From assembly GCA_028015205.1 (NCBI GenBank), contig CM051510.1, forward strand, positions 31,310,580 to 31,374,579: 64,000 bases of DNA, read 5' to 3'. Made by a program: the position numbers and the translations under genes. Shown here one piece after another: positions 1 through 64,000 of the stretch. Numbering within the stretch: position 1 is the first letter of the stretch; every line of letters starts with the position of its first letter. The notes beneath the pieces were generated by a model that saw nothing but the letters and a program-made list of their open reading frames with translations, was not told the DNA's origin and did not search any database. This stretch comes from Mytilisepta virgata (taxonomy: Eukaryota > Mollusca > Bivalvia > Mytilida > Mytilidae).

Positions 1-480
1 CGTATACAGCATAGTATAAATTTACTGTATCTAATATTAGTATCTTTGGATTGTTATTTTGAAACTCCTGGGATGATGCCTCTGCTGGTGGACCCTAGGT
101 CCCCGAGGGTATTCGCCAACCCAGTCGTCAAACTTGTCTGATATGATTATTCATTGATTTGTTACAGAAATTACCAGTATTTAGCAAAATTCAAAAATAA
201 TAGAAATACTAAGGGTTCATTCCCTGTATTACACATGGTAGATCTTCTTAGCTGAAATTTGGCTTCCTATTTCGGTATTTTTGGTTGAGTACTTCTTGTT
301 TAATATGTTTGGTTTTTGGTCTTCCAAATATTTCGGTTTTAATGCTGCTGATGAGATTTAACTCTTGAAATGCGTCGTATACAGCATAGTATAAATTTAC
401 TGTATCTAATATTAGTATCTTTGGATTGTTATTTTGTTATATTGTTTGTGTTGGGTACAATTGCAAATAAATAAATAAAT
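1..480 (+). repeat. Dispersed repeat R1, one fragment and one longer copy
   Basis: Positions 1-62 and about 190-437 carry the same sequence (core GTATACAGCATAGTATAAAT followed by TTTGGATTGTTATTTTG). The same block recurs at 2119-2250 and 5545-5790. The longer copy ends in an (AAAT)n run at about 466-484, which suggests the 3' tail of a retroposed element such as a LINE or SINE. No coding potential was recognised. The element class is inferred only from the tail. Confidence 0.6.
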
Positions 481-1600
481 AAATTATTATGACAGGATAT
501 ATCTATTAACAATTCAAACCCTTTTCCATAATTGATGCTGTAAGGAGAAACCAATTTTTGGAATTATTGTACCTATGGACATTAGGCCCAGAAGGGATAA
601 CAAGACAGAAAGGCAAAAAAAAAAATCGGTTATAACCCTGAACTAAATTCAACAGAGGAGATAATATGGTTTTTTTTCTTAAGAAAATGGGAGGTTATGT
701 ATTAAACTTGTTTAAAAGCAGGTAATTTACACATGCTTACTGAATGACATTAACAATATATGGTTTAAGAATCCCAAGAAAGGGGAGAGTGGGCCCAAAA
801 AGAGCTGAAAAAAAATTGCGAAAAAATGTACGTTAATCTATACCACAAAAAAAACCATATAGAAACCCCCCCCCTGTTAAATATCAAGGGGTTTCTCCTT
901 ACATCAACAATTATAAACGTAAGAAGCACATAAGCACATATAATATAACAATATAATGCTTAATTAACAAATGTAGCATACTTGGTAATACAAAAAAGAT
1001 TTTAAACGTCCTTTAAGTCTGCTTATTTGATTTTAATGAAATATAATGGATAATTAAACATCACGGTAGAAAAAAAGCGTGTAGATCTGATATAATGTCC
1101 CCTTTTAAATAAAAAATGTTCCCAACTGTATTTTCGAAAAATTCGTTACACACGAGTCAACATATTTTTTAAAATGTGATTGGAATGAAATCCGAGATAT
1201 GTAGCTGTTTAAAATCTCCTTACGTTTGAAATAGTCTGAAGTCGCCACGTTGCTGTGTATTTTGGATGCTTATATCCTTTACATAGCTATCCTTATATAT
1301 AAAAACTGAATATTTAGGATTCATAGCAGTTCAAAAATGTTATTTTTAATTTCATAATTTTCCACCGTCCATGGCATAGTGATATATTTAGTAACGACCG
1401 ATATTTCACGAATTCATAAAACAGTTAAAGTAGAACGTTTAAAAGGTTCCTAGGTAGAACTTTAAAGGTCGACGGAAACACAAAACACAACCATATACAG
1501 TTAGTTATACTATTTTTACAACGATTTAAATATAGCTAAGGTGTATTGATTACATCTTTACCTGTGTAACAATATTAAATTGTGATTCTTTTGTTTCATT
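481..1600. other. Upstream region of the SDR gene; no feature recognised
   Basis: AT-rich sequence with several homopolymer runs. It precedes the start codon at 1601 and must contain the promoter if 1601 is the true first coding exon. No convincing TATA box or other element could be singled out by eye. Confidence 0.4.
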
Positions 1601-4600
1601 ATGGGTGGAAGTGTATCTTTTCCACGGCAAAGATTAGACAGAGGAAGAACAGTGATAGTTACCGGCGGGAACACTGGTGAGTCCTTTTTATTTTTTTTTA
1701 AATGAAGGCGAGGTACTAATACAAAGCGTACTAATGCTTGGCGATTCCCCTCTTATTCTTCATAAACAAAATGTCAAGGCTATGATGTTATGACATTGTG
1801 ATATTAGGTTCCTTAGATGGTTATACAGAAAATTTGTCAGGCGCAACCGTTTGATTTTGAATTAATCTTGAATCCTGTTAATTTTTTCGCGAAATTCATG
1901 ATCCTGATTTTGTCGGTGTGCAAACTCGCCCACTTCTATTTTTGCTCTTGTTTGATTAGAGGTAAAATTTGATCTTGCACCAAATTTTGGACCTTGCCCT
2001 TTTTTAAAACCCTTCCTTGCCCCTCCCCCTCTAAATGATCAAATGGTCGTCCCTATTTCAAGATATTGAACAGTATTTGGGATTTAGACGTCTAAATAAG
2101 ACAGTTTGTTTAAAATAAGTTTGGTTTTTGGTCTTCCAAATGTTTCGGTTTTAATGCTGCTGACGTGAGGAAACTCCTTGAAATGCGTCGTATACAGCAT
2201 AGTATAAATTTACTATATCTAATATTAGTATCTTTGGATTGTTATTTTGGATTCTGTATGTAATGTTGATGAGTAAATTTATAATCTTTAGAATTGTTTT
2301 GTACTGTTTTACACAAAACGTTTGGTTATGTCGATTCTCCCTTTTTTTCTTGAAGAAGAACATGCTTCTGATTTTTTAATGTGAAATTAGTATAAGACTA
2401 TCAGAAAAAAATGTCTAGAAAATCTAAAATATATTTCAGGCATTGGGTACGAGATAGCAAAATGGATTGCTATGTTGGGTGCAAAAGTTATTATAGCCTG
2501 CCGATCGGAGACAAGAGCGAAAGATGTAAGTTGACCAATCACAACATCTTTTATTTTATGGTTTTTATTGAACGTTGTGTCGTGTATATATATATTTGTA
2601 GATAATATATAAATTTCATGACATACACAATCACAAATATATTATATTTCTTATTTTTTGTTGTTGAATTCTGTGGTAAGAAATATGGAATCCATTTAGC
2701 GTTTGTCTTGCGGTGTAAGTGTGTGTTTGTATGTTTTTACTCGTCACTCGTCATATCGAAACCAATATGGTGTACCCTGAATGTAATCCTCACATAGTGT
2801 ACATGTGTGATTTATTTAAGGACCAATCAAAAAATCACCAAATCCATAGGCATCTACCAAAACGAGATAAAACGACAGAATAATGATGACCCCACCAAAA
2901 ACAACCGGGGTGAACTCAGCTGCAGGTGGTTCGGATTGGTAAAAAAATCGTAACAACTGACAAACTCCGGAGAACAACGAAGACAAGACCAAAACAATAC
3001 ATGCACTACAATTAAAAACTAAAAACATATGAACAACATGGACCCCACCAAAAAACCGGGGGTAGACTCAGGTGCTCCGGAAGAGTAAGCAGTCTCTGCT
3101 TTCTGCAGGACACCCGCCATGCTGTCCATGTCAAATCCGATATGAGGAAGGGATAATATCAATGGAACAGGTCCATTTTCATTTTTTCATACCTGTCAAC
3201 CAAGTCATGATGACGCCCATAAAACACCCGTCATGTTCATTTCAAGTCCAGTAAAATTTCGTGTCCGGTCATAGGGAAACATGGAAACTAGGAGAAATGG
3301 AAGAAGTCAGATTCATCTGGGTAATTGATATGCCATAACGATCTACAGAGATTACGGAAAATGTCCTTAAATTGATCAAGTCACAGCTTTAGTATAATCT
3401 AATTAACACGAAGTATATTTTTTATTTCGTCCAATTGATAAAAAAAAATCTGAGATGGACAACATTCTACATGTATGTCCCAGAAATTGTCCGTAGATGA
3501 TTTCAAGACTTTTAGATATTTTTTCAATATGCCAATTAAAGTTCTAGGAGAAGACTTTCCAGCTTTAGTGGGAAATGTTTTTAAGTCAGAGAACAATGCT
3601 ACAGATTACATTTTTCTTTCTTTTCAACTTAAGAACCCAATTTGAATTTACCCATATACAGCAAAACTAAAATCGACTCTGATAACATGAATTAAAAGAT
3701 ATAAGTGTAAAGAAACTAAAATAGTCAGCTTTTCTAATTTTACTTCTTGGGCACATATATTTCAACGTTTAAAGTCAAAAACTTGCAAATTTTAATTAAG
3801 ATGAATGATCGATTACGAGTTACGGGAATTATGACATTTAATTCAATAAATTAGATATGACAATTCATGCAATAAATTAATAAGCTAAATGTACCACCAA
3901 TGATTCGTTTGAGAAATACAAATAGTTGGTTAAATACCTTATACATAAATTCTCGTCTGAAACACTGTAAAGAAGCTGAATAACATTTTTGCTTTAAGAA
4001 TATAAATACCATGAATATTTTCCAGGCTATAGCTACAATGAAAGAAGATTTCCAAAGGGAGAAAAACAAAGGGACGGAAGGAGTTATCCAAGATGGCGAA
4101 ATAGATGTTCAGTTTATGCAACTCGATCTTGCATCTTTAAAATCGACAAAAAAATTTATTGACGATTTTAAAGCATCAGGAATGAAATTACATGTACTTG
4201 TTTGTAACGCCGGAATAGTCTTTGCCAAGCAACGTAAGAATGCTAAGTAAAAATAAAATTCTTTGACACCAATTTTGATGCACAATTTTTCACATTTCAT
4301 CGATTATGGACTTGTCAGTTATCCGTTAAGCTCAATGCCTACAATGTTGAAGACAACAATCCAAAAATATGCAACAAATTCAAAAATGCGACATTAAATT
4401 TATAAGTATCAATTTCGGGATAGTATCGAAATACTAGCAACTGGGCTGGGGATACACTCGGTGACTTGGAGTCCTCTATGCAGCGGCATCGACCCAGTGG
4501 TAAAAATAAAATTCTTTGATAGTAATTTTGATGCAAATTTTTTTCCGTCAAAATTTTGATTTTTTGAAAGGAAATTAATAAAACTGATTAGTTAGAACCA

Positions 4601-7600
4601 CATGAGACGAAATGATAATTATATTAGTACAAATGAAATATAATTTTATTGGCATTTTTGAATTTTCTGATGTACATGTATACCGCATCCAATCCCAGAT
4701 TTTCATAAGGAAATCAATTGACCGATCTACCAACACATTTTAAAGAGGTTTCCTAACCGAATGCAGCAACAATTTATCCATTTGAGGCGGAAGAGGGGGA
4801 TGGGGTTTATTCTCTAATCATGCAATTTCGTTTTATTCGCAGTAGCCCTTAGTTTAGTTTGCCTTAAACCAAGATATATTTTATAATCGGTATAAAAATT
4901 GAAAACGATGCTCGCACAAACTTAAATATTTCCTGTATATTTACGTTAATGACAGCTGTGGATGGATGGGTGGGTGGATGGATGGATGGATGGATTGGAT
5001 GGATTGATGGATAATGGTTTAACCTCCATTGGCAATTATTACATGCATATGAGAACGAGATCATGTTGATGTGATATGAATATATGGACCCTGCTTAGTA
5101 CTACACCGACACGCTGAGTCCGACCTTTAACATGCTACCTTACGAGGTAACTGTCTGCAGGAAGACTATCACACCACCCGGACACATTATACTGACTCCG
5201 AGCCGACCAGTATTTCCTCTTACTCCTAGATGCCGCAGAGATGCAGCAAATGCAAATTTTAATGTCTTTGGTTTGACCCGGATGGGGAAAGAACTCGCGA
5301 CCTTCCGCACTCGAGGCAATAACTGTACCGAAGACCACCGAGGTGTTTTTTTAATCTGTGAAAGAGAGGTTTTCAGTTTATTCAGCTAGAAGTGAATAGA
5401 TTAGATCTCATGATATTAAGTCGTTTATATTTATAGATAGCAGAAATAAAACTCATTTGATTCTAATAATACATGCAATAAGGGTATTAATTTTTTTTAT
5501 AGAATACACAGAAGAGGACAATGAATTACATTTTCAGGTAAGGCCTAAATAATAGAAATACTAAGGGTTCATTCCTTGTATTGGACATGGTAGATCTCCT
5601 TAGCTGAAATTTGGCTTCCTATTTCGGTATTTTTTGTTGAGTACTTTTTGTTTAATATAAGTTTGGTTTTTGGTCTTCCAAATGTTTCGGTTTTAATGCT
5701 GCTGATGAGAGGTAACTCCTTGAAATGCGTCGTATACAGCATAGTATAAATTTACTATATCTAATATTAGTATCTTTGGATTGTTATTTAGAATTAAGTT
5801 TGCCTGCCGTCCCTTAAATATTGGCCCGACCCAAGAAAAATGTTGGTTTTGCGAGTCGGACAATTTTCTTTTTATTTCCAATTTCAGTAGAGTCACATAC
5901 ATTTTTTTTTGTTCAGTTGAGTTCATTAATCTTCAGTATGATTTCCAAAAAAAAAAAAAGAAAAAAAAAATGCCCACCCACCTACCATTGGTTAGGCTAC
6001 AGCAAACAAATGATATTTTCAGCCTGAGCTAAGTTAGTGAGATTATTCTGCTTAAAGTCCCTTAACCTGTATATTAATCAGAGTGGCGGATTGTAAACTT
6101 AAGTAAAGTAAAAACAATCAAATACAATGAAGAGATACGGTGCATCAATCATTAGAATGAAGGGATATGGTGGATCAATCCTTAGAATACCTGACAAAAG
6201 TTTAAGTTTAGATTTTTTGTTAAGATTATATATATACCATACATTGTATATGGTATGATATAAATGATACTGGGAATAGCTGGGTAAGACAACATGATAA
6301 ACCATTTGATTGCTTTGGGTAGGACGCAAGGAAATGTTCTAAGATTTTGGAAATGTCTTTCAAAATATGCCATTATTTGATTCCAGTCCTGCCATATTTC
6401 ATTGCATGTTTGAGCCCACCTTCTTTTCTGCAAATTTCGGAATGTATTTTGGAAAGCTGTTGATACATTTACAGCACGGGTAACGTAGATATCGACTTGC
6501 ATAGAACATGAAAGAATCGTATGCCAGTTGTTGCCAAATATGTACTAATGCTATATGAACGATGTACAATAAATAATTTAAATATTTCTTAATTTTAAGA
6601 ACTGAACAAGAAAAATGTTCTTTTTTTCAGGTCAATTATTTGGGTCACTTTCTTTTAGCTTTGCACTTAATACCGCTGATGGAACAATCCGGATCAGAAG
6701 ATTGTAGAATTGTCAACACGGCTAGCTTCGTTCATAAAAGCGCTAAACCATTTGACGTGACAAAAATCCAAGGCAAACAGTATACGCAAGATAATTTTGA
6801 CAGAAGAGCTTACTATAATTGGTCTAAATTATATCAGGTAAGTAATTACGGTTTTGAACACAGAACTAGTTAAGCGAAATAAGAACATGAAACAAAGGAG
6901 TGACTATATGTTAAGTTTTCTTTATCGTATTGTAGCTAGGTGCATTGAACATTTCTTTTTTAAGTACATGTGCTTAGGCAAATTACACCAACATTTGTGA
7001 AATGGTCCATGGTTCCCTTCAAAAAATATCTCTGGAACAGTGTTTGGAACAATATGACCACTGTTAATGGTTATAGAGCAATATATCGTGATATTTTTTC
7101 TCTGAAACTAGTTGGTCATTTGAGACCAATATGACCGACACTATCGAAAAAGAATAAAATAAGCTTTGCTTCTAATGATTTTTATATTATGACGTCTGGG
7201 TAAAATCCAGAAGAGCGATACAGACTCCTGATAATAGCTTTGATTTTAAGTTTCATTAGGAGTTTTATATTTTATAATTTTTGACTGAAATTTTACGAGC
7301 TCAGTTACAGAGTGTAGGATGTTAAATAACACTCAATTTACAAAATAGGAAAACCATTTTTTTTTACATTTTTCATCAGCGCGTATGTATTTGGTATGTT
7401 TCTTATCTTTGCAATACATAAGCTATTAGATGATTGGTACCATTGTAAAACAATTTTGGAATTATCATCAAACTTTCTTACGATATGATTCAATCTAATT
7501 AAAAACCGATCTCTCATCGCTCCCGTTTTCTGATATGTCGCGTGGGAGATCTAACGAAACCCGCTTTGAGGTCACATGTGGTGGGCATGGAAGGAATTTG

Positions 7601-10359
7601 AAAGAAAGGCAGGATGCAAAATTTGGTGAAAAAAGGCAGGACCAAAGATCCTCAGAAAAAAAGGCAGGATGAAAAATGTAGTGATAAAAAGGCATGTACC
7701 CAGAAAAAAGGCAGGACAACACCAGGTAGTAAAAAAAAAGGCAGTCTCTAAATTTTGCTGAAAAAAGGGAGGACTTAAGGTTAATTTCATGCCCTCCACC
7801 CCCCATAAAAATCAAATGGTTACTCCCTAAATACAAAACGAACGATTTCTGTTTGCAGATTATGCAGATGTATTTTATGAACCGTAGACTAAAGGAGACA
7901 AATAGCAATGTTACAGTATTGTGTATCGATCCCGGCATGGTAGCTACAGAAAGTGACCGAAATTTTAAGGATATATGTTTCTTGAATTGTTTATGGTCCT
8001 GCATTAAGTGTTGCGGTAAGTGTAAAGGATTAAACAACAGACATTATTACATTAAAGCAATATGTATATTTTTAAAAAAAATTTAATTTGATAATATACA
8101 TGTACATCTATTGACAATGTAACTTGTAACAGTGATAATATACACGAAATATAATAGGAATTCTGTCCTTAAATGGTTTTTGCTTAACATTTTTGGTTGG
8201 TCTTCAGGGTTTTTGGAGTTATTTTCTTTTTGATTTTCAACATCTAAACGGCCTTGAGCACAACTGATGAGTCTTAAATCTACGAGATGTGCATATCATG
8301 TGCAGCAAAATTGGTATCAAAGAGACTAAACTAACAGGAGACAACACAGGCACTTGTTTCTATCAATGGGAAGGTCGACTATCCATGTATAATAGAAGAA
8401 GGTGGCTAACGAATGTCACGAACGTCTCCGCTTCGGATGCTTTTTGTACCATTAACTTACTCAAAAAAATCCCTACCTTATATGAATCGTTTCATTGAAT
8501 ATTTTCCTTTAACACTATACATATTTTATATCCCCCCTCAGTGTTCCTCTTCGTACTAATCTTACTATTGTTCACTAAACCGTGGTGACATCTTCAACTA
8601 CCCACTTCTCACTGTATTTACTTCCGGTTCGCGTCGCGAAGTTAGAAGGGGGTTGTAAGTTGGTGTTGCTTATTTCACAGTAAATATTTTAAAAACGAAG
8701 TTTATAATGGAAATTAATAAAAATTATTAAATAAAATTGTGAAATTGGTCATTCTCTCTTATATTGATCATTCATTATATAGTTTTTTGGTTTTTATGCT
8801 CTTTTTGTTTGGACACAATGGCAATTGAATCTTTGAGTATTTTTAGATCTGAAATTTAATGCTGAGATATAATTTATTGTAAATATATGTATTGCACTAA
8901 ACATTAATTTACAGATTTAATAGAAATTCTTTTTGAGAGGCTGTTTTTTTTTCTCGGCATTAAAATAATTTTTAGGGGCAGTAAAAAGCCAATTGAGAGG
9001 CGGAACCAACGATCTTTGTGGCAGTAAAAATACATTTGAGATGCGGAACCAACTGTCTTTTGTGGCAGTAAAAAGCCAATTGAGAGGCGGAACCGACTAT
9101 CTTTTTTGGCAGTAAGAAGACATTTGAGAGGCGGAATCAGTTTTCTCTGCCTCAATGCAAAGCAATTTTATAGTGCTGGATTCAGCAAACACCAGGAATT
9201 ACAGATATAACATTATGTTCATTACAGGTGTGACCGAGAGGGTGTTTGGCAATGTCGATTCTGCTATTAATACCACCACAACACTGAAAGTTAAAATAAT
9301 CGTAAGTTTATTACTGATGTACCCAAGAGCTGCGGAGGCGGCTACATGTATATATGCGGCCATAATGAATTCAAATGTGGAGTTCATTTAGATACCTATT
9401 AAACTTTTATTACAGGTGCACCCAATGTCAAAATGGTAGCAGGAATCTTCTATATTCTACAATAAGATTGGATATATAGGGGGTTAAATATTTATTTCAG
9501 GCATAGCCAAGAAACCGTTTGGAGGGGCGGAGACTGCTATCTATGCCGCCATAAAACCGGAACTTAAGGGTACCAGGGACGTCTACTATAGCAGCTGTAA
9601 ACCAGAACAGACAACACCACAGACCAGGTAAACTACATATAGCCGCTAAGGGCCATATCGACCTTGTTTAAAATCTGAATTTGTGAGATTGTAAAAGACC
9701 TTACTGGAACACCCCTCCCAAAAAGACAGCGTTTATAATGTATATTAATAAAAAAAAAAAAAAAATAGAAAAGAAATACATGTGTGTTAACAGGGATGCC
9801 ATATCGAAATGCGACTTTTACATCATGATATTAATCTTGTGGGATTTAAAAAAAAATGAAATAAGAATAAATTTCTGCGGTAATGAAGTGATGAAAATGA
9901 AAATATCAAGAAGTCTTGTTTGGCAATAAACAATAAAAAAAATAAGAATGAGTATGACAAAGTACACGTCAAAATTTCCTCAAGGAACAGAACATACAAA
10001 AATGTATACCACTTCTTTTGAACTAATTGGTGATAATGACATGTCCATTAAAAAAAAAATTTGTGAATGTTTCTGAGTAATAGAAATGTTAGTCAACTTT
10101 TTTCTTGTGTTTATGGAGTAAAGTTTGCGGAAAAAAAAAATTAATAGAGTTTCAGCCAAGGAGTTATGATATATTCTCAAACAACGAAAAAGTGTCATTC
10201 ATATATTTCATTTCTACCTATTAATGTTTCAATTTATTTTTTTTATTATTAAAATTTAGGGACGAGACTAAACAAGAAGCTCTGCTCCAGTTTTCTCTCG
10301 ACTGCTTAAAAGATTTTTTAACAGACGATATGAAACAAAAGTGGGCAGCAAAGACATGA
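1601..10359 (+). CDS. Short-chain dehydrogenase/reductase (retinol-dehydrogenase-like), 8 exons
   Basis: Exons 1601-1676, 2440-2525, 4026-4233, 5503-5537, 6631-6837, 7859-8015, 9501-9627 and 10260-10359 have GT-AG borders and join in frame (996 nt, 331 aa). The product is a classical/extended SDR that should use NAD(P)(H) to oxidise or reduce a retinoid, steroid or other lipid carbonyl. Visible motifs are the Rossmann glycine motif TGGNTGIG (21-28), D88 in the LDL motif, CNAG (114-117), N137 in VNYLGHF, the catalytic Ser (S167) and Y197-NWS-K201. The end resembles the RDH11-14/WWOX SDR tail. The start is the only ATG in the first exon and sits before the glycine motif at the usual distance; no N-terminal membrane anchor is evident. 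Exon 4 has only 35 nt. Family membership is secure; the substrate is unknown. Confidence 0.93.
1837..2055. mobile_element. Diverged MITE of the GGGAGCAACC family, in SDR intron 1
   Basis: The ends are near-inverted copies (GGCGCAACCGTTTGATTTT at the left; at the right, the reverse complement begins AGGGACGACCATTTGAT). Between them are repeated degenerate phrases about 27 bp apart (GATCCTGATTTT, GATCTTGCACC, GGACCTTGCCC). It matches, with heavy divergence, the clearer copy at 15136-15400 and the one at 7600-7831. Confidence 0.5.
2119..2250 (+). repeat. Dispersed repeat R1, copy 3
   Basis: Near-identical to 310-437 and 5660-5790: it starts at GTTTGGTTTTTGGTCTTCC and ends at GGATTGTTATTTTG. It lies in SDR intron 1. 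Confidence 0.7.
2860..3270 (+). repeat. Dispersed repeat R2, copy 1
   Basis: Shares long stretches with 34741-35040 (same strand) and 54540-55100 (opposite strand), for example AACTGACAAACTCCGGAGAA and the block around GGTGCTCCGGAAGAGTAAGC. It is probably the terminal part of a retrotransposon or other dispersed element common in mussels. The short ORFs it creates on both strands recur with the repeat and are not host genes. It lies in SDR intron 2. Confidence 0.65.
4243..4345 (-). repeat. Hammerhead-like dispersed repeat (HHL), copy 1
   Basis: On the minus strand the order is CTGACAAGTC, a short stem region, GATGAAATGTG, then GTGCATCAAAATTGGTGTCA. This is the same order as the other HHL copies at 8190, 26185 and 53800. 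The core is degenerate here (CTGACAA instead of CTGATGA). It begins 10 bp after the donor of SDR exon 3. Confidence 0.5.
4958..5012 (+). repeat. (GGAT)n microsatellite
   Basis: Imperfect GGAT/GGGT tetranucleotide run, about 12 units, in SDR intron 3. Confidence 0.85.
5085..5345 (-). mobile_element. tRNA-derived SINE (decayed)
   Basis: On the minus strand it opens with CCTCGGTGGTC and a degenerate tRNA-like head containing CCTCGAGTGCGGAAGGTCGC and a weak B-box (GAGTTCTTTCC). The body includes GACTGGTCGGCTCGGAGTCA-like text and TGTGTCCGGGTGG. The layout is that of widespread bivalve tRNA-SINEs. The A-box is poor, so this copy is probably dead. It lies in SDR intron 3. Confidence 0.55.
5503..5537 (+). 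other. 35-nt microexon (exon 4) of the SDR gene
   Basis: Acceptor TTTTTTTTATAG before it and donor GTAAGG after it. It completes the split codon from exon 3 and encodes YTEEDNELHFQ, which runs directly into VNYLGHF of exon 5, as expected for SDRs. The match to the family justifies this tiny exon. Confidence 0.9.
5545..5790 (+). repeat. Dispersed repeat R1, copy 4
   Basis: Matches 190-437 over about 240 bp, beginning AATAGAAATACTAAGGGTTC and ending TTTGGATTGTTATTT. It starts eight bases after the donor of the 35-nt exon. Confidence 0.75.
7600..7831. mobile_element. MITE of the GGGAGCAACC family with AAAGGCAGGA internal repeats
   Basis: The right end (CCCCCATAAAAATCAAATGG followed by TTACTCCCT) is the inverted form of the left end of the 15136 copy. 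Inside are about six imperfect repeats of AAAAAGGCAGGAY spaced about 25-30 bp. The left terminus is not recognisable. The element ends about 28 bp before SDR exon 6 (7859), so it borders the splice acceptor region. Confidence 0.65.
8190..8345 (+). repeat. Hammerhead-like dispersed repeat (HHL), copy 2
   Basis: Contains CTGATGA at 8264-8270, a short putative stem II, then CGAGATG (expected CGAAA), a 6-bp hairpin of GTGCA/TGTGCA and AAAATTGGTATCAAAGAG. Upstream is TTTTTGGTTGGTCTTCAGGG. This is the best plus-strand copy of the family, with one core base changed (GAGA for GAAA). It lies in SDR intron 6. Confidence 0.55.
8977..9150 (+). repeat. 44-bp tandem repeat, four units
   Basis: Units start at 8977, 9020, 9064 and 9108 with GGCAGTAAAAAGCCAATTGA or a close variant, followed by GAGGCGGAACC. 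The period is 43-44 bp. It lies in SDR intron 6, just before the exon-7-like relics. Confidence 0.85.
9228..9391 (+). pseudogene. Two decayed copies of SDR exon 7
   Basis: After a possible acceptor (TTCATTACAG) the reading VTERVFGNVDSAINT can be laid against exon 7 (IAKKPFGGAETAIYA). About 95 bp further on, in the same frame, RAAEAATCIYAAIMNS aligns with GGAETAIYAAIKPE of exon 7. A GTAAGT-like donor (TCGTAAGT) follows the first relic. Both have lost conserved residues and carry no function I can support. They look like tandem duplications of exon 7 that have drifted, though alternative-exon use cannot be excluded from sequence alone. Confidence 0.55.
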
Positions 10360-10658
10360 CAATGGATGTTGTTTTACTTGGAGAAAATGTTGATATTATA
10401 TACATGTACATGTTTATGTATTGTATTTAGATGTTACTACATCACTCAGCCATTTCCGACCAACGTCGATAATAGATACCGGCTATTGACGGAAAGGACC
10501 GAGTGTGTTCTGATTATACCAACGAATGAACGGTCGTCTTTACATGTGGAATGAAATTGATGCATAATATATAATATTAAAAATGACGCGTCTTATGATT
10601 GGTTAAATATGTTTGTTATTCCAAAGACAAAGCTTTTCTTTCTAGTGTGAAGTAATTA

Positions 10659-10664
10659 AATAAA
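10659..10664 (+). promoter_or_regulatory. Candidate polyadenylation signal of the SDR gene
   Basis: AATAAA about 300 bp after the SDR stop codon at 10357-10359, before the SINE at 10717. It is the nearest clean hexamer downstream that I see. Confidence 0.45.
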
Positions 10665-10716
10665 ATTACTTCTTAGTTCCACAAAAATGAACAATTTAAA
10701 GTTATAACTGTAAATG

Positions 10717-10930
10717 TCGCCGGGGTGTGGCGATTACCGCATCGGACTACGAAACCGAAGGTCCCAGGTTCGATTCCCGTTCGGGCTGAAAATTTCAGGG
10801 ATCAAATTTGCGACGCCCTATCGACACCATTTGTGAGGATGGTCTCCTTAAAAGATGCTAGTCCGTCGCACCCTCAAGTGAAGAGGGTTATTATAACTTG
10901 TTTCCCAATCCACTATAAATTTATTTTAAC
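10717..10930 (+). mobile_element. tRNA-derived SINE (tRNA-Arg-like head)
   Basis: Positions 10717-10787 form a tRNA-like head: a degenerate A-box (GTGTGGCGATTACCG), an anticodon-loop region GGACTACGAAACC (ACG, as in tRNA-Arg) and a good B-box GGTTCGATTCCC at 10768-10779. A non-tRNA body follows (CAGGGATCAAATTTGCGACG and beyond) and fades out by about 10930. The decayed acceptor stem and attached body mark it as a SINE rather than a tRNA gene. Confidence 0.65.
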
Positions 10931-10969
10931 TAACAGTATTTTGTTGAATTAGTTCACGCTTATATTGAA

Positions 10970-11990
10970 ATAATAGCAGCTACGATGGTGAAAGTCTCGG
11001 TACTTGATATCAATGCTTTAAAAAGGTACTTATATATATGTGTGTTTTGTGCAAACGTATACTATTACATAATTATTATACTGCAAGCTTTTTATTGGTC
11101 AATTCGTCTTGGCCTCGGCTGACAATGTTTTCTTGGTGTAACAATCTGCTCTATCAGCCTGTCAGTCATGTGTTACATGTATTTATATATCAACGTTAAT
11201 GTTCATAGGAACGGTACTTAGAACGCATATATCCTGAGTAACCCCCTTTTTATAGGGCGATAAATGAATTATATTTTCAAATTGATTTGGTGGTTTATGA
11301 AAGCGATATTTTTTATGAATGTTTTAAAAACATTTTTGTTTGAAATTTAAGAATTGGTATTTGTTTTGTTTATGTCATATCTTTTAATTGAGAAAATGTA
11401 AGCGAAACAGAATAGAGAATGGAAACGGTGAATGTGTCAAATAGACAACCCGACCAAAGAGCAATAGAGTGGCAAATATATAGGCGATATTTATATCAAG
11501 GAAGAAACTAGATTTGTTATAATAAGAGGAAGGATTTGTGACTCACACGATACGTAGATCTAAAATTGACCAATAAGAAACCAGAAAATAATATTTTATC
11601 CAATATATGAGTAGAAAACAAATTAAATCCTTGGGTTTTTTCATAGGAACTAATTAAAATTGAGTTCAGTAGAATGATTCAAACTTTGTCAAGAAATGTT
11701 AATTTGGACTTATACTTATAATTCTCCTGTAGGTTTTAAATAAGTTTTTTTTATTTTTTATGGGAGGTCAATGATAACGTCCGAAGATTGCTTTCAACTA
11801 AGTGTGCCTTACCCTTGTGGTTCAAAGTTGTTCTGTAATTTGTATTTACTGGGTCGTAAATCATTGCCAACGACACGCACATTGACTTTGTTGCATATAA
11901 TTATTGTTTAATAATAAAACATTGAGACATTTTTATTTTTATTTTTTCCAAGCTGAAGAGATCACTACAAAATCATTTATGGTTATCAAC
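10970..11990. other. Intergenic stretch, nothing recognised
   Basis: AT-rich sequence between the SDR gene and the SINE at 12000. No ORF, repeat or RNA gene could be supported. Confidence 0.4.
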
Positions 11991-11999
11991 ACGACCCTT

Positions 12000-12258
12000 A
12001 TGGAATATGTTTGTTTGTTTATTTGGTGTTTTACGCAGGTTTTCATTACATTTGGCCATTTCGAGGCGACCAGTGTTTATTGGTGGCGGAAGCCGGAATA
12101 CCCGGAGAGAACTACCGAACTTCAGTAGGAAAATTGGCAATCCTTGTCTATTAAGATCGGAGTCAAACACAGCCCGCCACAGGTGAGATTCGAACTCACA
12201 ACCCCAGTGTTGACAGGCTAGACGAACTACCTAGACCACTCGGCCATCGAGGCCCCTA
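12000..12258 (-). mobile_element. tRNA-derived SINE with a conserved central domain
   Basis: On the minus strand the head has A-box TGGCCGAGTGG (12236-12246) and B-box GAGTTCGAATCTC (about 12184-12197). The body follows with TCTCTCCGGGTATTCCGGCT and ends in AAAACCTGCGTAAAACACCAA next to an AAAC-rich tail. Conserved-centre SINEs with this CTCCGGG..TTCCGGCTTCC phrase are known across bivalves and other invertebrates. The boxes are good, so this copy may have been transcribed in the past. Confidence 0.78.
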
Positions 12259-13337
12259 TGGAATATGATTTGCCTAAACGAAAACTGAATTTATCAGCAA
12301 TGTTTTGGTATTTCCGTTACCAAATACGACATTTGATTACAATGAGCAACAAGATGGTTGTCACATAAAAGAATTGAACTTCTTGTCACTCAGCCCAACC
12401 TGAATAGACACATTATCCCCTGAGTATTTGGTCGCTTCCAGGAAAAAAATTGTTTGTCCTCATTTGTTGATTGGTCGATGGAATTGTCTCGATGTTTTTC
12501 GAAGATTACGTTATACCAGTATCCCGTTTGTATTCATCATTTTATATAATGTAAATGTAAAGGAATAATATCACTGGCATCTCCAAAGTGAACAGACCTA
12601 AACAATAGTCATCTAAGGACTCAACACAATATTCAAATGCAATGGGAACTCTAACATAGAGATATTGTAAGACAGCTAATACACTGATACCTCTGCTCCA
12701 AAATATCGAGCAGAAATGATATGAAGTAAAATTATCTCCCCTATTAGATGTCAGATTGGAATGCACATAATCATTTGTTGTAACAGATGTAGCATTGTGT
12801 GAAGTTTCAATGAATTCCGCCGAACCATTTATGCAAATTTATGATTAAATTTCAATCATCTTTCATTCAAGATCTTTGATAGCAGTTATTTTGCTTCATG
12901 CATATCTTTATCTGATGTTTTACTGAATTATTGTGATTTTCATTGACATCTATTCTACAGTTTAGGAGATGTGCTTGCTTGCAAGATTCGCTGACAGACA
13001 GATTGGCAAGGTGATTCCTGTATACCCCTTCCCGGTGTTTATAAGCAAGATCAGCAAAGAAATACAGACGCGGTCAGTTAGAGGGCATCCTTTCTAATAA
13101 AAAAAATACAACTTAAATAAAACAATTGTGAAATTAGAGATTGATTTATTTATAGAATGATTGCATACCATCAGTGGCTGTTCAATAAGGTTTAAGAATA
13201 TTTCATGTTCATCAATTTAGTCCTCCAATTTGTAAGAAAATTTAAGAAAAAAATGTTCATATATTTCAAGCTTTTGGATAATGGTTCAGTGTCGGAAATA
13301 GATACATGTATAGATTCTACAACGTTGACCAGTTGAT

Positions 13338-13460
13338 TATGAAATTTATCAAGTTGTGAACTCGAGAAAATTAGATTTTCGTTTTTAAACTGCGAGGCTT
13401 GTTCGAGTTTAAAAAAATGAAAATCTAATTATCAAGAGTGGATACATTTGATAATTAACG
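13338..13460. mobile_element. Foldback (palindromic) element
   Basis: Imperfect inverted arms of about 55 bp surround a short centre near TGCGAGGCTTGTTCG. The arm core AAATTAGATTTTCRTTTTT reads in both directions. No terminal duplication was confirmed. Confidence 0.6.
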
Positions 13461-13956
13461 CATCAAGAGTTTGGGAATCTTTTCTCTAATGACAATGTAA
13501 AACTCCGAGAGGTCTTCCGAACGTTTTTGGCGGGAAATTTCAAGAGTGTGGTCAGAATTTATCAAACGGGTCAAGAGATGTATAAATGCGCACAGAATAA
13601 GAGAATATTCAATAATAAATTTGGATCTACAAAAAATTTATTTCACAATACAGTGAAGAATTTGCAATATATTATCAATGCACCTAAGAAAGATACATGC
13701 AATGTTGATCTCAGAATAATTAAAGTTTAATTAGTATGTAGAGACTCGCCTCGAAATTAAAAAAAAATATCAAACGATGGTTAAATAAATTTTATCTTTG
13801 CATAAATGCTTTTCACCTCTCTCTCTTTGTATGACTTACATGTAGATTTCCCTCTAAAAAAGAAACACAATTCAATAATTGCTAGAAACATTTATTTCCT
13901 GCAATTATTTGTTGAAAGCTCCAAGGGTGCAAGATATTTTGTATATTGAATGGTAT

Positions 13957-14028
13957 AATAAAACGTATCACAAAATACCGAAATAAATTTGATCCACTTT
14001 TTGGCCATTTCGTTGATTGACAACTCAT
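13957..14028 (+). repeat. 72-bp dispersed repeat, copy 1 of 2
   Basis: AATAAAACGTATCACAAAAT and the following bases to GACAACTC match 19779-19851 at most positions. One copy lies upstream of the claudin-like gene, the other in its second intron. The function is unknown. Confidence 0.7.
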
Positions 14029-14284
14029 CTATTTATTTTGTACAAAAAACCGTAATTAGTCCGAATCTGTAAAAAACATGTTAAAACTCAATTTAGTCCT
14101 CCAATTTCTAAATACAATACACCCTATTTATATAGAAGCAACGTACCGTTTACATGTAAATGACTTTTTGTATGAATATTTAGACACATCGTATCGTTTA
14201 CATTTAAATGTACAAAGAATGTATTTTTAAAACTGTTGTGCCCTACTTTAAGGAATCTCTTCTTTCGTGTTAATACAAGAAAAA

Positions 14285-17200
14285 ATGGTTTTAGAAGGCG
14301 TATCGAAATTTTCTATTATTTCCGCAATTATAACATCAGTTGCATTTTTATTCCATCTTATTGGATTTGCAACTGCAAACTGGATTAAAGTAAATGACAA
14401 TAATTACTATGGATTGTGGTATATTTGTGTAAGAATAGTGCAGCGTGGATTTTTCCTTGACAGCTGCGGCCCGTATGAACAGCTATCAGGTATGTTAAGC
14501 TAGAAGAGTTTCCTTCTAGATTCCTTCTGTGACTAGTTTATTGTTTGTATACTTATTGTTTAAGAATCTTCGTCCCAATGTTTATCATGTAAATATTTAT
14601 ACGAACTTATTATAATCACAAATTATGGTGAAGAACTGTAAAAGTTTACAACCAATAAAGAATCTGAATTGTTTATCTATAGTCTTGTTCAGATATCTCG
14701 TAGATTGATTTGAATGAGTTTTCTGTAAACAGTATTTAGCCCATTGAATTTACATTGATTGCTTAATATGGCAGATACCTAGTCTTTCTCAATTGACTGC
14801 GGAAGTAATTCAAAAGATCACACTTTCGACGAGTAGCGCAAGAACTGAATTATTACATGCATAAGTAAAAATTACATATTTTCTATTATTGGTTTTCTAA
14901 TTAAAAGTCTTAGCTTCTTTATTATTTGGGACGACCTTCACTTCAAGTCACTAATCAAGGTCACACTGATTAGAAAATTTTCTTCTGCGCAGTTTGTTGT
15001 CGGTTTTTAAAGACATCATCCAAGTCATCACGGTACTTTATTTAAACTCCAATTCAATCTTATATTTACGGATATTTTGCAACTTATTTTTTAAAGTCTA
15101 AATTATAAATAAAATGAAAAATATGTAGTTAGGGAGCAACCATTTGATTTTTATGGGGCCTAGGATAAATATTGAAATAAAAAGGCAGGACCAGGATTTT
15201 GGAAAAAAGGCAGGATCACTTTAGGTGAGAAAAAAATGCAGGACCTGTGTCAATCAGTACTTTTTTTTGGTTTAAGTGAAAATAAAAATTTGGGCCGCAA
15301 TTGCGGTTGAAAAAAAATCCAGGACCAAAATGTGGACGAAAAAAATAGGCATGATCAAACATTTGACCCTAGCCCCCATAACAATCAAATGGTTGCTCCC
15401 TTAATAATTTAACGTAAATGCAGTACTGCTTTTACCATAAACTTGCATTGCAATGAAGCCAAGCGTGACTGGAAGTTGTCATAGGTGACGTACATGTTTG
15501 ATTATTGAATAAAATTACAATTAATAAAGATAGTAGGTGACAACAGGAAAGCTCATTTGGTAAAAATATACGTCGACAGCAAATTAAACCAACAAATCCT
15601 TCCAAAAAACCTGAAACAAAAGTACAAACAAAATGTTCTTAAATTGGTATTTCCATATAAAGCCTTATGTCGTATTGACTCGAGGTCAGCCTATACAGCT
15701 GATCGTGGCCATGGACCAATACGACTGAACGACATTATAAGGCTTTATATACAAGTGAAAGACGCCAATTTTATGACATCTTTATAAACCACTGACTGCA
15801 AATTACAGTAAGTATTTTAGTGTTCTTTGTAGTGTAACAGTAGAGCATGATTTGTCTCCCAAAATTACCTACCGCACCAACCGGGGATCGAACCCGGAAC
15901 CTTTGATTCAGTAGTCCACCGCTCTACCAACTGAGCTAAAGGAGTACTCCACTAGCGCAGCTAATGGAGGGTGGTTATAAACCTGTTACGGTTCTATAAC
16001 TTCTATATTTATCGAGGGAAGCCCGTTACACTTCCCCCACCTCAAGAGTCATCGTCCTACGATGACGATATCCAACTTCAACCCTTTTGCCAACTAGCCC
16101 TTTTTGACAATCGTGGGTTTTTTTAGTTGGGCGCCAATGTAACAGTAGAGCATGATTTGTCTCCCAAAATTACCTACCGCACCAACCGGGGATCGAACCC
16201 GGAACCTTTGGTTCAGTAGTCCACCGCTCTACCAACTGAGCTAAAGGAGTACTCCACTAGCGCAGCTAATGGAGGGTGGTTATAAACCTGTTACGGTTCT
16301 ATAACTTCTATATTTATCGAGGGAAGCCCGTTACAGTAGTAATAACTATGCGGCAAAATTAGCGTTAAGGTTTTTATTTTTTTCAACGGAAACAAAACAT
16401 AGATCTATTTTTCTTTGGAGAACTGGAAAGTTGATAAAGGATTTAAAAAAATCTCCTGCTATATTAGATGGTTTATTTTTACTGTATTTTAAGCCATTGG
16501 TTAGTAAAAGTAAATTACAATATTTGTCGTATACTCAAAATCAAACTCTGCTTTATGGTTAATATATGATTTGAATATAACACTAAAAGGAAGTAAACTT
16601 TTACAACGAGGAACCAGATTGAGTTATCTTTTCCTAACCAATGTAGGAAAGGGAGATAACTAAATTCTCTCCCTTTTGACCTGAGGCTAAAAGGGAGACA
16701 AATTTATCATCTCCCTTACCTACATTGGTTAGGAAAAGATAACTCACTCTGGTTTCTCATTAAATCGAGCACATTCTGACCTGCTATCTACATTATGTAC
16801 CGTCCAATCAAACGTTTTCAGTTCTCGAAACCGGTCACCTTGATGATAATCATACTGTATTGGCTTCCATAGTATGTTTTATACACCAGAGTAGTCAGGA
16901 TATGTAAGGAGGAGAATTGGGTACCCTTAAAACCGGCTTGGCCTCACCAGTGTTCAGTGTCTGTACCAATTCAGACTATCGTGACTCACTGTTGTGTTTA
17001 TGTTTGTGTTTTGTGCTCTTTTATGTTATTTTTTGTCCGGGGTTCTGCCTGTTGGGTAGCGTTGATTGGTTGGATGTCGACCTTTCCTGTGATTTATTTA
17101 GTTACAATAAATAAAAAACGTACGCCCTATAGCAAGATATTGGAAGCCATTGAAGTACATGTAGGTCTTCAACAGTACGCTTTCAATTTATTAATCATGT

Positions 17201-20200
17201 ATATAATTGTATTCACTGATCAGTTTCAAAACAACAAGTTTTAGCTTGAAATTGGAAGAAAATAACCAAACAAAATAAATAGACAAATAGATTTTAGTAA
17301 ATGCACTAAAATTAACGACAGTTTCTTGTGTTTTTTCTTTGTGGATATAAGTAATTTTACTTTTGGCGAAAAACGGGCCTTTTTTGTTTACCACAATTTT
17401 AAAAAAGATTTAAAAGGTATATGGGGACAAGCTTTCCTCTCAAAATCCACAAATACGTATTGAAAACTCATAATATTTCACACGTTTACTCTATAAGTTA
17501 GATATCGCAAAATAAGAACAAAAATTGAAAGGGTCATTGAGGAAAAAAACATCTAAAACCATCTTGATTAAGTCATGTAGTTTCGAAAATAACAATGAAA
17601 AATCTACGATAGGTTAACAATAAGTAATGTTTGTAATCACTTTGTTAAGTATGACGGTGTAAGTTTCTTTATCGGTAATTTGAACATTATTCCTTTGATT
17701 TGTGGCGACCGATAAAGTCATGGTCAACGTACTGGACCATTTCAGAAATTTTTCGGGCCAGTACACCAGTTAACATGCGCTAACCGCCTAGGTCAATCGT
17801 ATCTAACGTAAACAATGACGCAACGTCAACATAGAAGAAGAAATTTATAAATCGCAGTTTTTTTTACAATGAAATGTCCAATTAAAAGTAATATTTCAAT
17901 TGAAATAAATATATTTTTTAGAATAAGATAAGTCCCAATTTACAATACAAAATATTTCCAAGATTTCAATCAGGAAATCGTCTGATAAAATAAAATAAAA
18001 ATAATAAAAAAAACCCATGCAACGAATCCTTACAGTGCAATCGTAAACGATAATTCACAGCCGTCCTACGATAATGACATCGATCTACCAACCTTTGATG
18101 TTCAATACACCGTACCGTCATTTTGTAATCCACAAAATATTCACAATATTTGAGGAACATATCAATTTCACGTTTACACTCTGTCGACCATTAACTGAAG
18201 TGAAGCGCGCGCTTTCCTTGAATGAATGACGTTTTACTTCTCAAATACGCCAAAAAAAAAGTAGTTCCACAAAAAGTCACTTATTTAACGAACAAATGAC
18301 ATTTTTATGTGACCTTTTCTATTTGTTTAGTGTAAATAACCGATAAACAAAATAAATGTCTTTTTGTTTTTTGATACTTTCTTTACCAGGAGTATTATCT
18401 GGCCCGACCTATCGGGCTTGCCAGATAATACCTCTGACAACGACAGTATGAAAACAAAAAGTCCTTTACAGTATTCTATATACATGTAGATAATATATCT
18501 ATACCACTAACCCCATATTTATAATTAACCTTTGTTCTACTTTACAGATTGGCTCCGGGCGGTACAGGCATTTGAAACATTGGCCTTTATCGCTTTAGTA
18601 GCAACACTTGTTATAATTGTTCTGAAATGGTTTGTGATGAAAGACAAGCGAATACTGGTCACCATAAAACTGATCCTACAAATCGGGACAGGTAAGCTAA
18701 TAATATTTTTTATCACTCGTTCGAATGAAAGTTCTAGTGTGCTAAACAGTCCGTCGGTCCCAGCAAGCGCGAAAATGGATCCAAGGCTTATTGCTGGATT
18801 GGCATTAAACGTCCTTGCACATATTAACTGGGTTATAGAATGGTTGTATATAGTTCGTGAATTTGCACACACATGTTTTTTGTCCCGAAGTTTATATATT
18901 TTGGCCCATATTTGTCTAATTTCTGGCATATCATAGGCTAAATTGTCGTCGCGTTCACGCAGGCACTTAATAGTCCGGAAACTACAGTTGAAGTCATTGG
19001 CAATAACTCTAGCGTCTTACCCAGCATGCAATCTTCGTATGGTCTGTTCTCTCTGTTATGGCCTCAAACGTGGCATCGCTTCGCTTTCAAAACTGATACT
19101 GGCAATCAAACAAAAGCAGATCCAACTGAAGACGGAAAATTCGAGTGTCTTCCAACACTCGACAAAAATCATTCATGTGACTAATGTTTAAATTATATGT
19201 AAATCAACAATATGCTTTAAATAGAACATTTTCTTTGTTTATTATAGGATTAAATACCATTTTGTATGAATTTATCGATGTGTAAACTCGGTCTTTTCAC
19301 TCACAAACTCAACATAAAGTCCTTCGGACCATAGGCCGAGTTTACACATCGATAAACACATACAAAATCGCAAATTCCCTGTTTTATATATGGAGTACAC
19401 TCTGACGTCTCAAAATTAACTATAGTTTATATAAAAATACTAAATTTTGTGCAAACTATTTAAAGTATATCTTTCTCTTGTATATACCTGCATTTATCTT
19501 TACCCGTTTTTAAGCGTATTGACATTTCAATTCGTGAGCTCGTTTTTGGTTATTAGTTCGGCTTTCAATATTTTGACTACAACTGACGAGTTATAGATCA
19601 ACGACATACTCATATATGGTGCATTAAACTGGTTTTATAGGATATGTATTCACAACTTTCTATTTCGTAATACAAAGCTGGCCTTTACAAAGATGAAGTA
19701 TTTTATAATTTACACCGCAAAGATTTTGTCACGAACGAACCTGTTAAAGGTAACTCCGAAAATCGTTTCTTGGACTCTAATAAAACGTATCACAAAATAC
19801 CGAAATACATTTGATGCACTGTATGGCCATTTCGTTGACTGACAACTCTTCAGCAGTGCTCAAGATCAAAATATTGGAAAACCGGTTAAAGATGTAACGA
19901 TGAATTAATAAGCACAACCATAAAAAATCCAAACAATTAAAACAAACAGGTATCCAAACTCAGCTATGTGTTACCTCTGCATCAAAAGAAAGAGCCTTAG
20001 AAATTTCTGGTAATTTTTGTAAATTTACATTAACTCGAAATGTGGTATCAGAGTTATAGTGCTACATGCAAATGTCTATAAATTCATTTAAGTTTTAAAA
20101 TGGGACCTGTACAGGAAAGTACAAAAGCAATATCTCAGATGCTAAATTTTATGCTAACAGGCTTACTGTGTGGCTTTTTACAACCCGCAAGTGGTTTTTT

Positions 20201-20993
20201 GGGAATATCTCAGATGCTCTTATAAATTTAAGTAAAAACTATTACACTACCTTTTATTTCAAGTAGCCGTAATGAATTATCATTTCCACTGCTAAAGTAT
20301 CCCTAATATTATGATGGAGATGTTTTCCTAATTTTCGTGTAAATTTCATAGATTTGTGCATCATATATGACGTCACCACAAATAAATGTGACGTTGCAGA
20401 TTATGTGAAAGTTCTGCTTTCGACAGTTTGATCCTTGTTGACTATCAAGACAGATCTAATTGTTATTTCAAACTTCTAGAATAGTCATGAAGTCCGGAGT
20501 TTTTCATCAAGAAATAAGTTGCAGACGTATGTGGGACACACAGTAGACTGGGAAACGTCAACATAAATAACAATTTATCTAACTTCTCTCTACTATGACT
20601 TTTGTTTTTATTTACACCGTCTTATTGTTGAAATGAAATTGTGCGGATTTTTCCAATTAGTGAATATCGTGTGATGACCACTAAATACGAAATGTTAACG
20701 TTATCTTCTTTATATTTAACCCCATATCCGTTTTTTCTCATATTTGAAAAAATGTTCTGGTGGAGATGACAGTAACCATCATAACGAACGTAATAAAATA
20801 ACTCTAAGCTTTAAATCATGTATATTTTTTGTTAATTTCAGTTGGAGCTATTATCCTTGGAGTTATAATTTTTGGTGCCGAATCGACTTCCTCTGATTAC
20901 GGATATTCCTTTGTGATGTGTATCTTAGCTGCTATAATTTGTCTACTTGCTGCTATATTCACATTCCTTGAAATGAGAGAAGGATCAACGTAA
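14285..20993 (+). CDS. Claudin/PMP22-type four-TM membrane protein, 3 exons
   Basis: Exons 14285-14489, 18548-18691 and 20842-20993 have clean GT-AG borders and join in frame (501 nt, 166 aa). Four hydrophobic segments lie at about residues 9-29, 76-98, 104-127 and 139-160. The first extracellular loop carries the claudin-family signature W33, GLW (43-45), C48 and C61, and TM2 opens with WLRAVQAF, typical of the claudin/PMP22/EMP/VAB-9 superfamily. Such proteins sit in the plasma membrane and help form cell contacts or regulate channels. The ATG at 14285 is the first in its exon and directly precedes TM1. The length is short for a vertebrate claudin (about 210 aa) but normal for invertebrate claudin-like proteins. 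The short tail ends EMREGST, without a clear PDZ motif. Intron 1 hosts a TRIM and several foldbacks. Confidence 0.88.
15136..15400. mobile_element. MITE of the GGGAGCAACC family, best copy, with TTA duplication
   Basis: Terminal inverted repeats of about 27 bp (GGGAGCAACCATTTGATT at the left, its inverse at the right) are flanked by TTA on both sides. The interior has repeats of AAAAAAGGCAGGAYC. Related copies lie at 1837-2055 and 7600-7831. There is no coding capacity. A 3-bp TTA duplication with short inverted repeats fits a cut-and-paste DNA-transposon derivative. Confidence 0.75.
15833..16030 (-). repeat. TRIM 3' LTR (minus-strand sense)
   Basis: 198 bp. In minus-strand sense it follows the polypurine tract. 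It has an internal tRNA-like unit at 15874-15945 and differs from the other LTR only inside that unit (TTTGATTCAG against TTTGGTTCAG in plus orientation). Confidence 0.92.
15874..15945 (-). ncRNA. tRNA-like Pol III unit inside the TRIM 3' LTR
   Basis: On the minus strand it has D-arm TAGCTCAGTTGGTAGAGC (A-box) and T-arm CCGGG-TTCGATC-CCCGG with B-box GGTTCGATCCC. Both arms pair fully. The acceptor stem pairs poorly (ACTCCTT with TTGGTGC) and the anticodon stem only in part, so no amino-acid identity is assigned. A TTTT run on the minus strand (15861-15864) could stop Pol III just after the unit. It is probably a captured tRNA promoter, not a working tRNA gene. Confidence 0.7.
16031..16137 (-). 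other. TRIM interior with primer-binding site and polypurine tract
   Basis: 107 bp. The primer-binding site TGGCGCCCAAC is at 16125-16135 (minus) and matches the 3' end of lysine tRNAs (GTTGGGCGCCA). The polypurine tract is at 16031-16043 (minus). No ORF. Confidence 0.88.
16138..16335 (-). repeat. TRIM 5' LTR (minus-strand sense)
   Basis: 198 bp, in minus-strand sense the upstream LTR, followed directly by the primer-binding site. It contains the second tRNA-like unit at 16179-16250. AT-rich CGATAAATATAG near its start could serve as a TATA-like element; this is speculative. Confidence 0.92.
16179..16250 (-). ncRNA. tRNA-like Pol III unit inside the TRIM 5' LTR
   Basis: Same as the unit at 15874-15945 apart from one base. 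Here the anticodon stem pairs slightly better (GG with CC). The boxes are intact and the orientation is the same as the retroelement. Confidence 0.7.
16611..16757. mobile_element. Foldback element with long, well-preserved arms
   Basis: Arms of about 45 bp (16613-16657 and the inverse at about 16708-16753) match at all but about two positions, core GAGTTATCTTTTCCTAACCA. An inner inverted pair (TCTCCCTTTTGACC / CTAAAAGGGAGA) makes a nested hairpin. It starts about 275 bp after the TRIM. Confidence 0.75.
18357..18464. mobile_element. Foldback element just upstream of claudin-like exon 2
   Basis: Inverted arms meet at CCCGACCTATCGGGC; the core GTATTATCTGGC pairs with GCCAGATAATAC, and the outer arms (CTTTTTGTTTT / AAAACAAAAAG) also pair. 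It ends 84 bp before the exon at 18548. Confidence 0.7.
19259..19368. mobile_element. Foldback element in claudin-like intron 2
   Basis: Arms of about 35 bp: ATTTTGTATG...TTTATCGATGTGTAAACTCGG at the left and the inverse ending CATACAAAAT at the right. The centre contains GTCCTTCGGACC, itself palindromic. Confidence 0.72.
19779..19851 (+). repeat. 72-bp dispersed repeat, copy 2 of 2
   Basis: Matches 13957-14028 with a few substitutions and lies in intron 2 of the claudin-like gene. Confidence 0.7.
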
Positions 20994-21383
20994 AGATGTA
21001 TATTGCTGCTGAAGATGCATAACGTCAACTTGAACTAAGGAATATATCAAAGATCAAAGACTTCTAAGTTATTACTGAACACTTTCAAAATCCCCCCCCC
21101 CCCAAAAAAAAAATCACAGTATTACATATGTCAATCTTCGAATTCAATTAAATTTTCCCTCCCTCATTTGGATAAGATAAGCCTATTAAATAAACCTCAT
21201 TATTACATTTCGTACTTTTATAGAAACAGTGTGTTTCAAAGTAGTCCATATTTTGTGATATTGCACAGTGAAAATTATATTGCATGGTGAACTATTTTTA
21301 GAAACTGGTGATTTCTAATTCATGCTCTTAAAAGTGAAATATAATAAAACAATTACAGGACTTCACAGTCGTGCAATATGTAT

Positions 21384-21545
21384 ATATTATCTGCATTTTG
21401 ACAGCTAGATATCGTAAAATATCATCCCGTGAGCCAGAATATGAAGTTTGGGACGAGTGAGCATAGCGAACGAGACCCAAGTCTTCATATTCTGTCGAGC
21501 GGGATGATATTTTACGATATCTAGCTGTCAAAATGCAGATAATAT
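21384..21545. mobile_element. Foldback element with about 70-bp arms
   Basis: Left arm ATTATCTGCATTTTGACAGC and onward is repeated inverted at the right, ending GCAGATAAT; within them GATATCGTAAAATATCATCC is perfectly inverted. The centre (GTGAGCATAGCGAACGAG) is unpaired. The stem arms are nearly perfect, so the copy is young. Confidence 0.8.
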
Positions 21546-22373
21546 TTTTATCATCTTAATTACTTATCTGAAACGTAAATATTTGTACACTTTCTAAATT
21601 CTCCTCAAATTATCGCGGGAAAAGTATGGATTCTTCATCGCAACGACAAGAAGTTTCCTGTTACCACGTACGTTGTTTACCATACCAATCAGTATATATA
21701 TGTCCTAAATGTTCATGTAAAATATCTTGTAAACGATATAAATACATACATTAGGGTGTATTTTCATTTTTTTAAAAAGAAAATCAGTATGGAAATCTTT
21801 GTTCATGATTTTCCGGGACTAAAGCACCCACTTTCAAACTTGCAACCCTATGACGTCATAGTCCGTCTCCATTGGCGAAACAACTTCTGACTAAAATATG
21901 CGCAACATAAAATAGTCACTCAACTTTAACCAAAGAGACGACATATTTAAACATCATTTAGTTGTATTAGTACTAATTCAGGCGAAAATATGGACATAAA
22001 AATATAAAGCGTACGTTTAATAAATTGTTTTAATCGCAAATAATGAAATCCAATGGAAAGAGCGGAAAGAAGTCCCAGCAGACATTATCAGCATCGAGGA
22101 AAGACACATTTTGTTGATGTCACTTTAAATTTATAAATTTCTTCATCATTCATTTAAATAAAACGCCATAATATAAAAAATGAGCACTAGATCTTGATAT
22201 ATTTATTAATATTTTGCAATTTTGAAAGTTATTTAATAAGTTCTAAGCTGCCAAACGTTGGGAGAATTTGTTGATAATGCCTGCTGACTGTTGATAACTC
22301 CTGCTCAGCCCACGTGCTTCTTGATACGAATTTTACGGAGCTGCTCAACAAGCTGATAGAATCGCAGGGAAGG

Positions 22374-22467
22374 ATGATAACATGTTTTATTGACCACTTT
22401 AAACAGTATTGCTCGCGGCCGTTGGCCTTGGGCAATATTGCTGTTAAGTGGTCCATAACATATGATA
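22374..22467. mobile_element. Foldback element
   Basis: Arms of about 38 bp, left GATAACATGTTTTATTGACC and right the inverse of it with changes (GGTCCATAACATATGAT), around a GC-rich centre CGGCCGTTGGCC. Confidence 0.65.
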
Positions 22468-23446
22468 TTGTACTCAGTAAACTGCCATAATTGTATATTA
22501 TAGCACAATGTCCAAAAACGTTGAAACCACAAACAGAAAATAATAGCAGAAAGGCATAGCGGGCTTTGCGCAGTGGAAATCCTTTTTGTCAATAAAAAAA
22601 AAACTGCCACTACACATTTTATTTCCTTTAGTCAAAATTGTGTATTGTATTATCTATAGAGATTATATAAGAGATTCAATTGATATTCATAGAGACTCAA
22701 TTATACCAAATCGCGACTTTTTTGCACGCTTTTATGTGGCTTTTGTACATGTATATGATATTACAATGCAGTACGTGTGGTAAAATATGACCAATTTACC
22801 AATCTGGGATCCAAAAATGTATTTTTCCCGCAACCATCCTTGATGTTTGTTCGCTCTCATTTGTTTTGGAAAAATATTCTTGATCATCATAATCTGTAAT
22901 CATTCTGACATTTTAAACATTCTTGAAGCTTGTAGGTTGTGTGCAGGTATTAATTGCAAAATAATTATTCATCATGAGGATATAGCTGATTGTTATTTGT
23001 AATGTAAAACCATCACTTTGTTTACCAAGAAAACATGTACGGAAGCATTTATGACATTCAGTAATTCATGGATTTTAGCAGATCATAGAATCGAAACAGA
23101 AACAGTCATAGTATTCGCATCCGAGGACAAACAAATTATCTACAGCGACCAGGTTACAATTGTTTATTTATTATGATATAAACGTTTAGGCTTCAAGACA
23201 TTAATAGCGTAAAGTGATAGTAGTCTGTGTTTCGGTTTCAACCCGAATACAAAGAGAATCTTTGATATTCATATCGATTAAATTATACAGACGGGTACCA
23301 TTTTTATCAGATTTATGTAGATTATGGATTAAATGAATTCTTTTTCTTTCTAAAGCATTTTTTGAATTTTTGAAATGGTATATATATATATCACATCGTT
23401 CGTGTGACGTTGTCTTCATGATCATTTATTTAGTACAAAATGTATT

Positions 23447-23448
<2 letters not shown>

Positions 23449-23484
<36 letters not shown>
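23449..23484 (+). repeat. (GA)n microsatellite
   Basis: About 18 uninterrupted GA units. Confidence 0.95.
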
Positions 23485-23489
<5 letters not shown>

Positions 23490-24323
23490 TGTCAGTCAAT
23501 ATACACCGAAAAGTAAGTTCATTAAAAATTGTTAATTTACTTTAATGTTCCTGGACGTAGCTTTATATGTTCGATTCATTAAATTGAACAATATGGTAGC
23601 TTAGCTAATATATCCCAGAGGTGAAACATGTATGTTTATGTAGAATCTTGCACTGTGTGGATTAATATCATAATATCAAATTATGTCAATCTTTTAACAA
23701 ATCTATATCCAATTTGAATAAATATGTATCAAAACTATATATAAATAAAATTACAAAAAAAAATATTTGTTTTGTTTAAAAAAAAATACGTGACAATGTA
23801 GGAGAGCAAACGTATGATAAAATTTGTCGAATTCATCAGTTAATAAACATTTTTGCATTCGTTAATTACACTGTATTTATCAACATAAGGATGAAATATC
23901 TCTAACATCTATTATTAAATTTCAAGTCAAAGTCTGCTCAAAATATTGAAACGTGAATACAGAAAATACTTATTCCGATATACCTTTGACAAAAACTGCC
24001 CGTTTTTTTCGTATTTTCATTAGCCGAAAGACATCAGTATCACCCTTGCTTTTTTTCAACATTTTACTTTTTCAGTTTTGCATTGTTCTGTTGCCGTGTG
24101 TTTTTATTCGTCTATAATTTCATTACTATGTTGTTTTCATTAAAATCCGGAAGATTTATTGGAAGACGCTGGTCACGTTGTTCTGAAAACTGATGTTTTA
24201 TAACCGAATACAACTAAAAGTCTTGTTTAGCACGCGCTCCCATGACATTATTGATTTACATGTAGCTGCAAAGAATATTTCGAGACAATGTAGAGAATAT
24301 TTTGAAGTTGTAGTCATTTTTTT

Positions 24324-24490
24324 AGCTCACCTGTCCTAAAAGGAACCGTTTGGCCAACTTATACTTGGTATGAAGCATCTATGGAAGGTCATTTACAAAG
24401 ATTCCAGAAATAAATCTAGTCTATCAAATCAAATCAAAAGTTTGTGACTCCCAGGTGAGCGATACAGGCTCAGCCCACTGAGCCCCTTGT
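24324..24490 (-). mobile_element. AGGCTC-end element, core-less copy
   Basis: On the minus strand it starts CAAGGGGCTC with a GGCTC..GAGCC hairpin, continues TGTATCGCTCACCTGG and ends ACAGGTGAGCT followed by an A-run, like the ends of the large elements at 36933, 43011 and 57661. There is no internal tandem array. At 167 bp it is about one array unit long. Confidence 0.7.
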
Positions 24491-24525
24491 TTACTTCGTA
24501 AATATAAAAATTAACTTCATCATTT

Positions 24526-24603
24526 AAGTAGTTTTATAGGGATGTAAAAGCCTTGAAGGTCGCACGTGCTTCGGTCATGGCTTTTACGACCCAATAAAAC
24601 TAC
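24526..24603. mobile_element. Foldback element
   Basis: TAGTTTTAT...GTAAAAGCC pairs with GGCTTTTAC...AATAAAACTA around GTCGCACGTGCTTCGG. Arms are about 26 bp. Confidence 0.65.
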
Positions 24604-24879
24604 AAATATTAAGTATTCAATCCTTAAATATTGTTCGTACAAAGTATCCTTGTCTTGGCGTTTTGGTTTCATGGACTCTATCTACCTTTTATCTTTGGTA
24701 TTCTTTTTTCCCTACAGCAATTCAGTCCTAAGTGCAGAATAAACATGATTACCAGTAATGGAAAAGATAAACTAGAGAAAAATCAGCTGTAATATATTCC
24801 GACTGACATGACATTGTATAATTTCATACAAATCTAAATATTATTATCCAAAAGTACAATAACTTGCTGTTAATGGCAC

Positions 24880-25520
24880 TGAAAATTCTATGATACTAAT
24901 TTCGATGCACAATATGTGCATACAGTTAGGTGCAGACATAATCTCCAACTTAGAGTAGCTCTGCTCACTTCTTTAGAACTACTCTAGAATAGATTTCTGA
25001 CTTCTCTAGAACAGAATCCTGAATGATTCTGACTGCTCTTAGCTGTCACGGTCAAGAGCAGCTCTAACTTTTCGTGGTCTAGAACAGCTCTAACATGTCA
25101 TGGTCTAGAACAGCTCGAACATGTCATGGTCTAGAAAGTTCCATAACCAGTCATAGTCTAGAACTGCTCTAGTAACAGTCAGAATAAATAAGAAATCCCA
25201 ACTTAAAGTTTCAGTAAAGTCTTTTTGTAACACTATAAATAAAAATATCACACTTAAATAAAACCGATGATCAAGTTGTAATTTATTGAACAGAGCTGTT
25301 CTAAAAAGCAGTCGTGGACCAGGACTGCTCTAATTCTTGATCAAAGCTGTTCTACTTCCTGACCAGAATTGTTCTTGACCAGAGCTATTCTTCTTCCAGA
25401 CAGCTCAGTTAGCTAAGAGCAGTTCTCAGAACTGCTCTGTAAGTTAACTTGGACGAGAGGTTATGGCTGTCGTCAATTTACGACTCATCAGTTGAGCTTA
25501 AGGCCTACAAATATATTAAA
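24880..25520 (-). repeat. HHL repeat copy 3, split by an inserted MITE
   Basis: The two ends of one HHL copy lie apart. The 3' half (minus sense) is at about 24880-24925 (plus text AATTCTATGATACTAATTTC and GCACAATATGTGCAT). The 5' half is at about 25467-25520, with CTGATGA on the minus strand at 25485-25491, a GTC/GAC stem II and GACA in place of GAAA. Everything between is a different element. Confidence 0.5.
24940..25455. mobile_element. AGAGCAG-rich MITE inserted in an HHL repeat
   Basis: The ends are imperfect inverted copies (TCCAACTTAGAGTAGCTCTG at the left; TCCAAGTTAACTTACAGAGC as the inverse of the right). The interior is filled with TCTAGAACAGCTC repeats about 26 bp apart (25040-25165) and mirrored AGAGCAGTTCT words. 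It looks like a non-autonomous DNA transposon. Confidence 0.55.
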
Positions 25521-26184
25521 TACACGAAAAAATGTGCTAAACGTCAGTCAAAATGCTGGTAGCTAAAACAATATTGAAAAACAAGTAGAGTAAAAACTCT
25601 TAGCATTTTTACAGAATTCCTATCAACAGAATACGACAAAGGTATTCTATTCACCCAAGTCATAATCGCTTTCGTGTTTTCTCAGTCAATAATTAAGATA
25701 ACAAGCGATACGTAGTTGCTGTGGTATTTTGGACACGATATTTAAATCTCCCAAACAAAGTGTGAAGATTTATTGTTTTTGGTCTGTTTCTTATTACTGA
25801 CAAAATTTAAAAGTGATAGATTACGCCATTGTAGAGAGGATTACCTTTCTTTTATACATTATCGGAATGCATGTAAATGAATAATTCGACCGAATATGTA
25901 ATCTGATATACAGTAAAAAGGGCTTGTTTCAGTGTCAGTTTTAGTATTAAATGCATGTCAGGAAAAGACTCGAAAAACTTAAATCTTAGCTTATTTCACT
26001 AATAGGTACATTTCGAATTTTTATGTTACAGTGGTTTGCATGAGTCAACAATTTTCTTGATTTACAGTTTTGTTATTTTTACATTTTCTTATCATGGCAT
26101 TATTACAGGACTGTTCATCTTTCCGCAACATTAGTTAGCTTTGTCGAAAAGGATCTGGCTACATTTTGTGGGAGCATTTCCAAG

Positions 26185-26285
26185 TAAAAAATGCAATTCT
26201 TTGATACCAATTTTGATGCACAAGATGTGCACATTTCGTAGATTTACGACCCATCAAGGCCTAAAATGTTGAAATCCAAAACAAT
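26185..26285 (-). repeat. HHL repeat, copy 4 (GAAA core intact)
   Basis: On the minus strand TTGATGGGTCGTAAATCTAC is followed by GAAAT, a GTGCACATCTTGTGC hairpin and ATCAAAATTGGTATCAAAG. GAAA and stem III are preserved; CTGATGA is changed at two positions. Confidence 0.55.
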
Positions 26286-26818
26286 AATCCAAAGGGTAAC
26301 TTACTATATAATGGTCACTACGTATATGAGGCTAAAAGGGTCTATTTTTCTCAGTTAAAATATGGGAATATGGAAAAAGGTATACTATTTTATATATATA
26401 TAAAGTCTAAAAAGTTGCAAAACAACATCAAAATAAAACAAATAAAATTTTGAATTATAAAAATAATTCAAACTTAGCAGAATTTTCGGATCACTGATAT
26501 ATAAATGCCATTTTATATAGACCAGTATAATGCCAGTATATTTATAATTAGGTCATGTTTCAAGATTAATAAATTTTCATGTTCTATTTTTCCCTCTGCA
26601 TGCAAAGATCTTGTTTCGATGAATTATTTGTCAAAATACAAGTTGAGAAAATATATGAAAGGGTCAGGGAAAGGGTGGTTAAGATATGATTAGGTTCGAA
26701 TTTCTAGAAATATGAAATGTATGAATAGGGTTGGATTCGAAAATTTGAAAAAGTACCCGAGAACTTAGGTAGATTAATGTTTTCCTGAATTGACTATCTT
26801 TATTACAAATAATGTTTA

Positions 26819-27100
26819 TTTAAGGTGGTTCCCAACACTACAGGGAGATAACTCTTAAAATCACCAGAGCGTTTTAATCAAATGTAATAAGTAAAGAGAC
26901 ATTAAGCTTCTCTATGATCAAAATTGATGTTTGCTAAACTGCTATATATTCAATGAAATTAGTCCCGCGAAGTTTGAAATTCTATTTACTAAAAAAAATC
27001 AACATTTATGTCAACAGGTCAAAGTAAATATTTCCTAAAAATTTTATGAAAATTAAACGAGCCAATTTTATCTTAGTCAAGGTGTTGGGTACCACCTTAA
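26819..27100. mobile_element. MITE with TTAA ends
   Basis: 282 bp, ends TTAAGGTGGTTCCCAACAC and GTGTTGGGTACCACCTTAA, one mismatch in 19. TTAA at both ends may be a target duplication. Similar in size and ends to the element at 55808-56085. No ORF. Confidence 0.8.
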
Positions 27101-29700
27101 TAAAATATGGTTCATTGTTATTTTGTTGTTTCCTTTAACCTGAAAAAATTCTATGATACATGAAAAGACAAACTTGGTGGAAGGTAAATAACTCTTGTCA
27201 AAAAATGCACAGTGTGTTTATAAAAGAGATATTGGTAAAAGAAAATTACTTTTTTATGAGCAAGTGTCAGTGGGAAAAAGAATGAACCAATTAATGTCAT
27301 CCAACTAATAAAGACAAAAACAATCAATATAGTAAAATAAAATGCAAACAAAATTTCAACAGAAAGTATAACTTGATAAATATATACTTACATCCCTTTT
27401 ACGTGTCCCTCCATCCCCCTTCCCCCCTTATCTAAAATTACCATACATGTGGAAGAAATAACTGAAACAATAACATATGAAGCTATAAACGCCATCCATC
27501 CAAACACTAACATATCGGAGAATATGTTTAACCAATGGTATAAGTATGAGACCTCCACTTACCTAAACTGACCATAGAGATGGAATAGCCAATAGAGTAT
27601 GATTACTACTAGTATGCTAGCTACAAAAGTTTCGCAAAGGTTATCATGATTATTGTTACATGATCCCGAAAAAAGATGGAAATTACAGATCAATAGTTCA
27701 AGTCCAGTAACACAAGGGAACTATGTTCAAATAATAAAAAACAAAGATTTATTTATCAGACTATCATTCCAAAGGGAAATACCCCATGTCATTATTTCGT
27801 ATCAAATTGTCATCAAAGTTAAGTTTCATATGGGGGGTGGACAGTACGGATATTTTTCATGTTGTTATAAAAAAATGCAGGCAAATCCTTCAGTTTATAT
27901 TTTTATAGGTTTACTGATGTCAGTATATATTCTTCTGAAAAAAAAAGGTTAGCTTAGGTGACCACTTTACACATTTCCTGTTGACACAATACAGTTTTTG
28001 AAATAGCCGCTTGCCCAATAAACATGGAAACCCGTCAGGCAAGTTAAAATCGGAGGTGCCTCTGCCGGTGGACAAGTCAAAATTATCGATTTCAGTGGTA
28101 ATTTTCCATCAGTGCTTCACAATTTTGATAATGGAATTCCATGCTGCTTTTGTTATCCATACTCTGATTGGCCAATATTTTTAAATGAGCCAATAAAAAA
28201 TGTCATATGTGGCTTACAAATGGCGACCTTTCCTATTTTTAGTAAAGGTTACGTCCCGATGACCCGAAACGAATTAAAAAAAGGAAAACAGAATCAGAGG
28301 TAAATGACCAAAGAAAGGAATATGAAGTAAATGATCGGATAAGGACATTCCAGAATCACTGCTAAAGGAGATTACGCAGAAGAAATTAGAATGACATGTG
28401 CAATTTGCAATTTGTAAGCATTACGGCAAAGAAAACTTCGGTCCATCATTTAATATACGTTCAAGGACCTATCGCAAGGAATCATTTTAATCACATGAAA
28501 AGTCCGATATATTGAATTGCAAACGTGAATTTGCGGTGAAAAATCCAACACAGACTGTAGCGATCAAAACGTTGCTAAATCGAAATTTGAAAACAATCAA
28601 CCAGCTAAAATTGAAATTCAAAAAGCTGACTTTGTAAATTTATAGGGCAAGTTGATATCCTACAGGGCAAGTTCACTTTGGCCTGAATTTGCTGGGCATG
28701 TTGAGTTCAAAAAGTTATTTCTAACACTTTACATTTCCATTTGACAAGTAGGGTGATATACCAATGACTGTTGTATATTCCAACTTCCCAATAAAACTCT
28801 AACTTAACAAAAAAAGACAAAAACAAAAATAAATAAAAAAAATAAATAAAAAGAAACTAAAATAATAAAAAAAAAATAAATAAAATAAGGTAAAGAATTG
28901 TACAATAAAACCAAAAGTATTGAAAATGGCATATAAGTAAATTGCAACCAAATACTATTAACCTCTTTTGAATTAACATTATTTGAATTTAAGTCTTGCC
29001 TAGAACGGATTTGAATTCCTTATAGCCTGTCAATGAAGTGACCTGGATCATTGCTTGGAGCTTTTCAGAATCTACAAATACACCTCTGTGTAATGAATTT
29101 TTCTTAAAAGCCTATGATGAAAGGTGTGAAAGGAATACACAAAGATATTGTGCAATTGTATTTTAATCATTTTTTAATGATGAATGGCAGAGTGAAAACG
29201 ATTGGAAACAGGTAATACATGTATATGTGCAATATTTATATATCATCGTGTCTAACGCCACAGCTAGGGATGGCGATCGTGTTGGTGAGACACGGATTTG
29301 AAGCGGCGATAGAGGAAAGCAGGCAAGTTGGTGTAAGATTGTATTCTTTACCATTACCTGTATGTGGACCACAATCGGCTTTGTATTCCATTTTCAGCAC
29401 AACAACACTGGAACGTTTTGATAATTTTGACATTTTGATCTGCTCTTAAACAAAATATGAATATCTCGTGTATCAAAAGTGGTATCATTCAATATCTTTC
29501 TATAAACTTTGTCAGGAAAAAAATTAACATTAACCCAAAACTGACCAAGAGCAGATCTGTATGTCAACATGAGCAAAACGGTATTGTGTTACGTTGTTAA
29601 AAATTACACATGAAACCGTTTGGGGGCTTCGATGATTTAAAAGAAGTGAAACCACGCCAGTTTAACCATTTTATAAACTTTATCACTGTCCCCTCTCAAT
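27101..29700. other. Intergenic region with no secure gene
   Basis: A/T-rich runs at 28800-28900. Between 28285 and 28640 there are short broken stretches that read like a zinc-finger/transposase relic, for example ICNL then KHYGKENFGPSF and FAVKNPTQTVAIKTLLNRN, separated by stops and a frame change. I cannot name a family. Confidence 0.3.
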
Positions 29701-30764
29701 ATAATATGTGTTTCCATACGCCATATTATATATTGGTCCAAAAAACAACATACATGTAAGCATATATTTCCACAGTAATGATTATAATTCGAGAGGGAGT
29801 TGGTGTTTCAATAGTTTGACACCGCTCTATTTTGGAAACCATACAATCTTGTCCATTATACTATATATAATATGATTAGACGAATCCATTTGATGCATAT
29901 CCCATAACCTTTAATTACAACTTAATGCATGAGTTTATTCTTTAATGTATCAAGTTCGCAAAACAAAGAGTTCGCGTAAAAACAGAAGTTTAAATGTATA
30001 TCGGTAAAAGAATGCCAAAGCGACAAAACAGAGGAAAAAGTCCCCAAGATCGAAATCGATAGGCAAGATAAAATCAAGATCTGTAAATTCAAACCTGAAA
30101 GAAAGGACATTCTGTTGATAGGGAAAAGATCTGCTTGATACATATACAGCCGATACTTTGCTGTCTTTGCAAATATTTTACTTATGAACAAATAGATAAA
30201 CCTTATCAACTTCGCCACTAGCACTCGACGATGGAGTACAATGACGCTGAAAATACTACTTGAGTCTGTAGTCGCGATTGTGTTTTCGGACGCGGAAATC
30301 ATTATGAAGAAACAAAATGTCCGATATGATAATATTTTACGCAATTCATTAGCTGATCGTTTCAAAGATAGTGACATTATTGCAGATAGAGAGTCGGAGG
30401 GGATAGGGATAGGGATAGGGAATCTGACACAGATGTGCATGATGTAGTCCGACCAAATTACAGTTTTTAAAGTTTACGAAAACCCTGATTATTTTAGGAA
30501 ACCATGTCTAGAATGATCGAGGAATGAATATCCATGATATTATAAACTTTCCAATCCACAGAAAGTATTGACATGTGTTAAATTACCATACTTAAGCAAC
30601 CGATATATGAGCCCTTTCTTGATAAGTATACAAATGAGGACGCAAATGATGAAAGGTGGGATGCCACTATCGTTGAAGATAACGTTTTACATTGCCCTGC
30701 TAAGACAACAATGCATTAAGTTGATAACACGTCCAAGGGGTGCAACTTCCATGTTCACAACATT

Positions 30765-31010
30765 CCTTGTCTCTACTATAATGGATTATCTGTTGACCTA
30801 AAATGGTGGCTTTGATTTTGTGGAAATCTCACCTAGTCACATTTTATACGGAGCAGGAACTGCTTACCCTTCCTAACCTGGGTTCACTCCTGGTTTTTAT
30901 AGGATTTCGTCTTGTTCATTGTCTTTTAGATTTCAGTGTTAATTTGTTGTGCTTGTGGTTGTTCATTTGTCTTCCCGGGTTTTTGTCTGTCTAATGAATT
31001 GCGTTTTGTG
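30765..31010 (-). repeat. Diverged R2-type repeat
   Basis: Plus-strand phrases GAGCAGGAACTGCTTACCCT, GGTTCACTCCTGGTTTT and TTTGTCTGTCTAATG match 54910-55060 in the same order. It is the same family as 2860-3270 in the opposite sense, more diverged. Confidence 0.6.
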
Positions 31011-31528
31011 GAATGCTTCTTATGTATATTTGTCCTCTTTAAGCAGAAAAATGAATGTTATATATTCAACAATTTGAAGATAAGAACTTTTTAATGATTC
31101 AAGAAAGAATAAAACCATACAAAAATTAAAAAAAATTATAAACTGCATACATTTCATCTATATAAAACCTGTTTTAAATTTGAGTCATATCTTAGCCAGG
31201 GTTCATCTTTTGACAAAAATATCTTATGTAAATAAAATTGGTTCAGATTTATAAGAAATTGCAAATGGGAGACATTAAAGCATACCGAAGAGAAACGTAT
31301 TTGTAAATTATGTATAACAGATTTAGAGGGTGAAATCCACTTATTGATGAATTGTTAAAAATTAAGTTCTATATGTGATCATATTTTACACGAATTACTC
31401 TCAGGTTTTCCTTATTTATTAAATTAACATTCTACAGAAACTTAGTAATGAAAATTCAGACAAAATAAAACTTCTAGCAAATACTATTCACAACTTAGAA
31501 TCTTTCATCTCATTGGTTATTTTAAATG

Positions 31529-31715
31529 TTGAATTTCTAATCTCGAATCTCGAATGTACGATATCAAATGTCGAATTTCGAAATTTGGATATTGAATCTC
31601 GAATTTCGAATTTTAGATGTTGAATTTCGAATCTCGAATTTACGATATCAAATGTTGAATTTCGGAATTTGGATATTGAATCTTGAATTTCGTATTTTGA
31701 ATCTCGTATGATCCT
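31529..31715 (+). repeat. Tandem duplication built of TTCGAAT/CTCGAAT words
   Basis: A unit of about 86 bp occurs about twice (31545-31630, 31632-31715). Each is made of 7-14 bp words such as TTGAATTTCGAATCTCGAAT and includes ACGATATCAAATGT. Confidence 0.75.
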
Positions 31716-34700
31716 TCTGGGCTTTCGTATAATATAACATTATCTTGCTGAATACGGAATGTATCTACTTAATTCAGGTATTTGAAATAGTCCCGAGGCT
31801 TTAGCTTGCTGTCTGTGGATTAGGCTTAAGGATCCCATTTTACATATTGTCGCCAACACATACAAAAATCAGAAAAGAACCAGTTTAAACCAGTCACCGT
31901 TTGTATGTGCTTCTTCATACATATGACCTTAAAAATGTATATTGTCACTTGTTGTCTGAAATCTGTCTTCTGTTGACGTCGTATTGTATAAATGTTTACC
32001 CTTCTCGATCATCTAATGTCACATTCTGTTAAGTTCAAATAAAGAGTACCTTTTATTAGTTTCGTGCTGTTGTGCTCCTATTCTCTGTACATGTGGTTTG
32101 CTGAGAGTTGTATTGTTTTGTCTGCATATATCTGTATAGATGTATTGTTACTTGAGGATTGAGTGTAATGATTTCCTGGTCTATGACATTTAAGAATTAA
32201 TAACCTCAATCACTTAATCTGCGGAGCGGTTTATTTAATTAAAGTAAGCACCGCGTGCATTGAGTTTATTCCGAATAGAATAAACGAATGAACGAAAATA
32301 AAGTCAGTCCCAATAAAATAATTCCAACGCCTGTTTTATTAACGTCTTAAACAGAAGGATGTTTTTTTCGAAAACTAATAGAAGGTTATCTTCTTCGTCC
32401 ATAGCTCGCTCTCTCTTCGGATGGTGTTGGCTTTACACTTTTGACATATTTTTTAAATTTGCCGCTCAATGTTTTGTATTAATATTTCGATTTATTAAAT
32501 TTAAGAAGGAAAGTGTATTTTGGAGATTTATCTGTTCAGCTTAAAATCATGTTCTTGTATCATATTTAGTGTACAACGTTGTAACGTCAACGTTATTGTT
32601 CCGAATGTCTATGAGATACCAATGAATTCATGTTTGAATATAAACCCGCATGTACCTCTACGAAATACATAAATCAGTTTAACATGCTTAAGAATTAAAT
32701 AACTTAAAGCTTCAGTGATTCAAAGTTTTAAATAGTTATTTATTCATGTGTAAAATTGTAAACAAATCCCACGCAGTAGGATGATACACGTTAAACATCT
32801 ATGTCATTTACATAGTAATTGAAAATTATCAAAAGAAATTTTAAATTGATTTATAAAAAGTAACGTGAACTTCTGTAGTTGCATTTAGAATAATCCAAAC
32901 AAAATATGAAATGATTTTTTTTTATATTATATTCAAAAATATAATTAAAATAAATTTAAAAAAGATAATCACATTGGATTTATATATATTTTAAAAGCCG
33001 AAACATTAGATTCAAATATACATATTTTTGCATATCTACAACAAAATTGTACAGGTAAATATTAATTCTATAAATATTGCTTGATATCAGACAAAAAAAT
33101 AAATAACAACGAACAAACAAACAAACGAACAAAACCACGATATTTGAAATCACTTTTAAACAATATTTCTAATTCGACCGATCTTCTGTGCCGTTAAGGT
33201 TGCGTCCAAAAAACGTGCTAAATCCAATGCCGTATACTACCCTAGCTTCCAATATCAACCTCACTACCTTGTTTTTGAAATTGGATTCACCTATGATGTG
33301 CATGTAATTTTACATGTATTACTCTATCAACAGTATTAGTTTTTTTCTCTCTCGATTGTTAATCCTGTTTTATATATTATATACAGTAGACAACATACGC
33401 AACAAGGAGTTCCGCAACGTAAATTTAGAGAATTCCCTGAATGAGGAGTGCAATAAAGGGTCTTGCATTTGGTTTTAACTGCCACCTCAGGCACAAAGGA
33501 ATATGATTTGAAATAATTTCAGCGTTGCCAGGCTATTGATCAGTAAAGTTACGTCAACTTGCATAGACCATTGGCAACCGAGGAAAATAAACATGCTAAA
33601 ATTGTCTTTTGAAACAAAGATGTAATGTGTCTATGAATTCCTCTATGTAATGAGAATCAATATTGGATAATTTAAATTTCATTGAAACTGAAAAACAAAT
33701 ATTTACCATTTTATTCTATCATTATATCTTATAAAATAAATCCAACATTGGGAAAGAATGTAACTTTTCATTTAATATTATCAATAATTACTAGTGTAAA
33801 ATTTTGCGCTGTGTTACTTTCAGATTAGTATAGACATCTGGAACGAACGCCGTGTTTACATGCATATTTATATATTTACCGTTCAATGTATCTCGTACAC
33901 TTTATAAAATGTCTTCTTCTTTATGATATTTTATAAATTTCATAAATGACGTAAATTGTTTATATAGCATATATCTTATAAAATATATATTGTATTCTTC
34001 TAAACTTTACATTATTAGATATTTTTTAACGTTTTAATAAATTATATACCTGTGAACCTCATTTGATTTTCTTTATAAAGCCTATCATAATGTATTCTGA
34101 TAAAACGTGCTATTTGTCAGATATTTTATAAGGTATCATAATTAAAAAAACCATCTTGTCAGAAATGTGAGATTTTTTACACTTGATGACCTGCATGCGT
34201 TAAGCAAAGATCCTAAAGTCGATAAGGCATTTAAAAATCTACAACCAGTTGACTTTTCTTGACCTTTGTCTTTTTTATAATTGTTTGAAAATGTTAAGAC
34301 AAAAACTTTGATCTGGATGTGATAATCAGATAATATGACAACTGTATTATGATAATACAGATAACATAATGTACCTGGGGAACATGACTAAACCTCAAAG
34401 TCATACATGCAGATATTGGCCATATTCACGTATTTACAGTAAAATGTGTGATCAGATAATAACAACTTGTTTAATCCTGCTTTATTTTTGTATCGTACAT
34501 TTGGTGGTAATTTGCTTTATATATTATCAATACAAGTGAGACTAAATGAAGAATTCAGTAGTGTCATTAGTGACAAAATTCCCCACTGGGGATGATTTAC
34601 AACACAGCTGTCCATAATATATCTATATACTATATTGACCATCACATTATTTATCTAGTAAATCTTGTTCATTAAGTGGGCATAATGTATATATTGTATG

Positions 34701-34740
34701 GAAATATGTTTTAGAAACGTAAAATATTTTTACACCAGTA

Positions 34741-35040
34741 GGCATTAAGTACTGTCAAGAAATACCAAAGGGATATTCGAAGGAGGGAAAAATCGAAACA
34801 ACTGACAAACTCCGGAGAACAACGAAGACAAGACCAAAACAATGCATGCACTATAAATAAAAACTAAAAACATATGAACAAAAAAAAAAACCGGGAGTAG
34901 ACGCAAGTGCTCCGGAAGAGTAAGCAGTCTCTGTTTCCTGCAGGACACTTGCCATGCAGCCCATTTCAAATCCGGTATGAGGAAGGGGTACCATCAATGG
35001 AACAGGTCCATATTCATTTGGGAAACGGTTTAAATATAAC
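34741..35040 (+). repeat. Dispersed repeat R2, copy 2
   Basis: Matches 2930-3160 closely (ACTGACAAACTCCGGAGAAC; GTAAGCAGTCTCTG) and includes an extra left part ACCAAAGGGATATTCGAAGG, which recurs inverted at 54640-54670. Confidence 0.75.
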
Positions 35041-35389
35041 ATGTTTAAAAACACCTGAAAGAATAGAAAATCACTGAGGTTCTCTTTTCAATTTTTTTTG
35101 CATGTTAAACAGTTTACATACAATGGTGAAATAGTTAAATAATTGCATGTATATAATTCACAATTCAAATATTAATTATATATAATTTTAAAGTCACACT
35201 TTGAAAGACGGTGAAGACGAATCAATAATTGTTTTTCTTTTAATCTTTTAATGCATTATTTATTTAAAAGACAATTTTACCCATTTATGAAATTTCAATC
35301 TTACTAGATTTTCCATGTTTAATGTCAATAGCTTATTTTCCTTGTTATAAAAGGTAAATTATTGAGTATATTCATATTATTCCATGTAA

Positions 35390-35395
35390 TTTATT
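35390..35395 (-). promoter_or_regulatory. Candidate polyadenylation signal of the PTB gene
   Basis: AATAAA on the minus strand, about 22 nt beyond the stop codon at 35417-35419. If used, the 3' UTR would be very short. Confidence 0.5.
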
Positions 35396-35416
35396 CCACT
35401 AAATGAAAAAAAAACA

Positions 35417-36361
35417 TTAACATTCTCCATCATCATCTTCTTTAGAAAATTCCTCACTGAGTTCATCTGGAGGTCTCAACTCTACTTGAAAATTATGGGC
35501 TTTACCGTCCCTGGCCAGTTTGTCTTTGTAAAGCTTAAAAGAAGCGCCTAGCGATAGCGCCACTTTTCGCGCACTTGCATTGGAATCGCACAAATAAGCG
35601 TGACATTCCATTTTCTTTGTCCGTGATGATAATTCACTTACAACAATGAATGTGAAAACTTTCCAGAATTTCATGTCTTGAACTCCATAAGAAATAAAAT
35701 CAATAGGAATATTACCAAATGTAACTCCATCTTTTATACGATTCCCCTGGTGTTCTTTAATATCTATTCCTTTATTAGAAACTACGACATAAACTAGAGG
35801 TAATTCGACTGTTTCATTGGCCAACAATGACTTTTTTACTTTTCCGACTAGTTCATCAACAGGTCTCCGGACATAATGGAGTCCATACACACCCTTAACT
35901 GCTTTCTTACCTAAATATTTACATACAAATATTTGCGGTAATCTGTCCACTTTAATTTCCGAAAGTTTTTTTGAATCTGTTGTTTCCGGTTTTTTTGTGG
36001 TTGTAGGAATTGACTGTTTTGGTTTATCAAATTTTGTCAATTTCTTCAACTTTGAAAATATAGAAGACTTCTTTTCTTTCGGAACTTCTCGTACTTTTTC
36101 AGTCGATATTTTATTACTTCTATCATTAAATTCAACACGTTTATTGTTGTTACTTTTCTTGTCTGAAATTTCATCACTTTCAACAGAAACATCCCCGACC
36201 GATTCGATTTCACTTAATTCCTCTCCATTTTCCTCATCTATATTATAATCCGCATCCAATCCTATTTTTTCCAAACGTGCCAGTGCTTCAGTGAAGCTGG
36301 GATCCATTTCCTTGCCTTCCTCTGGCAGTGCTGTGGCTCCTATCACCTGTCCGTCTGACAT
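35417..36361 (-). CDS. PTB/PID-domain adaptor-like protein, intronless
   Basis: A single open frame of 314 aa from the ATG at 36361 (MSDGQVIG); an upstream in-frame extension has no ATG. The N-terminal 140 residues are acidic then Ser/Lys-rich and look disordered. A phosphotyrosine-binding (PID) domain covers about 144-285: it opens IFVCKYLGKKAVKG, with the conserved YLG of PTB strand 1, continues through PLVYVVVSNKGIDI and IDFISYGVQD, and ends in an amphipathic helix (ARKVALSLGASFKLYKDKL). PTB domains of this type bind NPxY-like peptides on receptor tails and act as cytoplasmic adaptors. The tail is very acidic (EEFSKEDDDGEC). A hexamer AATAAA lies on the minus strand at 35390-35395, only about 22 nt past the stop. 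The specific subfamily is not assigned. Confidence 0.9.
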   Translation of the reverse strand: MSDGQVIGATALPEEGKEMDPSFTEALARLEKIGLDADYNIDEENGEELSEIESVGDVSVESDEISDKKSNNNKRVEFNDRSNKISTEKVREVPKEKKSSIFSKLKKLTKFDKPKQSIPTTTKKPETTDSKKLSEIKVDRLPQIFVCKYLGKKAVKGVYGLHYVRRPVDELVGKVKKSLLANETVELPLVYVVVSNKGIDIKEHQGNRIKDGVTFGNIPIDFISYGVQDMKFWKVFTFIVVSELSSRTKKMECHAYLCDSNASARKVALSLGASFKLYKDKLARDGKAHNFQVELRPPDELSEEFSKEDDDGEC

Positions 36362-36861
36362 TTTTAAACGTGAATTAATCAAATAATTTTACACCTGTCC
36401 TTCCGTCAACATCGGATATCTTTATAAGATAAATTTATCACAAAGATAAATAAACGAGAATAAGAAACATTCAGCTGACTTAAGGCGCCTCCCCAAAGAA
36501 CTGGTTCACACAGGTAAAATGTGTCATCATCGATCCACTCAGGTAATAAATAATATATGGTATTTAAAAGGGGGCCTTTAGAAGGTTGTCATAAACATTT
36601 CACACATACGTAACTAGATATATATTTCAATTAGTCATATGAACAAATTCTGGATTAACACCGTTAAAAATATAAACCAGATGCGATCGATAAAATGAAA
36701 AACTTCTTTGTTTTTAATTTTTACCTGTCTCCCGTAAGACTTTTAATTATATAATAAGTTCATAATTATTCAATTATGCATTAAATTGCCACTCTCATGA
36801 TTATAATAAAAAAAATATTAATAGCAATAATACATATAATCAATTCATTGGTGTCCTAATC

Positions 36862-36915
36862 ATAAAAATATGCCCTTAGCACAACTAACGAGTCGACGAA
36901 AAGTGCACCACAGAT
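36862..36915 (+). repeat. HHL repeat fragment
   Basis: TTAGCACAACTAACGAGTCG then ACGAAAAGTGCACC keeps the flanking GCACAACT and GAAA of the family, but CTGATGA is mutated to CTAACGA and stem II is shortened. Confidence 0.4.
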
Positions 36916-36932
36916 TTTAATATAATAGAAAA

Positions 36933-39700
36933 CAAGAGGCTCACCAGAGCCTGTATCGCTCACCTGGAGTCTGGTTTTCATTGGACAATTAATCAACTAT
37001 TTGACCAAGTTTGTTGCAATTGGTTCAATTGTCCAGGGAAAATTTGTTGAAGATTTATTTTTCATAAGGTTTAATGTTAAAATATGTTCCCTGATGGTGG
37101 TAGTCCTGGCAGGAAGTTGATAAAATTGACCATGAATAAGGGTGAACCTTAAATAAATGTAACAGAACCCGACCTCAAATTACACAAACCAATAACTCCT
37201 AAATAGAATTTGGGAATCCCTTCAAAATTTCAGGGTATGTAGATCTCAACATGGCAAACATTTTTCAATTTACATTTCACTTCTATCTCAAATAGTTTTG
37301 GAGATAAATGACGAAAAATGTTAAATTTTGAAAATTTGACGAAAAAAGGGCAATAACTCCTATTTGGTTTTAGGGATTTCCTTCAAAATTTAAGGTTAGG
37401 TAGATCTTATCATGCTGATCAATTTTACCCCATCAGATTTTTGATATCTGTAACGGTTTTTATGTTATAAGCCAAAAACAACACATGCACCCCTATATTC
37501 TATTTTTAGCTACCACAGCCACGTTTTATGTCAGATCAAAATAAATTGATTATCGTTTGTAGACGACATGTCATAGATCATTCCTATTAAGTTTCAAACC
37601 AATCGGCCCAGCAGTTTCAGAGGAGAAGATTTTTGAATGAAAAATTTTTGAAACTTTGACAAAAAAAGGGCAACAACTCCTAAATGGGTTTTGGGATTTC
37701 CTTTAAAATTTCAGGGTAGGTAGATCTCAACATGGGAAACATTTTTCAAATACATTTTACTTATATCTCAAATAGTTTTGGAGATAAATGACGAAAAATG
37801 TTAAAATTTTGAAAATTTGACGAAAAAAGGGCAATAACTCCTAAACGGGTTTTGGAATTTCCTTCAAAATTTCAGGGTAGGTAGATCTCGTCAAGCTGAT
37901 CAATTTTACTTCAGTCAGATTTTCGATATCTGTAACGGTTTTTGAGTTATTAGCAAAAAACAGCAATTTACCCCTATGTTCTATTTTTAGCAACAGTGGC
38001 CATGTTTTTCATCGGATCAATTTAAAATGAGGATCGTTTGTGGAGGACATGTCATAGATCATTCCTATTAAAATTCAAACCAATCGGCCCAGCGATTTCA
38101 GAGGAGAAGATTTTTGAATGTTAAAATTTTGAAAATTTGACGAAAAAAGGGCAATAACTCCTAAATGGGTTTTGGAATTTCCTTCAAAATTTCAGGGTAG
38201 GTAGATCTCGTCATGCTGATCAATTTTACCCCATGTCAGATTTTCGATATCTGTAACGGTTTTTAAGTTATAAGCCAAAAACAACACATCCACCCCTATA
38301 TTTTATTTTTAGCTACGACAGCCATGTTTTACGTCAGATCAAAATAAATTGAGGATCGTTTGTAGAGGACATGTCATAGATCATTCCTATTAAGTTTCAA
38401 ACCAATCGGCCCAGTGGTTTCAGAGGAGAAGATTTTTGAATGTTAAAATTTTGAAAATTTGACGAAAAAAGGGCAATAACTCCTAAATGGGTTTTGGAAT
38501 TTCCTTCAAAATTTCAGGGTAGGTAGATCTCGTCATGCTGAACAATTTTACTCCGTCAGATTTTCGATATCTGTAACGGTTTTTGAGTTATTAGCAAAAA
38601 ACAGCAATTTACCCCTATGCTCTATTTTTAGCAACAGTGGCCATGTTTTTCATCGGATCAATTTAAAATGAGGATCGTTTGTGGAGGACATGTCATCAAT
38701 TATTCCTATTAAGTTTCAAACCAATCGGCCCAGCGGTTTCAGAGGAGAAGATTTTTGAATGAAAAGTTTACGACGGACGGACGGACGACGGACGAAAAGT
38801 GATGGCAAAAGCTCACATGGCGTTTGGCCAGGTGAGCTATAAAGGGCAACAACTCCTAAATGGGTTTTGGGATTTCCTTTAAAATTTCAGGGTAGGTAGA
38901 TCTCAACATGGCAAACATTTTTCAAACTTACATTTCACTTCTATCTCAAATAGTTTTGGAGATAAATGACGAAAAATGTTAAAATTTTGAAAATTTGACG
39001 AAAAAAGGGCAATAACTCCTAAACGGGTTGTGGAATTTCCTTCAAAATTTCAGGGTAGGTAGATCTCGTCATGCTGATCAATTTTACCGCGTGTCAGATT
39101 TTCGATATCTGTAACGGTTTTTAAGTTATAAGCCAAAAACAACACATCCACCCCTATATTTTATTTTTAGCTACGACAGCCATGTTCTACTTCAGATCAA
39201 AATAAATTGAGGACCGTTTGTAGAGGACATGTCATAGATCATTCCTATTAAGTTTCAAACCAATCGGCCCAGCGGTTTCAGAGGAGAAGATTTTTGAATG
39301 TTAAAATTTTGAAAATTTGACGAAAAAAGGGCAATAACTCCTAAATGGGTTTGGAATTTCCTTCAAAATTTCAGGGTAGGTAGATCTCGTCATGCTGATC
39401 AATTTTACCCCAGTCAGATTTTCGATATCTGTAACGGTTTTTGAGTTATTAGCAAAAAACATCAATTTACCCCTATGTTCTATTTTTAGCAACAGTGGCC
39501 ATGTTTTTCATCGGATCAATATAAAATGAGGATCGTTTGTGGAGGACATGTCATAGATCATTCCTATTAAGTTTCAAACCAATCGACCCAGCGGTTTCAG
39601 AGGAGAAGATTTTTGAATGAAAAGTTTACGACGGACGGACGGACGGACGACGGACGAAAAGTGATGGCAAAAGCTCACATGGCCTTTGGCCAGGTGAGCT
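36933..39700 (+). mobile_element. AGGCTC-end element with 160/320-bp tandem core
   Basis: It starts CAAGAGGCTC with a GGCTC-ACCA-GAGCC hairpin and TGTATCGCTCACCTGG, and ends with hairpin TGGCCTTTGGCCA then GGTGAGCT, followed by an A-run. Core units marked by GGGCAATAACTCCTAAAT begin near 37350, 37671, 37831, 38151, 38471, 38848, 39009 and 39331; spacing is about 160 or 320 bp. A GACGGAC microsatellite precedes each end. An internal terminus at 38839 is followed at once by more core units without a new head, so this is a composite of about 1.5 elements. Non-coding. Confidence 0.82.
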
Positions 39701-40369
39701 AAAAAGATGTCAAGAAAAGGATTTACATAGACAGGAGGAAATAGAAATATTACAGGTGAAAGATAAAGACACCTCATTTTTTCAAATAAATGCAAGCAAC
39801 TGATTAAACCAGCATGGACTTACAAGCTTATAAACAGATATATCATGATCAGGAGGGATATTTGCAAAATGTACTTGTCGAGACATGTTAAAATATCCTT
39901 AGCCGTCAAAGGAGGTGTATTTAATCTCAAAACTGGTATTTTTCGCAAGTATTCCGATCGCTTATGATATAAATCGAATGTCATTTATTAAAATGCAGCG
40001 ATGATAAAGATGTCACAAACGTCTCGGTTAAGGGGTGTTTTTTTCGCAAATAAATGTACACATGTACCCCTCTGCAAAGGGGAAAAGGACAAACCGAAAT
40101 GGTAAATACCTTGTTCGTATACATTAAAAGGAAAATGCGGTGCTTTGTGAAAAATACCCCGGCTATCAAACAATCAGATTCCTTAATTATAGTATCTATG
40201 TACCGGAAAACAAATACAGACAATTAAATGCACAATTTTCTTCTAAACCTTAGTTGAAATATTAAGCTGGATTAAATAGTCTTTTTTCTCTGTATGCTTG
40301 AAATGTTCGAGTTTATCCTGAAGTTTGTTACTTTGAACACAATCGTTGTTAAAAGTGGAATGTGGGGAT

Positions 40370-40411
<42 letters not shown>

Positions 40412-40571
40412 TAAGAAAAAGTACCCGAGCAAATACTAGAATACCTGTCAATAATATACCGGGAAAAATAATTTTGATGAAAATACTTACTTAAGAAAAA
40501 GTACCCGAGCAAATACTAGAATACCTGTCAATAATATACCGGGAAAAATAATTTTGATGAAAATACTTACC
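40370..40571 (+). repeat. 40-nt poly-G tract followed by an 80-bp tandem duplication
   Basis: G-run 40370-40409, then two adjacent near-identical copies of an 80-bp segment (40411-40491 and 40492-40571) starting TAAGAAAAAGTACCCGAGCA. A run this long could form a G-quadruplex and is often misassembled. Confidence 0.85.
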
Positions 40572-41657
40572 CGAAAAACAGCCATATCGAAAAAGTACGC
40601 CCGATCTATCTGAGGAATTGAATAACACTCAAGTTTATGTAAATACCACCCGAATAATTATTAATTTTTCAAAACATACCCCGAATTAATACCAAAAAAT
40701 CATGAAAAACCCACCCAAATTTTCCGCACATCCCCGTATAGGTTTATATAGGGAGTTACCCCTCGGGGTGCGTGGGACACTATCGTTATGCTGTACTTAA
40801 AATCATCTGTCTTTCCGTAATTTCTACTAAAATGTCTAGTTTTACTTAAAATCAAACAGTTTTATTTGAGCAATGTTGTAATATCTGTAAAACTGCGAAA
40901 TGATTTTCTAATGCTGTGAATAAAAAATTAATAGTACATGTACAAAGAGGTATTTAGATGTGAGCTATTTATTGCCCCCTTGATTTCTTTTTGTACATTT
41001 GTATTATTGGAAAACTCCATAGCCTATTATTTTTATATTGAATGAACATCAGTGTCTTTGAGTAAGGATAGGTAAACACAATTTTTTTTTTACCAACTTA
41101 CAATGTTATGTGATATTTGTTTTATATTATGTGATAATAGTCTTCACCATCACAGTTATTTGCTAAGATTACTATCATTTACACCTTTAACACCTCAGTC
41201 AAACACACCCACCACTAATTTATTCGTCGTAAAAGGTCATTTTATCTGGAAGAAAATTATAATTATTTTTCACTTCACATACACATGACATACAAAACGA
41301 AGTTAAAATACATAATTTATGTTTTATCTTTTTAAATCTTTTTCGCCGGAAAATAGTGTCAAAACAGAAAAAATATGCAATATTCAAAACCTTGACTAAC
41401 AAATTTATGTGCACAATCTCCTATCATTTTAGCCTGTTCCTGGTAGTAAAATTATTATTTACCGTCGGCTTCCAATATTGCAGCCATTTTACTTGCATGT
41501 TTTGTTTATTTTACGTCCATACTCATAATATATTTATACATGATATAATTGCAGTATTTTTCCTATCTGTATGAAAAGGCATATTTAAAACCACATTTTT
41601 TTTTATAAAACAGAACACTTATAATTTGTCCACAGTTTTCGTTTGGGGATGTGTGTC

Positions 41658-41915
41658 CCGCCCCCACCCCCCCCCCCCCCCCCCCCACCCCCCCAAAAAA
41701 AATCCATTTGCATATTTATGATAGTTGTGCAGCATTTTACCAATATTTCTGTATTTTTAAGATTTCTTCAATAAAACGGTAAACGATAGATATGAGTTAA
41801 CGTGATATACTATAAAATAAAAAAAAATAATATTTTAAATATCAGAAAATAAAATAATAACCCCCCCCCCCCCCCACAAGGAAAAAAAAAAACAAAAAAA
41901 AAAAAAAAAAAAACA
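41658..41915 (+). repeat. Poly-C tracts and poly-A tract
   Basis: C-rich run 41658-41694 with single A interruptions, a second C-run at 41861-41875 and an A-rich run to about 41915. Confidence 0.85.
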
Positions 41916-42908
41916 AAAACGATCATACTCGTTCTTACAGTACCCACTGTACCAAAAGATGCAGACGTCGTGATCCGGCAGCGTTTTTCACCATTGTAGA
42001 ATGGGTAGTTTAATTATATAATATATTATCATTTGACGCTAATGAGATCAGCAGTTGCTATCACACTTTAAAATTTTTGGATAAAAAATCCCTCACATTT
42101 CAAAGATCAGTTCATTTCTCTTATTTTCATTCCGCAAAAAAAAACCATTGCAACAATTTTCGGACGCATATGTATCTCACCCTGCAGAGTTCTGAAAAAA
42201 AACCCATACAATGACACATACTGATGTCAGAAACGTTAATATAATAAACGATGACCTGATTATATTATATACATGATATAATCAGTAATGGAAGGTGACC
42301 CGAAGCCCTAACCGAGGTCACAGTGGTTTGACCCGACGTTATCTAGATTTGACCTGAAGTTATTAGAACTTGAGAAATGTAGAAAAGCTACAGTTTTGCC
42401 ATAGAAAACTTCCCTTTTAAAATACAATAATCACATTATTGGTTTCTCTAGTGCTGCGGGAAGATATATAACGCTTTACACACGCAACGGACATTTTACG
42501 ATATCAATCTACAGCAAACCCGATAATGTTAAAGTCTAACAGTCAGTACATTGCATATAAAGCTGCTTAAACCGTCGCTTAGGGTAGTCGTTAACTTACT
42601 GGAAAGTGTGGCCTTTAATTAATTGTCATGCAACTTCCTAGAACAGCTATAAAACACAGTTCACTTGCTTTTTGTACTGTGTATTAAGTGGGTTAATTTC
42701 ACTTGTTCATTATTACACAACACCCCTCTTTTTACTTACAGTGGAGTAAAGTAAATATTCTTCTGAGCTATTTAGTACTGAATGGGATCACGAAATGTAA
42801 TGGCGTGAACTCGGGATTCCCCTTTCGTTCTAAATAAAGCAGTGAGGCTTTCGGTATACTAGTATATAATCTATTCTGGACGTAACTTGAATCTCGAAAA
42901 GACGAGGG

Positions 42909-44510
42909 GATGCCGAGGTACAAATAAAAAAAACTATAAAAGAGACAAACACTCTTTTGAGATCAAGAAGAAGGACTATTTAAAAAAAATAACCACTCTA
43001 AGGTAAAAAACTAGAGGCTCTCAAGAGCATGTGTCGCTCACCTGTATGTAATGTGATTTTGGAAATTATGTAAAATTATATAATGATTGAGACCAAGATT
43101 GGTTTAATTTGACACAGTATTTAAAATTAAAAACAGGTCATCTTAGTGTAGTCTTACAATAGCTACTGAAGACATCTTATCATTATTATTTTTGAATATG
43201 TGGTCAAGTTGTGACCATTCAGAATTTTTTTTACAATTTTCTGATAGACTTCTAAACATCTTGGATGATGGATCGGCAACAAAGTAACAACACTTGGTCA
43301 GCACCTCATAAGGAACATTCATGCTATGTTTTGTTACATTCCATTCAGTGGTTCTCTAAAAGAAGTCATTTGTATGCATTTCCCGTAGGGTCCAATGTTA
43401 AACTTAGTCCCCCGCTGGCGGCCATCTTGGATGATGGATCGGCTACAAAGTAACAACACTTGGTCAGCACCTGATAAGGAACATTCATGCCAGATTTAGT
43501 TTCATTCCATTCAGTGGTTCTCTAAAAGAAGTCATTTGTATACATTTCCCATAGGGTCCTATGTTAAACTAAGTTCCCCGCTGGCGGGCATCTTGGACGA
43601 TGGATCAGCTACAAAGTAACAACACTTGGTCAGCACTTCATAAGAAATATTCATGCCATGTTTGGTTTCATTCCATTAAGTGGGTCACTAAAAGACGTCA
43701 TTTGTATGCATTTCCCATAAGGTTCTATGTTAAACTAAGTCCCCCGCTGGCGGCCATCTTGGATGATGGATCGGCTACAAAGTAACAACACTTGGTCAGC
43801 ACCTCATAAGGAACATTCATGCCATGTTTGGTTTCCTTCCATTCAACGGTTCTCTAAAAGAAGTCATTTGTATGCATTTCCCATAGGGTCCTATGTTAAA
43901 CTAAGTCCCCCTCTGGCGGCCAGCTTGGACGATGGATCGGCTACAAAGTAACAACACTTGGTCAGCACCTTATAAGGGTTCATTCATGCCAGATTTTTTT
44001 TCATTCCATTCAGTGGTTCTCTAAAAGAAGTCATTTGTATGCATTTCCCCTAGGGTCCTATGTTAAAGTAAGTTCCCCGCTGGCGGCCATCTTGGATGAT
44101 GGATCGGCTGCAAAGTAACAACACTTGGTAAGCACCTCACAAGGAACATTCATGCCATGTTTGGTTTCATTCCATTCAGTGGTTCTCTAGAAGAAGTTCA
44201 AAATGTAAAATGTTAACGACGACGACGGACGACGCCGGACGACGGACGACGGACGCCAAGTGATGCGAAAAGCTCACTTGGCCCTTCAGGCCAGGTGAGC
44301 TAAAAATTAATGGGTTTAATTTACATGAGCAACTAACATATCCAGTACGTGAACATTAAAAGTTTTTTTTAAATATTGAAACTGTCTGTCAAGTCTTCAA
44401 AACGCAACAAATGGCTAAAGTAAAACCATTTCTAATCAGCAGTTCTAACTCTCACAAATATGAATATAGGAAAAAACATCACGCTCTTACCAAAACACTA
44501 GAAGTTTAGA
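42909..44510 (+). repeat. Duplicated segment, copy A (interrupted)
   Basis: 42909-43010 and 44302-44510 together match the continuous segment 46049-46345. Copy A is interrupted by the element at 43011-44301. Confidence 0.88.
43011..44301 (+). mobile_element. AGGCTC-end element with 166-bp tandem core
   Basis: It starts CTAGAGGCTCTCAAGAGC and TGTCGCTCACCTG, and ends with hairpin TGGCCCTTCAGGCCA then GGTGAGCT and an A-run. About six core units (start near 43263, 43430, 43597, 43763, 43930, 44097) carry GATGGATCGGCTACAAAGTA and CCCGCTGGCGGCCATCTTGG at a 166-167 bp period. The final GACGACGGAC microsatellite precedes the 3' hairpin. Repeated short ORFs inside are array artefacts. Its absence at 46049-46345 shows it is an insertion. 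Confidence 0.88.
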
Positions 44511-44992
44511 AATTCGGTATATATAATCAATTTTTTTTTGGACGTAACTCGAATCTCGAAAACCCCCCCAAAAAAGAAATCAAATTCACAGTTTGTAATC
44601 GGTCTATCATAAATCAGACAACTACCAAAAAATCCAAAACAGACACAGATTTACATTATACCGTTTCCTGGACAGATATAGCTTTTAAAGACCTTGTCAA
44701 CACAACATTTGTAGAATGTTTTACCTCTTAATCTAGATTATAATGTACTTTTCTTGCAATCAAGTCACTTGAAAGGTTTAAATGTCGCTCGTGTTATACA
44801 AACATTAAATAAAATATCTTTACTATAAAAGGAAATCATTGCTGTATGCACGTCCTAGATTGGTACACCTGCACCAGATAAATGCTTCATGACATTAGCA
44901 TACTCCTGCTGCATTGAAATGGTTTGACAGACCAAACAGTTTTTTTGCATACTATACAGAAAATCTATACAGAGAAGTATAAATATATTTGT

Positions 44993-45282
44993 TCATATCA
45001 AATTATGCAATTTACAGCTCCGTTCATTAGAAAGTCTTTAATACTGAGGAGAGTGGACCCTGCTACTGCAAAATTATATAGTACATCAATTAATGTCTGC
45101 CATCAACCATTGCGGGTATAAGGGTTGATGGCATACATGCCAATATCTCATAAACTAAACAAACAAGCAAGAAATCAAAAACATTAATTGGTGTACTATA
45201 AACTATGCAGTAGCGGGGTCCCTCTCCTCAGTATTAAAGCCCTTCTAATGAATGGAGCTGTAAATTGCATAATTTGATATGA
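44993..45282. mobile_element. Foldback element with arms of about 105 bp
   Basis: The left arm (TCATATCAAATTATGCAATT and onward to about 45105) is repeated inverted at about 45180-45282 with a few differences; the centre holds its own hairpin (GCCATCAACC / GGTTGATGGC). Confidence 0.85.
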
Positions 45283-46048
45283 CGAAAGACGCGTTTCTGT
45301 TTTTTTATCAAAGTTTTTAAAATCTGGACATATTTTATCGATTTCAGTTTCTAAATTTTGTCGAAAGAGATTGATATTTATATTTAGGACAAGTTAGGAA
45401 AAAATTATTCTCATCTTCTAATTCTAAATTACATTGTTTGCTATAAAAGTATAGTTATAAGAAAAGTACAGACATTATTACGCACCAGGGGGCAGTCTTC
45501 AAATATCAGGACTAGAATATGTTAATATCTTATTAATAAGGACCATTTCGCAGAGCTACATTTTGACCCCACCACTGTTACGGTCAAACTTGTTAAAATT
45601 ATGAAACAAATAGCTTAACGATCTTAAACTGTCACTACATTGATATTTATGTCGCAGTTGTGATTTTAGTAAGAAATAAGGATGAAATGCCTAAGATTTT
45701 ATCAGTTTATACATATTGAATGATACGAATTACGCCCATTTTATACATTCTTTTAAATACTTCAGATTTGAAATCTTGATTGAATGTTGTACCTTGTTAA
45801 GTACCACTTGTACAATCAAATCACCTGAAGAATTTTATGTAAATAGGTTTTATACAAAAATAATGCACTATTTTCGAACTAGAAACGACCCTTGATTATA
45901 GTAACCAGCAGAGATTACAGTGATTTGTAAAGTATGTTCATCCTGATATATGAGTTCATGTTTAACAATGATAAAGGTATTATAATTTTCAATCGATTGA
46001 ATTTATTTATATATTGTCACGTAGGCGTGTGAGAAATGACAAGGTGAT

Positions 46049-46345
46049 GCCGAACTACAAATAAAAAAAACTATAAAAGAGACAAACACTCTTTTGAGAT
46101 CAAGAAGAAGGACTATTTAAAAAAAATTAACCACTCTAAGGTAAAAATAAAATGGGTTTAATTTACATGAACAACTAACATATCCAGTACGTGAACATTA
46201 AAAGTTTTTTTAAAATTGAAACTGTCTGTCAAGTCTTCAAAACTCAACAAATGGCTAAAGTAAAACCATTTCTAATCAGCAGTTCTAACTCTCACAAATA
46301 TAAATATAAGAAAAAAACATCACGCGCTTACCAAAATACTAGAAG
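46049..46345 (+). repeat. Duplicated segment, copy B (uninterrupted, empty site)
   Basis: Continuous counterpart of 42909-43010 plus 44302-44510, sharing for example GAGATCAAGAAGAAGGACTA and AACTAACATATCCAGTACGT. At the point where copy A holds a 1.3-kb element it reads only GGTAAAAATAAAATGGG. Confidence 0.88.
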
Positions 46346-46849
46346 TGAAGTCGCACTATCTAAGGTATCAAAAATAGTCGAGACAGTATAGGGTTCTGGA
46401 CAGATTATTATAAGAAGCATAAAAGAAACCTTCGTATGATGTACAAAGGTTATGCCTCAATGCTAATTACATGCACATCATGTGCAGAGATCTGTCATAA
46501 TACCTGAAATAATTGTGGATTCCTCCAATATGAATAAATGAAATAAACAGCAAATACTAACTGGAGAAAATATCAAATATACGTGTCTTCGATTTGAACA
46601 TCAACCCACAATTCCTTTAGACCCGATTTTAAATAGACAAAAAAAAAAAAAAAAACAAAAAAAAAACAAGCGCCAATCAGATATAGGGCCAATGAAATAC
46701 TAGTAAGAGTGCGGCTAAATCAAACGTAAAAACAATGACCACTGAAATAGAAGAAGTTAGTAATAATCAATCTGAGAATGGTCAATCGTCAAATCCGTCA
46801 ATATAAAATGCACATGAAAATATATAACTCATAATTAATTAACCACCAT

Positions 46850-49790
46850 ATAGCAGTTCTGACAGACTACTTTATCAAGTGGCCAAAGGTTAAGCCCTTT
46901 CCTGCAAAGCACTAAGCACTCCCAAGCACTCCAAACATATAGCAGAATTTATTGTTGAAGTCATTTGCAGACATGGTGCACCATCTGATATCATAACAGA
47001 AAGAGGAAGAGAATTCTGCAACAAAGTCAATGCCATTTTATGTAAAAAAACTGAACATCAACCACAAGGCTACTTCACCCTGCCACCCACAAACCAATGG
47101 CCTGACTGAGAGGTTCAACCAGACCTTAATGTAATGCTTTGACATTGACTTGGAATCAGTATTTGCAGCAAGTGTCTTCAAGAATCAGAAACCAGAAATA
47201 AACTAAGCAGAAATCTTTTACATAGTGTATGGCCGACAAACCACATTACCAATAGAACTGGACATTTCAGCGAGATATACTCAAAAGAAACCTCTGCAGA
47301 ACAATTTAACTAGAGATTTCAGTCCTTTGTCCACCTCTTAAAGAACCATTCAGACACTAATTAAGAGATGAAGAAAGCCCAGATAACACAAAAGAAATAC
47401 GGTACAGTTGTTTCTTCCTGGTCAGCAAGTATTGGTTAAGAATTCAAAGAGAATGAACAAGTGTGGTTACAAAATAATACATAATGGACAGGACCTTCCA
47501 CTAATACAGACTATGTTTCCAAACGTTTCTATAGATTTAGAGGGAAGGAAGAATGTATTAAACATAAAAAACCTGAAACTTAACCATGTTGCCAAGCAGT
47601 ATCTTACACCACAACCACAGGCACAGACCCTGAAAATACCAATCAAGCTGAAGACCAAATATCAAGCAGTAAGACTGAAATCCCTGAGAAGAACCTCGTC
47701 AAAACCGAGACGTCAAAAAACCAAGACAAGTAAAAGACTTCTGTAACAGCAAGTCCTGGTACTCCACTGAAATGGCTGAACACTATACCCAACAGTCAAC
47801 TTAATTCCTTGATAGATAAATGCATGCAGTATAACATTCCAAAGCCAAGAAATCTGAGTTTAGTGCTTGTGCCTCCACCTGCCCTCATCTGTCACTATAC
47901 CTGAAATGGAAGAAAAAACCCAAAGAAGTCATTGATAACTGCACAACAACCATTGCTGATAGACTGAAACCACGACCATTCATCAGCAGAATAGTTGATC
48001 CAGTTAAGAGAGTTTCTGCTATGACGGTTACCGTTGTACAGCTGTTGTCTTGTAAGAAGCAGATAGCACAAAACAACTACCTGAGGTCACAATTCCAACA
48101 TTAGATGAAGTATCTCTTGGTTACCCTGTCCAGTCAAAGTTTTGCTTCAGCTAGACCAGAACTAACCAGCGTCCCCGTGTGGCTGACTACTCCCTAACAG
48201 AAGCAGACCTCAAGACATTGAAACCAAGTCCGTGGTTAAATGACCAGGTAATTATTCTTAATATGGTTCATTACAGTAGTCTACATGTACATATGTGAAA
48301 TTATAACATTAATTCTTTCTAAAAATATTAATTAAGATCATAAATAATATTAAATTGAGAGTTTGGAAGTTACATATATTCAGTATTAAAATTTTTAAAA
48401 TTTTTATTTACATGATACGCTATCGGCCATATTGATAATTTTCTTCTTTGGTATCTTAGCTGCGAATGTACCTAAATGCAGCGTTTTAAAAGGAAGCTAC
48501 ACTTTTTGCAATATAAATGTTTACATGTTTTGTTTGAAGTCTACCAGCATGAAAATCTGTTGTATCATGACTTGCATAGTGATGGCCTACCTCACTTTGA
48601 GTAGCGATTAGATCAACCCCTTTTACACTTATATGCTTCCAAGCTTCCTAGCAATCAAGTGGAAAACGGAAGCTAGGCTATCACAGCTTGATCTTCGCGT
48701 AGATAATTTATTACATGTACATTTTTTCTAACTAGTATGTCATGTTATTGATATTATGAAATGATAAGGATAGTGCTTAAGCTTCAATCATAACAGCTAA
48801 TCTTCCTTCAACTGAAAAAGGCAGTGTATATGACTTCATAAAAGATGCACCTATTCTTGATATGCTATATGCAACAAGTTGGCCTGCCTTACTTACTTGT
48901 AGTAAAATGTAATATATAATAATTGTTTCTAAGAGCCTCCAATTGTCACACAAGTGTTATGACTCTGGTATTTGTCATGAGATGAATTGTATACATATAC
49001 AGGGATATCACTACAAAGATGTTATTTGCTTTTTAGGAATCACTGTAAAATTACGAGATCATACTTATGCCGATATGTTTCCATGACCGTTGGTTGCTCC
49101 TTGCTGCTAGACCAAAACAGAAGACCCTCTACATTTTAGATTCAAATGAAAATCCAGAACGCCTGAAAAGATTTATTCATCATTAGAGGTACTTTGCAGT
49201 TTAATGTAGAATATTGCATAAGACTGAAATGTTATCTATAATGTCTCATAGATATGTTTTTGAACACATGTACTTTTATTTTCATTTTCGATAAGTTGTT
49301 CAACATTAACATTTTGCTTGAAGTCAGAAAAGAAATAGATTCCAAAAAAATGGACAATTAACAACACCACTAAAACTACCCTCAATGTAGAGCACATACT
49401 AACATTTTAATTTTGCTGATTGTTTACTTAATTTATTTAAGTTCAATTCAGGATGTTCATGAAATCCAGACATGAAACTGTGAAGACGACACACATGAAC
49501 AAGTGGATCATGGGAAAGATCCAAATATCAAAACAGTCAGACAATGATTCATGTGGTGTTTTTGTGCTCTTGGTACGTATTTATTACCTCATTGACTCTG
49601 AGGTAAATTTAAATCGAGAAATGTAAATAGTGAAAAACATGATTAAACAGTTATGAGAAGAATTATGTTGGAATAATTAGTGTGTAAGTTGGGTTGCTGA
49701 ATGAATTGTTGACACTGATCCCCTTTATCAAACAGGGAATATAGTGCCGTTTGCAGATAACATGGTACAACGAAGACTGGACAATGTTTT
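46850..49790 (+). pseudogene. Decayed integrase plus Ulp1-type protease element
   Basis: Four blocks in order. (1) About 46853-47140: a DDE integrase core with LTDYFIKWPKV, IITERGREF (the second catalytic Asp of ITDQGREF is Glu here) and GLTERFNQ, broken by a frame change in an A-run near 47044-47050 and a stop at 47132. (2) About 47230-47750: YGRQTTLPIELD and an SH3-like tail (FLPGQQVLVKNSKRM). (3) 48180-48247: LTEADLKTLKPSPWLNDQ, the opening of a C48/Ulp1 protease, ending at a GT donor. (4) 49037-49188 (HDRWLLLAA, LYILDS) and about 49441-49572 (DNDSCGVFVLL, the catalytic Cys box). In-frame stops occur at 49046 and 49184. Integrase-Ulp1 combinations are known in Ginger/KRBA2-type elements. 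This copy is dead. Confidence 0.75.
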
Positions 49791-52160
49791 CCGAACCATA
49801 GGATATTAAAAAAAAAGTAGCAGGACCTAATTTAGTGACTGTATTTTAACTTCTAATTCCTTCTCTGTAGTCATTTTCTACATCCACCAGTGTTATGCAG
49901 TTGTTTCAGCTATAGTGATCTAGGTTTTTTTGTAATTTTTTATATCTTCAATCTCACCTCAAATATAATTTCAGGACATTGTAATCATTTTTCTTTATAA
50001 AATAAAATTTTTGAATTGATCCGGAGTCACATATTGTCAACCCAATGAAATGAGGAGATAAAAATACATTTATAAATTAATAATGACCTTTTTACATGTA
50101 CTATGTTATATAAATATTCTTGGATGCACTTTATTACTGTCCTCCATGTATTGAGCATCTAACCAACTAACATGGTCATTATAAAAATGAATTAGAGTTA
50201 CTCCCCTTCTATCATATTCTTTAAACCAAACCATATTTTTTAAATCTTCTCACCACAGTAAAAAATGGTTGTCATTTTATCAATTTTATAAGCTTGTTTA
50301 AAACTTTCAATAGCACCAGCACAGGAAACATGGTTTCCTTTAAGTTTACATGTATATATATAATAGGTAATTATAATAAGTAAGATTGTCAGATTCAACA
50401 TCTCCAAAAATTATATATTATAGAGGTCAAGTTACCCTCTCTCTTCGATCGGTATTGTGATTCATAGAACGCAGGAAAAATAGCTAGATGTCTGTTAAAG
50501 ACCTGGACATTTACTCGCGTACATGTAAACCGCATATTAAGAAATTTATGCGTTTGATAAACGTTTTACAGACTTTAGTACTATATTCATAAAACATTCG
50601 TTGCTATTTCGTCCTGTTTAGGGTCATTAGTGTGGTGATAAATAGTTGTTCAATGATTCATGTTGACGACGGACGTATGATGCAAGAAATATACGTAGTT
50701 ATGGCGACTGTTTTAAAAATGTATTAAAAGATTTAATAACAAATTGTACATGTACCAGTAACCACTATTTTTGATTTTGACTGTTTTGTCGCTTCAATAC
50801 AATTGGGTATATAGTAATCATTGAAGGTCAGCTAACCTACATGTCAATATATTACTGTAGGAATGGAAAGCGATACGGAATAAATTTCTATTTGTAAACA
50901 ATCCAGCATCAAAATCAGGATTAGAACATGCCTTAGTATACAGGTAGGGTGTATTGGGTCAAATACTTGAAAACAAATTCAATCCGAACAATAAAATACA
51001 GATGGAATAGAACGAAACATCCCCTACACAACAACAAAATAAGGAATACAAAAAGTATCATATTTTTAACGGATTTCGCAAAATTAACTTTGTTAAGGCT
51101 CAAACTGGATTTTCAAAACAGAAATATAGAATCTTACTTTCCGAGCAGTTAATCGTCGAAATGTGCAACGTGGCTTAAGTAGTTTTTTTTTATATTAATG
51201 CAACATATCTACTACTAACATATCTTCATATATCTGCATATTATTTCTATACGGTATTGTCATACACTATATGGAGATGTGCAATAAGGTTTCAGAATTT
51301 TGATTTTCTAAACAAGGGTCCCACAGTGGTCGAATTCTGAAACTTTTAGAACTTGCAAAAATGACTTTATGATATTAAGTCAAATGTTGGATTTTCAATA
51401 ATGAATATTTCTTCCTTAAAAAATAAAGTAAACCTTGGACTTTGCAAGACGGAATCGGTGTAATTCTACATATAATTTTTGCGTTTTCAACCGTTGTGAG
51501 TAATAATGAACAAACTGACATTTGTCATGATCACTTGGTTTAAGTGTAGTTACCTACAATATTTCACCTCAGTTGATAGTATTTTGATATAAGCTAGAAA
51601 TTGATACTTAATATTAACTGTTACGAAATTGTAAAATTTGTAAAAAGTAAAGAGTAACTCTCTCCTGCATTGCTATGTCCATAAAACAGTTTTGGCTTTA
51701 TCGCTTTTGGCCATTTTCTTTTTCTCTTCAACTTTCTGGGTTGTTGTTTTGGTTTTCAACATTTTAAGCCTTGATCTCAACTGAAGTAATGTGTACATAT
51801 TTTGCATCATAATTGGTACCAAGGTATTTTTGTTTTACTATCATATTTTTTTTCGTACGCTAAAATATGAAAGCATAATGAATGCAGTTTTCAGACTATG
51901 GGTAGCCAATGCATTTTTTTGTTCCTTGAATATACTTTAAAGATGGAAGTAGATAGTTTACATGTACAGGGGTTTTTTTCTACTAGAAACAAATATCGCA
52001 CTTATAAGACTAGGATACATGTATATGGCGTTAGCAATTATATAAAAGTGACCAAAAATCAAAAAAAAAAAAAAAAAAAAAAAAACCATGTTCTTTACAA
52101 TCAACATCAATAAGTATAAATATTCTCTTATGATTGACCAGTATTATCTAACTCTCGGAC
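49791..52160. other. Intergenic stretch, no gene recognised
   Basis: AT-rich, with a poly-A run near 52059-52086. Short open frames lack any family resemblance. Confidence 0.4.
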
Positions 52161-52164
52161 GATT

Positions 52165-52222
52165 AGGAAAATTTGATATCACATCGTGTACAATGTGATA
52201 TGAACTAGTGATATCAAATATT
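52165..52222. repeat. Short inverted repeat
   Basis: AATTTGATATCACATCG...GTGATATCAAATATT, with an internal second pair (ATCACAT / ATGTGAT). Confidence 0.55.
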
Positions 52223-52405
52223 TGCCCATTTGATTGGTCAACGCGTGATTGTGTAGGAAAATTACTATATTTTGACGCCATATTTGAAAGCAACATTAGA
52301 CGTTACAGAAACGTTAAGTTTCCCGCGGTCGGACGCCGAATCACAAACAAACAAATAATCCTGAAGAATCATAATTAGGAGAAATAGGTTTAACAACTCG
52401 TCAAA

Positions 52406-52538
52406 ATTAGATATCGCTTGATCTTGTTGATATCAACTCTCGTTATTTAATTTGGACTTTAATAATAAACTCACCAAAGGCTCGTTAAATATTATATTCA
52501 AATTAAATAACTCGAGTTGATATCAAGCGATTTCTAAC
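52406..52538. mobile_element. Foldback element
   Basis: Arms of about 48 bp: ATTAGATATCGCTTGAT... and its inverse ...ATCAAGCGATTTCTAA; the core TTGATATCAACTC and GAGTTGATATCAA pair exactly. Confidence 0.72.
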
Positions 52539-52621
52539 TCTCACTCATTGTAAACAATTTAAAGATATAATGTTTCTCCAAACTTACGTTTAAAAACTTA
52601 CCAGGTTTGGACCCAATATAA

Positions 52622-52840
52622 TTAAGTGAACGAGTCACAGCCAGGGAAAATATTAACAATAAAACAGTGCTGCCATAGACCCATTCTTGCAACATCCGAG
52701 TGTGACCAGGATCCACAGAAAACTGAAACCAAGAGCAATATAAATCCGATGTGAAGAATCACTGATGTCAATATAAGAACCTTAGTCTTAAAAGAAAAAT
52801 AATTATCAACTTCGATAATTAAGATGCTTGAACATGCCAT
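52622..52840 (-). pseudogene. Claudin-like first exon with an early stop
   Basis: Reading from the ATG at 52840: a hydrophobic TM1-like segment (VLILTSVILHIGFILLLVSV), then W in CGSW and GLWQHC, the same W-GLW-C pattern as exon 1 of the complete claudin-like gene at 14285. The frame hits TAA at 52622-52624, just before a good donor (CCTG then GTAAGT at about 52602). No downstream claudin exons were found on this strand. Either a dead paralogue, a sequencing error, or an exon that uses a donor I cannot see. Confidence 0.55.
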
Positions 52841-53064
52841 GATCGTTAATTATTTTAAAATACATTCGTTTTAAATTTCAGTGTATTATATTTATTTCTG
52901 TCAAGTTGGGAATAGTATTGTATATTCATAGTATTCAATATTTAAATGTTTTCCCAATACAAAGGCAAAGGCAAACAAATGCATGCTGACACTTTGGAAT
53001 GTTGAAATCGTAGCGATGAAGTGAGGAATAAAGGGATAAAACCGAAAGAAAAATTTGTTATTAT

Positions 53065-53777
53065 AATTTCTCCTATTCTTGAGGGGTTTAATCGGTGGGA
53101 TAAAAATACATAATATTTTTAACCACTTCCGGGTGATTAAATTTCTGCATGGGAATTCCCGCCGTTTTTTCTACAGTTATTGGAACGAGCAACGATATTT
53201 TCTTGAGGTTTTTGTCGAAAATCATAAGAGAAACAGATTCTCCTTAAATTTACTCCTGAGTAAAGGAATTAACTTCTCTCGATAGTTAAATTTTAGATTT
53301 TAACCACGCTCGCAAAAGCTCGCGATTTGAAATCGAACATTTAGCTATCTCAGAAGGAGAAATTCAATAACTCACTCGTAACAGAAGTATATATAACGTT
53401 ATAGATTCTCCTTCAGGTACGAGTGAGTTATGGAATTTCTCCACCCGAGATAGTTAAATTTTCGATTTTCAACTCGCGAGCATTTGCGACCGTGTTAAAA
53501 TCTAAAATTTAACTATTGAGGGTGGAGAAATTCCATAACTCACGAGTAAATTGAAGGAGAATCTGTTTCTCCTTTGAATTTCGACAAAAATTTCAAGAAA
53601 ATGTTGCTATGTAGTTTGCTTATATAGACGTCATTTCGGGACTTCTCTAATTTATCGTTCCAATAACAGTAGAAAAAACGGCGGTAATTCCCATGTAGAA
53701 ATTTAATTACCGGGAAGTGGTTAAAAAAATTATGTATTTTTATCCCACCGATTAAACACGTCAAGAATAGGAGAAAT
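53065..53777. mobile_element. 713-bp nested palindrome (large foldback element)
   Basis: Outer ends ATTTCTCCTATTCTTGA and its inverse. Outer arms run about 165 bp with high identity (TTTAATCGGTGGGATAAAAA, CGCCGTTTTTTCTAC). Inside each half is a second palindrome of about 120 bp based on TAAATTTTAGATTTTAAC and its inverse around a CGCTCGC centre (53285-53340 and 53450-53515). The right half has an extra 45-bp segment near 53600-53650. Non-coding. Confidence 0.85.
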
Positions 53778-53799
53778 TTATTTAATGACGTAGATTGAT

Positions 53800-53890
53800 C
53801 AATACATATTCTATGGTACCAGTTTAGATTTACAAGACGTGCATATTTCTTCAATTTAAGGCTCATCAATTGTTCTCAATGCTGAACATT
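53800..53890 (-). repeat. HHL repeat, copy 5 (core nearly intact)
   Basis: Minus strand: GCATTGAGAACAATTGATGA, then a stem II-like stretch, GAAATATGCACGTCTTG and AACTGGTACCATAGAAT. TGATGA and GAAA are both preserved; the first C is T. Confidence 0.5.
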
Positions 53891-54539
53891 AAATTTGAAA
53901 TTCAAGACAATAAATAAAAACATACAGGTGGTACGCAAAACAAGTATGTTTTATTACATTTAGTACCATGGAAAGTCATTTATAATTTACTTCTGGAATC
54001 TGATGGGGTGGAAAGAAAAATTGTTTTGTTTTCAAAATTTCTTATGACAGATAGGTTAGGAAATTGAATGTTAAGTTCATGGTCTGGTTCCAAGTTACAA
54101 TCACGGGTTACATTCTGAAATTAAAAAAAAAAAAACAAACAAAACAAGACAGTATTACCTTAAGGGAGGGCTGCGTAATCTTAAATATAGATGTGAATTA
54201 TGACTTGCGAGATGCACACTGCCTTTTTATTTGAATAAACATAAAAAATATCATGAATAATATGTGTAAAAAATTGATCCAAATATTTCAGATAAGCAGA
54301 GATGTTAATGTGGATAAAGAGCTGAATAAACAATAAAGGACATACATGTATGTTTACAATTAAAGTGTGTAGGTCATATGGAACTCCTGTCAAAGAAGAC
54401 TTTATAGCAAAGCTCTCAATGACTAATTTGATAAGGGAAGGATCTAGTAGAAAACTAGTTTGTAACCTTGTACTATAATTTTACTGATTTGGTTTTGATC
54501 CTAATTTCTTTTTATCTAATTTCTTACCCGGTTTTTTTG

Positions 54540-55100
54540 GTGGAGTCCATCTTGTTCATATGTTTTTACTGTAGTGCATGTATTGTTTTGGTCTTGTCTT
54601 CATTGTTTTCCAGAGTTTGTCAGTTGTTACGATTTTTCTCTCCTTCGAATATCCCTTTGGTATTTCTTGACTTTACTTCTTATCGGCTGAGAATATTACT
54701 TTTTTGCTAAAAAAATCAAACCAAATCGAAAACAGCATTTCCAGTGACCTTTTTTATTCTATTGACAATGGCGCTGCTTATTGAGTCCTCTATTTTGTTT
54801 TGGATGATGTTGGACCTGTTCCAACTGTCGTAACATTTCATGTACCTCCACCAATTTTCGAATACCACCGGATTGACTTTGTTGATCTTGCACGACGGAT
54901 GTCGTATACAGAGCAGGAACAGCGCACCCGTTTGGAGCACCTGAGTTCACTCCTGGTTTTAATAGAATTTCGGGTTGTTCATTATTTATTTAGTTTGCAG
55001 TGTTTATTTGTTGTGCTTAGGATTGTTTATTTGCCTTCCAGGGTTTGTCTGTCTAATGGATATCGTTCTTTTTGGTTTGTTCCTTATGTATATTTTTCCT
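54540..55100 (-). repeat. Dispersed repeat R2, inverted copy
   Basis: 54545-54690 is the inverse of 34750-34890 (TTTGTCAGTTGTTACGATTT). 54830-55095 matches 30720-31010 and typical R2 ends (GCACGACGGATGTCGTATAC, GTTCACTCCTGGTTTTAATA). Short ORFs here come from the repeat. Confidence 0.7.
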
Positions 55101-55807
55101 CTTTATAATGTCTGTAGTAGCTAAGGTAGCTTACAGAACAGCTGTACGGTTTAACAGTAAAATTGAAACAATCTGTATTGTACCTACACTTTTATGTCCG
55201 TTTATCATTATTTTTTATTTTCTTTATTTTTGTTATCATTTTGCATTGTCACCCGTTTTACAGATAAACGTTCCTGATGGATGCATTCAAATAAATGTAT
55301 AATGTAGAAAAAGAATTTTTTCATCTGAACGTATTTCCTACTACTCGGCCGATGTCGCTTTTGGTTTATTGCTTTAGCCCCAGAGAATAACAGTCCTTTA
55401 GTCAATATTTCTGTAGCCTCTCGATTTTATTTTTTAACTAAACAAAGTAACAATTTATTGCACCTTTCGTGCTATCAACAAATCCACTCAGTGGTACAGC
55501 GATTCTTAAAAAATTGTAATAAACGAGGGGATTTTTTAAATTGAACTCCTTAAAGTAAATTTATGGTAATGAGCGTACCTAGTGATAGTTCATCAAGAGC
55601 TTTAGTATTTGATTGATTAATTGAATCAGATAATTTAACCTTCTGCAGAGGTCATAAGCATGCATTTTTCCGAAAACGACAGAAGTGGTCTATATTATGC
55701 AGCTAGGGAACGCGATCCACGGTCAAAGAGGGTATCTGTATCCCCCATCTGGGGGAGTGCTTGGCATCTACGTGGGCATCAAAGGTGCCTACACTTTAGT
55801 ATCTGAG

Positions 55808-56085
55808 TTAAGGTATCCGGACCATAATAGATCATGATCGAACATTGTATCTCTTTTTGACCTTGAATGGCTGAACCAAACAATTTAAAGCTGCAATTTT
55901 GTATATATATTTTTTCAAGTTGAAACCCACTTTGTTGCTTATATGCAGAGTCTGTAAAAATAAGTTAGTTATATTGGCATTTCCGAACTTTGCCGATAAT
56001 TACCGAGGTCATTTGTATTGCGTTGTATGGAACATCCGGGAAATTTTGAATAATCACGTGGTCATTTATGGTCCGGATACCTTAA
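55808..56085. mobile_element. MITE with perfect 20-bp inverted ends and TTAA
   Basis: 278 bp. Ends TTAAGGTATCCGGACCATAA and its exact inverse. No ORF of interest. Similar layout to 26819-27100. Confidence 0.9.
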
Positions 56086-56906
56086 ATTTTCTGACAAATA
56101 TTAGAACATAATGAAATACAAATTCAGAGGTGATGTATCTCAACCATACACAGTTACTTTATGAACTTATTGAAATTTCTTCTTCTTTAATATGATATTC
56201 TTTGTAAGGGTATAACCAGCCATTGAAATACAGTCATGAACAATTGGGTCGTACTATGCAGAAAATTGCGTTGAAGGAAGATAAGGGGTAAATGAATAAA
56301 TAGCTTAATTTTCTTTTAATTGTGATCATTTGTAATTAGCCTAAAACATCTTATGTATCTTTTTAAATTTTCCTTTGTTTATTTATATTTAGCCCATCTG
56401 AAAGCCTTCTAGATTTTTATTTACACTTTGTTTATTTTACTTCTGTCAATGTCTTTTTCAAAATATTTAGTGTAATTGTTATATTAAATATAACATAATT
56501 ATAACACTAATTTACATTGGAGTCCGTGGAATAACTGGTACATCTATAAACATTCATGCTACATGCAACTCTTTGACATGTTTCACGCTATCAACGTATT
56601 ATATTGTTTAATCAAATTCACAAAAATATATAGAAAGAAAAGAGAAAAAAAGTTAATTTATATAAGGAAAACCGTTCGTTTTGAGTCTATGATATAATAA
56701 GATACAGAATCATACTTATCTACAGAATGATGATTTTTCAGATTATATAATTATTCAGAAACAAAAACTTAGGATAATAACCAATTTTTATTGTTTTTTC
56801 TTGAATTAACACGAACCCTCCGAAATCTCTTTGTAGTATTTGGACGGAATCGTTCATTTGTGAAAAGAGAAGTGAAGAAAAAATGATGAAAAGACCAAAA
56901 TACGTA

Positions 56907-59900
56907 TCAATCAGTCCATAATCTTTTGTACGTAATGATATATTCTGGATAGCACCTGTTTAACTCAAAAATCAGAAATTCCCGAAAGTTCCACTGTCCG
57001 TCAACAACAACGGAATCATACAACCAGCTTCCATCTTGGTTATGGGATTTATCTGCACAGCGGTCATTTTTGCATAATTTACATGGTGGTCGTTGAAACA
57101 CTTCTCTGTTGTTTAGAACAAATATGTCTCCTAGAAGCATGCGCACCATGATCATTTTCTTCTCCAAATGCTGATCTCTTTCATTTTGGAAATCTGGGAA
57201 TATAAAAGTATTTTGTTTTTAAAATAAAAAGATCAAATTAACCGTATGTGCGTTTCCTCGTTCTGGAATCCCGTTACTACAATGGTTAAGGTAGTTTTTC
57301 ATAAAGATTTTTTATAATTAAATTAATAAAATAACTAAAGCAAAAAATATATAACCGAAAAAGAATAGCTAAGCAATATGAAAGTAGACAAAGTGCAAAC
57401 GAACAAAATCTAAAGACTGACTAAATTCACCGGAACTATAATGCAAACATATAATACTTAAAAAAAACAAACGAGTGAAAAAAAACCAAATCAGAACAAG
57501 ACAGTAAAACAGCAACAATGAGCAATTTGAACTTTGACAAGAAGTCACGAGTGACATCAGGTGCTCCTCAAAGATACGCATGCCAAATTAAATGTTAAGG
57601 TTATGTTTGGCCTACATGCATATATGTATTTTGTATCTATATATGTTACCAACACGAAAACTAGAGTCTCCCAGGAGCCTGTCTCGCTCAACTGGATTCA
57701 GTTTACCAATCAGCAGCCATAAAAACACAAAGAAACAAACATCTGTATTATTGGACATAATTCTGAAAGAGGACAATCTAATAACCAGGCATGGCTGCCA
57801 AGTCTGGTTCCAATTGGCTGAGTGCTTTCAGACAAGATTTTTTAAATGAATTTTCCCATAGGATCCTATGTTTAACTAATTTCGGCTGTGGTGGCCATCT
57901 TTTTGACATTCAGGGTCATCTGAAACAATTCTGAAAGAGGACCACCTAAGAGCCACTTCTGCCAAGTTTGGTTCCAATTGCCTCTGAAGTTTCAGACAAA
58001 AAGATTTTCTAATTAACTTTTCCCATAGGGTACTTTATGTTAAACTTTGTTCGGCGGTGGTGGACTTGACTTTCCGGGTCATCAGACACAATTGTGAAAT
58101 TCGACCATTTAAGGACTGTTTCTGGCAAGTCTGGTTCCAACTGGCTCTGTAGTTTTACACAAAAAGATAATATAAATAAATTTTCCCATAGGATCCTATG
58201 TTAAACTATGCTCGGCTCTGGTAGCCATCTTGGATGATAGTCCGGATCATCGGACACAATTCTGAAAAAGGGCCATCTAAGGACCATGTTGCTGAAAAGT
58301 CTTGTTCCAATTAGCTCAGTGCTTTTAGACAAGTAGATGTTTAAATGAATTACCCCGATAGGTTCCTATGTTACACTAAGTTCTGCTGTGCTGGCCATCT
58401 TGGTTGATCGTCCGGGACATCGGACACAATTCCGAAAGACGACAATCTAAGCACCATTGCTGCATAGTTTGGTCCTAATTTTCTCAGTAGTTTTAGACAA
58501 TAAGATTTTTAAATGAATTTTCCATAGGGTCCTATGTTAAATTAAGTTTGACTTTGGCGGCCATCTTGGTTGATCGTCCGGGACATCGGACACAATTCCG
58601 AAAGACGACAATCTAAGCACCATTGCTGCTTAGTTTGGTCCTAATTTTCTCAGTAGTTTTAGACAATAAGATTTTTAAATGAATTTCCCATAGGGTCCTA
58701 TGTTTAACTAAATTCTGCTGTGGCAGCCATTTTTGTTGATCGTCGGGGTCATCGGACACAATTATTAGACGACCAACTAAGGACCATTGCTGCCAGGTCT
58801 TGTTTCTATTGGCTCAGTGGTTTCAGACAAGATTTTTAAATGAATTTTCCATAGGGTCCTATGTTAAATTAAGTTTGACTTTGGCGGCCATCTTGGTTGA
58901 TCGTCCGTGTCCTTGGACACAATTCTGAAAGAGGACCATCTAATGACAATTGCTGCCAAGTCTGGTTCCAATTGGCCAAGTAGTTACATAGAAGATTTTT
59001 GATATTCATACCTCCCTTTTTCTATTTTTATTCACAGCAGCCATGTCGGTTGGAAGTCGGGGATGCCGGACACAATTTTGCAAGGGGACCACCCAAGGAC
59101 CGTTCTACCAAAGTTTGATTCCAATTGGCTGAGCGGTTTCAGAGTAGAAAATGTTTTTATATTTGCGGGCGGACGGACGACAGACGACGGAAGCAAAGTG
59201 ATGGCAAAAGATCACATGGCCTCATAGGCCAGGTGGGCCAAAAATTAAAAACTAGATTGAGGCAGACAGCTATCCCCGCACTCTTCACACGTTGTATCCA
59301 TGCGCATCTTTTTCACAATCATACCTTTGAATACATTCCCACATTTTGGAAATTCAAATTCTCAAACCTTACTGCACATCTGCATACAGTGTACGACAAT
59401 ACTGTATACAAATAAAATGTATAAAATGAAAAATGAAAGAAAAGTTTCAGTCACCAGCTTACAATTCCCAATTTTTGAAATTCGACCCCTAAAGGCCCCA
59501 ATTTGTGAACATCAAAATTATAAAACCTTACTGCACATTTACATACAGTGTGTGACAATACCGTAAAGAAATTAAACACCTAAAATGAAAAATGAAAGAG
59601 AGATTAAGGTAACAAGCTTAAATTCACAATTTTCGAAATTCGACCCCTGTGGGCCCCAATTTTTGAAAATCAAAATTCTAAAACCTTATTGCGCATCTAC
59701 ATACAGTTTTGATAATACTATATAGAAATTTAATTGCATAAAATGAAAATTAAAAAAAAGAGTTTAGGTCACAAGCTTAAATTCCTAATTTTCACAATTC
59801 GACCACTTTGGGCCCCTGTTTTTGAAAATGACACTTCTAAAACCTTATTGATCATCTACATACAGTATGTGACAATATTGTACATAAATTAAATGCATGA

Positions 59901-60763
59901 AGTAAAAATGAACGAAGAGTTAAGTCACGAGAAATTGTGATGGACGGACGGGCAGACGCACAGACGAGCGGACAGACGGATGGGGCGAAAACATTATCCC
60001 CAAACGTCTTCGTGCGGGAGTAATAAATGTCCTTACTTACCAATCTTAATAGTATTTAAGAAACATAATAATATATGCATATATATGTATATCATAATGT
60101 TATATATACCTGCATAGGAATCGCTTTTTGTACTACTCTCCGCTGCGTAGACGGCTGGTCCAAACGCTCCCCTCTTGTTTAGTCTAGCATCGAAACCCTG
60201 GCTGATAATAGCATCAATAAATTGTACTGGTGTTCCGTGAAAAAGATAGTGTTCATTCACTGCATGATATATTTCACCTAATACTTTCATGTCTACGTAT
60301 TTCGTTGTCGCTATTTTTCCTTTCTTTACTTTATCAACATTCTCTAAAGAAGAAAACTGTCGGCGCCTAGCCCCTATTTGACGAAATAATTTTGCACGGT
60401 TTTCCGCATACTTTTCAAATAAACTAGGATTTTCAACACGTTCAATTTTTGTAACTACAATGCTATTGTAAACTAAATTAGCTAATCCTTTTGCGTCTTT
60501 GCCTATGCCAACTAAATCTTTCCTCCATGTACCTAGCACAATATTTTCAACAGCCTTCCATTCCTTTCCTGAAACCGGAATCAGCTGAACTGTTGAATTA
60601 TGGGAAATCCATATGTTGATCCTTTTCGAATTGTCATACTTTGTCCAGTTCCTTGGAGTCTTTATTGGTATTTTAGATAACCATGTATAATGTTCTGGTA
60701 ACGAAGAGCTAGGCCTGGGATCACCGTCTTCATGGATATACACAGTTTCTACCTTATTTGCAC
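56907..60763 (-). CDS. PARP-family ADP-ribosyltransferase, last two exons (5' partial)
   Basis: Exon A 60763-60110 (acceptor CTACATTAG, donor GTATAT) and exon B 57193-56907 (acceptor ATTCCCAG) join in frame. The product should transfer ADP-ribose from NAD+ to proteins or nucleic acids. Visible PARP catalytic features: IERVENPSLFEKY at the domain start, LFHGT (catalytic His), GPAVYAAESS (catalytic Tyr), LLGD, and REFLIFELNRCYPEYI. The Glu in REFLIFE lines up with the PARP1 catalytic Glu, with the same 13-residue spacing to the final Tyr, so the triad reads H-Y-E. Upstream, LPEHYTWLSKIP and a basic region resemble the linker of PARP14- or TIPARP-like proteins, but no WWE or macro domain lies in the recovered part. 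The 2.9-kb intron holds two tandem-array repeats. Earlier exons were not found below 64000. Confidence 0.88.
57461..57600 (+). repeat. Weak R2-like segment
   Basis: AGAACAAGACAGTAAAACAG...GACATCAGGTGCTCCTCAAA resembles R2 (AAGACCAAAACAATGCATGC...GGTGCTCCGGAAGAGTAAGC) at low identity. It lies in the PARP intron. Confidence 0.35.
57661..59239 (+). mobile_element. AGGCTC-end element with about 165-bp tandem core
   Basis: It starts CTAGAGTCTCCCAGGAGCCTG and TCTCGCTCAACTGG, and ends with hairpin TGGCCTCATAGGCCA then GGTGGGCC and an A-run. Nine to ten core units carry CCTATGTTAAACTAAG and GGCCATCTTGGTTGATCGTC; marker positions 57865, 58034, 58195, 58365, 58531, 58697 and 58858 give a 161-170 bp spacing. 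A short GGACGGACGAC run precedes the 3' hairpin. It lies in the PARP intron and is non-coding. Confidence 0.82.
59240..60025 (+). repeat. 159-bp tandem array with GACGGAC tail
   Basis: Four to five units marked by AAACCTTACTGCACATCTAC-like text at 59371, 59530, 59688 and 59847 (spacing 157-159). Units also share TTCGACCCCT and GGGCCCCAATTTTTGAAA. The array ends in GGACGGACGGGCAGACG and a distinct terminus CCAAACGTCTTCGTGCGGGA. It starts immediately after the element at 57661-59239 but has different ends, so it is probably another family. Confidence 0.78.
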
Positions 60764-63071
60764 CTAATGTAGATATTCACTTGCATAAATATTCAGAAAT
60801 ATTTCATATGAAAATTGTAACAATCGAAAAGAAAGATAGGAAAAATGTAGGTTATTCTTTTGCAGGTGGTTTGCAATTTCTACTTTAGTGAGAACGGTTT
60901 CATCCGAAAGTACATGTAGGTTGATACTTTCAATTATAGGTTTTATCAAATATATCTCCACCCTCTTTCTTTTTACAATTTCAAACAAAAAAAGTAAAAA
61001 ATGCATACAAAATTTAAATAAAAAGAGACAAATATAAAAATAGCAAACGTTTAGTTAAGATAATTTAACAAAAGTAAAGGATGCTCGCTGGTCATGTTTT
61101 GGTCTTTTTGTCAGATTTTCGGAATCCCCGGGTTTTATCCATTTCTTAAACATGAAATTTTTTGCCCATGAACCCCTACTTTTTCTTTTATAATTCAATC
61201 ATATATACCTTTAAATGGTATTTGACAAAATTTTATGAAATCTTTTTTATTTTTCATACATCTTTGAAGTTGTCAATGCAAAGACAATGAAAAATCCAGA
61301 GAAAACCCATTTCCTGCATATTTTCAAGGCCTTATAGCTCTAAAATGAGCACATGAACCTATATTTGTTTTCTTGCTTATTTGTTTACTATTCATATTCT
61401 CTCAAACTAAAACGACTATTTCAAATCCTATTTATTTCCTTTTAGACCAGCGATCACCCTTAAGAACGAATTGTGTTACTCCAGCGGTATTTGATTTGAT
61501 CTATTGTCTTGATTTTTAAGTTAAGTCAATTTTAATACTTTATACATTTATTTCCCTTGCATTAATGAAATATGAAGATTTGTTCACCCGAGGAAAGTCA
61601 TGTTTCCCGAGGGTTTGCTCGAGGGAAACATGACTTTTCGAGGGTGAACAAATCTTCATATTTCACTAATGCAATGGAAATTAATGATTTATTCCACTAA
61701 CTCGAGTTAAACCCAGAGCATTTCGAATAACTGGGAAATGATGGTGAAACACGAATCTGAGAGGGAAACATGATGTTTTGTTCAATATCACGTGGGAGAG
61801 TGTCAACCAATAAAATACGTACATAGCTATGAATTAATATATATAGTGGAATAATATAGATTGTTTGATGATCTTTAAGCTTCTGGAAGCAATTATTCAC
61901 CACATATTCTGCTGATTTGATATGATTGGTTGTTATTTTACCCCATGTTGACAGTTATCTCTGCCATTACACTGCGATTGGTGTGATATGAAAACGAACC
62001 TTGCTTGCTTTGTACTAGACAGAAACTTTGAACCAGGTTATTAACGTGATAGCTCACAAGGTAATTGTTTGTAGAAAGACATGTTACCCCGATTGGGACA
62101 CAGTATTTTGACTCAAACAGGAAAGTCTTTGCTGAATCAATACAGGCAAGCTCTTTAGTGCTTTCAAAAAGTTTTATTATAGGTATCAACATCATTTAAT
62201 AAACTTGACTTCTCGAACGTACTACGAACGGTCTTTCCAATCCATTTATATTTTGTAATATCTTGAATATATGCAAACATCTTATTTCTTTTCACAGTAA
62301 GGGCTACTCATATACATTTTTTTGCTCTTTTCTCCCAATAAGTTGAAGACTTACTGGACTCTCCTTGATATTGCCAATTTATATATGTATAAGCCCTTTG
62401 CCATGTTTATGGGAGTAATATGTCTAGGAATAGTGCGACCGTGACCGACCAACAGCTTATCTAGTTGAACAGTTGAGACGTCAACATTTTAACACTGCAA
62501 TGCGTATCCAAGTTCTGTAGTAATCATTTTGTATTCGCTTTCATATTGTGTTGTATACACCAAATGGCCAGTATATTAAGTCGAGGGGGGTTATAAAACC
62601 AGTTTAACCCTAACACTACTATGTGTTTGTACTAAGTCAAGACTACAATGACTCTATATTGCTTCTATGTTAGTGTTTTGTTATCTTTATTTTGTTTTAG
62701 ATTGGATGATGATAATTGATTTGTATGCCATTGTTGATCTTTCCTGTTATCCATCTGGTGTTTATTTTCCAAATTTGAAATCTATAATCTAACCCATAAG
62801 ACGATCGAAGCAACCCCCTGACTAAGAGAATGAACATGCCACCAGGATTTGTCGCCATGTGCCCATTACCGAGAACGGGGATAAAATTTATATCCTATGT
62901 ATGTAATTAGATCAACGCATTCTGAAATACTAATGGGATGCAATTTTAAGTTTTAGTGATGCAATGAATCTTTTTTTTAATAATACCAGTTTATACACAA
63001 GAAAAAATGTATGTTCAAGCAAACGAACATAATTTCGATAGCTATTCATCAACTTAAAGTCACTACCGTAC
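60764..63071. other. Region upstream of the recovered PARP exons
   Basis: No further PARP exon could be identified. A foldback lies at 61548-61687. A weak SINE-body fragment lies at about 62040-62125 (AAGGTAATTGTTTGTAGAAA, similar to 5145-5165). Otherwise AT-rich. Confidence 0.4.
61548..61687. mobile_element. Foldback element, arms nearly perfect
   Basis: Arms of about 65 bp: ATGAAATATGAAGATTTGTT and GTCATGTTTCCCGAG at the left, exact inverses at the right, loop GGTTTG. High arm identity suggests a recent origin or gene-conversion-like repair. Confidence 0.85.
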
Positions 63072-63230
63072 CTTGATGACTAATTATAATAATTGCCACA
63101 CCTCCACAAAGAAATAGAATAAATGCTATGATAGCAGTAGCGAAGGATCCAGCTAAACGATGATCCTTTGACCATTCTTCGTCATGATAATTATCTCCAA
63201 ATATGCTAACACTTAACATCAAAAAGAATG
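63072..63230 (-). CDS. Claudin-like exon (third and fourth TM region), partial gene
   Basis: Acceptor TTTGTTACAG and donor GTACGG flank an open 159-nt exon. It reads a short hydrophobic end (FFLMLSVSIFG), a charged loop (DNYHDEEWSKDHRLAGSF) and a TM segment (ATAIIAFILFLCGGVAIIII). This matches the layout of exon 3 of the complete claudin-like gene (IILGVIIFG...YSFVMCILAAIICLLAAIF). Earlier exons would lie beyond 64000 and the last exon below 63072; neither was found. It is the same superfamily as 14285-20993 but a different paralogue. Confidence 0.6.
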
Positions 63231-63904
63231 CTGTAACAAATTATAATTTAATTAATAATTGTATAGATTAAAGCATACCACCTTCAAAAGTATTGTAAAC
63301 GCTGGATTGTAAATAAAAGTTTTACTAAGATAATCGGTAAGATGCATTTTCGTGTTGTTCATATGGTTTTTGGTATACTTTTGTACTTTCTACAAAGTTA
63401 CGGTTTCAGTTCATTGTAAACAAGGTCATACAGATTAACTCAACATTTAAAATTACTGGAATTCTGCGTTACTTAGTAAGATCTTAAAACTCGTTCCAAA
63501 ATTTCCAAATGGAACAAAAAACTAGGATAATATCAAATCTAAAAAGAGACACAACAGGTTTAAGGAAGCTAAATTATGAATATTAATATTTCTCATACAC
63601 TATATCATGACGACCAATTATTATTGGTGCAAGAGGTACCCAGTGGAATCCATAGTTATTCGGCTTTAAAACTTTCTGCTCTTGTCAGTTTAAGTGTACA
63701 AAGAAATAGTAACGATATTCGTAACACTAAGATTCCCAGAGTCACAGTCTCAAATTCCGTGCTAAGTTTCATTATTGTTACGTCAATGATGTTGTCTCAA
63801 CACAACAATTATAGCTTGTTGTCACGCCATACTTGTACATTTATATTTCCCTTGTTACCAAAATTATTACGTTTTCTGCTTTGACTCTTAATATTAATGT
63901 CGAA

Positions 63905-63965
63905 CAAACAACGCCTCGATCTGGGTTCGAACTAACAACATGAGTGTTGGCTGGCGTCTTCCATA
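63905..63965 (-). mobile_element. tRNA-SINE head fragment
   Basis: Minus strand CCAACACTCATGTTGTTAGT then AGTTCGAACCCAGATCGAGGC resembles the B-box half of the SINE at 12174-12258. Truncated. Confidence 0.4.
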
Positions 63966-64000
63966 ATATTTTCTGATGATTGTTGCTCTGCATGCTGTTG

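What the first reader, a model, noticed from the sequence alone, without database searches (positions are those of the whole stretch)
15833..16335. Young TRIM whose LTRs each contain a tRNA-like Pol III unit
Seen directly: 198-bp LTRs with one mismatch, TGTAAC/GTTACA ends, GTAG target duplication, lysine-tRNA-type primer site and polypurine tract, with a tRNA-like unit (paired D-arm and T-arm, A- and B-box) in each LTR, in the same sense as the retroelement. The known parallel is the plant Cassandra TRIM, whose LTRs carry 5S rRNA. A tRNA counterpart in an animal would combine SINE-type internal promotion with LTR-type replication. I do not know of a named bivalve family with this design, so it may be undescribed.
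Basis: partly seen in the sequence, partly recalled or inferred. Interest (0 to 1): 0.88.

Follow-up and report, generated by a model that had tools for sequence, protein, structure and literature searches.

The report
Mussel-type Helenus mini-retrotransposon with tRNA-like LTRs
A short, recently active mobile element in a mussel-like bivalve carries a tRNA-like promoter in both of its end repeats; the design is real but was already published in 2024 under the name Helenus, so this is a good fresh example and not a new kind of element.

Summary
On the minus strand, 16335-15833 is a 503-bp TRIM: 198-bp LTRs with one mismatch, GTAG target duplication, primer site, polypurine tract, and an Rfam tRNA match in each LTR in the element's sense. 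It is a family, not a local accident: one genome search listed 43 rows at 98% or more. Of 34 single insertions, 28 have an exact 4-bp duplication and 16 have identical LTRs. The tRNA-like unit scored in 77 of 78 family LTRs scanned elsewhere. Variants shared between insertions sit in both LTRs of each copy, as LTR-type reverse transcription predicts. The suggestion that the design is undescribed is wrong: Kojima 2024 (PMC10886601) named such elements Helenus and reported 51 bivalve families. The host here is mytilid-like, inside the published range. Additions here: a very young, homogeneous family; a T4 run just behind each tRNA-like unit; tandem arrays; one older copy whose tRNA-like unit is far better kept than its U3. 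Pol III transcription is inferred, not shown. Verdict: new member of a known kind.

The parts
16336..16339 (.). target-site duplication copy GTAG (plus-strand reading), at the element's 5' side
15829..15832 (.). target-site duplication copy GTAG (plus-strand reading), at the element's 3' side
16138..16335 (-). 5' LTR (element sense), 198 bp
15833..16030 (-). 3' LTR (element sense), 198 bp; its T at LTR position 125 is absent from the 23 other insertions compared
16031..16137 (-). internal region, 107 bp, no sign of coding
16126..16136 (-). primer-binding site TGGCGCCCAAC, one base after the 5' LTR; lysine-tRNA type by recall
   Evidence: sequence; tRNA identity recalled; Kojima 2024 lists lysine among the primers of bivalve Helenus
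16031..16043 (-). polypurine tract GAGGTGGGGGAAG (one T) directly before the 3' LTR
   Evidence: sequence
16178..16250 (-). tRNA-like unit of the 5' LTR
   Evidence: Rfam RF00005 41.3 bits
15873..15945 (-). tRNA-like unit of the 3' LTR
   Evidence: Rfam RF00005 38 bits
16232..16243 (-). A box TAGCTCAGTTGG, 5' LTR (3' LTR copy at 15927-15938)
   Evidence: position read from the sequences; exact in both LTRs in 28 of 30 loci
16189..16199 (-). B box GGTTCGATCCC, 5' LTR (3' LTR copy at 15884-15894)
   Evidence: position read from the sequences; exact in both LTRs in 29 of 30 loci
16166..16169 (-). T4 run eight bases behind the tRNA-like unit, candidate weak Pol III terminator in the 5' LTR (3' LTR copy at 15861-15864)
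16251..16278 (-). U3 arm partly complementary to the 5' half of the tRNA-like unit; with it forms a strong predicted RNA hairpin
   Evidence: the 3' LTR copy was folded

Best explanation
It is a young copy of a Helenus-type TRIM (Kojima's TRIMp3 group). Shown by sequence: two LTRs, PBS, PPT, 4-bp target duplications, many near-identical copies, and a tRNA-like unit with A and B boxes inside each LTR. Inferred: Pol III starts just before the tRNA-like unit of the 5' LTR, sometimes reads through the T4 run behind it, crosses the internal region and stops at the same T4 in the 3' LTR. That would give an RNA of about 390 nt whose two ends repeat the tRNA-like stretch (R). A lysine-type tRNA primes the first strand, the PPT primes the second, and an autonomous Gypsy-type element supplies reverse transcriptase and integrase.
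For: Anatomy. Copies: 43 rows at 98% or more. 28 of 34 single insertions (the window copy among them) have an exact 4-bp duplication, against 0.006 expected by chance per pair; 16 of 34 LTR pairs are identical, none has more than 2 differences. tRNA-like unit above the gathering score in 40 of 40 family LTRs of 20 loci and 37 of 38 family LTRs of 17 further loci. In 24 insertions, three LTR sites carry variants shared between insertions (17, 21, 102), always in both LTRs of a copy; five more sites carry a variant of one copy in both its LTRs: template copying. A T4 run lies in each LTR and nowhere else in the sense strand in 30 of 30 loci. An older copy (L044) has 1 substitution in 73 tRNA-like columns in each LTR, while its U3 is 81% alike over 81 columns in the 5' LTR. 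Published parallel: Kojima 2024.
Against: No transcript data; Pol III use is not shown here nor, by his own words, in Kojima 2024. A T4 in the 5' LTR should stop part of the transcripts. The scarcity of sense T runs is not significant (77% of shuffles have at most one T4). One older copy only, found because it lies beside a young one; in its 5' LTR the T4 is deleted. The autonomous partner was not found or searched. Six of 34 single insertions lack an exact duplication. One LTR in an array scored no tRNA match (L037).
Confidence: 0.85

Rival explanations
1. A Helenus-type TRIM in structure, but transcribed by Pol II from U3; the tRNA-like unit is a passenger from a SINE or tRNA insertion in an ancestral LTR.
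For: 85 bp of LTR lie upstream of the unit; no transcript data; acceptor and anticodon stems have decayed; the T4 behind the unit would hinder Pol III read-through.
Against: In the one older copy the tRNA-like unit is the best-kept part and U3 the worst-kept. A and B boxes are intact in nearly all young copies, though young copies share most of their sequence anyway.
Confidence: 0.2
2. A local chimera: an ordinary TRIM with a recent SINE insertion in its LTR, confined to this locus.
For: A tRNA-related stretch at 10744-10779 shares 36 nt at 83% with the unit.
Against: The unit is in 77 of 78 family LTRs scanned at other places and in both LTRs of an older copy. Similarity to the SINE-like stretch stops at the tRNA part; the 3' flank is no better than shuffles, 510 of 2000.
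Confidence: 0.01
3. A plain tRNA gene or tRNA pseudogene pair that merely lies in a duplicated segment.
For: Rfam scores the unit above its gathering score.
Against: LTR ends, PBS, PPT and 4-bp target duplications at dispersed places; broken acceptor stem.
Confidence: 0.01

Closest known systems
Helenus (Kojima 2024, PMC10886601), TRIMp3 group
   Same: Short non-coding LTR element, tRNA-derived sequence with A and B boxes in each LTR, PBS and PPT, 4-bp target duplication in animals, lysine among the primer tRNAs of bivalve families, mytilid hosts, tandem arrays in one fish family.
   Different: Nothing that breaks the definition. Whether it equals one of the 51 published bivalve families could not be tested (supplement not readable here). 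A search of the main text for terminator, TTTT, hairpin, readthrough, read-through and termination found only one mention, about Cassandra, so the T4 run and the U3 hairpin seem not to be discussed there.
Cassandra (plant TRIM with 5S rRNA in its LTRs)
   Same: Same logic: Pol III-type internal promoter inside an LTR, transcript from the 5' to the 3' LTR, tandem LTR-internal arrays (passages; introduction).
   Different: tRNA-like unit here, no 5S match; animal host.
biv-TRIM (Satovic 2019, PMC6934838)
   Same: Bivalve TRIM of similar size; tandem forms occur (abstract).
   Different: biv-TRIM has 202-218 bp repeats, a 77-80 bp internal domain, mostly PPT GGGGAGA, no clear PBS and, with one exception, a conserved TGATCCCAAAGGAC; the term polymerase III does not occur in its main text. 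Here 198 and 107 bp, a clear PBS, another PPT and no such segment.
tRNA-derived SINEs
   Same: tRNA-like promoter; the SINE-like stretch at 10744-10779 shares 36 nt at 83%.
   Different: No LTRs, moved by non-LTR retrotransposons; no similarity found beyond the tRNA part.

Membership tests
Helenus | TRIM: two LTRs, short, no protein genes | tested here: met
   503 bp; longest stop-to-stop frame wholly inside is 53 codons
Helenus | tRNA-derived sequence in the LTRs with A and B boxes | tested here: met
Helenus | PBS and PPT at the ends of the internal region | tested here: met
   sequence; the primer tRNA's identity is recalled
Helenus | 4-bp target duplication (animal families) | tested here: met
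   28 of 34 single insertions exact
Helenus | host in the published range (Pteriomorphia, Mytilida) | tested here: met
   best-scoring protein match of 35420-36388, and the best named one, is Mytilus galloprovincialis, 73% over 96%; one protein only, species of the window unnamed
Helenus | transcription by Pol III (expected, not required by the definition) | not testable with these tools
   no RNA data
Helenus | mobilised by a Gypsy-type element (inferred by Kojima for animals) | not tested
   no partner search was run; the genome search tool did not answer again
Helenus | identity with one of the 51 published bivalve families | not testable with these tools
   consensus sequences are in Repbase and the supplement, not readable here
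Cassandra | 5S rRNA sequence in the LTRs | tested here: not met
   at gathering scores Rfam finds tRNA only
biv-TRIM | 202-218 bp repeats, 77-80 bp internal domain, conserved TGATCCCAAAGGAC segment | tested here: not met
   198 and 107 bp, segment absent (sequence)
SINE | no LTRs, small-RNA-like head at the 5' end | tested here: not met

The most novel reading that the evidence does not exclude
The T4 run directly behind the tRNA-like unit acts as a leaky Pol III terminator kept for that purpose. Each LTR then makes a short tRNA-like RNA, and only read-through gives the genomic RNA, whose 3' end is set by the same T4. The strong hairpin between U3 and the tRNA-like half would be complete only in the 3' LTR part of that RNA and would mark the genomic RNA for termination, packaging or strand transfer.
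Probability: 0.2. Interest if true: 0.5.

Novelty: new member of a known kind. Interest (0 to 1): 0.25.

Why it matters
Helenus was described from genome sequences and its Pol III transcription is unproven. A family with dozens of nearly identical insertions in one mytilid-like genome is a practical subject for showing whether an LTR element can replicate from a Pol III transcript. It also warns annotators: each LTR of such a family can score as a tRNA.

Tried and rejected
Rejected: local SINE insertion (copies share the unit); working tRNA gene (acceptor stem broken); descent from the nearby SINE-like stretch together with its body (3' flank like shuffles); selection against T runs (not significant).

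Led nowhere: exact DNA patterns in viral contigs (none) and genome contigs (one archaeal contig; ARAGORN found no tRNA there; taken as chance); a protein search with a chance ORF over U3, PPT and internal region (none). Solo LTRs, total copy number and the autonomous partner were not measured.

Dropped before counts: six array loci (L004, L006, L027, L028, L036, L037: four arrays) and two duplicates by flank (L018 like L021, L030 like L013), leaving 34 of 42 loci. Flanks were compared for L002-L031 only, so further duplicates among L032-L043 are not excluded; that comparison also showed short partial matches between flanks of L015 and L031 and of L006 and L015. In one search, for the variant list, seven of 30 loci were left out (four array loci, L018, L030 and the window copy), leaving 23, the window copy being put back for the pairwise figure; its T-run and box counts use all 30, arrays and duplicates included. 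In one search six of 30 were left out, leaving 24. Not scanned: L002, L004, L018, L028, L030. One search was run with loci in mixed orientation and is discarded; one search replaces it.

Full report
What is there. The element lies on the minus strand, 16335 to 15833. In its own sense it has a 198-bp LTR, a 107-bp internal region and a second 198-bp LTR with one difference, all flanked by GTAG. The internal region has, one base after the LTR, TGGCGCCCAAC, which I recognise by recall as the lysine-tRNA type of primer site, and ends with GAGGTGGGGGAAG directly before the 3' LTR. Nothing suggests coding; the longest stop-to-stop frame lying wholly inside the element is 53 codons.

The tRNA-like unit. 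Rfam finds its tRNA family in both LTRs on the minus strand, above the gathering score. The alignment of the 5' LTR unit shows fully paired D and T stems but four of seven acceptor pairs and two of five anticodon-stem pairs not standard. ARAGORN at default finds none. Folded alone, the unit is no more stable than shuffles and does not give a cloverleaf. So it keeps the promoter boxes rather than a working tRNA, which is how Kojima describes most Helenus.

It is a family, and a young one. One genome search answered. The window lies in an unnamed assembly of 1.03 Gb in 109 contigs. Of 2021 first-look candidates the tool scored 40 and listed 46 rows, 43 of them at 98% or more. These are the best matches, so older copies are under-represented and the number is a lower bound. 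I hold all 43 rows as 42 loci. Six loci belong to four tandem arrays of LTR-internal-LTR-internal-LTR form and two have the flanks of another locus, which leaves 34 single insertions, the window copy among them. Of these, 28 have an exact 4-bp target duplication; chance is 0.006 per pair. Of the six others, three match at 3 of 4 bases (L007, L011, L032), one at 2 (L033), one not at all (L019), and L024 would match if two bases changed at its start are counted as element. LTR pairs are identical in 16 of 34, with one difference in 10 and two in 8. Twenty-four insertions differ pairwise by 1.1% on average, 2.6% at most.

The tRNA-like unit belongs to the family. It scored above the gathering score in 40 of 40 family LTRs of 20 loci and in 37 of 38 family LTRs of 17 further loci. 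The miss is an LTR with gaps in array L037; two others scored low or in part (L039 30.2 bits, L043 model positions 8-63). L044 repeats L019 and its young copy is not counted again. L002 (the window copy), L004 and L028 (arrays covered by L006 and L027), L018 and L030 were not scanned.

Signature of reverse transcription. In 24 insertions, three LTR sites carry variants shared between insertions (positions 17, 21, 102), in both LTRs of each copy concerned. Five more sites (26, 61, 121, 124, 152) carry a variant of a single copy, again in both its LTRs. Sites changed in one LTR only concern one copy each, except position 125, changed in two copies to different letters. This is what LTR-type copying from one RNA predicts, followed by a few mutations after insertion. 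The window's own T at position 125 of its 3' LTR is not found in the 23 other insertions compared.

An older copy. Beside one young copy lies an older relative, L044 1930-2708, flanked by CTAG, its 5' LTR split by another insertion. In its 3' LTR the tRNA-like unit has 1 substitution and no gap in 73 columns; U3 has 5 substitutions and 18 gap columns in 60, most of the gaps from one deletion; the stretch behind the unit has 4 substitutions in 40 and the internal region 6 in 107. In its 5' LTR, LTR positions 7-87 are 81% alike and 85-168 are 99% alike. Rfam scores both of its units, 41.3 and 35.7 bits. This fits constraint on the promoter part, but it is one copy.

How it most likely works. Pol III would start just before the tRNA-like unit. 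Each LTR has one run of four T, eight bases behind the unit; 30 of 30 loci have it in both LTRs and nowhere else in the sense strand. In the 3' LTR it can end the RNA; in the 5' LTR it must be read through. Cassandra has the same logic: its RNA runs from the 5S part of the 5' LTR to that of the 3' LTR (introduction of PMC10886601), and arrays of Cassandra give multi-unit transcripts that read through inner LTRs (passages of PMC7215508). I tested whether T runs are rarer than expected and found no support. The LTR stretch before the unit is partly complementary to the first half of the unit; LTR positions 55-171 as RNA fold at -50.1 kcal/mol against a mean of -33.7 for shuffles, z -4.9, 0 of 200. 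By the start site assumed here this hairpin would be complete only at the 3' end of the RNA. Its role is unknown, and the older copy's 3' LTR has lost part of the U3 arm.

Comparison with what is known. Kojima 2024 (abstract, introduction, methods, results, discussion, legends and tables read) defines Helenus as TRIMs with a tRNA-derived sequence in the LTRs; reports them in fungi, animals and a plant; 51 families in five orders of pteriomorph bivalves, five mytilid species in Table 1; 4-bp duplications in animals; lysine among the bivalve primer tRNAs; Gypsy as likely helper of animal families. The protein at 35420-36388 puts the host nearest, by score, to Mytilus galloprovincialis: 73% identity over 96%, against 57% and 55% for named true oysters (Saccostrea, Ostrea) and 49-60% for named scallops; unnamed sequences at 69-73% also occur, and some gastropods reach 66% over a shorter stretch. 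The defining features that could be tested are met. Five literature searches (20 of 65, 20 of 2695, 20 of 53, 5 of 5 and 10 of 22 papers listed) put Kojima's paper first in four and second in one; I saw no other description of a tRNA-bearing TRIM among the listed titles and abstract starts. Of PMC6934838 I saw the abstract, the first part of the results and passages.

Verdict. The element is a new member, possibly of an already listed family, and a good young system for testing Pol III-driven LTR retrotransposition.

Noticed in passing
window 10720-10800 (+): Degenerate tRNA-derived SINE-like stretch; shares 36 nt at 83% with the Helenus tRNA-like unit (10744-10779), around the anticodon and B box, no significant similarity beyond.
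   Followed up: partly
window 16605-16761: Fold-back element beside the TRIM: 78-nt arms, 86% complementary, 1 nt apart.
   Followed up: no
window 15655-15750: Short MITE-like unit on the other side of the TRIM: 14-nt perfect inverted repeats, 68 nt apart.
   Followed up: no
window 21397-21532: Long inverted repeat, matched on both strands to a miRNA family below the gathering score; probably another MITE.
   Followed up: no
window 37190-39619 and 57753-58985: Tandem arrays with periods of about 320-480 and 166-327 bp.
   Followed up: no
window 60036-60776 (-): ORF with a PARP catalytic domain.
   Followed up: no
L006, L027, L036, L037: Four tandem arrays LTR-internal-LTR-internal-LTR; three of the four are flanked by matching 4-bp sequences, one of these within a TA run.
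   Followed up: partly
L044 1930-2708: Older copy of the same family with a diverged U3 and a conserved tRNA-like unit, 5' LTR split by an unrelated insertion.
   Followed up: yes
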